A stretch of DNA of 45,527 nucleotides. It comes from Acidobacteriota bacterium. Lineage in GTDB: Bacteria > Acidobacteriota > Terriglobia > Terriglobales > Acidobacteriaceae. The translations under genes were made by a program, and so were the position numbers. Positions 1 through 45,527 of the stretch are shown piece by piece; positions within the stretch are counted from its first letter, which is position 1, and every line of letters begins with the position of its first letter. The notes beneath the pieces were generated by a model. That model did no database searches. It saw only the letters and a program-made list of their open reading frames with translations, and was not told where the DNA came from. The stretch lies in assembly GCA_003225495.1 (NCBI GenBank), contig QIAJ01000012.1:1-45527 (forward strand). The letters are read 5' to 3'.

Positions 1-161
1 AAGGTATTCCTGAATTCAAGACGCAGGAAGAACTCGACGCTTATCTGGCCAAACTTGAAATTGAAATGCGCGATGCGGCGATGCGGTTCGAGTTCGAGCG
101 GGCCGCGAAGGTGCGGGACAGGATTAAAGAGTTAAGGGTGAAGGAATTCCTCTCTGCATAG
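1..161 (+). CDS. uvrB: UvrABC system protein B, C-terminal end (partial)
   Basis: The reading frame is open from the window edge (first full codon at 3) to TAG at 159-161 and gives about 52 residues. It contains a typical UVR motif, with the conserved core FEFERAAKVRDRIKELR, a short helical hairpin that lets UvrB contact UvrC in nucleotide excision repair. The preceding stretch (FKTQEELDAYLAKLE) resembles the linker before this motif in UvrB proteins. The motif also occurs in UvrC and some Clp or McsA proteins, but there it is not normally the very C-terminus with this linker, so UvrB is the best reading. It is convergent with pgl. Confidence 0.75.
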   Translation, partial: GIPEFKTQEELDAYLAKLEIEMRDAAMRFEFERAAKVRDRIKELRVKEFLSA

Positions 162-279
162 CATGTTGCGCTATCTACCTTTTGTACCAGTGATTCCGCT
201 GCGGCAGGGGTCTCATAGTCGCTCAGCGAGAAAGAGATACAGCCTTTCATTGTTGCAACGTCATGGTGCCAACCCACGA

Positions 280-1017
280 TCAGTTTGAAAGCCTGGCGGC
301 CGCTGCCTTGTCCAGCATCCATGCAAGACGGTTCTTTGGGTCAATCTGCTGAGCAGGGAAGGGGGGCGTATTCTTGCCCTCCAAAATCAGGCTAGCCATT
401 TCCGACTTGCCTTCTCCGCTCACCAGGAACATTACGTCTTTGGCGTTGTTCAGCACTGGGAAGGTGAATGTGAGACGGTGCGCCTTGAATTTATCCACCC
501 AGTTCGCGATCACGAGGCGGGATTGTTCTTTCAATCCATCGGAGCCGGGGAAGAGGGAAGCGGTATGGCCGTCGGCACCGAGTCCGAGCAAAATGAGGTC
601 GAAGCTGGGAAATTCGTTGGGGCGCAGTTCGAAGAATCTTCTCAGTTGCTTCTCGTAATCAGCGGCCGCGGCGACCGGGTCGGGCATCTCCGCCTGTACA
701 CGAAAGACGTTGCCGGTGGGAATTGGAACCTTAGTAAGCAGCGATTCTTTCACCATGCGGTAGTTGCTTTCGGGATGGTCGGGTGGAACGTGGCGTTCGT
801 CGCCGAAAAATAAGAAAGTCTGGCTCCACGGAAAATCGGCGTGATCCTTGGCGAGCAGGAAGTAGAGGCTTCGCGGTGTCGAGCCTCCAGAGAGCGCCAC
901 TGTAAACCGGCCTTGCTCGGCGATGGCGGCACGTCCGGCGCGAACGAACTCTTCGGCCGCGGCCCGGAAGAGATCATCGGGGGTGGGCAGCACTTCGATG
1001 ATGCGAATGCAGGGCAT
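280..1017 (-). CDS. pgl: 6-phosphogluconolactonase
   Basis: The 245-residue protein has the usual length of DevB-type 6-phosphogluconolactonases, which hydrolyse 6-phosphogluconolactone to 6-phosphogluconate in the cytoplasm. Recognisable family segments are the N-terminal ALSGGSTPRSLY loop, FFGDERHVPPDHPESNY, the LLGLGADGHTASLFPGS loop that carries the catalytic histidine, and the C-terminal HRLTFTFPVLNNA block. It is the last gene of the pentose phosphate operon, 91 bp after zwf. A hairpin in that gap may reduce its transcription. The ATG at 1017 lacks a strong Shine-Dalgarno sequence, so the start is less certain than the function. Confidence 0.93.
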   Translation of the reverse strand: MPCIRIIEVLPTPDDLFRAAAEEFVRAGRAAIAEQGRFTVALSGGSTPRSLYFLLAKDHADFPWSQTFLFFGDERHVPPDHPESNYRMVKESLLTKVPIPTGNVFRVQAEMPDPVAAAADYEKQLRRFFELRPNEFPSFDLILLGLGADGHTASLFPGSDGLKEQSRLVIANWVDKFKAHRLTFTFPVLNNAKDVMFLVSGEGKSEMASLILEGKNTPPFPAQQIDPKNRLAWMLDKAAAARLSN

Positions 1018-1083
1018 AGCTATTTGTAAAAATTCGAGACCGCATCGCTCTTGGGGCGCTGCGAACGCTATTCCGGCGCAACG

Positions 1084-1110
1084 AAACTAGCGGCACGCCA
1101 GCGCTAGTTT
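1084..1110 (-). terminator. Perfect 9-bp hairpin overlapping the zwf stop codon
   Basis: AAACTAGCG (1084-1092) and CGCTAGTTT (1102-1110) form a perfect inverted repeat with a 9-nt loop. Its inner end covers the last bases of zwf, including part of the TAA stop. On the transcribed (minus) strand the stem ends in TTTCGTT, a weak U-run. This could be an intra-operon attenuating terminator or a 3'-end stabiliser between zwf and pgl; which one cannot be told from sequence alone. Confidence 0.5.
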
Positions 1111-2650
1111 ACTTCTCAATATTTCTCCAACTGCGGCCGTCGCGCTCCAGAAGTTCGTCTGCTTCCTTGGGACCCCATTTTCCGGCTGGATAGTTAGGAA
1201 AGTTCCGAGGCGGCAAGGCCTTCCAGACGTCGAGCATGGGGGTAACGATGCTCCATCCTGCTTCCACCATGTCGGCGCGCTGAAAGAGCGTTGGATCGCC
1301 AATCATGCAGTCGTGTAGCAGCCGCTCGTAGCCAGTCGAAGGAGTCTGCCCAAAATAGTCGGCGTAATTGAAATCCATGTCGACTTCGCCCAGGCGCATG
1401 GCGGGCCCGGGGGTCTTCGCGGCAAAGCGCAGCGAAATTCCTTCTTCCGGCTGGATGTGCATGATGAGCTGGTTGGGCGTCAGGTCGTCCACCTGAGTTT
1501 CGCGAAACAAAACGAAGGGGGCGCGCCGGAATTCGATCACAATGTGGGTGCTCCGGCTCGGAAGACGTTTCCCGGTGCGCAGAAAGAAGGGGACTCCCGC
1601 CCAACGCCAATTGTCGATCAGCAGCTTCATGGCTACGAACGTCTCGGTCTTTGAATCGGGAGGCACTCCCGGCTCCGCGCGATAGGCGGGCACCCGCTGG
1701 CCGTCTACTGTGCCTTCACCGTATTGTCCGCGAATCGTCTTGCTAAGCACGTCTTCGGAACTAAAGGGCTGGATGGCATGCAGAATCTTCGCTTGCTCAT
1801 CGCGAACCGCATTCGCTTCGAAGGAAATCGGAGGCTCCATCGCAGTCAGCGTGATGAGTTGCATGATGTGGTTGGGCACCATGTCGCGCAGGGCTCCGGC
1901 TTTGTCGTAATAGTCGCCGCGTTTTTCGACGCCCACGGTTTCAGCCACGGAAATCTGAACGTTATCGATGTACCGGCGATTCCAGATCGGCTCGAAAATC
2001 CCGTTGGCGAAGCGGAACGCCAAAATATTCTGGACGGTTTCTTTCCCCAGGTAATGGTCGATGCGGTAGATCTGGTTCTCACTTACAACTTTCAACAGGT
2101 GCTGATTTAGCGCGCGGGCGGAGTCGAGGTCGTGGCCAAAGGGCTTTTCGATGATGACGCGACGCCAGTGGCCATTCTCTTCTTTCATCAGGCCGACGTT
2201 GGCCAGGGACCGCACAATATCGCAGAAATAGTCAGGCGCGGTGGCGAGATAAAAAAAGACGTTGCCGTGGGTGCCATGATCTTTTTCTACCTTCTCAAGA
2301 GTTTCTTTGAGCTGGTTATAAATTTTGGGATCGTCAAAATTTCCGGGGAGATAGTGCAGTCGCCGCGAAAACCACTCCCACAAATCCGGATCGACAGGTC
2401 CGGTGGCGAACTGCTTGAAATCCTCGGAAAGTTTTTGGCGAGCTTCCTCGGTGGTCATGGGATTGCGTCCAATGCCGACGACTGCAAATTCCCGCGACAG
2501 CAGATGCTGGCTGGCCAGGTTGTAGAGAGCGGGTATAAGTTTCCGGCGCGTCAGATCGCCGGTAACGCCGAAGATCACCATCACGCAGGGATCAGCGGTC
2601 CGCCCGACCTTAGGATTCGCGGGGGCGGATGCAGTTTCTGTCAGAGCCAT
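1109..2650 (-). CDS. zwf: Glucose-6-phosphate 1-dehydrogenase
   Basis: The 513-residue protein is full length for G6PD, which oxidises glucose 6-phosphate to 6-phosphogluconolactone with NAD(P)+. The Rossmann coenzyme loop [12 protein letters not shown] is at residues 27-38, EKPFG at 168-172, and the active-site signature RIDHYLGKE at 196-204, including the catalytic His-Asp region. The C-terminal domain continues to the expected end. The ATG at 2650 follows a GACAGGACAG stretch. It lies 30 bp downstream of gnd and upstream of pgl, so the three oxidative-branch enzymes are contiguous. No opcA-like G6PD assembly gene is present nearby. Confidence 0.97.
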
Positions 2651-2680
2651 GTCTGTCCTGTCATCGAGGATGTAAGTCTG

Positions 2681-3673
2681 TTACGCCGTTTTAGTCTGCT
2701 TTTTGGGTTCAACGTGTCCGCCGAACTTCTGCCGCATGGCGGAGAGCATATTCTCCGCGAAAGTATGTTCCTGTCGGGAACGGAAGCGCGTGTATAACGC
2801 TGCCGTCAGGACCTCCGCTGGAACCGCTTCGTCGATTGCAGCCTGGATCGTCCAGCGACCCTCGCCCGAATCCTGCACAAACCCGCTGTATTCGGAGAGA
2901 GAAGGATTCTCCGCCAGCGCAATGGCGGTCAAATCGAGCAGCCAGGAACTCACCACGCTTCCGCGCCGCCAGACCTCGGCGATGTCGGCCAGGTTCAGAT
3001 CGTAGCGGATGTCCTCTGGCAGGTCTTTGCTGGTTGCATTCTTGAAGATGTCGAAGCCCTCGGCATAGGCCTGCATCATTCCGTACTCGATGCCGTTGTG
3101 CACCATCTTGACGAAGTGTCCGGAGCCCGAGGGGCCACAGTGCATGTAGCCGTCTTCGGCGGTGCCCCCCATTTTTTCGCGTCCGGCAGTGCGTGCGATG
3201 TCGCCGCGGCCAGGCGCCAGGGTCTTAAAGATCGGATCGAGGCGGCTGATGGTATCTTTCGGTCCACCGATCATCATGCAATAACCGCGCTCCAGACCCC
3301 AAACACCGCCGCTGGTGCCGACATCAACGTAATCAACGCCTTTTGACTTGCAGATGCGAGCGCGGCGGACGTCGTCCTTGAAATTCGAATTGCCACCGTC
3401 AATGATGACGTCGCCCGGTTGCATATGCTGAAGGAGAGACTGCACGGTGTTTTCCGTTGGACCGCCGGCGGGCACCATGACCCAGACAGCGCGCGGAGCA
3501 GCCAGTTTTCCAACCAGATCTTCCAGCGAGGAAGATGCTGTCGCGCCCTCGCCCGCAAGCTGTTTGACACTTTCGGGAGTGAGATCGGAAACGACTAATT
3601 TGTGTCCGCCGCGCAAAAGGCGGCGTGTCATATTGGCGCCCATACGCCCCAGCCCTACCATTCCTAGTTGCAT
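2681..3673 (-). CDS. gnd: 6-phosphogluconate dehydrogenase, decarboxylating (short form)
   Basis: The 330-residue protein oxidatively decarboxylates 6-phosphogluconate to ribulose 5-phosphate. It starts with [15 protein letters not shown], a Rossmann dinucleotide loop, and later shows the substrate-binding region [21 protein letters not shown] and the [20 protein letters not shown] block with the catalytic lysine. The length matches the short GndA/YqeC-type enzyme rather than the ~470-residue E. coli type. An acidic residue (Asp30 in VVSDL) at the end of the second β-strand suggests NAD+ rather than NADP+ preference, by inference. The frame stays open 12 codons upstream, but AAGGAGAG lies just before the ATG at 3673, so I chose that start. 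Confidence 0.94.
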
Positions 3674-3690
3674 ATCTCTCCTTGAACTCC

Positions 3691-3710
3691 GATGGGCTAA
3701 AGCCCCCATC
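3691..3710. repeat. REP-like hairpin in the tal-pgi/gnd gap
   Basis: The 20-bp stretch pairs GATG with CATC outside and GGGCT with AGCCC inside, making an almost continuous stem with a 2-nt loop and a two-base bulge. It lies immediately before the gnd Shine-Dalgarno sequence inside the operon. It could be a dispersed REP-like palindrome or an mRNA processing site. No U-run follows, so a terminator is unlikely. Confidence 0.5.
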
Positions 3711-3755
3711 TCGAAACAATCGTTACTTCGTCCCTGAAGTCTGCAACTTGCTCTA

Positions 3756-6647
3756 TCAGCCCAGTACTTGCTTTATCAATTCGGCAAGTCTGGTGAGTCC
3801 AGCTTTCACGTCAGGCCCGAGATGAACGCGCAGCGCTCGACGGTTGCGTTCTGCGAGCACCGCAAAGTCGCCTCGGGCTTGAGCGGCTTTCACGATTCCA
3901 AAAGTATATTTCTGTCCGGGAACAGGTAGGTCCTGTGCGTCGTCGCAAGTAATTTGCAGGAACACGCCGCTGTTCGGGCCGCCTTTGTAGGCCTGTCCGG
4001 TCGAGTGCAGGAAGCGCGGCCCGAACCCGAGACAAGTCGCGACATGCTTGCGGTCGCGGACGCCTGTCCGCATCTTCTGCAGCAGGGATTCGTGGTCCGC
4101 ATTCATTTCCACATACGCCAGCAGGCCGAAGTAGTCTCCGCCACCGATGCGATCCAGATGCGCCTTGAGGAAATTCTTCAACGATCGATCAGAGCCGGCA
4201 GCTTTTGCGAGAGCGCCGGCATTCTTCTCGTCAGTGAACAGCTTAATGCCCGCTTCTTCCAGCATCGGGTTCTCAGCCGGGAGCGAGCCGCTGGTCTCGT
4301 ATTGTGTGGTGAGTTTTTTGGTTTCGATCTTGCTGGCTTCGACGTCGGGCTGATTGAACGCGTTGATCCCAAGAATCGATCCGGCGACCGCCGTTGCAAT
4401 TTCCCACCGAAAGAACTCCTGTCCGAGGTTGTAAGTGTCGCTCATGGCGATGCGGACGATGGGGTGCCCGGCTTTTTCGAGAGCAGCCACTTTCGCGTCC
4501 TGAGCGGCGTCCGGCGCGGATTCCAGGCGAATGTAGGCGAAGATCCGGTCATTGCCGTAGACACCCGGCGCAGCTAGGTCCTCTCGATCCACGGGGATAA
4601 TGCCTTTACCGAGCTTACCGGTGGATTCAGCGATCAACTGTTCAAGCCAGGCACCCAGATCGAAGATTCCGGGAGAGGTAATGATGGTGATCTTGTCGCG
4701 CCCCATCTTCGCGGCCGTTCCAAGGATCAATCCCAGCATCACACCCGGGTTGTCGGATACCGGATCCTTCGTCTTGCAAGCCTGCATCATCTCGCTAGTG
4801 CGTTGCAGCAATTTATCAACATCGAGTCCCATGGCAGCAGCGGGAACCATCCCAAAGTTGGAAAGCGCGGAGTAGCGGCCGCCGATTGAGGGAAGTCCGT
4901 AAAAAATGTGTCGGAAACGATCGCGCTCGGCGACCAGTTGCATCTTCGAGCCGGGATCGGTGATTGCGATGAAGCGATTGCTAGCCTTCTCGGCTCCCAA
5001 TAACTGCTTCACGCGCTCAAAGAAGTACTGCTTGTAGATGTTGGGCTCAAGCGTGCTGCCTGACTTGCTGGAGACAATAAAGAGAGTGTTGCCGAGGTCG
5101 ATCTTTTCTTCTGTGTGTTTGATCTGAGCGGGATCAGTGGAATCGAGCACGTGCAACTTTGGAAAGCCCGCCTGCTGCCCGAAAGTGAGTGCCAGAACTT
5201 CAGGGCAGAGGCTCGATCCGCCCATGCCGAGCAGGAGAATGTGGCGGAAGCCGCCATTCTTCACTTCGAGGGCAAGATCTTTGAGTTTTCCGATTTGTGC
5301 GAGTTGTTGATCGACGATGTCGAGCCAGCCGAGCCATGCCGATTCGTCTTCGCCAGTCCAGAGAGAAGCGTCGTGTTTCCAGAGTTGCTTTACTTTTCCA
5401 GAGGACTGCCAGTCACTAAGGTTTTTTTTTACCGCATCGTCCAGATCGGACGGAAGTTTCGCGCTTTGTACCCCGAGACTCGGCGCGCCCGAGCGCTTCG
5501 TGTTCTTCTCGACCGCCTCCAGCAACTGGCGGAAAGAGTCGGCAAACAGTTTGACGGCGTCCGTGGTGAGTTTGTCGGTGGCTTCCTTCATGGAAATGCC
5601 AACGGCCGCCAGATCCGACATCACTTTGCGGGCGGCGGGCACGTCCTCAGTGAGACTGAGGCGAGCTTTACCGTGATCCCGGAAGGCATCGAGTGTAGCG
5701 GGCGGCATGGTGTCGACGGTGTCGGGCCCGATCAGTTCCTCGACGTACATCACATCGCGGTAGGCGGGATTTTTCGTGCTGGTGCTGGCCCAGAGTACGC
5801 GCTGTGTCTGTGCGCCTTTGGCTGCGAGCGCATTCCAGCGTGGAGTGGAGAAGATTTGCTGGTAGGCCTCATACGTCAGCTTGGCATTGGCGATTGCGAT
5901 TTTGCCGAGCAGCGATTGCAGTTTCGCTTTGCGCGCCGGGTCGGTTTCCTTCTTGATTTGTTCATTCAATAGTGAATCGATCAGCGTATCGATGCGGCTG
6001 ATAAAGAAACTGGCGACGCTGGCGACTCGGCTGACATCTCCGCCGCCGGCGGCGAATGTTTCGAGAGCGCTGACGTAGGTCTGCGCAACCTCTTCATACA
6101 CATCCTGCGCGAACAGCAGCGTGATGTTGATATTAATGCCTTCGCTCAGGGTCTGGCGGATCGCAGGGATGCCTTCCGGCGTGCCCGGAATCTTGATCAT
6201 CACGTTCTCACGCGCCACTGCTTTCCACAGGCGCCTTGCTTCTTCGATGGTGCCCTGAGTGTCGTTCGCCAGATAGGGAGAGACTTCCAGGCTGACGTAA
6301 CCGTCGCGCCGGTTCGTGCTCTGATACACGGGCCGCAAGAGGTCGGCTGCATCCTGGATGTCACGAATAGCGAGTAGTTCATAGCGACCCTTGGCGTCGA
6401 GATCGGGGCGGTTGGCAAGGGTGTCGAGAAAATCCTGATAAAGCGTGCTGCCGCCAATCGCCTTTTCAAAAATCGACGGGTTCGAAGTCATCCCCCCAAG
6501 ACCGTCTTCCTCGACCAGGCGCTTGAGTTCGCCACCGGTCAGCAGATCGCGTCGAATGTAGTCGAGCCAGATCGACTGGCCGAGTGCCTCAAGCTGTTTT
6601 AACGGGTTGAGCGCTTTGCTGGTTTCGAGAGTCTCGACGGGGTTCAT
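3756..6647 (-). CDS. tal-pgi: Bifunctional transaldolase / glucose-6-phosphate isomerase
   Basis: One 963-residue frame joins two enzymes. Residues 1 to about 375 are a transaldolase: the TSNPSIF motif is at 54-60, the Schiff-base lysine is Lys152 in VMIKIPGT, and the barrel runs through [14 protein letters not shown] roughly 25-residue linker follows. From about 400 to the end is a phosphoglucose isomerase with GMGGSS at 474-479 (sugar-phosphate loop) and SSKSGST at 526-532. The fusion links the non-oxidative pentose phosphate branch to fructose 6-phosphate/glucose 6-phosphate interconversion. The isomerase half is of the larger multi-domain type seen in known Tal-Pgi fusions. AAGGAGAAG precedes the ATG. 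The gene lies 49 bp after tkt. Confidence 0.96.
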
Positions 6648-6696
6648 GACTTCTCCTTGAACATTTCTTCAACGAGTGGACGGCGCCGGAATCGAA

Positions 6697-8775
6697 TTAC
6701 TTTGAAATGAGTTCGCGGGCTGTTTTTGCGACGTTCTCCACGGTGAAACCGAATTTCTTCATCACATCTTTTAGCGGAGCGGAAGCACCGAAGCTGCGCA
6801 TGCCGATGATGCGTCCTTTAGAACCGACATATCTGTCCCATCCAAGCGTTGCTGCAGCTTCCACCGCAACTCTTGATGTCACGTCGGGCGGAAAAACTTG
6901 ATCGCGGTAGCTTTGATGCTGACTCTCAAAAATGTCCCAGGAGGGCATGCTGACCACGCGCGCGCGGATGCCTTCCTCCTTCAGTTTCTCGTAAGCGCCA
7001 ACGCACAGGCTCACTTCGCTGCCGGTACCGATCAGGATAACCTGCGGCTTTCCGCCTTCCGTGTCGGCAAGAACATAGGCGCCGCGGGCGAGGCCTGAAG
7101 CCGGGGCATATTTTGTACGGTCGAGCGTGGGCAACCCCTGCCGCGTCAGCACAAGCACGGCCGGTCTGTTTTGCAATTGCATGATGACTTTGTACGCCTC
7201 GGTTACTTCGTTCGCATCAGCTGGACGGAGCACGGTCATATGGGGAACAGCCCTCATGGTCGCCAATTGCTCGATCGACTGGTGCGTGGGGCCGTCTTCG
7301 CCGAGACCGATGGAGTCGTGTGTGTAAATCCAAATTGCCGGAATCTCCATGAGTGCCGATAGCCGCATGGGAGCCTTCATGTAATCGGTAAAGATGAAGA
7401 AGGTCGAGCCGTAAGCACGCACATTGCAAAGCGTCATCCCATTGACGATAGCGCCCATGCCGTGTTCGCGGATGCCGAAGTGGAAATTCCGCCCTTCATA
7501 CCGTCCGGGCTCAAAATCTCCAGCGCCGTCAAAGGTGAGGCGGGTCTTGGTGGAAGGATAAAGATCGGCCGCTCCACCCATGAGCCAGGGAATGTTCTTT
7601 GCCAGAGTGTTCAAGACTTTGGAAGATGATTCGCGTGTTGCCAGGCCTTTAGAATCCGCGGGGAAGTTAGGCAGGTCCTTATCCCACTTGTCGGGGAGTT
7701 GATGCCGCCGCATGCGATTGTGCCGGTCGGCCAGATCCGGAAATTGCCTGGCGTAATCGTTGAACAGCGCGGTCCACTGCTCGCGCAACTGTTTCCCGCG
7801 CTTGCCGATGCCTTCATGGAAATGTTCGCGAACGCCATCCGGAACCAGGAACTGCGCATCTTCCGGCCATCCGTAGAAGCGCTTCGTGAGCTTTACTTCT
7901 TCCTCGCCCAGCGCCTCACCATGGGCTTCTTTCGTGTCCTGCCGGTTGGGAGCGCCGTAGCCGATGTGGCTGTCGAGAATGATGAGCGAAGGACGATCTT
8001 GTACTCCGACGGCATGCCCGTAAGCGTTTGCCAATGCTGCGAGATCGTTGGCATCATGCACGTGCGTGACGTCCCAGCCGTAGCTGCGGAATCGTGTTGC
8101 GACATCTTCGCTGAACGCGAGATCGGTCTTGCCTTCAATGGTGATCTGATTGTTGTCGTAGAGCCAACACAGGTTTGAAAGTTTCAAATGGCCGGCGACC
8201 GACGCAGCCTCCGATGAGACACCCTCCATGAGGTCGCCGTCCCCGCAAAAAGCCCAAACGTTGTAGTTGAAAATCTCGAAGCCGGGGCGGTTGAAGTTGG
8301 CTCCTAGCCATTTCCCGGCAATTGCCATGCCGACACTTGTCCCCACGCCCTGTCCCAAGGGACCGGTCGTAGTCTCCACTCCGGTCGCGATGCCGTATTC
8401 GGGATGTCCGGGGGTTTTACTGTCAAGCTGGCGAAAGTTCTTGAGGTCGTCAATCGACAGTGCAGGCTCGGAGAGAATGTCGCCGTTTTTATTTGCAGCG
8501 CGTATGCCTGCCAGATGGATTATCGAATACAGCAGCATCGATGCGTGCCCGTTGGACAGCACGAAACGGTCGCGGTTCGGCCACAGCGGGTCTGCGGGAT
8601 CGTAGCGGAGAAACTGCTGCCAGAGGACATAAGCAGCGGGCGCGAGGGCCATCGGCGTCCCGGGATGCCCCGAATTCGCTCTCTGCACGCCGTCCATCGA
8701 AAGCGTGCGGATTGTGTTGATGCTGAGTAGATCGATCTGGGTGCCGCTGGCTACTGCCTGGTCACTGACGGCCAT
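6697..8775 (-). CDS. tkt: Transketolase
   Basis: The 692-residue protein is full length for transketolase, the thiamine-diphosphate enzyme that moves two-carbon units between pentose and hexose/triose phosphates. Visible features are ANSGHPGTPMALAP near the N-terminus, the ThDP/Mg site GDGDLMEGVSSEA, GIREHGMGAIVNGM, and the C-terminal domain with GTGSEVSLCVGAYEKL. The frame is open 20 codons upstream, but GAGGGG about 7 nt before the ATG at 8775 supports this start. It appears to be the first gene of the pentose phosphate operon, separated by 222 bp from the upstream HD-GYP gene on the same strand. Confidence 0.96.
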   Translation of the reverse strand: MAVSDQAVASGTQIDLLSINTIRTLSMDGVQRANSGHPGTPMALAPAAYVLWQQFLRYDPADPLWPNRDRFVLSNGHASMLLYSIIHLAGIRAANKNGDILSEPALSIDDLKNFRQLDSKTPGHPEYGIATGVETTTGPLGQGVGTSVGMAIAGKWLGANFNRPGFEIFNYNVWAFCGDGDLMEGVSSEAASVAGHLKLSNLCWLYDNNQITIEGKTDLAFSEDVATRFRSYGWDVTHVHDANDLAALANAYGHAVGVQDRPSLIILDSHIGYGAPNRQDTKEAHGEALGEEEVKLTKRFYGWPEDAQFLVPDGVREHFHEGIGKRGKQLREQWTALFNDYARQFPDLADRHNRMRRHQLPDKWDKDLPNFPADSKGLATRESSSKVLNTLAKNIPWLMGGAADLYPSTKTRLTFDGAGDFEPGRYEGRNFHFGIREHGMGAIVNGMTLCNVRAYGSTFFIFTDYMKAPMRLSALMEIPAIWIYTHDSIGLGEDGPTHQSIEQLATMRAVPHMTVLRPADANEVTEAYKVIMQLQNRPAVLVLTRQGLPTLDRTKYAPASGLARGAYVLADTEGGKPQVILIGTGSEVSLCVGAYEKLKEEGIRARVVSMPSWDIFESQHQSYRDQVFPPDVTSRVAVEAAATLGWDRYVGSKGRIIGMRSFGASAPLKDVMKKFGFTVENVAKTARELISK

Positions 8776-8997
8776 CAATTTTCCCCTCGGGAGCGCACCG
8801 TGAGATTTGCAAGCACTCCTATTTAGATGAAACACCCGCGATTTCGGTCCAAAGACCGTTTAATTAGGGCAGTCGCCTCAATTTTACACCGCAAGCAAGG
8901 CCAACTGGTGGTAGCTCTTAGCCGTACCTACGTTCCACAATTCTCGAGCATGAATGGAATGGTTTGGGAACGCCCTTAGCGAAGAACTTCAGGAATT
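8776..8997 (-). promoter_or_regulatory. Upstream region of the pentose phosphate operon
   Basis: This 222-bp gap between the HD-GYP gene and tkt is the likely place for the operon promoter. On the minus strand a TTGGAC-like -35 (8847-8852) and an ATCTAA/TAAAT -10-like stretch (8821-8828) are separated by 18-19 bp, a weak match. The 5-bp inverted repeat CGGTC/GACCG at 8845-8858 overlaps the putative -35 and could be a small operator. At 8912-8923 there is a 12-bp match (TAGCTCTTAGCC) to the heptad arrays around the S23-family gene at 23 kb. No coding sequence was recognised. Confidence 0.35.
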
Positions 8998-10242
8998 CTA
9001 GGTTAGAAAGGTCTTGTTTTGGCTGATCTTGTGTTGGAGGGTTGAGGCTAGTTGATCGACGTCGCTGGCGGACAGGCTCACCACACCCGGCTCGAGCACG
9101 GGGATGCGGTTGCTCCCGACGGCATCGCGCCGGACCTGGATGAGCAGGGCTTGCATGGCGTCGGCGTCATACTTCTGCGGAGTCATGCGAATCAGTTCCT
9201 GCAGAGTGATCCCGAGCGGCAACGGTTCGCGGTAGGGGCGAGCGCTGACCATGGCATCGAAGGTGTCAGCGAGAGCGACAATCCGCACTGCTTGCGGCAT
9301 CTCTTCCTGGTGCATTCCGTCGGGGTAACCGGTCCCGTCGCCGCGCTCATGATGCCAGCGCACAATCTCCGGAATCTGTGGCCAGGGGAACTGCACATTA
9401 CTGACGATCTGATGTCCGACTACAGTGTGATCGGCCATCTCACGAAATTCCTCGGCATCGAGGGATGACGGCTTGCCGAAAAGTCGCTTGTCGACAGCTA
9501 CTTTGCCGATGTCATGCAGGTAACCGGCGGAGCGTAGAGCTGCGGCATTGCTGGCGTCCATCCCCATCGCCTCTCCGATGGCCTGTGAGTAGCGGCCGAC
9601 CCGCAGTGAGTGCCCGTGAATGTTTACGTGTTTCACGTCGATGGCGGCGGCGAAAGCTTCGAGTGCGTTGTCGTAGAAACCGTGCAGGGAGGCGAGAAGG
9701 CGCAGATTTTCCGACACACGCTGCGCGAGGGTCTGGCTGAGAGTATGGTTCTGGATCGCCAACGCCACGTAACTGCTTATCAACTGAAGGGCATCGAGCG
9801 CGTCTTCTTCGTATGGCGCATCACCGGCGCGTCTTCCCAACGCGATCGCTCCCACCAGTTTGCCGCGAACCTTCAGCGGACAGATGCACTTGAACAATTC
9901 GGGAGCGACATTTCCGTTCGCGCTGAGGAATACATCGTAGGTGCCACTGTTCAACAGGACCGGCCCGACGGCGGCAGTCAGAGTGTGAACGTGGCGCGGA
10001 AGAAGCGGGATGACCGATGGCTCGGGAAGGAGGGCGAAGCCCTGCGCGTCGACTGAAGTCAGAACCGAGGGCCGTTCCCCGAATGAGAACAAAACGGCCT
10101 CTTGCGCACCGGCGGCCTCAAGTACGGCCGCAAGCATCTTGCGCGCAGTCTGGCTGAAGTCGCGGTCCGCTGTGAGTTCCGGACCCAGATCCGCCAGGGC
10201 TTCCACGGTGCGTAACAGCTTTTTTAAATTGGTTCCCTGCAA
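8998..10242 (-). CDS. GAF–HD-GYP domain protein (putative c-di-GMP phosphodiesterase)
   Basis: The 414-residue protein is soluble. Residues ~25-165 resemble a GAF sensor domain (CPLKVRGKLVGAIALGRR). Residues ~195-375 are an HD-GYP domain: the HD pair is in YLHDIGK (243-244), further metal histidines are in DHTVVGHQ (271-278), and the GYP signature is HHERGDGTGYP (297-307), followed by RIVALADTFDAM. All expected metal ligands appear present, so c-di-GMP hydrolysis is plausible. There is no receiver domain; input would come through the GAF domain. The start is TTG with only a short GAGG upstream, so the exact N-terminus is uncertain. It is divergent from the DUF4397 gene. Confidence 0.87.
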   Translation of the reverse strand: MQGTNLKKLLRTVEALADLGPELTADRDFSQTARKMLAAVLEAAGAQEAVLFSFGERPSVLTSVDAQGFALLPEPSVIPLLPRHVHTLTAAVGPVLLNSGTYDVFLSANGNVAPELFKCICPLKVRGKLVGAIALGRRAGDAPYEEDALDALQLISSYVALAIQNHTLSQTLAQRVSENLRLLASLHGFYDNALEAFAAAIDVKHVNIHGHSLRVGRYSQAIGEAMGMDASNAAALRSAGYLHDIGKVAVDKRLFGKPSSLDAEEFREMADHTVVGHQIVSNVQFPWPQIPEIVRWHHERGDGTGYPDGMHQEEMPQAVRIVALADTFDAMVSARPYREPLPLGITLQELIRMTPQKYDADAMQALLIQVRRDAVGSNRIPVLEPGVVSLSASDVDQLASTLQHKISQNKTFLT

Positions 10243-10584
10243 CGCCTCGCGCGGAGGTGCAGCTGAGAAACCAGAGCGCTATCAGCGTAGCATGTGCAAC
10301 AGAGCGTTTCGTGTTAGTTAGTTTGGTGCAGTGAAAATGCGCCCGGGAAGCGGTTTTTGCTCAACAGAAATTCAAGTACATCGTTAATGTTTTGTTGCGG
10401 AGTCTCTTGACGGCGCTTTAGATCATCAGTTGCGAGTGACGCGAGGTGACGGAACAACCTGCGGGCTTTACAAGACTTTACTCCTCGTTGACCGACTCTT
10501 TACAGAGCACCAACAACTAAAAGTTTCTCGCTTTGCATCCAGTCAGCATCCAGCAAAGACATTTTCAAATACAGGAGAGAATGG
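10243..10584. promoter_or_regulatory. Divergent intergenic region with a repeat-bearing palindrome
   Basis: This 342-bp gap lies between the HD-GYP gene (minus) and the DUF4397 gene (plus) and should contain both promoters. The clearest structure is at 10531-10558: an inverted repeat CTTTGC/GCAAAG encloses two direct copies of GCATCCAG (10535-10542 and 10546-10553) that start 11 bp apart, about one helical turn. It ends 14 bp before the Shine-Dalgarno AGGAGAG (10573-10579), so it is either an operator or a 5'-UTR hairpin. A TTGACC box at 10488-10493 is a possible -35, without a convincing -10. No ORF was recognised. Confidence 0.4.
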
Positions 10585-11271
10585 ATGCGACGTAGGACGT
10601 GGGGATTATTGTGCATAGGTTTTGGATCGCTTGTGCTGGCTTCTTTCACCGTCGGTTGCGGATCATCGTCCAGCAACGGCCAGATCCGGCTGGTTAACGC
10701 CACTCCAGATGAGATCGGCCTTGATCTTCTGGTGGATACAAAGAATGCTGCCAGCGGCGTCGGGTACGGAGCCGCCTCCGCATACAGCTCGATTAGGTCC
10801 GGTGCGCGCAACTTGCAGGTCGAACCCACGGGCGGCACGAACGTACTTATCGATACCACTCCCACCATAGTCGGCGGGAACACCCTCACTTTGGTCACAC
10901 TCAACTTCTCTTTCAATATCAGCAGCGTCTTGTTGACCGATGACAATTCCGCGCCCACGTCCGGGGACTTCAAGTTGCGGATACTCAACGCGTCACCGGG
11001 AATCGGTTCGCAGGATGTGTATTTGGTTCCCTTCGGGACCGATATCAGTTCAGTGGATCCAACGTTTTCGAATGTCGGCTTCGGCAGCGCCGCCTCCTAC
11101 AGCATGCTGACAGCAGGAGACTACGAAGTGTTCTTCACGACGCCCGGACAAAAATTTATCAACCTTGACAGCGGAAAACTGACCTTCGCCGCGGGACAGA
11201 TTCGGACACTGATTGCATTGAATAATCCGTCTGGGGCGTTCATGTCGAGCCTGTTGACGGACGCGAACTGA
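10585..11271 (+). CDS. DUF4397-type lipoprotein
   Basis: The 228-residue protein begins with a lipoprotein signal peptide: charged MRRRTW, a hydrophobic stretch and the lipobox FTVGC, with the modified cysteine followed by a serine-rich linker. The mature part has two similar β-rich units with RLVNATP and RILNASPG near their starts. This 'R-(V/L)-N-A-S/T-P' pattern is typical of DUF4397 domains, whose function is unknown but which are found on exported bacterial surface proteins. The start at 10585 is set by AGGAGAG five bases upstream; an overlapping ATG at 10581 is out of frame. It probably lies in the periplasm or on the outer membrane. Confidence 0.8.
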   Translation: MRRRTWGLLCIGFGSLVLASFTVGCGSSSSNGQIRLVNATPDEIGLDLLVDTKNAASGVGYGAASAYSSIRSGARNLQVEPTGGTNVLIDTTPTIVGGNTLTLVTLNFSFNISSVLLTDDNSAPTSGDFKLRILNASPGIGSQDVYLVPFGTDISSVDPTFSNVGFGSAASYSMLTAGDYEVFFTTPGQKFINLDSGKLTFAAGQIRTLIALNNPSGAFMSSLLTDAN

Positions 11272-11313
11272 GGGCAACTCGTCCCGCATCGCACGGGTGA
11301 TACAGTTCTTGCG

Positions 11314-12609
11314 ATGAAACAGAAGCGCTGCCTACCCTCAATTATTGGGATGTTGATTGTCGGCTTGTCTGCGGCTGCTCTCGCCTGCGCTCAAGGTGCG
11401 CCCGCGGCCAAGCAAAGCGAAACAGATGAGTACACGCGTTACGAATTGCTAGCGCCTGAGAGCGCCAGTTTCGCGATCCATTACGAAGTGACGGCGACAA
11501 CGGCCGGGGCGAGGTATTACTTCAATCCGATCCGCAAGGGTAGCGTGGCCAGCGGCGAGTCGGTAGTCGACGTGATGACGGGACAGCCGCTGCGCTTCGA
11601 GGTTGTGAGCGGTGAGGAGGCGCTAAAGGATCCGCTCATGAAGGGCGAAGACACGTCTGTGGACTACATCAAGGTCCAGCTAGCGCGCCCAGTGCCCCCG
11701 GATGGACAGGCGCGTCTGCTGATACTGAAAACGTACAAGGACGCCAAGAGTTACTACCGCGAGGGAGATACCATCGTCTTCAGCCGGTCGCTAAGCATTC
11801 CACGGAACAGTGTCGTCCTGCCCACGGGATATGAATTGGTTGCATGTAATGTTCCGTCGCAGATTCTTGCGCAACCAGACGGACGGATTGCGATCAGCTT
11901 CATGAATGGCAGCGGAGCGGAGGCGCCGCTCGTTGTTAAAGGCAAGCCGGGCATGCAGATCGGAGCTGGCGCGGCCCCAAGCATGCTCGGGTCCGCAAAG
12001 AGTTGGGAAGCGCCTTTTGAGGGAGAGACCGAAAAAGAGCGGCTGTCCGAGCGAGCGCATGAAGACCGCGAGATTGTTTACTTTCTCGAGCGGCCCGAAA
12101 CGCATGCATTTCGGCTCTATCACGACTACACCGAAACGCACGCCGGAACGGACAAATACTTCAATGTTGTCCGGGCCGGCAGTAAGGTTGCGCAGCCTTC
12201 GGCATACCTTCTCGATACCGGCGAAAAGCTCGCCACGAAAATTATGACTGGGGCGGAACTGGCGTCGCAGAAAATCGATCCCGGGGAGCCCGTCGATCCA
12301 GCCGCGCAGGTTGTTGTCATTCCTTTTTCTCCGGTGAAGGCGGGACAGTCCCTGCGCATACGGATTTCCGAAACGTATTCGGCGCCTGCGAGTTACCGTC
12401 TGGAGGGAGACGATCTGATCTTTGACCGAAGCCTGGGACGTCCCCGCAATGCAGTGGTGTTGCCCGAGGGATGGTATCTGACTGCCAGTTCGATTCCGGC
12501 GACGGTTTCACAACTGCCGGACGGCCGCATCCGGCTGGATTTCTGGAATGGACGGCCAGACCCGGTAGATGTACTGATCAAGGCCAGGCGTCGCGCACCG
12601 ACGCGTTAG
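11314..12609 (+). CDS. Secreted protein with two homologous halves, function unknown
   Basis: The 431-residue protein has a signal peptide (MKQKRCLPSIIGML..., cleavage probably after ACAQG). The mature part is an internal duplication of about 165 residues. Half one contains YYREGDTIVFSRSL, PRNSVVLPTGYEL and PDGRIAISFMNG; half two contains YRLEGDDLIFDRSL, RPRNAVVLPEGWYL and LPDGRIRLDFWNG. The earlier parts also align (ARYYFNPIRKGS with DKYFNVVRAGS, then MTGQPLRFEVVSGEEA with DTGEKLATKIMTGAEL). The repeats look β-rich. I do not recognise a characterised family. It is 42 bp downstream of the DUF4397 lipoprotein on the same strand, so they may be co-transcribed. There is no strong Shine-Dalgarno sequence. 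Confidence 0.75.
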   Translation: MKQKRCLPSIIGMLIVGLSAAALACAQGAPAAKQSETDEYTRYELLAPESASFAIHYEVTATTAGARYYFNPIRKGSVASGESVVDVMTGQPLRFEVVSGEEALKDPLMKGEDTSVDYIKVQLARPVPPDGQARLLILKTYKDAKSYYREGDTIVFSRSLSIPRNSVVLPTGYELVACNVPSQILAQPDGRIAISFMNGSGAEAPLVVKGKPGMQIGAGAAPSMLGSAKSWEAPFEGETEKERLSERAHEDREIVYFLERPETHAFRLYHDYTETHAGTDKYFNVVRAGSKVAQPSAYLLDTGEKLATKIMTGAELASQKIDPGEPVDPAAQVVVIPFSPVKAGQSLRIRISETYSAPASYRLEGDDLIFDRSLGRPRNAVVLPEGWYLTASSIPATVSQLPDGRIRLDFWNGRPDPVDVLIKARRRAPTR

Positions 12610-12689
12610 TCCCACCGCAGCCCCAACCACGCGGCGCGTATTGTCGTGCCGGTGTGACAACTCCACTACTCATCCGTCCAACCCAGTAC

Positions 12690-13439
12690 ATGACAGAGTC
12701 TGGCGCGAGGACAACGACGATCCAACCGCTCGGGGAGGATCTCCTCGACGCGCCCGCTCCATCGGCGCGACGTTCTGCCACGCTTCTTCCGATCGCCTCA
12801 GTCTGGCATACGGTACTTGTGCTCGCAGTCATCAGCGTATCGGCATACCGGGGATGGCCGAGCGTCGGACAAATACGCATGTTGCCGCATCGCATCACCA
12901 TCTACCAAAGAACGATGCTGTTTGAATGGCTCACACTGGCACTGGCGCTCGCGGGCGTATGGCTCAAAGGCTCTTCGCTCTACAGCGTACTGGGCGGTCG
13001 CTGGCGCTCCGCCGGACAGTTCTAGCGCGATTTAGGAATTGGCTTCGGGTTCCTGATAGTAACCATCGTCGTCTCTTCGATTGCCGGTCCTCACCGAGGC
13101 GGTGACGACAGCGCGACACAATTCCTGCTTCCACAAAGCCGCATCGAGATGATGCTTTGGGTGCTGCTATCGATCACCGCGGGAATTTGCGAGGAAGCTG
13201 TTTATCGCGGATATCTGCAGAAACAATTTATGGCTTTGACGCGGAATGTTCCGGCTGGAATTATTCTGTCGGCCTTGGTGTTCGCCGGCGCTCACTCGTA
13301 TCAGGGCTTTGGGCATGCTGCTGTGATCGGTGTTTTGGGAGCATTGGGCGGCATGCTAGCGTACTGGTGCCGGAGCGTGCGTCCGGGCATGATCGCGCAT
13401 ACTCTGCAGGACCTGCTTGGCGGTTTCCTCAGGCACTAG
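12690..13439 (+). pseudogene. CPBP-family intramembrane metalloprotease interrupted by an in-frame TAG
   Basis: Two open segments in the same frame make one CPBP (Abi, CAAX-protease-like) protein of ~249 codons. The first half (MTESGART..., two probable membrane segments) ends at TAG 13023-13025, codon 112, and translation would resume directly with RDLGIGFGFLIVTIVV. The second half carries the catalytic signatures: EEAVYR at codons 168-173, His202 in FAGAHSYQG and His237 in MIAHTLQD. Without readthrough or an internal start the N-terminal half lacks all catalytic residues. An internal ATG at 13149 could make a short protein but would lose the first membrane segments. A single substitution (for example from TTG or CAG) or a sequencing error explains the stop. 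Confidence 0.72.
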
Positions 13440-13586
13440 TTCTCCGCAGCATCGCGGTGGGTTTTGCTCCTTCCTCTATCCCCTCCGATTACTTGCGCAT
13501 GCCCGAGCGCCCGCTACAAGAGACATTCCGCCCATGATGTTGCCCAGCAAGGGGGAACTGGAGCGCTTTCCAGGGGAGGTGGTTTG

Positions 13587-15230
13587 CTAGACGCCGACCG
13601 GGAAGGGCTTGCTGTGCGGGTCTGAAGTTACCGCGACGCCGGAGAAGCGGCCTTGCAGCAGCGACATCAGTCCGGTGCACCAGTAGCCGATGACGAACAG
13701 CAACAGGAATGGCACGGTGATGTAGTTCTCATTGTCGATCGCGTAGTAAACGGTAAGCGCGAAATAAGTTCCGACCAGCAACTCGAGCCATGGGACCCAT
13801 CCCAGGCGCCTGCGGTATTTGGCGGCAGCGACTCTGTCCTTTTTTGATTCGACGCGATATTTCGGCGTTCGCGCGAAGGCCGTTTGTTTTCCGACGAGTG
13901 CCTCGAGAACCGCGCGGGTATTCGTGATCGTCAGCCCGATGCCGAGCGCCATTAGTAAGGGAAGGAAGAGAAAGGTCCGCAGCCAGGTCTTCGGGAAAAG
14001 CTCCTTCTGTGAAACCAGATAGAAGCTGGAGATGGAGAACGTCGACGCCATAAATAATGGCAGATCGATATAGAGCATCTGAAACCAGCCCTGGTAAAAA
14101 CGAATAACCATGGCCGGCAGAAGCAGCACGGAAAGCACGATCATCAGCGGATAACTGAGATTTGCCGTCAAGTGATACCACGCTTCAACCTTGACTGACC
14201 GCGGGACATCGCTGATAAAGACTTTGGGCAGGATTTTTTTAGATACCTGAATAAGTCCTTTGGCCCAGCGTGCCTGTTGTGTTTTGAAGGCCGTCATCTC
14301 AACCGGCAACTCCGCCGGACACTCCACGTCTTGCAGGTAAAGAAACTTCCAACCTTTGAGCTGGGCGCGATAAGAGAGGTCGGTATCTTCTGTTAACGTA
14401 TCGTGCTGCCAACCACCCGCTTCGTCGATAGCAACGCGGCGCCACATTCCCGCGGTCCCGTTGAAATTGAAAAAGACTCCACTGCGGGCGCGGCCGGAGT
14501 GCTCCAGAACGAAGTGGCCATCGAGTAGGATTGCCTCGACTTCTGTCAGCAGGGAGTAGTTGCGGTTGATGTGCGTCCAGCGCGTCTGCACCATACCGAT
14601 TTTCGGATCTGTGAAATGGTGAATGCACTTCAACAAAAAATCAGGAGATGGAACGAAATCGGCGTCGAAGATGGCGACGAACTCCCCCTTCGCAGTTTTC
14701 AGGCCTTGCTCGAGCGCGCCTGCCTTGAATCCTGCGCGGTTGTCGCGGTGGAGATAGCTGACCGGATGTCCGAGCGAGATGTAACGTTCGACCAGGGTAC
14801 GGGCAACTTCGACGGTTTCGTCGGTCGAGTCGTCGAGGAGTTGAATGTCGAGTCTTTCGCGCGGATAGTCGAGTTTGCAGACTGCATCCAGGAGGCGATC
14901 GACGACATATTGCTCGTTGTAAATCGGCAACTGTACGGTCACTCGCGGCATTTCATCGAAGTAAGCCGCTGGTGCTGTGGTCTAGTTCTTCTTGTGCTTG
15001 TAATAAAGATAGACCAGCCAGTACCGGTGTGCTCCGTAAGAGGCCAGGATAATGAGAACGATGAAGTACGGGATCAGCAACGCGAGGTCGAAGCTGTTGA
15101 CCTGATACAGGCCCTGAAATGTCCTATCGAGAAAATGCTGCCGGATGTAGGGCAGGACGCCCTTCGGCGCAAACGTCAGCGCGAACACGGCAGTGGGGAG
15201 GGGCGGGATCACGAATTGGCTGGACAGCAA
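13587..15230 (-). pseudogene. Membrane glycosyltransferase family 2 (cellulose-synthase-like), split by an in-frame TAG
   Basis: An 82-codon segment (15230-14985) with one membrane helix (FDLALLIPYFIVLIILASYG) ends at TAG 14982-14984 after YYKHKKN. The same frame continues with TTAPAAYFDE into a 454-residue segment starting at ATG 14951. That part holds the GT2 catalytic core (numbered from 14951): LLDDSTDET at 38-46, DADF at 96-99, TED at 187-189 and QQARW at 225-229, then several C-terminal membrane helices. Homologues of this type usually have the N-terminal helix joined to the catalytic domain. The C-terminal part could still be made from ATG 14951, but without its first membrane anchor. 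The donor sugar and polymer are unknown. The initiator (TTG 15230) is uncertain. Confidence 0.75.
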
Positions 15231-15266
15231 AGGCGAACAGATATTGTACCCGATGAACGCCAGCTG

Positions 15267-15323
15267 CCTTCAGGGGCTTACCAAGGTTTTCGCGGCACGG
15301 CGAAAGCCGCGTCCTCCTGAAGG
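15267..15323. repeat. Nested palindromic element upstream of the glycosyltransferase
   Basis: An outer inverted repeat, CCTTCAGG (15267-15274) with CCTGAAGG (15316-15323), encloses an inner one, CGCGGC (15291-15296) with GCCGCG (15306-15311). Both are perfect. The element occupies the gap between the CRD-repeat gene and the glycosyltransferase and overlaps the most upstream in-frame part of the latter. It looks like a REP-type palindrome; a terminator for the upstream CRD-repeat gene is the alternative, but there is no clear U-run. Confidence 0.5.
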
Positions 15324-15383
15324 TTGTTCTTGAAACACTTTTGTGGAGCCTGATACCGGGACGGGAGGCTGACACCTGTTCTC

Positions 15384-17027
15384 CTACTGCCAATCATCTC
15401 CCACACGTGAGAGCTTCAACTCGATCTTTCGACGCGAACCTTCCTCAATCTTGATTGCCGTGCCGTTCAACTCCTGCGACTTGAGAAATGCGGCGTCGTA
15501 GTAGAGGCTGTCATCCAGATCCTGCCAGGCGAGCACGGTGTAGCTGCCTGGGGCGAGGCCGTGGATCGTGAACAGTCCATTCTGATCGGTCGAGCCGACG
15601 CCGTAACGCTCGTGAAGCTTGCGATATTTTTCTTCCGGGATTGCCACCACGGTGGCATTGGAGGCAGGTTTGTCCTGGTCGAGGACCACGCCTTCCAGCA
15701 GTCCGGCTTTGGAACCGATCATCAGCTCAATCGTCGTGGGGCCGGTCACGCTGAAACCCGTATCGGCGGCGCTGTTCCCGACGTTCGCGGACTTCAGAAA
15801 ATTATCGCTGGCCGGACTGAGGTACACCGATGCGACATAAACGCCAGGGGTCACGTTCGTCCACTGAAAGTTGCCGAAGCGGTCTACCTGCGCATTCCAG
15901 CCGCTGTCGGGCGAAATAAAAATACCCTGGGCGTCCGCATCGGTGGCCGAGCGCAGGCTGGCAGTGAACTGCGTTAGGTCTTTGGCCTCCCGGCCTTCGA
16001 CGCGAAGATGTCCGGAGACGGCGAACGGCCGCGTCGGAGCGAGCTTCACGCCCTCCACGTCGGCAGCGACGACTGTAACGTTCTCGCGGGTTGTCAGAAG
16101 CGTCCCCTCGGCCCCGGAGAAGACGGTGATGGTGTAAGAGCCCGGAGCCATGCCGCGCACCTCGAACTGGCCATCGGCCGCGACCTCGGCTGCGTACATG
16201 GTGTTGTTCACTCCTTTGGAAACGACCTGAACGATGGGCTTCTGATTCGCGGGAATGCCGGTCACGATTCCGCGGACGCGGTATGTTCTACCCGGAACCA
16301 TCGTAAAGTTCACCGGCATCTCGTCGCCCGCTCGGAGAGAAATGACGGAGGCCTGTGCGCTGTCCGTTGTGCCCGGATAGTAGGTGACGAGATAATTCAG
16401 ATCCTGCTTACTCGCTGCGCCGTCAGACTCCTTGGCAAGATGTTCGAAATTGCGAGTGTCGGGCAGGGGGATCACTGCCACCATGTACTGGCCGGGGAAT
16501 AATCCTCCAAAACGATATTCTCCGAGATCATTTGTGCGTTCGTTGTTGAACGCTTCTGGTTCACGAGATTTGCCTGGCCGCTTCCTCAGAAGAGAGACTC
16601 CGTAACCGGTCAGCGGCTCCCCATCCTCGTCCAACACTTTGCCGGTGATGACTGCGGCCGGCAGCATCTGGAAGAGGAGATCTGTGGTTTCTTGTCCCGG
16701 CTGCACGCTCAGGATAGAGCCCTCAGCCTGATGGCCGCGGAGGTTGATCTGATGAAATCCGGTTTTCTCCAGCAGGAGGCGATAGCGCCCGGGCTGAACT
16801 TTCTCGATATGAAATCGACCTTCGGAGTCGGTGTCAGCGGTGTAATTGCCGCCTTGCTTCTGGTCTTCGGCGATGAGGTGCAACAGGACTCTCTTGAGTG
16901 GCTGGCTGCCCGGCTCCTTCACGACCGTTCCGGAAAGAGCAGCCGTGTGTGGTGAAGCAGCGTCTTGTGCCTCAGGCCGCGCCAGGAGGCTCAGCAGGCA
17001 GAAGGCGAGAACGAGGCTGTGTTTCAT
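15384..17027 (-). CDS. Secreted carboxypeptidase-regulatory-like (CRD/SdrD B-like) repeat protein
   Basis: The ~547-residue protein begins with a signal peptide (MKHSLVLAFCLLSLLARPEAQ). It is then built of several β-sandwich repeats of the carboxypeptidase regulatory type, each with the pattern 'G-x-V-x-D...G-x-F-x-(I/V)-x-x-(L/V)-x-P-G-x-Y'. Examples are EGRFHIEKVQPGRYRLLL, LGEYRFGGLFPGQYMVAV, GQFEVRGMAPGSYTI, GNFQWTNVTPGVYVA and NGLFTIHGLAPGSYTVLA. Such proteins are abundant in acidobacteria and probably act in the envelope as binding or scaffold modules; no enzyme domain is visible. An upstream in-frame GTG at 17051 is possible, but starting at ATG 17027 gives a cleaner signal peptide. It lies 49 bp downstream of mqnC. 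Confidence 0.82.
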   Translation of the reverse strand: MKHSLVLAFCLLSLLARPEAQDAASPHTAALSGTVVKEPGSQPLKRVLLHLIAEDQKQGGNYTADTDSEGRFHIEKVQPGRYRLLLEKTGFHQINLRGHQAEGSILSVQPGQETTDLLFQMLPAAVITGKVLDEDGEPLTGYGVSLLRKRPGKSREPEAFNNERTNDLGEYRFGGLFPGQYMVAVIPLPDTRNFEHLAKESDGAASKQDLNYLVTYYPGTTDSAQASVISLRAGDEMPVNFTMVPGRTYRVRGIVTGIPANQKPIVQVVSKGVNNTMYAAEVAADGQFEVRGMAPGSYTITVFSGAEGTLLTTRENVTVVAADVEGVKLAPTRPFAVSGHLRVEGREAKDLTQFTASLRSATDADAQGIFISPDSGWNAQVDRFGNFQWTNVTPGVYVASVYLSPASDNFLKSANVGNSAADTGFSVTGPTTIELMIGSKAGLLEGVVLDQDKPASNATVVAIPEEKYRKLHERYGVGSTDQNGLFTIHGLAPGSYTVLAWQDLDDSLYYDAAFLKSQELNGTAIKIEEGSRRKIELKLSRVGDDWQ

Positions 17028-17076
17028 TAGTCGGATCGAGTGGCAGGGCACAAAGGGATTTTCCGGCGCGAATAAC

Positions 17077-18123
17077 TCAATTCAGGAAATACGTGCGGTA
17101 CAGAGTATCCCGCTGCGCCGGACGAAAGCCGGCATCACGTATGATGCGGCGCAACTCTTCTTCCGTTGTGCAATTATTCACGCCTGCCGCCCGGACTACG
17201 TTCTCTTCCAGCATGACCGATCCGACATCGTTCCCGCCAAAGCGCAAGCCCATCTGGCAGACTTTTAATCCCTGTGTGACCCAGCTCGATTGGACGTTGA
17301 GAAAGTTCGACAGGTACAGCCGCGAGATCGCCAGCACTTTCAAATATTCCACTGCCGTGGCTTCGTCCCAGCGCCGCCCGCCGAGCGCGGTGTTGGCGGG
17401 CTGAAAGCTCCATGGGATGAATGCCGTGAAGCCGCCAGTCTCTTGCTGCAATTCATAGAGCCGCTGGAAATGGTTAACGCGATGCTCAATCGATTCACCG
17501 ACGCCGAACATCATAGTGGCGGTCGTCCGCATGCCGAGCTGGTGAGCGGTGCGATGCACGAGCAACCAGTCTTCAGTAAGACACTTCAGACGCGCAATTT
17601 TGTGGCGAACTTCATCATCGAGAATTTCAGCGCCGCCGCCGGGGATGGAATCGAGGCCGGAGTCCCGCAGACGCGCAATCGTGTCCCGCACGCTGAGCGC
17701 GCTGTATTCGGCTATTGCCAGAATCTCCGAGGCTGAATAGCAGTGCAAGTGAATCTTCGGGAAGCGCTGCTTAATGCCGCTCAGCATCTGCTCATGCCAT
17801 TCGATCTTGAGATCGGGATGCAGGCCGCCCTGCATCAGCACGCCCGTGCCGCCCAGTTCCACAGTTTCCTGAATCTTGTCGTAGATAGTGTCGAAATCGA
17901 GGATGTAACCTTCTTTGGCGCGAGGCCCTTTGAGGGGACGATAAAAAGCGCAGAACGTGCAGTACTCGGTGCAGAAGTTGGTGTAATTAATATTGCGGTC
18001 AATGATATAGGTGACCGTGCCCTCGGGATGAATGCGGCGCCGGACGGCGTCAGCCTCCATGCCGATGCCAATCAGGTCATCGGACCGAAACATCTCCAGA
18101 GCCTGCTGTTTGGTCAGGGACAT
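17077..18123 (-). CDS. mqnC: Cyclic dehypoxanthine futalosine synthase
   Basis: The 348-residue radical SAM enzyme has the cluster-binding motif CTEYCTFC (Cys51, 55, 58) within NINYTNFCTEYCTFCAFYR. It also has GGTGVLMQGGLHPDL, IPGGGAEIL, and the C-terminal VQSSWVTQGLKVCQMGLRFGGNDVGS block typical of MqnC/MqnE-like proteins. MqnC closes the spiro ring of dehypoxanthinyl futalosine in the futalosine route to menaquinone. IPGGGAEI and the QGGLHPDLKI region fit MqnC better than MqnE. The frame extends 17 codons upstream, but GTGAGGA before the ATG at 18123 supports the start used. mqnA lies 3 kb upstream on the same strand and mqnD is at 27.6 kb. Confidence 0.92.
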   Translation of the reverse strand: MSLTKQQALEMFRSDDLIGIGMEADAVRRRIHPEGTVTYIIDRNINYTNFCTEYCTFCAFYRPLKGPRAKEGYILDFDTIYDKIQETVELGGTGVLMQGGLHPDLKIEWHEQMLSGIKQRFPKIHLHCYSASEILAIAEYSALSVRDTIARLRDSGLDSIPGGGAEILDDEVRHKIARLKCLTEDWLLVHRTAHQLGMRTTATMMFGVGESIEHRVNHFQRLYELQQETGGFTAFIPWSFQPANTALGGRRWDEATAVEYLKVLAISRLYLSNFLNVQSSWVTQGLKVCQMGLRFGGNDVGSVMLEENVVRAAGVNNCTTEEELRRIIRDAGFRPAQRDTLYRTYFLN

Positions 18124-18215
18124 CGCATCCTCACTCGGGATACTCACTATTTTAGCTGGTTGGAGGGTGTGCACGCGAATTCCGCACCAGATGCCGGGCG
18201 GATACCAGGGTGGAT

Positions 18216-20171
18216 CTACTTTCCGGTAGTGCTGGGCTGAGCGGCAGGCTTATCGACCGGTTCCTTCCGTTTTTCCTCTGTATCGACCGAGAACAGCATG
18301 TAGTGGTCGAAACTGTGGCGGCGATAGTAGCGGTGTTGCCGGAAGTCGAAATAGATCTCAGCGCTCTTCGGCAGCCAGAGGGACGTATTCTTCTTTTCAA
18401 ACCGGATCGGTCCGTATTCGACGACCTGATGTTCGCTGAGAAGTTTGATCTCGGGCATGGGTCGAACCATCTCGGACTCGATGCGCACGATCTGAAACTT
18501 GTCGGCCGTAATCCAGGCGCGGCCTTTGAGTTTTATGGCATAGATCGTCGTTCCCATCTTGTAACCGTGCATCCGATTGGGCTTGTCATCCCGTTGCTTG
18601 AAGTAGACGATCCAGCTCGCCTGGCCGTGCCAGTCGCCAAGGCCCTCACAGGTCATGTCAAAGTTGGCGCGCATGTGGGGATGAAAAACGAGCGCAAGCG
18701 TTGCGAATCCCGTGCTGGCAATCTTGTCGGGATAACCTTGCAAGTCGATCTTGTCGGCGCGGCTTTCATCGACCGCTAGGAATCCGGGCTCAGGCTCCGA
18801 GATTGAGGCTACGTAGTTGTACTTCCGCGTTTCAGTGCGGATCGGATTGCCGTAGGGATCGAGGTTCTGATGAAACAGGTCTTCAATTGCAGAGAACCGC
18901 GACAAGTCTTCGGCCAATTCACTAACATGTTTGCCCGCTTCGTCTGTAACCTTGTCGCCGGGACAAACAACACCCGCCGCCATGGCAACCTTTACCTGAT
19001 CGATGCCGGCTGGTTGCCACGATTTCACCGCCAGTCCCGGCTGTGCCAGGGCCAGCAGAGGATCTACGCCCGCAAGCCTCATGCCAGTCTGGGGGCCATT
19101 TTCCGACGATCGATCACTCACTGCATGTTCTCGCACTTCAGCGATCAAGGTGCGGACCTGCCCGGCTGTGGGATGACTTGGCGACTGCTGTAAAAACGCC
19201 TCCAGTACTTTGATGCCCTGATCATCGAGCCCCAAGTTAATCAAAGCCTGACCGAGAATCAGGCGTGCCGGGTTCGCGTCCGCCTTGCCTTTGTCAATTG
19301 CAGCCTGCGCTTCCTCTCTCGCTTCGGAATATTTCTTTTGGTGCAGGTAGGCATCGGCGAGCAAATTGTGAGGGAGCCAACTCTCGGCGTCGGTGTCAAC
19401 CGCTTCCTTCAGAACCCACTGGGCAGCGGGGTAATCCTTTTTTTCCAGCCACGTCCTGCCAAGCAGAGTCAGCGTTGCGCCATCGTGCGGACGAAGCTTA
19501 TTGGCGGTTCCCAGGTAAGCCGAAGCCTTGTCATGGTCATTTTGTTGAAAATACAAATAGCCCAGCAGGAAATTGAGTTCGGCGCTGGAAGGCGCTGCGT
19601 TGTGAGCCTGGGTAAGGTGAGTCTCCGCATCCTTGAAATGGTGCGACTTCAGTGCGGCAACGCCATGCTTCATTTCCTTCCGGGCTTTGGAGGAGAGAGC
19701 ACGATCATCGACGTCGAGATTGATTGCGGCAGGATCCCGGTGCAGCACGATTTCAAACTGTTGGAGAGGTGCATTGGAGTTGTGCACCTCCTGATGCTTG
19801 CTCAGATATCCGACGGCACTGATCTCGACGTCGTAGTTACCGAATGGAATGTTGGTGAAAGCACCCTGCGAGTCGCCCTCTGTTGTCGCCCAAAGCACAG
19901 TCTGATCTTTAATATTCACCATTTTGAGCAGCGCTTGCCTGTCGAGAGGCGTCGACAGCTTTTCTCCAAACACTTTGAAGACGGCAACGCTAGTACCCGG
20001 ATTGGTTTGGTAGACGATGTGGGGCTGTACATTCAAGGTGCCGGGATTGCGATCCGTATTTGGATCCTGGGCGAAGGTGTTTGTTGCGAGTAGAGCAGCA
20101 AGAAGTACAAAGCAGCGCGACGCCGTATCGATCCTTAAGATCGCTATCCGTGCCGTACTAAGTCTGTCCAT
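18216..20171 (-). CDS. Secreted TPR protein with a LolA-like C-terminal domain
   Basis: The ~651-residue protein has an N-terminal hydrophobic signal (CFVLLAALLATNTFAQD). A β-rich region follows that resembles a CRD/PEGA module (GAFTNIPFGNYDVEISAVGYL). Next come about five to six tetratricopeptide-like helical repeats at ~165-340, such as AELNFLLGYLYFQQNDHDKASAYL and ATLTLLGRTWLEKKDYPAAQWVL. The C-terminal ~230 residues are β-rich, with WITADKFQIVRIESEMV and KSAEIYFDFRQHRYYRRHSFDHY, recalling outer-membrane lipoprotein sorting (LolA/LolB-like) folds. This part is inferred from pattern only. The periplasmic role is unknown. It lies between mqnC (92 bp) and a VTT-domain gene (69 bp). A GTG six codons upstream (20189) is an alternative start. 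Confidence 0.75.
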   Translation of the reverse strand: MDRLSTARIAILRIDTASRCFVLLAALLATNTFAQDPNTDRNPGTLNVQPHIVYQTNPGTSVAVFKVFGEKLSTPLDRQALLKMVNIKDQTVLWATTEGDSQGAFTNIPFGNYDVEISAVGYLSKHQEVHNSNAPLQQFEIVLHRDPAAINLDVDDRALSSKARKEMKHGVAALKSHHFKDAETHLTQAHNAAPSSAELNFLLGYLYFQQNDHDKASAYLGTANKLRPHDGATLTLLGRTWLEKKDYPAAQWVLKEAVDTDAESWLPHNLLADAYLHQKKYSEAREEAQAAIDKGKADANPARLILGQALINLGLDDQGIKVLEAFLQQSPSHPTAGQVRTLIAEVREHAVSDRSSENGPQTGMRLAGVDPLLALAQPGLAVKSWQPAGIDQVKVAMAAGVVCPGDKVTDEAGKHVSELAEDLSRFSAIEDLFHQNLDPYGNPIRTETRKYNYVASISEPEPGFLAVDESRADKIDLQGYPDKIASTGFATLALVFHPHMRANFDMTCEGLGDWHGQASWIVYFKQRDDKPNRMHGYKMGTTIYAIKLKGRAWITADKFQIVRIESEMVRPMPEIKLLSEHQVVEYGPIRFEKKNTSLWLPKSAEIYFDFRQHRYYRRHSFDHYMLFSVDTEEKRKEPVDKPAAQPSTTGK

Positions 20172-20258
20172 GCCCGTTTTTGTCCCCACACAGTCTGCTC
20201 TGCGGGGAGGGCTTGGTCAAATACTATAATTGTGGCGGTTGATTGCCTGATGCGACTT

Positions 20259-20918
20259 TCAGGCCGCCTGCCGAGGCTGAACCGTCGGAGGCGCAGCCTC
20301 AGGAGAGTTCGGTTTTGGCCTGCGTCTGTACCTGTATAACCCGTACAGCCCTCCCATTACCGAGAAGGCCACTAGAGTGATAAGAACGGGCCAGTAGTAA
20401 CGCGCGAAGAAGTTAACAATGTGCCGTCCATAGTGGGCCCCGAGATACCCAAGGATTGTGTAGCGAATACATCGTCCCACGACCAGAGCGGCTAGAAACT
20501 TCCGGGTGGGGTATTGCATTGCCCCTGCCGCCAAAAGCACCAGTACCATCGGAAACGGCGGTGGGAACATCGCTGGAATGGCAATGGCTCCAAATCCCCA
20601 GCGCTCAAACTCCGCATAAACCTTGTCTACTGCGCGCTGCGAAAATTTCTTGTTCAGCGTCGCTTTCCCACCTTTTAGGGCCACGCGATAGGTGAGATAT
20701 CCGCCCATAACAGCCCCGACGGTAGCCATAATCGAGTAATAAAACCAGAGGTCGCGCCGGTGGGCGGCGAGCAGGATTGTAAGGAAGTCCATGCTGCCTG
20801 GAAGAATTCCAGCGTTGTCCGCCAGACCGAGAAGGACCAAGCCCGGTCCGCCGAGATGGATCAGCCAGGCCATGCTGGTGCGCCGGGAAACGGGCTCGAT
20901 GTTTGGAAATGACCACAT
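20259..20918 (-). CDS. VTT-domain (DedA/SNARE-associated) membrane protein
   Basis: The 219-residue integral membrane protein has about five hydrophobic segments. The family region includes GAVMGGYLTYRVALKGGK (glycine-rich turn with charged end) and AIAIPAMFPPPFPMVLVLLAAGAMQYP, in which the proline-rich re-entrant loop and following glycine match the VTT/DedA family (YqaA-like branch). DedA/VTT proteins are implicated in lipid scrambling and membrane homeostasis; a specific substrate cannot be assigned. The C-terminus is a basic, proline-rich cytoplasmic tail. A second start at residue 16 (MAWLIHLGG) is possible because the Shine-Dalgarno before 20918 is weak. The gene is in line with mqnA upstream and the TPR gene downstream. 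Confidence 0.82.
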   Translation of the reverse strand: MWSFPNIEPVSRRTSMAWLIHLGGPGLVLLGLADNAGILPGSMDFLTILLAAHRRDLWFYYSIMATVGAVMGGYLTYRVALKGGKATLNKKFSQRAVDKVYAEFERWGFGAIAIPAMFPPPFPMVLVLLAAGAMQYPTRKFLAALVVGRCIRYTILGYLGAHYGRHIVNFFARYYWPVLITLVAFSVMGGLYGLYRYRRRPKPNSPEAAPPTVQPRQAA

Positions 20919-21098
20919 CTGCTACTTAGAGGCGATTTTACCGCCTGCGGATGGCAAAACTTCGGTCAAGAAATGTCGAGGGCGGGAGACCCCGACATAA
21001 AGCGAGGTTCGGGAATCCGGGGCTGGACAGTCTCATTGCGCGCTATGGCTTGAAACCTCGAACGAAGACCCAATTGTTTGCTCTGCCCCCACCGTTTT

Positions 21099-21908
21099 CT
21101 AAGCGAATTTCAGTTGCGGCGACGATGGCAGTACTCCCAGTTCGCTTCCGTATTGATAGAAGAGCTGTAATCCATCCAGGCATGGAGGGTCGAGATAATA
21201 ATGGATGTTGCGGGTCAGATAGTTTCGGACAATTTCGGCGGATAGCTTCAGACGGGGAGCCCATTCCCGAACGATCATTTCGAGGTTGTCACGACTCAGA
21301 CCGTGGTCGCGCGATTGCCTGAAGCTGCCGACAATCTCGGGCGCACTCCGCCCTGAGAGTGCATCCTGTCGAATTGCCCAAAAGGCAAAGACAAATGACT
21401 TGCCGGTGCGTGCTACCCATTCTTCCGCGAGATCAAGCGTGAGGTAGCGCTCGCGATCCACCTGCAAGGCCGGATCTCCGATAAGGAGGGCCGCATCACA
21501 ATTCGCAAGCATTCGATGGAGATCGGGAGACATCGGCTGATACTCTCGTGGTCCTCCCAGCCACTTCGCAAACAGAATCTTCGTCAGGGCGACCGAGGTC
21601 ATTGACGAGGTATCGAGCGCTACCGTGCGCACCCGCTCAATCGCAACATTGCTGACCAACAAAATGGAGCGCACCGCGCTCTTCGCGGCAATCGCTATGT
21701 CTGGAATGACTACCAGATCAGGGATTGTGGTGTACGCTGCCGCCGGAATAATCCCGATGTCCTTCGTACCAGCCCGCAAAGCTTCTGCGCAACCGGAGGG
21801 TAGGGTATAGGAAATATCGAAGTCTTGGCGCGGACCGTCGTGCTCAAAGTCCCAAAGAAGAGGGGCCGTATTGAGATAGGAAATGGCCGAAATCTTCAAC
21901 CGGCTCAT
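21099..21908 (-). CDS. mqnA: Chorismate dehydratase
   Basis: The 269-residue MqnA removes water from chorismate to give 3-enolpyruvylbenzoate, the first step of the futalosine route to menaquinone. It has the periplasmic-binding-protein-like fold of the MqnA/MqnD family: KISAISYLNTAPLLWDF at the N-terminus, the SGCAEALRAGTKDIGIIPAAAY segment, VALDTSSMTSVALTKIL, and NCDAALLIGDPAL with WVARTGKSFVFAFW. The frame runs 33 codons further upstream, but the family begins at MSRLKISAISYLN, so ATG 21908 is used. It is divergent from dprA with a 79-bp gap that should hold both promoters. Confidence 0.93.
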   Translation of the reverse strand: MSRLKISAISYLNTAPLLWDFEHDGPRQDFDISYTLPSGCAEALRAGTKDIGIIPAAAYTTIPDLVVIPDIAIAAKSAVRSILLVSNVAIERVRTVALDTSSMTSVALTKILFAKWLGGPREYQPMSPDLHRMLANCDAALLIGDPALQVDRERYLTLDLAEEWVARTGKSFVFAFWAIRQDALSGRSAPEIVGSFRQSRDHGLSRDNLEMIVREWAPRLKLSAEIVRNYLTRNIHYYLDPPCLDGLQLFYQYGSELGVLPSSPQLKFA

Positions 21909-21987
21909 CGGTTTACGAATTCTAACAAATATGGTGTGCGCGACCTCACAGACAGGACGGTTGCGCTGCCAGTAGAGTCCCGGCATC

Positions 21988-23071
21988 ATGTCGAGTGCAG
22001 CCCTCAATTCAGCGCAGTCAATCTCTCAACCCGCATCGTATTTCTTAGCTTTAGCGTTGACTCCGGGCCTGGGCCCCACGCGCGTGCGGAAACTGGTCGA
22101 GCACTTCGGAAGCGCGGAGCGAGTGTTTCATGCCAGCCTGACGGAACTGGAAGCGACTGGGATGCCGGTGGTCGCTGCGCAATCGCTAGCGACCGGAAAG
22201 TCGATGGAACTTGCGCAACAGGAGATTGCCAAGGCCGCGGATTGCGACGCAAAGATCATTGCGCTCGAAGACGCTACTTATCCGGCCCGCCTGAAAGAAA
22301 TATCCGACACCTTATGGCCTCGGCATGGCCGAACGGTTGTCGAAAGACCTCGCAGCTCGCGGGCTCGTGATCATTAGCGGAATGGCGCGCGGTGTGGATA
22401 CGGCGTCGCATCGCGGCGCCATCGCTGCGGGTGGCAAGACGGTCGCTGTCTTTGGCACCGGCATTGATGTGATCTATCCGAAAGAAAACAACCGTCTCTC
22501 GGAACAAATACTGTCGCTGGGAGGCGCGTTGATTTCCGAGTTTCCGGTTGGCACGTTTGCCGCGCCGCAAAACTTTCCCATCCGCAACCGCATCATCAGC
22601 GGCATGTCGGCGGGCGTGCTGGTAGTGGAAGCCGCCGAGTACAGCGGAACTCGCATCACCGCCCGTTGCGCTCTCGAACAGAATCGCGACGTGTACGCAG
22701 TTCCCGGCAATGTCACTAATAAAGGATCGTGGGGGCCGAACACTTTAATCAAGCAGGGAGCCAAGCTGGTTGCAACCTGGGAAGACGTTTGGGAAGAACT
22801 ACCTACGGACATACAGGACACCTTGAACTCATTGCGCGATGAATCCTCGCCTCCCGAAACTGCATCTCTATTTCCCGAAGACGCTCCAACGCCGCACGAG
22901 AAAAAGATCATGAGGCTGCTGAAGTCGGATGAGTCGACTCACATCGATGAGATTGTGGAACGCCTGGAACAAGAACTCTCGTCATCTGAAATCTTTTCCG
23001 CCCTCTTCGAACTGGAACTGGATGGGAAGGTGAGGCAGTTGCCGGGGAAGAATTTTGTGAAGAGCTTTTAG
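21988..23071 (+). pseudogene. dprA: DNA processing protein DprA, internal deletion and frameshift
   Basis: DprA loads RecA on incoming single-stranded DNA during transformation. The N-terminal helical domain is intact in one frame (LTPGLGPTRVRKLVEHFGSAE ... YPARLKEI). Near 22300-22310 the homology jumps to another frame, PTPYGLGMAERLSKDLA, and continues normally (GLVIISGMARGVDTASHRGA, IDVIYPKENNRLSE, NFPIRNRIISGMSAGVLVVEA) to a winged-helix-like C-terminus and TAG at 23069-23071. Between the two parts DprA proteins normally have about 30 residues, including the 'VLY-x-x-G' strand and the 'VGTR' strand-loop of the Rossmann fold; these are absent. The lesion is therefore a deletion whose length is not a multiple of three. 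No intact DprA can be made. Dried assembly error is the alternative. Confidence 0.8.
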
Positions 23072-23107
23072 CTGTTAGCTCTTAGCCTTTAGCTCTTAGC
23101 CTTTAGC
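23066..23107 (+). repeat. Left heptad array, six NNTTAGC units
   Basis: Six contiguous, in-phase 7-bp units each end in TTAGC and differ only in the first two bases (TT, TG, TC, CT, TC, CT). The first unit contains the dprA TAG stop codon (23069-23071). The array ends 24 bp before the S23-family start codon. Phase is exact over all 42 bases, so it is a true tandem heptamer repeat. Confidence 0.9.
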
Positions 23108-23130
23108 TTTACATCTCCCGAAGGAGTCAC

Positions 23131-23520
23131 ATGAGGAACTACAAAGATCTGGCGGTTTGGGAAAAAGCACACCGTTTGACACTGGTTATTTACAAGAATA
23201 CACGAGCATTTCCCAACGAAGAAAAATTTGGCCTCACTAGCCAAATGCGGCGTGCATCGGCCTCAATTGCGGCAAATTTAGCTGAGGGATGCGGCCGGCG
23301 ATCTGATGCAGAAATGGGACGGTTCATTCAAATTGCCATGGGTTCGGGAGCCGAGTTGTCCTATCACTTGTTGCTCGCACGAGACCTGGGCTTGTTTGAA
23401 CAACTCATCTTTGAAGGTATGGTGTCTGAGCTCAGTGAAATCATGCGCATGATGTCTTCTCTTTCGCAGAGTATGAAAATTCGCCCGTCAGCCGTGAAAG
23501 TAGATCAGGGGCGAAGCTAA
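23131..23520 (+). CDS. Four-helix-bundle protein, S23 (23S rRNA intervening-sequence) family
   Basis: The 129-residue protein has the hallmark pattern of the S23/IVS family: an N-terminal NYKDLAVWEKAHRL helix, FPNEEKFGLTSQMRRASASIAANLAEGCGR in the middle, then FIQIAMGSGAELSYHLLLARDLG and a final helix ending in MMSSLSQSM. Members form four-helix-bundle pentamers. They are encoded in 23S rRNA intervening sequences, and relatives (Avd) serve diversity-generating retroelements; most stand-alone copies have no known role. AAGGAG seven bases before ATG 23131 sets the start. The TAA stop (23518-23520) lies inside the first unit of the right heptad array. No rRNA or reverse transcriptase is nearby. 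Confidence 0.9.
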   Translation: MRNYKDLAVWEKAHRLTLVIYKNTRAFPNEEKFGLTSQMRRASASIAANLAEGCGRRSDAEMGRFIQIAMGSGAELSYHLLLARDLGLFEQLIFEGMVSELSEIMRMMSSLSQSMKIRPSAVKVDQGRS

Positions 23521-23543
23521 GGGCTAAGAGCTAACAGCCAACA
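23516..23543 (-). repeat. Right heptad array, four GCTAANN/GCCAANN units
   Basis: Four contiguous 7-bp units (GCTAAGG, GCTAAGA, GCTAACA, GCCAACA) are the reverse complement of the left-array pattern. The first unit includes the S23-family TAA stop. A fifth, degenerate unit (GCCCCGA) follows. Units 1-3 match left-array units at 23073-23093 with one difference in 21 bp. Confidence 0.9.
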
Positions 23544-23620
23544 GCCCCGAGCGGTCATTTTGCGCTGCCGCCTGCATTCGTGCTAGCTTCAAATCCGACA
23601 ACCGCCAAACTGAGGAACCA

Positions 23621-26140
23621 TTGTCCAAGGGTCTAGTCATCGTCGAATCGCCCGCCAAGGCGAAAACTATCCAGAAATATCTAGGCAAGGGATTCACTGT
23701 GGACGCTTCCTACGGCCACGTGAAGGACCTGCCGAAGAGTAGTCTTGCGGTCGATGTTGAGAATGATTTCGACACCGACTACGTCGTGATTCCTGGAAAA
23801 GAGAAGGTTCTCGCCAAGCTGAAAAAGCTGGCGCTCTCGGCCGACAAAATCTATCTCGCACCCGATCCGGATCGCGAAGGTGAAGCCATCGCAGCCCATC
23901 TGGCTGATGAACTCAGCGAAGATTCCGGTAAGAAAAAGAAGAAGTCCAAAGCTAAGACAAAAAAGAGCGATGCAGCATCGGCGATTGATGACATTGGCGA
24001 CGACGCCCGCATCAGGCGCGTGACGTTTAACGAGATCACGCAGAAGGCTGTGCGGGCGGCGTTCGAACATCCACGGGACATTGACCGCAACCTGGTTGAC
24101 GCGCAACAGGCTCGCCGCGTGCTCGATCGTCTGGTTGGCTATCAGGTTTCTCCGCTGCTGTGGGATAAAGTACGCCGCGGACTCTCCGCCGGCCGCGTGC
24201 AGACCGTTGCATTGCGCCTGATTGTTGATCGCGAGCGTGAGATCAAGGCCTTTGAGAAAAAGGAGTATTGGACGATTGACGCCCATCTCGCCGGCCCGAA
24301 ACCGCCCGCTTTTGATGCTCGCTTCCTGGGCAAGGGCGAAGAGAAGATTGAAGTTACGAACGGAGAAGACGCCGAGAAGATCCGCGCCGCTCTCGAACAC
24401 GCCGACTGGGTCGTCCGCTCGGCGGAGAAGAAAGAACGACGGCGTAATCCGACTCCGCCTTTTACCACCAGCAAACTGCAGCAGGATTCATCGCGCAAGC
24501 TGCGTTTCAGCGTGAAACGCACAATGATGATCGCGCAGCGCCTGTATGAAGGCATCGAATTGGGCGAAGAAGGGCTCGTCGGCCTGATCACCTATATGCG
24601 TACCGACTCCACCCGCGTCTCACCCGACGCGATCACCGAGGTCCGCGAGTACGTGACCAAAGAGTACGGTCCGACCTACGTGCCCGAGTCTCCCAATACG
24701 TATAAGGAGAAGAAGGAAGCGCAAGCGGCGCACGAGGCGATTCGTCCAACCTCGGCGATGCGGCAGCCGGATCAGGTCAAGCAGTATCTTCAGGAAGATG
24801 AGTTCAAGGTTTACAAGTTAATCTGGCAGCGCTTTGTCGCTTCGCAGATGACTCCAGCGGTCTTCGACCAGACCACAGTCGACATTGATGCAAAATCCGG
24901 CAGCGATGTGTTCTGGTTCCGCGTGACTGGCTCTGTGATGAAGTTCGACGGCTTCCTGAAAGTCTATGAAGAATCGAAAGAAGGCAAGGACGAAGAAGAC
25001 GAGGAACTGAAGCACAAGCTGCCGCCACTCGAAGCGGGCCAGAAGTTGACGCTGAAAGAACTGAAGCCGGAGCAGCACTTTACGGAGCCACCTCCACGAT
25101 ACAACGAAGCTTCGCTCGTCAAAGAGCTTGAAGAGCGCGGCATTGGACGGCCTTCGACCTACGCCACGATTTTGAGCACGATCCAGGAACGTCAATACGC
25201 GACCAAAATCGGCGGAAAGTTTACTCCGACAGAAATCGGCCTGGTTGTGACCGACTTGCTGGTGGAAAACTTCAAAGACATCTTCGACTTCCAGTACACC
25301 GCCCATCTGGAGGAAGAGCTCGACGACATTGAAGAAGGCAAGGAGACGTGGACCGACACGCTCGCGGAGTTCTACAAAAAGTTCGCCAAGGATCTCAAAT
25401 ACGCCGAGAAGCACATGGAAAACATCAAGCGTATGGAGAAGCCGACGGACGAAAAGTGTGAACTCTGCGGCTCGCCTCTGGTCATCAAGTGGGGCAAGCA
25501 CGGATCGTTCTACGCGTGCAGCACCTACGACAAGGAAAATCCTGACACCTGCAAGTTCACGAAAGAGAATCCGATCAACCTGCCTGACCTTGACTCCGCC
25601 GACCTGCAGGAAACGGCGCAGGAGGAATACTGCGAGAACTGCGGCCGCGTCATGGTGCTGAAGCGCGGTCGCTTCGGCCAGTTTATGGCCTGCACGGGAT
25701 ATCCCGATTGCAAGACCACCCGGCGTCTCGATCAGGGCAAGCGTGTTCCGGATATTCCGCTCGAAGAAAAGTGTCCGGATTGCGGCCGCAACATGATTAT
25801 CCGTCACGGTCGTTTCGGAGAATTCACTTCGTGCAGCGGATATCCCGAGTGCAAGTATGTGAAGCAGAATTTTATTGGTGTGAAGTGTCCACTGTGCGGA
25901 GAAGGCGAGCTGGTCGAAAAGCGGGCACGCAAGGGCAACACATTCTACGGATGTTCGCGCTCTCCGAAGTGCAAGTTCACTTCAGCGGCCAAGCCGATTC
26001 CAGAGAAGTGTCCGGATTGCGGGCACGAATTTCTAGTCGAGCGCCTTCGCAAGGACGGACCGGTAATCGCGTGTCCCAATAAAGAATGTGACTACGAACG
26101 CGCTGTTGAGGGCGCGGCAGGCGCGATTCCGGCTGTATAG
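23621..26140 (+). CDS. topA: DNA topoisomerase I (type IA)
   Basis: The 839-residue enzyme relaxes negative supercoils through a 5'-phosphotyrosine intermediate. The Toprim domain starts with GLVIVESPAKAKTI and has the acidic metal site in YLAPDPDREGEAIA (~82-95). The active-site Tyr325 is in LITYMRTDSTRVS. A lysine-rich insertion (~105-123, GKKKKKSKAKTKKSD) interrupts the Toprim region after the DPDREGE motif. The C-terminus has five four-cysteine zinc ribbons beginning near residues 610, 670, 715, 755 and 800, such as CENCGRVMVLKRGRFGQFMACTGYPDC. The start is TTG 23621, supported by GAGGA five bases upstream. It follows the S23-family gene by 100 bp and normally pairs with dprA. Confidence 0.97.
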   Translation: MSKGLVIVESPAKAKTIQKYLGKGFTVDASYGHVKDLPKSSLAVDVENDFDTDYVVIPGKEKVLAKLKKLALSADKIYLAPDPDREGEAIAAHLADELSEDSGKKKKKSKAKTKKSDAASAIDDIGDDARIRRVTFNEITQKAVRAAFEHPRDIDRNLVDAQQARRVLDRLVGYQVSPLLWDKVRRGLSAGRVQTVALRLIVDREREIKAFEKKEYWTIDAHLAGPKPPAFDARFLGKGEEKIEVTNGEDAEKIRAALEHADWVVRSAEKKERRRNPTPPFTTSKLQQDSSRKLRFSVKRTMMIAQRLYEGIELGEEGLVGLITYMRTDSTRVSPDAITEVREYVTKEYGPTYVPESPNTYKEKKEAQAAHEAIRPTSAMRQPDQVKQYLQEDEFKVYKLIWQRFVASQMTPAVFDQTTVDIDAKSGSDVFWFRVTGSVMKFDGFLKVYEESKEGKDEEDEELKHKLPPLEAGQKLTLKELKPEQHFTEPPPRYNEASLVKELEERGIGRPSTYATILSTIQERQYATKIGGKFTPTEIGLVVTDLLVENFKDIFDFQYTAHLEEELDDIEEGKETWTDTLAEFYKKFAKDLKYAEKHMENIKRMEKPTDEKCELCGSPLVIKWGKHGSFYACSTYDKENPDTCKFTKENPINLPDLDSADLQETAQEEYCENCGRVMVLKRGRFGQFMACTGYPDCKTTRRLDQGKRVPDIPLEEKCPDCGRNMIIRHGRFGEFTSCSGYPECKYVKQNFIGVKCPLCGEGELVEKRARKGNTFYGCSRSPKCKFTSAAKPIPEKCPDCGHEFLVERLRKDGPVIACPNKECDYERAVEGAAGAIPAV

Positions 26141-26162
26141 ACACTTGGAATTTGAGGCGACA

Positions 26163-26624
26163 ATGGCAAAAAAGGCGACAGCACAAGATGCGCAGGTGGT
26201 TATGCAGCTTTACGATCTACGTCGTGAGGCCGAGATGCGCAAGGCGAGACATTGGTGGACGGCTGAGTTTTGGCCTGCCAATGCGGACGATTTCGTGAAA
26301 GTCGCGAATGCGTTTCCCGGACAGGAAAACGCATGGCTGCGGCAGGTCGGTGGATACTGGGATATGGGCGCATCGCTCGTGCTTCACGGAGCTGTGAATG
26401 AAGATCTCTTTCTATCTCCTGGGATCAGCGGCGAAATGTTCTTTATCTTCGCCAAGATTTATCCGTTCCTGAAAGAGATCCGCCAGAAGATGAGCAATCC
26501 CGATCTGTTCCGAAACATCGAGAAAGTGGCTACTGGTTCAAAGTTTGCCCGCAACCGGCTGGAGCGCATGGTCGTGACGCAGGCGCAGCGCCGCAAGACG
26601 ATGGCGGAAAAGAAATCCGCCTAG
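26163..26624 (+). CDS. Hypothetical protein, 153 aa
   Basis: I do not recognise this family. The protein is soluble and has an N-terminal amphipathic helix (AQVVMQLYDLRREAEMRKARHWW). A central region contains WTAEFWPANADDFVKVANAFPGQENAWLRQVGGYWDMGASLV, rich in tryptophan, and a basic helical C-terminus (KFARNRLERMVVTQAQRRKTMAEKK) follows. There is no signal peptide or membrane segment. It starts 22 bp after topA with GAGGCG upstream, so it is probably co-transcribed with topA. Codon use and composition match the neighbours, and the conserved position and good initiation signals make a real gene likely. Confidence 0.75.
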   Translation: MAKKATAQDAQVVMQLYDLRREAEMRKARHWWTAEFWPANADDFVKVANAFPGQENAWLRQVGGYWDMGASLVLHGAVNEDLFLSPGISGEMFFIFAKIYPFLKEIRQKMSNPDLFRNIEKVATGSKFARNRLERMVVTQAQRRKTMAEKKSA

Positions 26625-26682
26625 CCGCGATTGAGCGGGGGCCCGCCGCCTTGAGGACAGGCTTCTGCTATCCTAATTTGCT

Positions 26683-26847
26683 GTGCGGATGCTCTGGTGG
26701 TTTCTAATTTCTGCAGCCAGTGCCGCGGCGGTCGTGTTGGTGGCGATGTTGCTGTACGTGCAGGTGCGGCATCAGATGAAGCGCCCTGCGTCGAGGTCGA
26801 AGCCGCAGCTCGATGACCGGAACAAGCCTCCAGCGGGGGTTGATTGA
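26683..26847 (+). CDS. Small single-span membrane protein, 54 aa
   Basis: This short frame runs from GTG 26683 (or ATG 26689) to TGA 26845-26847. It encodes an N-terminal hydrophobic helix (LWWFLISASAAAVVLVAMLLYV) followed by a basic, proline-containing tail (RHQMKRPASRSKPQLDDRN). Its stop overlaps a possible TTG start of bioY at 26844, which would couple their translation. The hydrophobic helix with a positively charged tail is consistent with a real single-pass protein, but no family is recognised and no clear Shine-Dalgarno is present. It could be spurious. Confidence 0.45.
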   Translation: MRMLWWFLISAASAAAVVLVAMLLYVQVRHQMKRPASRSKPQLDDRNKPPAGVD

Positions 26848-26864
26848 AAGAGGAAGATATCGAG

Positions 26865-27452
26865 ATGAAAGTGACGGCAAAAGTCGCTACCCAGACACTC
26901 GAGCAACAGCCGCGGTCAGTGGAGTGGGCAAAGCAAGCCGCCGTGGTGATCGGCGCAAGCCTGGTGGTCGCCTTGTGCGCACGCGTGACAATCCCGCTGC
27001 CCTTCACACCCGTTCCCCTGACATTGCAAAATTTTGGTGTCCTGCTCGTCGGCCTGCTCCTCGGATCACGGCGCGGCTTTGCGGCGCTCGCGCTCTATCT
27101 GGTGGAGGGCGCGTCCGGCCTGCCGGTATTTAATCCCACCGGTCCGGGTGGAATCGCACAGATTATCGGCCCCACGGGTGGTTTTCTAATGGCCTATCCC
27201 TTAGTTGCCTTCGTCGCAGGATGGATCCACGAACATACCTCCCGCCGCTTCGCGTGGTCCGCGCTGGCTGGCGTTGCGGGCGAAATCATTCTTTTCGCCG
27301 GAGGTCTCGGCTGGCTGTTAGTGCTGACTCATTCTTTGGCGATTGCAATCAAATGGGGACTATACTGGTTCGCCTTCGCCGAAGTGATCAAGGTCCTGAT
27401 GGCCGCCGCCTTTGCTGCCCGCTGGAATAAGCGCCTTTCGCCGCAAGCGTGA
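26865..27452 (+). CDS. bioY: Biotin transporter BioY
   Basis: The ~195-residue membrane protein is the substrate-binding S component of an energy-coupling-factor biotin transporter. Family features include ALCARVTIPLPFTPVPLTLQNFGVLLVGLLLGSRRG near the N-terminus and GLPVFNPTGPGGIAQIIGPTGGFLMAYP, the conserved biotin-binding region, followed by helices to HSLAIAIKWGLYWFAFAEVIKVL. About six membrane segments are visible. The ECF energising module is not in this window, so either it is encoded elsewhere or BioY works alone as reported for some species. The start is ATG 26865 with GAGGAAG upstream; a TTG at 26844 overlaps the preceding small ORF. Confidence 0.93.
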   Translation: MKVTAKVATQTLEQQPRSVEWAKQAAVVIGASLVVALCARVTIPLPFTPVPLTLQNFGVLLVGLLLGSRRGFAALALYLVEGASGLPVFNPTGPGGIAQIIGPTGGFLMAYPLVAFVAGWIHEHTSRRFAWSALAGVAGEIILFAGGLGWLLVLTHSLAIAIKWGLYWFAFAEVIKVLMAAAFAARWNKRLSPQA

Positions 27453-27465
27453 AACGAAAACTATT

Positions 27466-27545
27466 GTAGAGACGCGACGTGCGGCCTCTCTTACCGACGC
27501 TATGCGCCTTGCTGCGAGCGTAGACGCGGCGAGCCGCGTCTCTAC
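27466..27545. repeat. REP-like palindromic unit downstream of bioY
   Basis: A perfect 11-bp inverted repeat, GTAGAGACGCG (27466-27476) and CGCGTCTCTAC (27535-27545), frames 58 bases. The right part contains a tight hairpin by itself: AGACGCGG (27522-27529) with CCGCGTCT (27534-27541). The unit fills the bioY–mqnD gap, beginning 14 bp after the bioY stop. The structure looks like a REP/BIME-type unit; it could also end bioY transcription, although no U-run follows. Confidence 0.6.
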
Positions 27546-27595
27546 TCTGAAATTCAGGTAATCCTCGAAGCATTGTGCGAGAATTGTGACTTCTT

Positions 27596-28444
27596 ATGAG
27601 TACTGTTTCCGCTCCTGTCCGCGAAATCAACGTGGCCCACAGCCCCGACTCTGACGACGCCTTCATGTTCTATGGCCTCGCTACAAACAAAGTTCGCGTG
27701 GCTGGCCTGCACTTCGCGCATACCCTTTGCGATATTGAAACGCTGAATCAGAAGGCGCAGGAAGGCGTCTACGACGTCACGGCGGTCTCGTTTCACGCAT
27801 ATCCGTATATTCAGGATAGCTATGCGCTCATGTCCTGTGGCGGCAGTGTAGGGGATGGCTACGGCCCGATGATCGTGTCGCCGCGACCGTTTTCTCAGAC
27901 CGAGATAAAGAAGATCAAGATTGCGGTGCCCGGCAAGCTGACGACGGCCTATCTTGCGCTGATGCTATTCGCCCCAGGAATCGAAGTCGAGGTCGTGCCG
28001 TTCGATCAGATTATCCCCCAGGTACTGGAGGGAAAGTACGAAGCTGGACTGATCATTCACGAAGGCCAGCTCAGTTACTCGAAAGCCGGCCTGCAGCGCG
28101 TCGTAGATCTTGGCAAGTGGTGGCAGAAAGTCACCGGACTGCCCCTGCCGTTGGGTGGGAATGCGATTCGGCGAGCGCTCGGTCCCGAGACAATTGCCAG
28201 CGTGACGCAGGCTTTGCGTGACAGCATCCAGTATGCGCTCGACCATCGCGAAGAGGCGTTGTCCTACGCGATGCAATTCGCCCGCGACCTCGATCCGCAG
28301 CTCGCCGACAAATTTGTCGGCATGTACGTCAACGAACGTACGCTCGATTACGGCAACGATGGCAGGGAAGCCGTGCGCCGGCTGTTGGATATGGGGCACA
28401 AAGCGGGAATTATTCCGCAGATACCGCGCGTGGAGTGGGTCTGA
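27596..28444 (+). CDS. mqnD: 1,4-dihydroxy-6-naphthoate synthase
   Basis: The 282-residue MqnD cleaves cyclic dehypoxanthinyl futalosine to 1,4-dihydroxy-6-naphthoate in the futalosine menaquinone route. Conserved segments are [21 protein letters not shown] at the N-terminus, [28 protein letters not shown], the [11 protein letters not shown] loop, [14 protein letters not shown], and [14 protein letters not shown] with the catalytic-histidine region. [16 protein letters not shown] follows. The start ATG 27596 has a weak ribosome-binding site. It is monocistronic or the last gene of the topA-bioY group, and convergent with the M49-like peptidase gene. Confidence 0.94.
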
Positions 28445-28496
28445 GGAACTGCAGGGTGCGAGCCCGTGGGAACAGACTTTCTCCAATTTTTCAAAA

Positions 28497-30206
28497 TTAC
28501 TGCACCTTCTCTTCAAACTCAAACACCGGGTCCACATCCACCGGAACATCCGACGCTGTTTTCAATGCGGTATTCAGTCCTTCCGGCATCTGTCCATACT
28601 TCTTGAACCAGTTTTCGGCTCGCTGGCGATCGCCGGTGGCTTCAATTTCGAGTAGTTCTTTTGCCAGCGCGGCAATCGCGCCCGGCATTTTCGCGTAGTC
28701 GACCTGATAGCGGCCGTTGGGGTTTCGCCGGATTGCGCCCTGTTCGGAGAGGTAGTTGAATTCCATCATCTCGGCTTGCCCGTGGGCTTCGGCGGTTCCG
28801 AAGCGGACTGTGCGGAACATTCCCCCCACGTAGTACGCATAAAATTCTTCCAGCTTTTCTTTCGGCAGGGCGCCGCGATCGATCAGCCATTTCAAGCTGA
28901 ACATGCCGCAGACGTCGGCTTTGGCCTCCTCCAGTCCACTGAACTGGTGGCCGACGGATTCGCGGATGCTGACTTTTCCCGCAGACGTCCGCGCGAATGC
29001 CGGACCCAGGCCATGACAGATCTCATGCATGATCGTGGCTTGCAGATAGCCTTCGCCGCTGACTTTGGCGGCCTGCGCCGGCTCCATCAGCTTGCGGGCG
29101 ACTGGCAGTATCACGTAGTTCACGCGTGCGTCCATGAAGTTCTTGAAGAAGAGTTTCTTGCTGCCTTTCTGCTCGTGTACTCGCGGATCGTTTGGAAGAT
29201 TGTCGGCCACTGCCTGATATCCGTGCGTCAGATCGCCCGCGCGGAAGGGTGTGTCCATCACTTCCATCGGCGTCTCCAGACCGCGCTTCGAGGGCCGGTC
29301 TTCGGGAGCGAGCGGAAGGGCGTCCTGAATATCGGCTACATATTTCTGAAACAGGTCCAGCTTCTTGCTCTCGCGCTCGTTCCGTACCATGACAGCCGCT
29401 CCATAGGAACCTTTCACGCCGAGCAGGCTGTCCATGTAGGTTTCATAAGGCGCAAAGATAATGTCGAATTTCGGATTCTTCAAGTCAAGCCATGCCAGAT
29501 CGCTCGGAAAGTAATCGTCACTGAGGAGCGCATCGGCTCGCAGTTCAAGAAACTTCGCGAATGCCGGGTCATCACTTAGCTTCGCGGCGTCGCGCAGCGC
29601 TTTCGCCGCCGGCTCCAGAAACGGACGGTAGAAAATGTGATAGGGAACTGCTTCCAGTTTTCCATCCTTCCAGCGGACGACGGTGAACTGGTCGTAGATC
29701 GCTGCCTTCTCCTCAGGATGTTCCTTCACATATTGTTCAACCTGTTCGCGAGTCAAGCCCGGCGGATAAAATCCGCGACCTGGCGGCATCGGCTCTGTGC
29801 CCACGAACGGTTTATTTTCGTCAATGAGATCGAAGCGCGAAGCGTTGATCCTGAGATAGGTGCGAAGCTTGACATCGCGCGGGCTCGTCGCCGAAGCCAG
29901 CGAGTGATAAAGCGCCAGTGCCTCCGGATCGCTCTGCCGCCAGAAAATGCTTTCCAGATAGCCGCAAGCCTCGACCAGCTTGCCCACCAATTTTTGTTCG
30001 CGCGCGGTGAGGCCAGTCCGATTGAAGGGCATCCGGACACGTCGAAACTTTGCCAGACGTTTGTCGAGGTCAGGAGTGACCTTTAATCCCGCTGAAGCCG
30101 GGCCCTTCGCTGCCGAGCCGGTCATCTTACGAGTTTTCTTTTGTTGAGCGGATCCGGAAATGGACATCAGAAGAATGAGAATGATCAGGAGCCCGTAATT
30201 TTTCAT
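28497..30206 (-). CDS. Secreted M49-like (dipeptidyl-peptidase III family) zinc peptidase
   Basis: The ~569-residue protein has a signal peptide (MKNYGLLIILILLMSISGSAQ). The zinc site is HEICHGLGP, which has the HExxH form with the DPP III-like following glycine. The second motif is LEEAKAD, matching the EExxAD/E that supplies the third ligand in M49 peptidases. Upstream are large mixed α/β regions, for example DLAWLDLKNPKFDIIFAPYETYMDSLLGVKGSYGA. DPP III releases dipeptides from short peptides; this copy is predicted to be periplasmic or outer-membrane associated, unlike the classical cytosolic enzyme. The exact substrate is unknown. The ATG 30206 start gives a clean signal peptide. It is divergent from the HAD gene by 46 bp. 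Confidence 0.8.
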   Translation of the reverse strand: MKNYGLLIILILLMSISGSAQQKKTRKMTGSAAKGPASAGLKVTPDLDKRLAKFRRVRMPFNRTGLTAREQKLVGKLVEACGYLESIFWRQSDPEALALYHSLASATSPRDVKLRTYLRINASRFDLIDENKPFVGTEPMPPGRGFYPPGLTREQVEQYVKEHPEEKAAIYDQFTVVRWKDGKLEAVPYHIFYRPFLEPAAKALRDAAKLSDDPAFAKFLELRADALLSDDYFPSDLAWLDLKNPKFDIIFAPYETYMDSLLGVKGSYGAAVMVRNERESKKLDLFQKYVADIQDALPLAPEDRPSKRGLETPMEVMDTPFRAGDLTHGYQAVADNLPNDPRVHEQKGSKKLFFKNFMDARVNYVILPVARKLMEPAQAAKVSGEGYLQATIMHEICHGLGPAFARTSAGKVSIRESVGHQFSGLEEAKADVCGMFSLKWLIDRGALPKEKLEEFYAYYVGGMFRTVRFGTAEAHGQAEMMEFNYLSEQGAIRRNPNGRYQVDYAKMPGAIAALAKELLEIEATGDRQRAENWFKKYGQMPEGLNTALKTASDVPVDVDPVFEFEEKVQ

Positions 30207-30252
30207 TGAATGATTCAAGTTTATCAAACTCTCCGCGGTCGCCCGAGGCGCT

Positions 30253-30969
30253 ATGATTAGACGTATGAACGGGCAAAATGGCGCTCAGACCCTGCTCATC
30301 GATGCCGATGACACGCTCTGGGAGAACAATATTTATTTCGAGCGCGCCATCGGACGCTTCATTTCGTTTCTTAATCATCGCGAATACTCGCCGCAGCAGG
30401 TACGGGAAGTTTTGAATGATGCTGAGCGGGATTCGATTGTGAAGCACGGATATGGACTGCACAGCTTCGCCCATTCGCTGGTTGCGACCTTTGAAAAGCT
30501 TTCCGTCGAGCCCATCACGCCCGAGCTCCACGAACGCATTCACGACTTCGCCCATCAGATTTCGGAGCATCCATTGGAGATTCTGCCCGGCGTCACCGAG
30601 ACCCTCGCCTACCTGGCCGAGCGGCACCACGTCATTATGATGACGAAGGGGAACGCGGTCGAGCAGTCGGGCAAAGTGGAACGTTCAGGTTTGAAGGAAT
30701 ACTTTGCAGCGGTAGAGATCGTCCCCGAGAAAGAAGAACAAACCTACCGGTCGGCGATCGCCAAGTACGCTTTGCGGCCCGAGATGACCTGGATGGTGGG
30801 AAACAGTCCGAAGTCCGACATAAATCCGGCGCTCGCCGCGGGACTGCACGCCGTATTCGTTCCGCACGGCGATACCTGGATTCTCGAGCATGAGGATCTG
30901 GCGACGGCTCGCGCCCCGCAGCGACTTCTAGTTGTAAAACGGTTCGTGGATCTTCGATCGCACTTCTAG
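30253..30969 (+). CDS. HAD-superfamily hydrolase
   Basis: The 238-residue protein has the HAD motifs in order. Motif I is LLIDADDTLWENN with nucleophile Asp17 and acid/base Asp19, motif II is IMMTKGN, the motif III lysine is in IVPEKEEQTY, and motif IV is MVGNSPKSDINPA. A helical cap lies between residues ~25 and 110. It is a cytosolic phosphatase or dehalogenase-type enzyme; the substrate cannot be told, though the sequence style resembles haloacid dehalogenase-like phosphatases of subfamily I. An alternative ATG lies at 30265, four codons in. It is convergent with the TIG lipoprotein gene with a 12-bp gap. Confidence 0.88.
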   Translation: MIRRMNGQNGAQTLLIDADDTLWENNIYFERAIGRFISFLNHREYSPQQVREVLNDAERDSIVKHGYGLHSFAHSLVATFEKLSVEPITPELHERIHDFAHQISEHPLEILPGVTETLAYLAERHHVIMMTKGNAVEQSGKVERSGLKEYFAAVEIVPEKEEQTYRSAIAKYALRPEMTWMVGNSPKSDINPALAAGLHAVFVPHGDTWILEHEDLATARAPQRLLVVKRFVDLRSHF

Positions 30970-30981
30970 AATCCCGCCTGA

Positions 30982-31335
30982 TCACTGTACGGTGAAGTTG
31001 ATCATATTGGAATTCTTGCCGCCCGATCGTACGTACACCGGAAACATGCCAGCATTCATGATGTCCACAGCGGACACATTGGCCGTCACTGATGTTCCAT
31101 TTCCATAAGAAGTAGGAAGAGCGGTTCCGTTCCAGTACACGACCGAATCAGTGCCGAAGCCGCTGCCATTCACGGTCAGCACGAAGGCGGGATCGTTCGA
31201 TGTCTTCATATTAGGGCTGAGATTCATGATACTGGGCGCCCCGCCGTTTCCGCCCATGTTGTTGGAACCGTAACCGCCGCATCCCATGCTGGCCAGGACC
31301 AGCGTTATAAGCAAACCGAGACAAATACGTGACAT
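30982..31335 (-). CDS. TIG/IPT-domain lipoprotein
   Basis: The 117-residue protein starts MSRICLGLLITLVLASMGC, a signal peptide with lipobox LASMGC, then a glycine/asparagine-rich linker. The rest is one IPT/TIG immunoglobulin-like domain, with PSIMNLSP at its start, FVLTVNGSGFGTDSVVYWNGTALP in the middle and MFPVYVRSGGKNSNMINFTV at the end. Such domains are common in acidobacterial surface proteins. The frame extends 21 codons upstream, but GGAGG lies before the ATG at 31335, so I used that start. It diverges from the tricorn-type protease gene, 151 bp away, and converges with the HAD gene. Confidence 0.83.
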   Translation of the reverse strand: MSRICLGLLITLVLASMGCGGYGSNNMGGNGGAPSIMNLSPNMKTSNDPAFVLTVNGSGFGTDSVVYWNGTALPTSYGNGTSVTANVSAVDIMNAGMFPVYVRSGGKNSNMINFTVQ

Positions 31336-31486
31336 AACCAACCTCCGCCATTTATAGCTTTCGATGAGCGTAACAAGGCGTCCGTACGGCGATGTCATCG
31401 GCTTGTCATTTTCTTGTTGAATCCGGGTCCGCAGCGATCCACTAGTGATTTGTTAGAATTCCTGCTTCTCTGTATCAGGAGCCTTC

Positions 31487-34400
31487 ATGCGGAAGTTTGT
31501 GCTCATGTTGTTTGTAGCCGTTGTCCCTCTTTGTCACGCTGAATCGGTACCCCTGTTGCTGCGGCAACCGACGGTCAGCAAGACCGAGATCGTTTTCACC
31601 TATGGCGGCGATCTGTGGTCGGTTGCACGCGACGGTGGAGAGGCGCGGCGGTTGACCTCAGCGCTCGGTACTAACATCGGTGCGAGGTTCTCTCCGGATG
31701 GCTCGATGATTGCATTCACCGGCCGCTACGCCGGAAACGCCGACGTGTATGTGATGCCTGCCAGCGGCGGCCAGCCCAAACGTTTGACCTATCATCCGGC
31801 CGCCGACGAGGTGATCGGCTGGACTCCTGACGGCAAGAGCGTCGTGTTTCGTTCTACTCGACATAGCTATTACCGCTTCAGTAATAAGCTGTTTACCGTG
31901 CCGGTGACTGGCGGTCCATCCGGCGAACTTCCACTGCCCATCGCGGAGGAAGGTTCGCTCTCGCCCGATGCAAGCCACCTGGCCTATGTTCCGCACGGAC
32001 AATGGCAGCCTGCATGGAAGCATTATCGCGGCGGACAAACCACTCCGATCTGGATCGCCGATCTCAAGGATTCTTCAGTTCAGAAGATTCCGCGGGAGAA
32101 CTCCAACGATTTCTCGCCCATGTGGGTCGGCAATACTGTCTACTTTCTTTCCGACCGCAACGGTTCCGCGAGCTTGTTCGCATATGACCTCGGCACGAAG
32201 CAGGTGCGCGAAGTCGTCAAAAACGACGGATTCGATTTCAAATCGGCTTCTGCCGGCCCGGGCGCAATCGTGATCGAGCAGTTCGGAGCGCTCAAACTCT
32301 ACGACCTCAATTCAGGTCAGGTTAAGAACATCAACGTTACAGTCAGTGGAGATCTCCCTGAACTGCGTTCACAGTTCGTAAAAGTCGAACCGGGACGTCT
32401 TCGTAACCTCAGCTTGTCTCCCGCAGGAGTGCGCGTGGTCGCGGAGGCATGGGGCGAAATTTTCACGATTCCATCCGACAAGGGTGATATCCGCAATCTC
32501 ACGCACAGTCCGGCCGTCGCGGATCGCGATCCCGCCTGGTCGCCGGATGGAAAGTGGATCTGTTATTTCTCCGACGCGCCCGGAGAGTACGAACTGCAGA
32601 TCCGCGAGCAGAACGGCATGGGGGCGGTGAAACACATCAGCCTGGGCAATCCGCCGTCTTATTTCTATACGCCCGTATGGTCGCCCGATAATAAGAAGGT
32701 TGCCTACACAGATAAGCGTCTTAATGTCTGGATCGCCGATGTCGCGACTGGAAAGCTCACCAAGTCTGACACCGATCGATATGACACTCCCAATCGCAAT
32801 CTGCTTCCGGCCTGGTCCCCGGACAGCAAGTGGCTGACGTATACCAAACAACTCCCGAACCATCTGCGGGCGGTGGTCGTGTACTCGCTCGACCAGGCCA
32901 AAGCATTTCAAATCTCCGACGGCCTGAGCGACGCGGAGTACGCCAGCTTCGACAAGAACGGAAAGTACCTTTACTTCACCGCCAGCACCGACGTCGGACT
33001 GGGGCAAAGCTGGCTCGATATGTCGAGCCTGGATCGTCCGCAAAGCCGAAGCGTCTATGTCGCGGTCTTGCGCAAGGAAGACCCTTCACCTCTAGCGCCG
33101 GAGAGCGACGAAGAAAAGATCAAAGAAGCGAAGGAGGAAGCGAAGAAGGAAGAGATCGCCATCAAGGCAGGTAAGACGAAGGAAAAGGCCGCCCAGGAAG
33201 CGAAGGAAGAGACGGAGAAGAAGAAGGAAGAGCCCGTGGTAGTACGTATCGATATGGAGGGCATCGGACAACGCATTCTCGCGCTGCCGATTCCCGCGAA
33301 GAATTATCTGAACGTCATCCCTGGGGCGACTGGAATTCTCTTTCTGGCCGAAGGACCTTCGGTGATCCGAGAGAGCGATTTGGAAGATTTGAAGTCGACT
33401 CTACAGAAGTTCGATTTGAGCAAACGCAAGGTCGACAAGTTCCTTGACGAGGTAAACGACTACACTCTGTCCGCCGATGGCAGCAAGATTCTCTACCGCA
33501 AGGGCGAACAGTTTGTGATCGCATCCACCGCCGAGCCGCCGGGCGCCGACAAGGCTGGGCCTCCGAAGCCCGGAGAAGGTCCGCTCAAGCTCGAAGCCAT
33601 GCAGGTCCATATTGAGCCTCGAGCTATGTGGAAGCAGGAATATCACGAGGGTTGGCGGATCGAGCGAGATTTTCTTTATGACCCAAACCATCAGGGTCTC
33701 GACCTGGCCAAGGCCGAAAAGAAATACGCGCCCTTCGTCGAAGGGCTGGGCTCGCGCGATGAACTGAGCTACCTGTTTGAGGACGCACTGGGCGAGATCC
33801 AGGTTGGCCATGTCTTTGTGGGTGGCGGGTACCGTCCCGAGGTCAAGCAGGTGAAGACCGGCGTCCTCGGCGCCGACTACACAATCGAAAATGAGCGCTA
33901 TCGAGTGGCACGCGTGTACAACGGCGAAAACTGGAATCCGGACTTGCAAGCTCCGCTCACGCAACCCGGGGTCAATGTGAAGGCAGGCGAATATATCCTC
34001 GCCGTATCAGGCCGCGAACTACACGGTAACGACGACATCGACAGCTTCTTTGAAGGCACGGCGGGCAAGCAGGTCCTGATCAAAGTGGGCCCAACTTCGG
34101 ATGGCAAAGGCTCGCGCGAAGTCACCGTGGTCCCAGTCGACAGCGAAATCGGTCTGCGACATCTGGCGTGGATAGAGGGCAATCGGCGCAAGGTGGACGA
34201 ACTCACCGGAGGCCGGATCGCTTACGTACACTTGCCCAATACCGGCGGCGGAGGTTTCTCGAGCTTCAATCGGTACTACTTCGCGCAAGTCGGTAAAGAA
34301 GGCGCAATTCTCGATGAGCGTTTCAATGAGGGTGGCGATCTGGCGGACTACATCATTGATTCTCTGCGGCGTCCGCTGATGAGTTTGGCAACGACGCGCG

Positions 34401-34834
34401 AGGGCGAAGACTTCAGCAGTCCGGGCGCGGCCATCTATGGACCGAAGGTGATGATCGTCAATGAAATGGCTGGCTCGGGCGGCGATGCCCAACCATGGTA
34501 TTTCCGCAAAGCGGGAATCGGCCCGCTCGTCGGCAAACAAACCTGGGGCGGACTGGTCGGCATATGGGGTTATCCAGACTTCATCGACGGTGGCGGCGTG
34601 ACAGCTCCGAGAGGCGCCATTTACGGACTCAACGGAGATTGGGAGGTCGAGGGACATGGCATCCCTCCCGACTTCGATGTGGATCTTGATCCTGCTTCGG
34701 TGCGACAAGGACACGATCCACAGTTGGAGAAGGCCGTGGCTGTGGTGCTGGATTTGCTAAGTAAGAATCCATTGCCAAGGTACAAAAAACCGTCCTATCC
34801 AAACCATCACCAGAGCGACGATCTTGGGAAATGA
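31487..34834 (+). CDS. Tricorn-type serine protease (β-propeller–PDZ–S41), secreted
   Basis: The 1115-residue protein has an N-terminal signal peptide (MRKFVLMLFVAVVPLCHAE). Residues ~25-520 are WD40-like β-propeller repeats (PD40), seen as repeated 'FSPDGSMIAFTG'/'WSPDGKWICYFSD' units. A highly charged segment rich in Lys and Glu follows at ~535-590. A PDZ-like domain is at ~805-885 (GVNVKAGEYILAVSGREL), and an S41-type protease domain runs to the end with the nucleophile Ser997 in NEMAGSGGDAQPW and the later KQTWGGLVGI oxyanion region. Tricorn proteases degrade peptides to short products; this exported version is probably a periplasmic peptidase. AGGAG upstream supports ATG 31487. Confidence 0.93.
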   Translation: MRKFVLMLFVAVVPLCHAESVPLLLRQPTVSKTEIVFTYGGDLWSVARDGGEARRLTSALGTNIGARFSPDGSMIAFTGRYAGNADVYVMPASGGQPKRLTYHPAADEVIGWTPDGKSVVFRSTRHSYYRFSNKLFTVPVTGGPSGELPLPIAEEGSLSPDASHLAYVPHGQWQPAWKHYRGGQTTPIWIADLKDSSVQKIPRENSNDFSPMWVGNTVYFLSDRNGSASLFAYDLGTKQVREVVKNDGFDFKSASAGPGAIVIEQFGALKLYDLNSGQVKNINVTVSGDLPELRSQFVKVEPGRLRNLSLSPAGVRVVAEAWGEIFTIPSDKGDIRNLTHSPAVADRDPAWSPDGKWICYFSDAPGEYELQIREQNGMGAVKHISLGNPPSYFYTPVWSPDNKKVAYTDKRLNVWIADVATGKLTKSDTDRYDTPNRNLLPAWSPDSKWLTYTKQLPNHLRAVVVYSLDQAKAFQISDGLSDAEYASFDKNGKYLYFTASTDVGLGQSWLDMSSLDRPQSRSVYVAVLRKEDPSPLAPESDEEKIKEAKEEAKKEEIAIKAGKTKEKAAQEAKEETEKKKEEPVVVRIDMEGIGQRILALPIPAKNYLNVIPGATGILFLAEGPSVIRESDLEDLKSTLQKFDLSKRKVDKFLDEVNDYTLSADGSKILYRKGEQFVIASTAEPPGADKAGPPKPGEGPLKLEAMQVHIEPRAMWKQEYHEGWRIERDFLYDPNHQGLDLAKAEKKYAPFVEGLGSRDELSYLFEDALGEIQVGHVFVGGGYRPEVKQVKTGVLGADYTIENERYRVARVYNGENWNPDLQAPLTQPGVNVKAGEYILAVSGRELHGNDDIDSFFEGTAGKQVLIKVGPTSDGKGSREVTVVPVDSEIGLRHLAWIEGNRRKVDELTGGRIAYVHLPNTGGGGFSSFNRYYFAQVGKEGAILDERFNEGGDLADYIIDSLRRPLMSLATTREGEDFSSPGAAIYGPKVMIVNEMAGSGGDAQPWYFRKAGIGPLVGKQTWGGLVGIWGYPDFIDGGGVTAPRGAIYGLNGDWEVEGHGIPPDFDVDLDPASVRQGHDPQLEKAVAVVLDLLSKNPLPRYKKPSYPNHHQSDDLGK

Positions 34835-34997
34835 TTCGCAAGCCGTAAACACCTGACTTTGCCCGCGGAATGGGTATTTGATAGGATTGTGGCCCGCTGC
34901 GCGCCGAGACGGGAACCAGTTCGCTCGACGTCGTCGCGAACGGAATTCCCTCGGCGGCGATTACCGTGAATCGCGTTTCGACGGATACGGCATGCCG

Positions 34998-36152
34998 ATG
35001 ACAATCCAGAAGTTCACGATGGGTAGGAACGCCATCGGTTCAGTCAGGCGCCGTCTGAGCATAGCACTTCTGGTTAGCGTGATCGGTATTATCAATCCGG
35101 GTTTCGGGCAGTCTGCGCCACCAACGCGCGATCCGAATACCTCCGGCTACGTCACCGCGAAGGAATTACCTGACCGTGCCGTCCCGCCTGCCGACGTCGA
35201 CGGTAATTTCATCATCGGGCCCAGCCATCCAGTTCCTCCGGAAATGCCCGCCCAGAGCGGAGTCCCGAAGGGGGCCGTGATCGAGTTCACGATGAACTCG
35301 GCGGATAGCAAGATTTTTCCCGGCATCGCACGCGATGCCAATACGTTCGGAGTCTTGGATCCGACCGACGCGGCGAAACTCATAGTCACAACCAGCCATC
35401 CTGCTCCGTACACCCGCAAGGTGGCTGTCTATGTCCCGAAGCAATATGCAGCCGGAAGCGTCGCGCCTTTCATTGTCGGAGCAGACGGACCGGATCCGTT
35501 GCTCTTTTCGACTCTGGACGCCTTGATTGCACAACACAAAGTCCCAGTGATGATCGCCATTTCGATTGGCAACGGCGGCGGCGACGCGCAGGGAAGCGAA
35601 CGCGCTCTTGAATACGACACGATGTCCGGAGCCTATGCGAAGTTTGTAGAAAATGAAGTGTTACCCAAGGTCGAAGCCCAAGCTCATGTGAAGCTCACCA
35701 AGGATCCGGACGGCCGCGCAACCATGGGTGGCAGTTCCGGAGGCTCTTGCGCCCTGATCATGGCTTGGTATCACCCTGAGCTCTATCGCCGCGTTCTTAC
35801 CTACTCGGGGACATTCATCAATCAGCAGTGGCCTTACAATCCACAAACGCCGCATGGCGCATGGGAATTTCATGAGCATCTCATCCCTGACGGGCCCGCG
35901 AAACCGATACGACTGTGGATGGAAGTCGGTGACCGGGACTTTCTCAATCCCAACGTGATGCGCGACAACATGCACGATTGGGTTCTCGCCAACGAGAATA
36001 TGGCAAAGGTGCTAGCCGCCAAGGGTTATCACTACCAATTCGTATTTGCCCGCAATGCCGGACACGTTGACCGCGCAGTAAAACAGCAGACTCTTCCCGA
36101 GGCGCTGGAATACATCTGGCAGGGCTACTCATCTTCAGCGGTTAAGAACTGA
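34998..36152 (+). CDS. Secreted esterase, enterochelin-esterase-like α/β hydrolase
   Basis: The ~384-residue protein has an N-terminal export signal (RRRLSIALLVSVIGIINPGFGQ). The hydrolase domain shows the nucleophile elbow GGSSGGSCALIMAW with the serine encoded at 35736-35738. The acid region is VGDRDFLNP and the catalytic histidine is in NAGHVDRAV. These are Esterase_D/Fes-type (PF00756-like) features; related enzymes cleave siderophore esters, sugar esters or cinnamate esters. The substrate here is unknown. Several in-frame ATGs (34992, 34998, 35019) precede the signal peptide and none has a strong Shine-Dalgarno, so the start is approximate. It is 163 bp after the tricorn-type gene and convergent with the M48 gene. 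Confidence 0.85.
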   Translation: MTIQKFTMGRNAIGSVRRRLSIALLVSVIGIINPGFGQSAPPTRDPNTSGYVTAKELPDRAVPPADVDGNFIIGPSHPVPPEMPAQSGVPKGAVIEFTMNSADSKIFPGIARDANTFGVLDPTDAAKLIVTTSHPAPYTRKVAVYVPKQYAAGSVAPFIVGADGPDPLLFSTLDALIAQHKVPVMIAISIGNGGGDAQGSERALEYDTMSGAYAKFVENEVLPKVEAQAHVKLTKDPDGRATMGGSSGGSCALIMAWYHPELYRRVLTYSGTFINQQWPYNPQTPHGAWEFHEHLIPDGPAKPIRLWMEVGDRDFLNPNVMRDNMHDWVLANENMAKVLAAKGYHYQFVFARNAGHVDRAVKQQTLPEALEYIWQGYSSSAVKN

Positions 36153-36226
36153 TCCTGCAGCGGCCCAAATCAAAGCCACAAGCGAGCGCGCCCGCCGCAC
36201 ACCGATAGCTTCCCAAAAGACACAGT

Positions 36227-36257
36227 GCCGGGCCCCGGAATTGCTTCCGGTCCCGGC
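36227..36257. terminator. Hairpin between convergent esterase and M48 genes
   Basis: GCCGGG (36227-36232) pairs with CCCGGC (36252-36257), and CCGGAA (36235-36240) pairs with TTCCGG (36245-36250). The result is a GC-rich stem with a small internal loop and a TTGC tetraloop. It lies between the stops of two convergent genes, the expected place for a bidirectional terminator, but lacks a U-run on either strand. Confidence 0.5.
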
Positions 36258-36285
36258 CTGCGCTTCCATCAACTCGTGAGCCGAC

Positions 36286-38073
36286 TTAGTTGGTCGGGGC
36301 TGAGGTGTTGCCGGAGCTTGCGGTGGTCGCAGAGACCGGGCCAACACCGTTCGCGTTTGCGCCGTAACGGGTCAAACGCGGGAAGAACGGAGTGACTTCG
36401 AATGGCATTTTGTCGCGGGCCGAAGTGATGGCGACGGGCTGCGCTTTGACCATTTCGACTTTGTCATCCCATGGATTCAGCTTGACGCGTCCGCCAAGGG
36501 GCAGGGCAGCGATCTGGTCGAGTTTGTTCCAGTCCAGCGCCGGAGCCGAGGTAGCCAGTTGCGTCATGCGGGTGACGGTGCCATTTTCGGCGATATTGTT
36601 GCCGAGATGTGCCTGCAGCAGAGCTGCCAGCTGCGGAGCCCGCGTCTGCAGGACCTTGATGAACAGGCCGGCAGCGTCAAGCTTCTGTGCGTAAGGCGAG
36701 TTCTTCAACATCTCGACGGCCTTCTTGTCGGCGGCGGTCTCCTCTTCCGGAATGTGCTTGAATCCAAAGTTCTGGTAGGTGCTCTCGTCAGAGAACAGCA
36801 TGCGATCGTTGAAGGCATACTGGCTTCCGAGGTTGTGTCCGAGCACGATGTGGGCGAGTTCATGCGAAAGCACGGCGGCCAGGCTGGCTTCGTCGGGCAG
36901 TACGTCGATCATGCCGCGGCTGATGACGATGGTATTACCCACACTGAAAGTTTCCAGAGGAGAAGTGATCAGCACACGGGTACGAACCGGACGCGGCAGT
37001 TCGATATTGTTGGTGATTTGAAGGTTGTTTACGACGGTCTGCAGGACTTTGTCCAGTTCGCCTTCGGGCGCCAGCAATCCGGAACGCTCCAGGCGTTCGA
37101 GAACGTTGTCTTCAGCCTGCTGCTGCCATTCCCTCTGCGCAGCCAGCGGAGACGCATCCTGCGTGGCGGGCGTATCGTCTTTCACGCTGTCCACGCGGAT
37201 ATTCGTCAGCTCGTCGTTGGCAGTGCCGGTCCGCAGGTTGTATCCCCACATGCGGGTCTGGGCTTTAAACGCAATCTTGTTCTTGGCGCCGGCGGTGAAG
37301 TCGCCCTCTTCGCTATAGATATATGTCGGCACCCAGTAGCCGGGGATAAGGTTCAAGCGCCAGCTATCCATGTGGAAGTAGTACGTGTTGCGCGAAGGGT
37401 GAGTATAAGTGCCGTTCAGGCGGACGATGTTGAAATCCTGATCCTCAATCCAGATTCGGCCAAGGAAGCGGCCTTTGCCGGCATCCTTCTTGGGCGTCAC
37501 GTCGAAAACCAGTGTGCGGACGTCGCCCGTGAACTCGCGGCGCACGTAGCGGAAATCATAATGCTGGCGATCGAAATCGTTGCGGTCGGCATAGATCATC
37601 CAGGAAAAGCCGAGCGGTGTGTACTGAAACTTAAACATCTTTGTGAAGCCGCCAAGCAGTCGCTTCTCCATGCCGTCTTCTTTGTCTTTCAGATAGTCCG
37701 AGCGATCGATGGATTCGCTCAGGTCCATACGCCCCAGGAAATACCGGTCATCCTTCGGCACTGGACCAAGCTGCGTATCCTGCGTGAGATTCTGGAGGTA
37801 AGTCTCGACCACGGGCGTTCGGGCCGACAACATCTTTACGAGGCCCTTCTCGCGCTCGAGGAAGCGGTCGACAACCTGATCCATGGTGACGGGCGTGGAT
37901 TGCGCGACCGGGGCTGCCGGAGTTGCCGATGGCTGAGCCGTCGCGGGTTGGGCAGCTGCGGGTTGACTGGTCGAAGCAGGCTGCTGCGCCTCAGGCGCAG
38001 GGGCTGCTTGCTGGGCCGCTGCCGCAAATGTCAGAACTAGCACTGCCAGGATCATCCAATTCGAAGTGCGCAT
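36286..38073 (-). CDS. M48-family metalloprotease with LolA-like N-terminal domain
   Basis: The ~595-residue exported protein has a signal peptide (MILAVLVLTFAAAAQQ) and an Ala/Pro/Gln-rich linker. A β-rich domain at ~100-290 contains LVFDVTPKKDAGKGRFLGRIWIEDQDFNIVRLNGTY and PGYWVPTYIYSEEGDF, which resembles LolA/outer-membrane lipoprotein-sorting folds by pattern. The protease domain carries HELAHIVLGH (HExxH at 404-408) and the third-ligand glutamate in IPEEETAADKKA. M48 peptidases of the BepA/YfgC kind act in outer-membrane protein quality control, and that is the likely setting here. It is 20 bp downstream of the TonB-like gene. ATG 38073 follows GGAGATGAGAG; nearby alternatives are 38082 and TTG 38088. 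Confidence 0.88.
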   Translation of the reverse strand: MRTSNWMILAVLVLTFAAAAQQAAPAPEAQQPASTSQPAAAQPATAQPSATPAAPVAQSTPVTMDQVVDRFLEREKGLVKMLSARTPVVETYLQNLTQDTQLGPVPKDDRYFLGRMDLSESIDRSDYLKDKEDGMEKRLLGGFTKMFKFQYTPLGFSWMIYADRNDFDRQHYDFRYVRREFTGDVRTLVFDVTPKKDAGKGRFLGRIWIEDQDFNIVRLNGTYTHPSRNTYYFHMDSWRLNLIPGYWVPTYIYSEEGDFTAGAKNKIAFKAQTRMWGYNLRTGTANDELTNIRVDSVKDDTPATQDASPLAAQREWQQQAEDNVLERLERSGLLAPEGELDKVLQTVVNNLQITNNIELPRPVRTRVLITSPLETFSVGNTIVISRGMIDVLPDEASLAAVLSHELAHIVLGHNLGSQYAFNDRMLFSDESTYQNFGFKHIPEEETAADKKAVEMLKNSPYAQKLDAAGLFIKVLQTRAPQLAALLQAHLGNNIAENGTVTRMTQLATSAPALDWNKLDQIAALPLGGRVKLNPWDDKVEMVKAQPVAITSARDKMPFEVTPFFPRLTRYGANANGVGPVSATTASSGNTSAPTN

Positions 38074-38093
38074 GACTCTCATCTCCAAAATTT

Positions 38094-39146
38094 TCAGTAA
38101 GCCAACTGAAACACCACGTGCACGACTGCCGTGGAGTCCATCGGCTGTCCGTTCCGCATCGCCGGTTTAAAACGCATTTTGTTGGCGGCTGCGATCGCCG
38201 TCTCGTCGAGCCCATGGCCCAGACCGCGGACCACGCGATTCACGTGTAACTGTCCATTAGCGCCGAACATTACCTCAAGAAGCACTTCACCTTCAAGCTT
38301 CAAGTTACGAGCTTCCTCAGTGTAGGCCGGGTTGGGCTTAAAAGTGATTTCAACGGAACTCGTGGGGGGACCGCTATCCAGGTTACGTTGCACGTTCGGT
38401 TTGTTTTGCGCGATTTCCTGTGCGCCGAAACCAGAGGCTTGCACACCGCGCCCGCTGCTCCGGCCATCGCCCTTTCCAGGAGTGGCAATCCCTGTTCCAA
38501 AATCGGCACTGGCGACCGTTCCCTTGATTCCCTTGGCGCCGCCTGAGCCGTTTCCGTTTCCGGCACCGACCGGCATGTCGAAAGATCCAGCCACAGCTGC
38601 CATCAGCTTGGCATTGGGCTTGCTGTTTTCATTAGGTTTGAGTCCGTTCGGGTCTCCGAATCCGCCCGTCTGCACTTTTTGGATGGGAGCGTTGACCGTA
38701 GGTGTGACCGAACTGCCGGCAAAGTCGCCGGTGTGTATCAAAACGGGACGCGCTCCGCCGGGAATCGGCTTGAGAACTGCGGGCGCAAAATTGTTCAATG
38801 CTACTTTCGGAGCCTCGACCTCGTGCTGCTGCGGCTTGGTCGCGCGAATTTCTTTCGGAACAACCAGCTTTGGAGACTCGAACACCGCTGCCGGCTTCAG
38901 CAACTTGGCACGCACGGGCAAGGGCTTCGGAGGCGGCGGAGGCTCAGGCCTTAACGAGGGCATCGGAATCAATTCCGTCACGTGGAAGTTCAGACCGGTC
39001 GTCAACTCATCCGGCGCCAGCAGCCCGAAAAGAATGAAGGCGATAATAAAGCAGATCAGCAGACCATAGCTGGTTGCGAAGGTCCGCCAGTCCCACTTTT
39101 TCTCGGGCAAAAGGCCGAGCCGAAATCCACGATCGTACGTAGGCAT
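38094..39146 (-). CDS. TonB-family protein
   Basis: The 350-residue protein has a cytoplasmic N-terminus, one membrane anchor (LLICFIIAFILFGLL, ~30-45) and a proline-rich stretch (LRPEPPPPPKPLPV). A long low-complexity Gly/Asn/Lys region follows. The C-terminal TonB domain includes FKPNPAYTEEARNLKLEGEVLLEVMFGANGQLHVNRVVRGLGHGLDETAI. TonB couples the proton-motive force, through ExbB/ExbD, to outer-membrane transporters. exbB/exbD are not in the window. The Shine-Dalgarno GGGAG lies before ATG 39146. The M48 protease gene follows 20 bp later in the same orientation, so the two are probably co-expressed. Confidence 0.9.
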   Translation of the reverse strand: MPTYDRGFRLGLLPEKKWDWRTFATSYGLLICFIIAFILFGLLAPDELTTGLNFHVTELIPMPSLRPEPPPPPKPLPVRAKLLKPAAVFESPKLVVPKEIRATKPQQHEVEAPKVALNNFAPAVLKPIPGGARPVLIHTGDFAGSSVTPTVNAPIQKVQTGGFGDPNGLKPNENSKPNAKLMAAVAGSFDMPVGAGNGNGSGGAKGIKGTVASADFGTGIATPGKGDGRSSGRGVQASGFGAQEIAQNKPNVQRNLDSGPPTSSVEITFKPNPAYTEEARNLKLEGEVLLEVMFGANGQLHVNRVVRGLGHGLDETAIAAANKMRFKPAMRNGQPMDSTAVVHVVFQLAY

Positions 39147-39288
39147 GCATTAACTCCCAATGGGGGCCCAAGCCGGGGAGAGTGCTCGGGACTGGAGTAT
39201 TCACATTAGGGGATGAATTAGCGGGGGTAAACGTGTCGGCTGCGCGTGTCCTTTGGTAACCAGTTGGAACGCTCGTTCGATTTTTCGA

Positions 39289-40659
39289 TTACTTTTCAGT
39301 TACTTGCCTGCGTCGGGCAAAGAAATAGAAGACTGGGATTCCCGCCAGAATTGCGAGCATTCCGTAGGCTGAATTCGGCAGGTTATCGGTAAACGTGAAG
39401 TAGAGGAGGAGTGCCGAGACTCCGACGAATAACACCGGCACGACTGGATATCCCCATACGCGATAAGGACGGTCGGCATCCGGATCACGCTGACGAAAAA
39501 CAAAAATTGTACTTCCGGCAATCATGTAAAAGAGCCACTCGGCGAAGATGGCCAGAGAGAAGAACTGCCGAAAGCTTCCCCCGAGCAACAGGAGAGAAAT
39601 CGCCAGCGCGGCTTGCACGATAATCGCGATCGACGGCGTCCGAAAGCGAGGATGAACTTCGGCAATTGACTGGAAGAAATATCCGTCGCGCGCCATCGCA
39701 AACGGCACGCGGGCTCCGCTCATGATGGTGCCATTGAGGGTGACCAGCATCGAAATCGCCATAGCAGCGGAAACCAGGCCGGCGCCGAGAGTTCCGACAA
39801 CAAGTGCCACTGCTACCGAAGCGGGCCGTTCCGATGCTGCCACGAGTGGGGCTGGGAGCACATATTGCACCGCCGCATTCACAAGGATGTACAGCAGTCC
39901 GACGGTGGCGACACCCCAGATCAATGCCAGTGGAACGTTGCGCTGGGGGTTGCGAATCTCGCCCGCCACCATGTTCAGATCGTTCCAGCCGTCATAAGCC
40001 CAGAGGGCGGCAACAAGGGCAAGAAAGAATCCCGACACGCCACCTTTTGCTCCCGTAAATTCTGTCGCGAAATTCGACCACGATCCTCCCCGGTAAGAGA
40101 AGCCGATGGCTACGATTCCGAGAATCGTCGCGACCTTGAGTAGCGTGAACAGGAACTGGAACTCTCCCGCTTTACGTACGCCGATGTAGTTCAACGCCGA
40201 AATCAGGATGGTCGCTCCGATCGCGACCAGTTGCCCGAACGTGATCGTGAAAGGAATAGTCAGCGCCGGCTGAGAAAAGAACGAAAAGACCGGAAATGTC
40301 CCAAGTATGCGGACCAGCCCAGTAGTGATGGTCGCGATCGATGCAGGCTTAGCGATCAGGAACCAGGTCCATGCGTAGAGGAATCCGAGAAGCGGGCCAT
40401 AAGCATCGCGGACGTAGACATACTCTCCGCCTGCCTGCGGCTTCATGGCCCCCAGTTCTGCATAGGTCAGGGCACCGAAAAAAGAAAGAACGCCGCCGAC
40501 CAGCCAGGCGAGATAGACCAACTTGGCTGAGCCGACGGCTTGCATCATCTCGGCGGGAACAAGAAAAATGCCGCTGCCGATAATGGTACCGACGACTACT
40601 GCTCCGGCGTGGGAGAGTCCGAGGTCACGGGCTAGTTCCGGGCGTTGAGCCGTTGGCAT
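39289..40659 (-). CDS. APC-superfamily amino acid permease
   Basis: The 456-residue transporter has about 12 membrane helices. APC signatures are GAVVVGTIIGSGIFLVPAEM in helix 1, SFFGALTYAELGAMKPQAGGEYVYVRDAYGPLLGFLYAW spanning helices 2-3, and ALWAYDGWNDLNMVAGEIRNPQRNVPLAL in helix 6. These match the LAT/SteT-type amino acid exchangers; the substrate cannot be assigned. It probably acts in the inner membrane as an amino acid uptake or exchange system. The Shine-Dalgarno sequence is weak. It lies 104 bp after the sodium symporter gene on the same strand. Confidence 0.9.
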   Translation of the reverse strand: MPTAQRPELARDLGLSHAGAVVVGTIIGSGIFLVPAEMMQAVGSAKLVYLAWLVGGVLSFFGALTYAELGAMKPQAGGEYVYVRDAYGPLLGFLYAWTWFLIAKPASIATITTGLVRILGTFPVFSFFSQPALTIPFTITFGQLVAIGATILISALNYIGVRKAGEFQFLFTLLKVATILGIVAIGFSYRGGSWSNFATEFTGAKGGVSGFFLALVAALWAYDGWNDLNMVAGEIRNPQRNVPLALIWGVATVGLLYILVNAAVQYVLPAPLVAASERPASVAVALVVGTLGAGLVSAAMAISMLVTLNGTIMSGARVPFAMARDGYFFQSIAEVHPRFRTPSIAIIVQAALAISLLLLGGSFRQFFSLAIFAEWLFYMIAGSTIFVFRQRDPDADRPYRVWGYPVVPVLFVGVSALLLYFTFTDNLPNSAYGMLAILAGIPVFYFFARRRQVTEK

Positions 40660-40763
40660 AGGCGAGCGCGAACGAGGATTCTAACCGCAGAGTATGCAAA
40701 GCGCGGAGAAATATCAGTGACGTCTCCCGAGTTCTTGTGTGCGTGCTTAGTGCACTCTGCAGA

Positions 40764-42221
40764 TCAAGCGCTTGACTCGGCTTTTAGAATCAAACTGGCC
40801 GCGTAACCCACCGTGAATGTCACCACCGTCCCAACTGGCACCCACCAGGTAAACGGAACATGCGTCCAGCGCCACAGATAGAGTTCGGTAGCGAATCCAC
40901 AAATCATGCCTATGATCGCTCCATTCTGAGTGGCGCGCTGCGTTAGGACTCCGAGTAGAAAAACTCCGAGCAATGCGCCATATGCCACCGATGCGATCTG
41001 CAAACCGGCTTCGACGACGCGCCCGACCCAGCGCAACGCGACTACCGCCAGACCAAAGAGCACCACGGCCCACGCTACAGTCGCGCGCCGTGAAATCTGG
41101 AGCCGTTCGTTCTCATCCAAGTTCGGCCGGAAGCGGAGATACAAATCCATCATCGAACTTGATGAGAGTGAATTGAGCGCTGCACTCAGATTCGACATGG
41201 CTGCCGCAAGAATTGCAGCGATCAACAAGCCGGCAATTCCGCGCGGCATGCGGGTGACGATGAACATCGGGTAGATGCGATCGGCTTTTACGAACGTAGA
41301 AGAAGGGACCTGGTAGTAAGCAAACAGCATCACGCCGAGAAAGAGAAACAATCCAAACTGGAAGAGAATCGCCACTCCACTCGAAAGCAGCGCCAGCGCA
41401 GACTGCCGCTGGTTGCGGGCGGCCAGTAGTCTCTGCACGATTAACTGGTCGGTGCCGTGGCTGGCAGTGGTAAGAAATGCGCCGCCAATGATGCCCGCCC
41501 ACAGTGTGTATGGCTTAGAAAGATCCAGCCACGGAAATCGCGGGATGGTAGACGTATCGAAGACCTGGAATTTGTGAACACTGGTAGCGATCTCATGGAC
41601 GGAACTCCATCCTCCCGGTACCAGATGCAGAATCGTCACCAACCCGACTAGCGTGCCGCCGACATAGATAAAGGTCTGCACGACGTCAGTCCAGATGACC
41701 GCCGCTAGTCCGCCTTCGAAGGTATAGATCAAGGTCAGTAGCGTGATGATGGCGATGGAAGTGATTTCACCCGTCCCGAGCGCAATCGACACCACGATCG
41801 ACACTGCGTAAACGCGCACGCCTTCTGCCGCTGCTCTCGTCAGAACGAAAAGCACTGCCGTGACGGTTCGCAGTCGCGGTCCGAACCGGCGCTCGATCAG
41901 CTGATAGGCGGTATAGAGATCACCCCGAAAATACTGGGGTAGCAAAACAAAACTGATGATGATGCGTCCGACCACGTACCCCATTACTAGTTGCAGAAAA
42001 GTCAGGTTCGAGTCATATGCAATTCCGGGAACCCCGATGATCGTGAGGGTGCTGGTTTCCGCCGCAACGATTGAAAGAGAGAGTGCCCACCAGGGAATAT
42101 TCCGGTCAGCAAGGAAGTAGTCGCGCATCGATCGCTGACGTTTGCGAAAACGCAAACCGAAGAGCGTAATCCCCGCCAGATAGACGGCAATAATGGCGAG
42201 ATCGAGCGGGCTCAATCGCAA
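40764..42221 (-). CDS. Sodium:solute symporter family protein
   Basis: The ~485-residue protein has about 13 hydrophobic helices. Family features include LAIIAVYLAGITLFGLRFRKRQRSMRDYFLADRNIPWWAL, SLSIVAAETSTLTIIGVPG, and SLSSSSMMDLYLRF in the helix 8-9 region with the Na+-site serines. Charged, glycine-rich loops follow. SSS members carry sugars, proline, pantothenate or other solutes with Na+; the substrate here is not evident. AAAGGAG lies directly before a TTG at 42227 but six bases before the TTG at 42221, so 42221 is the better start. It is divergent from the sugar-kinase gene. Confidence 0.9.
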   Translation of the reverse strand: MRLSPLDLAIIAVYLAGITLFGLRFRKRQRSMRDYFLADRNIPWWALSLSIVAAETSTLTIIGVPGIAYDSNLTFLQLVMGYVVGRIIISFVLLPQYFRGDLYTAYQLIERRFGPRLRTVTAVLFVLTRAAAEGVRVYAVSIVVSIALGTGEITSIAIITLLTLIYTFEGGLAAVIWTDVVQTFIYVGGTLVGLVTILHLVPGGWSSVHEIATSVHKFQVFDTSTIPRFPWLDLSKPYTLWAGIIGGAFLTTASHGTDQLIVQRLLAARNQRQSALALLSSGVAILFQFGLFLFLGVMLFAYYQVPSSTFVKADRIYPMFIVTRMPRGIAGLLIAAILAAAMSNLSAALNSLSSSSMMDLYLRFRPNLDENERLQISRRATVAWAVVLFGLAVVALRWVGRVVEAGLQIASVAYGALLGVFLLGVLTQRATQNGAIIGMICGFATELYLWRWTHVPFTWWVPVGTVVTFTVGYAASLILKAESSA

Positions 42222-42292
42222 ATGCAACTCCTTTCGGCGACTCTAATCAAAAATGCAGCATGCCATGTCTCACTGTTCGCAGCATTGTACAG

Positions 42293-42335
42293 GCAGGTCA
42301 GAAGTCACAGGACACAGGGAAGAAGTCAGACCTGC
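42293..42335. repeat. Short inverted repeat with 7-bp periodic AGAAGTC-type units
   Basis: GCAGGTC (42293-42299) and GACCTGC (42329-42335) are perfect inverted copies. Between and across them runs a 7-bp periodic tract: AGAAGTC (42300), ACAGGAC (42307), ACAGGGA (42314), AGAAGTC (42321). It lies upstream of the sugar-kinase gene, in the region of divergent promoters with the symporter. It may be a decayed heptad array of another sequence family or an operator. Confidence 0.45.
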
Positions 42336-42392
42336 GCCCTTGAACACATTGAGGCAGGACTGCTGTCCGCATTGCTGTGATAGAACTAGCGC

Positions 42393-43331
42393 GTGGCGTT
42401 CTACATGGGAATCGACGGTGGCGGGACCAGGACACGCTGCGCTCTTGGCGATGAAATGCGGATTCTTGGAACTGCCATCGCGGGCGCGAGCAACGTGGTC
42501 CGCGTCGGCGACGTGCCGGCACGAGAGGCACTCCACGCCTCTGTTCGTGAAGCCTGTGCCACTGCCAGAATCTCTCCCGATCGCATCGCGAACATCTGCA
42601 TAGGCGCGGCCGGAGCAGCGCGGCCGGAGATCGCCGGCAAGGTTCAACGCATTCTCGAGGAACTGACTTCCGCATCGATCGAAGTTGTCGGCGACACACT
42701 GATCGCGCTGGAAGCGGCATTTGCAAACGGTGCTGGCGTGATCGTCATTGCAGGGACCGGCTCCATCGCCTACGGCCGCGACGCGACTGGCCGCACTTGC
42801 CGTGCAGGAGGTTGGGGATATGCGATCTCTGACGAAGGTTCGGGGCACTGGATCGGCCATGGCGCTATATCTGCAATCTTGCGTGCCCGCGATGCCGGCC
42901 AGCACACCGCCCTGGAGCCGTTGGTGCTCGCAGCCTGGCACCTGCACGCATTCGATGAACTAGTGCAGGCGGCGAACTCCCAGCCGCCGCCCGACTTTCC
43001 GCGTCTTTTCCCAGTGGTTCTGAAGGCCGCCGCCGAAGGCGATCCCAGCGCCCATAGTCTTCTCACAGAGGCTGGGACACAGTTGGCTGGCCTGACGGCC
43101 AATGTCATCAGCCGCCTGACGCCGCATTCTCCCTATGCCCCAGTGGCCATGACGGGTAGTGTCTTTCGTCAGTCTACCGAGGTCCGCCAGGTTTTCTACA
43201 ATGTATTGCGGGCGCTCTTCCCCGGCCTTGACGTCCGCAACGAACTCGTGGAACCGGTCGAAGGCGCATTGGCCCGAGCCCGACGAATGGGAGCGGCGAA
43301 AGCAGGCGAATCGGATGGTTTGGGAAAGTGA
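42393..43331 (+). CDS. N-acetylglucosamine kinase-like BadF/BadG-family ATPase
   Basis: The 312-residue protein belongs to the actin-like sugar kinase/HSP70 fold. The phosphate-1 loop is MGIDGGGTRTRCALGD, phosphate-2 is VIVIAGTGSIAYGRD, and the conserved AGGWGYAISDEGSGHWIG segment is typical of eukaryote-type GlcNAc kinases and their bacterial BadF/BadG relatives. The adenosine motif is in VAMTGSVFRQS. It would phosphorylate an amino sugar such as N-acetylglucosamine from cell-wall recycling or chitin; substrate specificity is inference. The start is GTG 42393 with an alternative ATG 42405; neither has a good Shine-Dalgarno. Its end overlaps the next gene by 17 bp. Confidence 0.87.
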   Translation: MAFYMGIDGGGTRTRCALGDEMRILGTAIAGASNVVRVGDVPAREALHASVREACATARISPDRIANICIGAAGAARPEIAGKVQRILEELTSASIEVVGDTLIALEAAFANGAGVIVIAGTGSIAYGRDATGRTCRAGGWGYAISDEGSGHWIGHGAISAILRARDAGQHTALEPLVLAAWHLHAFDELVQAANSQPPPDFPRLFPVVLKAAAEGDPSAHSLLTEAGTQLAGLTANVISRLTPHSPYAPVAMTGSVFRQSTEVRQVFYNVLRALFPGLDVRNELVEPVEGALARARRMGAAKAGESDGLGK

Positions 43332-44085
43332 AAACGCACCAGGGTCCGGCCGCTCGCTCACTCCTGCTTCGCTTGAATCGTTCATTCCCAACCTCACTCT
43401 CGAAGAGTTGCTGCGCGCTGCCGCCAATCCCGCGCTGACTGAGGACCTGGCCGTGACCCTGCTTCATCGCTCCGACCTGCCGCTCGAAGCCATTGAGCGC
43501 CTCGCAAAAAATAACAATGTGCTCAAATTGCGGAAAGTAAAATTCGCTCTGGCGAGCCATCCGCATACGCCCAGACGCGTTTCGGTGCCGCTGATCCGGC
43601 AGTTTTACACGTTCGATGTCATGAAACTGTCTCTGACGCCGGGTGTTCCCGCGGACGTGAAGGTCGCAGCTGAGGACTCTCTGATATCGCGATTGAAAAC
43701 GGTTACGCTCGGAGAACGTCTTGCCCTGGCCCGCCGGGGTTCGGGACGTATCGCGGGCGCGATGCTGCTCGACGGCGATGCCAGAGTTATGCAGATTGCG
43801 CTGGAGAACTTGCAGTTAACGGAAATCTTCGTAGTTCAGGCAGTCTTGCGTCCGGAGGCTAAGACAGCGCTTGTCCAGGCCGTGGCGCACCATCCAAAGT
43901 GGTCGTTTCGACGGGAGGTTCGCATTGCGTTGCTGCGAACTGAATATTTGTCGCTCGCACGGACGCTTGAATTCAGTCAGAGTTTAACAGTGCCGATTCT
44001 CCGCGACGTGCTTCATGGTTCGCGGCTTCCGGCGCGCATCAAGGAACAAGTGTTGCGTGAACACCAGCCCGGTGCTTCGTTCTGA
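43315..44085 (+). CDS. Helical-repeat (LRV/HEAT-like) protein, function unknown
   Basis: The 256-residue soluble protein appears almost wholly α-helical. Its repeated helix pairs recall leucine-rich-variant or HEAT units: 'NPALTEDLAVTLLHR', 'SDLPLEAIERLAKNN', 'SHPHTPRRVSVPLIRQ', 'PGVPADVKVAAEDS', 'HHPKWSFRREVRIALL'. No catalytic motif is seen. The start is ATG 43315, 17 bp inside the kinase gene, so translation is probably coupled; the longer open frame reaching back to 43159 overlaps the kinase coding region and is not used. Partner binding or scaffolding is plausible. It ends 30 bp from a convergent membrane-protein gene. Confidence 0.75.
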   Translation: MVWESENAPGSGRSLTPASLESFIPNLTLEELLRAAANPALTEDLAVTLLHRSDLPLEAIERLAKNNNVLKLRKVKFALASHPHTPRRVSVPLIRQFYTFDVMKLSLTPGVPADVKVAAEDSLISRLKTVTLGERLALARRGSGRIAGAMLLDGDARVMQIALENLQLTEIFVVQAVLRPEAKTALVQAVAHHPKWSFRREVRIALLRTEYLSLARTLEFSQSLTVPILRDVLHGSRLPARIKEQVLREHQPGASF

Positions 44086-44115
44086 GCCTTCGATGCACAG
44101 GAACTTGAAGGCGAG

Positions 44116-44628
44116 TTAGGCTGCCCGACCCATTGCTCGTCCGCGATCCTCCCGGAATCCTTTGACTGCTTTAATCGCGATCCCGATAAAGACCGCCAGA
44201 ACGATCAACTGAGAGACGAAGAACGGAGGCTCCTGCTGGGTCGGGGCCAGCGCTTTCAAGGCCGGCACTTTCAGGAAAAGTTGTACCAGCAAAACGAACA
44301 CGTTGAGATAGAGGGAGAGTACAGCGCTTAACACGTAAGTCCGCCTCCATCCACCCGCAAGGTGCATGGGATAGCGTCCCAGGATTGCAATCGCGAGCGC
44401 CACCAGCGAGAGCATTCCGACCTTGTGCGACGGCAGGAGGTGATCGAACGGGAACATGAACCCGGTCACGCTGGTCAGCACGGTAGTTAACAGAAAGAGC
44501 GCGGTCCACTTGGGGCGTTCCCTTCCACCTACCATTCCCATCACTACTAAGAGACCTGAGGCGATCCCGATCAGGCTGATGGCCGTGTGCAACACCGTGA
44601 AGCTCTGCAGCGTCATCCCTAAGGTCAT
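44116..44628 (-). CDS. Hypothetical four- to five-span membrane protein, 170 aa
   Basis: The protein consists almost entirely of hydrophobic helices joined by short charged loops: FTVLHTAISLIGIASGLLVVMGMV, WTALFLLTTVLTSVTGFMF, VGMLSLVALAIAILGRY, YVLSAVLSLYLNVFVLLVQLFL and SQLIVLAVFIGIAIKAV. A basic tail follows. GGGAGG lies six bases before the ATG at 44628, an unusually good initiation site. I do not recognise a functional family; it resembles uncharacterised membrane proteins found singly in soil bacteria. It lies 74 bp downstream of the MscS gene on the same strand. Confidence 0.75.
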   Translation of the reverse strand: MTLGMTLQSFTVLHTAISLIGIASGLLVVMGMVGGRERPKWTALFLLTTVLTSVTGFMFPFDHLLPSHKVGMLSLVALAIAILGRYPMHLAGGWRRTYVLSAVLSLYLNVFVLLVQLFLKVPALKALAPTQQEPPFFVSQLIVLAVFIGIAIKAVKGFREDRGRAMGRAA

Positions 44629-44702
44629 GATTTCCTCCCTGGAGAAAAGAAGGTGAGAATATTACGACGGCACGGCGGGAATTGCCACAGGAACGAGAAC
44701 TT

Positions 44703-45521
44703 TTATCGCACCGGACCGGCGGGGACGGAGGGTTTGGACTCCCCATGCATCAGGCCGACGATCTTTTCGTACATCCGGGAGCGCATGGCATATCGTTCGC
44801 CTGCGCTGGTGATATAGCGCACCTGCATTTCCACGCCCGACCCGGTTGGACGCAGGTGGATGGCAGGAGCGGTGGACAGTGATTGCAGCCTGTTATTGGT
44901 GGATCTTTTCCATTCCTGCTCGGCGAGGGCGGCGTTGGTGTGCGTTTCTTCCTCGATCAGTTTCTGGATCGCCTCTACCAGCGGATACGGATCCTGCCCC
45001 GACGGGATCATGATTTGTAATTCATCCCACAGCCACTGGCCGGCGGTAGAGAAATTGAAGAAGTGCCCTTCGATGGCGAAGCTGTTCACGAAGGCGACTT
45101 TCCGCCCCGTGGGATGGCCGGTATCGGTCCAGTTGCCGGTTTCCATCAGCACGGTGCGCAATATTCCGATTTCCAGAACTTCGCCGACCACGCCATTGAT
45201 CTCAACCCAGTCGCCGACGCGAATACCGTTGCGGCCCATCAGGACAAACCATCCGAAGAAACCGACGATGAAATCCTTTAGCGCAACGGTGAGTCCGGCG
45301 CCCGCCAAACCGAGTACGGTGGGGGTCTGGTTCGGAATACCCAGGACGACGAATGCGACCAGTAGGACCACCAGTGCCTGCAGAGCGAACCGCAAAACGG
45401 CGCGCAATGAGAAAAGGTGTTTCTTGTCCGCCCTCTCGCCAGTCAGGAATCGATCGACCAGCCGGCTGGCACCGTATCCCAGCGTGGCGATCAGCAGAAT
45501 CCAAAGAATGGAGCGCAGCAT
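44703..45521 (-). CDS. Small-conductance mechanosensitive channel (MscS family), N-terminus possibly incomplete
   Basis: The ~272-residue protein is an MscS-type channel that opens under membrane tension to release osmolytes. The pore helix region is LGLAGAGLTVALKDFIVGFFGWFVLMGRNGIRVGDWVEINGVVGEVLEIGILRT, including the glycine/alanine-packed TM3 and the β-domain GDWVEINGVVG motif. C-terminal β/α domains follow. Two to three membrane helices precede it. The frame is still open at the window edge (45527), so the ATG at 45521 may not be the true start; larger MscS proteins have additional N-terminal helices. Confidence 0.88.
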   Translation of the reverse strand: MLRSILWILLIATLGYGASRLVDRFLTGERADKKHLFSLRAVLRFALQALVVLLVAFVVLGIPNQTPTVLGLAGAGLTVALKDFIVGFFGWFVLMGRNGIRVGDWVEINGVVGEVLEIGILRTVLMETGNWTDTGHPTGRKVAFVNSFAIEGHFFNFSTAGQWLWDELQIMIPSGQDPYPLVEAIQKLIEEETHTNAALAEQEWKRSTNNRLQSLSTAPAIHLRPTGSGVEMQVRYITSAGERYAMRSRMYEKIVGLMHGESKPSVPAGPVR

Positions 45522-45527
45522 GGCATG

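Follow-up and report, generated by a model that had tools for sequence, protein, structure and literature searches.

Small inverted-repeat elements such as REP/RAYT elements and MITEs occur in ORF-bearing and ORF-less versions. An S23 ORF is carried by the intervening sequences (IVSs) of 23S rRNA in Leptospira, Coxiella and others, where, on the account given in PMC4990558, it lies in sense orientation in a loop closed by a terminal inverted stem and the insert is suspected of being mobile or selfish. In the Coxiella IVS, as described there, three tandem heptamers (GACAGAT) stand 5′ of the S23 ORF in a number that varies between strains; cleavage by RNase III is also described, and mobility of the IVS had been suggested earlier (PMC4990558). 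The TAACTGA heptamers of Beggiatoaceae are likewise short intergenic tandem arrays of 7-nt units, as PMC4679880 presents them; the term 'S23' is absent from the text of that paper. Avd of diversity-generating retroelements belongs to a related protein family that its description links to PF05635 (PMC10053308).

Many genomes carry genes annotated as S23 or 'four helix bundle' to which no function is assigned. In the openly accessible literature we found no paper linking S23 genes generally with inverted tandem arrays, and earlier notice elsewhere is possible. A figure legend in PMC10910872, on CRISPR mining, names '23S rRNA IVP'; it is a guess that S23-adjacent arrays were perhaps taken there as CRISPR-like. 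Here we analyse an S23 gene lying between dprA and topA, and framed by inverted heptad arrays, in a 45,527-nt stretch of acidobacterial DNA; this whole stretch is the window referred to below.

The S23 gene between dprA and topA

All features of the locus are on the plus strand. The 3′ part of dprA (22325-23071), recognized by DprA profile models, ends in a TAG stop codon (23069-23071) inside the first heptad of the left array. dprA is represented by two ORFs (21988-22377 and 22325-23071) that overlap and differ in frame; as assembled, the gene therefore looks broken or shortened. The left array (23063-23110) consists of six in-phase NNTTAGC units, with TTAGC at 23068, 23075, 23082, 23089, 23096 and 23103, and its unit is AGCTNTT. 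A Shine-Dalgarno-like GAAGGAG (23120-23126) lies 4 nt 5′ of the start of the S23 ORF (23131-23520; 129 aa), which was identified from the ORF list and profile searches. The right array (23515-23545) is inverted relative to the left and supplies the stop codon of the ORF, TAA at 23518-23520, within its first unit; exact GCTAA occurs at 23516, 23523 and 23530 and the degenerate form GCCAA at 23537. The downstream neighbour is topA (23621-26140), from the ORF list and a profile search. The sequence-only reading of this DNA had described six left-hand units over the dprA stop, an inverted right-hand array and four right-hand units over the S23 stop; all six left-hand units, the inversion, the overlap and three right-hand units were recovered exactly, the fourth being degenerate.

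The two 31-nt arms (23064-23094 and 23515-23545) show 90% complementarity. A long stem formed in the RNA fold of 23055-23550 (z −2.6), and 1 of 100 shuffles was as stable. The locus therefore has terminal inverted repeats, as MITEs and insertion sequences do, and a long terminal stem that encloses the S23 ORF, as rRNA IVSs do. Between the arms there is no ORF of ≥60 aa other than S23, and no transposase or reverse transcriptase lies inside the element.

The window protein scored 120.1 bits against PF05635 (cut-off 33.8, E 6e-35) and 117.5 bits against TIGR02436 (cut-off 24). Its assignment to the S23 family, already proposed by the sequence-only reading, is thus firm, both scores being over the curated cut-offs. 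A profile built from 26 relatives matches, by sequence, the structures 2gsc (E 2e-44) and 2rld, and family membership predicts that S23 is a pentameric four-helix bundle. One S23 gene was found in the genome of the window, the assembly of which is 91.6% complete, and S23 genes are present in 147 of 297 acidobacterial genomes. The S23 gene is protein-coding and under purifying selection: dN/dS was 0.03-0.18 in 11 of 15 close S23 pairs, several of which have a common member (Flavobacteria L123, L125, L128), and synonymous change was saturated in the other four.

Inverted arrays and their units at S23 genes across phyla

The layout of array, S23 ORF and inverted array is general and extends over many bacterial phyla. 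We located 181 S23 genes in 171 loci and scored 177 of them for arms, four being left out for short flanks or runs of N; the score is for an inverted repeat between the 200 bp upstream and the 200 bp around the stop, with a threshold of ≥15. The samples are non-random, the acidobacterial loci (30 first and 60 later) having been picked from the best PF05635 matches and the 80 cross-phylum loci being the best 80 of 555 by likeness to the window protein, and they include near-copies (L049/L052, L101/L102). Of the 92 acidobacterial S23 genes, 82 had inverted arms that reached the threshold and 10 fell below it, compared with 1 of 125 control genes reaching it on those contigs. Of the 85 cross-phylum S23 genes, 55 reached it and 30 fell below, compared with 1 of 212 controls reaching it. 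A period of 7 in both flanks was present at 56/92 acidobacterial genes (controls 0/125) and 34/85 cross-phylum genes (controls 2/212). Period 8 formed a minority (12/92 and 9/85, respectively), and each remaining period between 4 and 13 accounted for at most three genes per set. Arms paired with their own partners at 136 of 172 loci and with swapped partners at 4 of 171.

The S23 stop lies within the downstream array in 53 of 118 elements, and in L088, L091 and L181, for example, the array encodes the last S23 residues as well as the stop codon. Stops in all three frames were present in 48/118 downstream and 57/114 upstream arrays, compared with 0.21 for position-shuffled units; the arrays are stop-rich, though not solely the downstream ones. 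In L074 and L088 the upstream array runs in the opposite reading direction. In Flavobacteria L123, L125 and L128, S23 is >92% identical, the neighbourhoods are conserved and the arrays are under the threshold, as if these array-free genes had settled as ordinary host genes.

The units vary from locus to locus. Among the 147 of 181 S23 genes with a clear unit, its period was 7 in 114, 8 in 25, 9 in 6 and 6 in 2. After 65 homologous-flank pairs had been set aside, 241 S23 pairs that are ≥55% identical and lie at non-homologous sites had a unit similarity of 0.609, against 0.478 ± 0.013 when permuted (0/2000), and equal periods in 0.90, against 0.63 (0/2000). The same held for 145 pairs between phyla, selected by the same identity and site rules (0.596 against 0.477, 0/2000). 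Similar S23 proteins at unrelated sites and in different phyla thus have similar units, which argues that array, ORF and array are inherited as one piece. For S23 pairs of <45% identity, unit similarity within a genome (0.495, 37 pairs) was barely above that between genomes (0.468, 8363 pairs); the unit therefore goes with the protein and owes little to the host. As an example, AGCNNTC-like units, in at least one arm, accompany proteins 62-72% identical in Cyanobacteria, Planctomycetota, Nitrospinota, 'Deltaproteobacteria', Actinobacteria, Methylobacillus and Acidobacteriota, a set that includes L074 and L088 with their reversed upstream arrays. Hosts in the cross-phylum set are given by record title and bins may hold foreign contigs, which makes single cases less safe than the whole.

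Relatives of the window provide a view of one site over time. The window's family has 60 genomes in this sample; the dprA-topA interval was read in 50 of them, and both genes were in the stretch in 48. S23 was present at 17 of these junctions (13 with an intact ORF, four interrupted), three held short remnants and 28 were without it, so that junctions with and without the insert, the comparison proposed by the sequence-only reading, both exist among relatives. Two further intact junctions (L070 and L056) were included because they bear S23. The S23 copies cluster on the tree, with 5 changes against 14.3 when shuffled on a tree of few columns and many open forks; most dprA-topA copies therefore appear to descend from an old insertion and to have been mostly inherited in place.

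The arms at these junctions agree within a genome and differ between genomes. In the nearest relative of the window, S23 is 75% identical and the unit is GGCTCTT rather than AGCTNTT; elsewhere the junction units are AGCTNTC, AGCTNCT, CGAGCTN, CCGCTNT, CGGTTNT and CCGGGTN. Both arms yielded a unit at 15 of 19 junction loci, and the two agreed at 14 of the 15, L214 being less clear. In fixed windows, arm pairing averaged 19.6 with the own partner and 11.0 with swapped partners (0/5000 permutations), and a score of 15 was reached in 15 of 19 pairings with the own partner, compared with 58 of 342 with a swapped one. It follows that the units of both arms change together. The sequence-only reading would have given way to a dprA-S23-topA order conserved alongside diverging, non-pairing flanks; the order is old in the family, yet the two flanks have diverged in step and in most cases can still pair.

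Occupied and unoccupied sites were also compared, by eye, among 12 species of one genus. At the first site, one species has an S23 cassette and a close relative has an S23-less hairpin of related unit; among the remaining species, one has an unrelated repeat and the others have other or shorter sequence. At the second site, one species has an S23 cassette and the others read have none. In this comparison one locus per search had no clean two-sided match or matched poorly. No target-site duplication or clean excision was seen among the compared sites, which are highly diverged. By eye, the repeats at the intergenic sites L156 and L199 of genus g44 (L359-L385) differ between species and include hairpins with CTCTGTGAC-like and ACAGGAT units; they may represent additional repeat families of broadly this type.

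We read the locus as a compact, IVS-like mobile cassette made up of the left heptad array, the S23 ORF and the inverted right array, and put the probability of this reading at roughly 0.6. A mobile IVS-like element was one of two proposals of the sequence-only reading, which as a whole is partly supported; this proposal gains strong support: inverted arrays are general at S23 genes, the unit travels with S23 across sites and phyla, and there are filled and unfilled sites. The purifying selection on S23, and the sense bias and lack of wobble asymmetry described below, also count in its favour. Weighing against it are the compared sites, with neither target duplication nor clean excision, an element that brings no transposase, the inheritance in place at dprA-topA, the S23 genes with arms below the threshold, the array-free Flavobacteria, the reversed upstream arrays of L074 and L088, and the comparisons of S23-less hairpins given below.

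Rival readings of the arrays and of their movement

Heptad hairpins also occur without S23. In the 4.54 Mb genome of the window the pattern TTAGCNNTTAGCNNTTAGC was matched 12 times, at 7 places, and its reversed control had no match, so the pattern is far from chance. At six of these places there is no S23 gene; they hold three-unit heptad arrays, TTAGC being left-hand and GCTAA right-hand as around S23. All six are intergenic; from their neighbours, judged by eye, some seem to lie in pheS-pheT and ribosomal-protein intervals. Arrays widely found without S23 together with S23 genes without arrays had been named as a finding that would count against a cassette; this holds in part, the former existing at these six places and the latter in some Flavobacteria. 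Another genome, G121 (L300-L319), has 38 S23-less inverted-array hairpins in 400 kb, with many different units of 6, 7 and 8 nt, and shuffled sequence gave none; 0 to 3 such hairpins were found in each of the other 21 genomes sampled. Chance or low complexity was accordingly dismissed as the source of the arrays, the reversed pattern having no match and shuffled sequence no inverted arrays.

These hairpins share vocabulary and polarity with the S23 arrays, and they could be independent intergenic elements into whose loops S23, as an invader, homes wherever the unit matches; the arrays would then be its target and not its ends. The six places with the window's unit fit this reading, as does the first genus site, where the S23 element of one species corresponds to a related-unit hairpin in another. 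In G121, 15 of 38 hairpins match a resident S23 unit at ≥0.7 and 0 of 38 do so in reversed polarity, though random S23 units match equally well (0.458, against 0.456 for the genome's own). The same comparison gave no support to a descent of the G121 hairpins from resident S23 copies. Across 22 genomes, mostly at 40 kb per genome and hence with low power, hairpin density did not correlate significantly with S23 number (Spearman 0.22, p 0.33). Homing would have to be unit-specific to account for a unit that goes with related S23 proteins from phylum to phylum and depends little on the host genome, and it sits poorly with arrays that encode the C-terminus and stop of S23, as in L088, L091 and L181. 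Truncated S23 remnants beside arms at L218 and L232 likewise fit deletion derivatives of a cassette. We consider homing into pre-existing hairpins unlikely.

Alternatively, S23 could be a settled host gene, with an mRNA stem that controls its expression or splits an operon transcript by RNase III-type processing; control of the mRNA by the stem was the other proposal of the sequence-only reading. The purifying selection on S23 and its old residence between dprA and topA are in keeping with this, and in Coxiella the stem of the rRNA IVS is cut by RNase III, as reported in PMC4990558. Orientation points the same way: where the two neighbours agree in strand, S23 is co-directional with them in 99 of 106 cases, compared with 120 of 148 for other genes on the same contigs (Fisher p 0.005). 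Set against an even split the bias gives p 6e-22, but the much milder figure against other genes of the same contigs is the one to use. The upstream neighbour is on the S23 strand in 121 of 138 cases, a count that has no control set. Expression of S23 by read-through from the upstream gene is probably the simplest reading of this bias.

The arms themselves argue against a function in the message. Among their sense-strand mismatches at 136 loci there were 166 G·U and 181 A·C (p 0.45), and the wobble lean per locus went one way in 47 and the other way in 46. With no excess of G·U over A·C, the arms bear no sign of selection for a stem in the sense RNA, and selection at that level was rejected as an explanation; the lack of wobble asymmetry points instead to copying at the DNA level. 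The single G·U pair in the window's stem, which the sequence-only reading had pointed out, is thus not part of any wider trend. Nor does a settled gene account for the spread across unrelated sites and phyla, for the 28 of 48 dprA-topA junctions without S23, or for the interruption or truncation of S23 at 7 of the 20 junctions that keep a trace of it. We regard control through an mRNA stem as improbable, a step below homing.

If the cassette is mobile, it could be moved in trans by a host HUH transposase (Y1, RAYT-type), in the way of REP hairpins. Numbers of Y1_Tnp and S23 matches are correlated over 297 acidobacterial genomes (Spearman 0.46, uncorrected for genome size and transposon load), within the window's family (0.46, n 31) and in 17 Y1-matching genomes of family f21 (0.51); where a genome has some 14-15 S23 or Y1 matches, the figure is to be read as at least that many. 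Yet 34 of 147 S23-bearing genomes have no Y1 match. Among 20 Y1 loci read in six genomes, inverted flanks were present at 15, by eye ordinary palindromes and not heptad arrays, and a tandem run scoring ≥10 stood on one side of 5. Ends in common between RAYT and S23 elements were discarded on the same 20 loci, where the tandem runs that accompany a few of the Y1 genes proved to be neighbouring repeats. Movement by Y1 is accordingly very doubtful to us.

Least credible of all is movement by a reverse transcriptase, like that of Avd with the reverse transcriptase of diversity-generating retroelements: the sense bias would suit an RNA intermediate and the protein resembles Avd at the family level (NF033474, E 0.0009, under the cut-off), but the window protein scores 19.5 against a cut-off of 80 and a search of 21 genomes gave no RVT_1 match in 10, the S23-rich G149, G265, G064 and G125 included, so that a reverse transcriptase in the genome was rejected as a requirement. 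The window's own contig, C261, gave no RVT_1 match; those of this genome are on contig C126.

A proposed element and its place among known systems

For a mobile cassette, the arrays would be the ends of the element and would move jointly with the ORF into intergenic sites, with insertion mostly downstream of host genes and in sense with them. The ORF would be translated from its own ribosome-binding site, on a transcript probably supplied by read-through from upstream, and the array would often give the stop codon. The arms would be kept alike at the DNA level, most likely by slippage within arrays together with copying from arm to arm, either through template switching in the quasi-palindrome or during transposition; such copying would allow the unit to drift in both arms together. 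S23 itself most likely binds the array hairpin and may aid the movement or upkeep of the element.

More tentatively, and with somewhat less than even confidence, these elements might form a pan-bacterial mobile class, with inverted 6-9-nt arrays that change in concert and a unit-recognizing four-helix bundle as sole protein. The S23 inserts of rRNA would then be a special case and the S23-less hairpins deletion derivatives. If S23 genes belong to mobile cassettes whose tandem ends vary, a large gene family would be explained and the rRNA IVSs would be tied to a wider element; many short intergenic hairpin repeats in bacteria may also be accounted for, and a system would be at hand for direct tests of how a changing 7-nt unit is recognized.

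Compared with REP/RAYT elements and MITEs, the ends of the window element are variable tandem arrays of 6-9-nt units and its ORF is S23, with no transposase. Avd works, according to its description in PMC10053308, with a reverse transcriptase and a pair of template and variable repeats, whereas the window's contig has no reverse transcriptase. The TAACTGA heptamers of Beggiatoaceae, as portrayed in PMC4679880, are direct repeats of one fixed unit, mostly just 5′ of start codons, with one inverted case. Unlike the S23 ORF of the 23S rRNA IVSs, that of the window lies between the protein genes dprA and topA, outside an rRNA helix, and here both arms are inverted tandem arrays whose units are specific to the locus and whose layout recurs across phyla.
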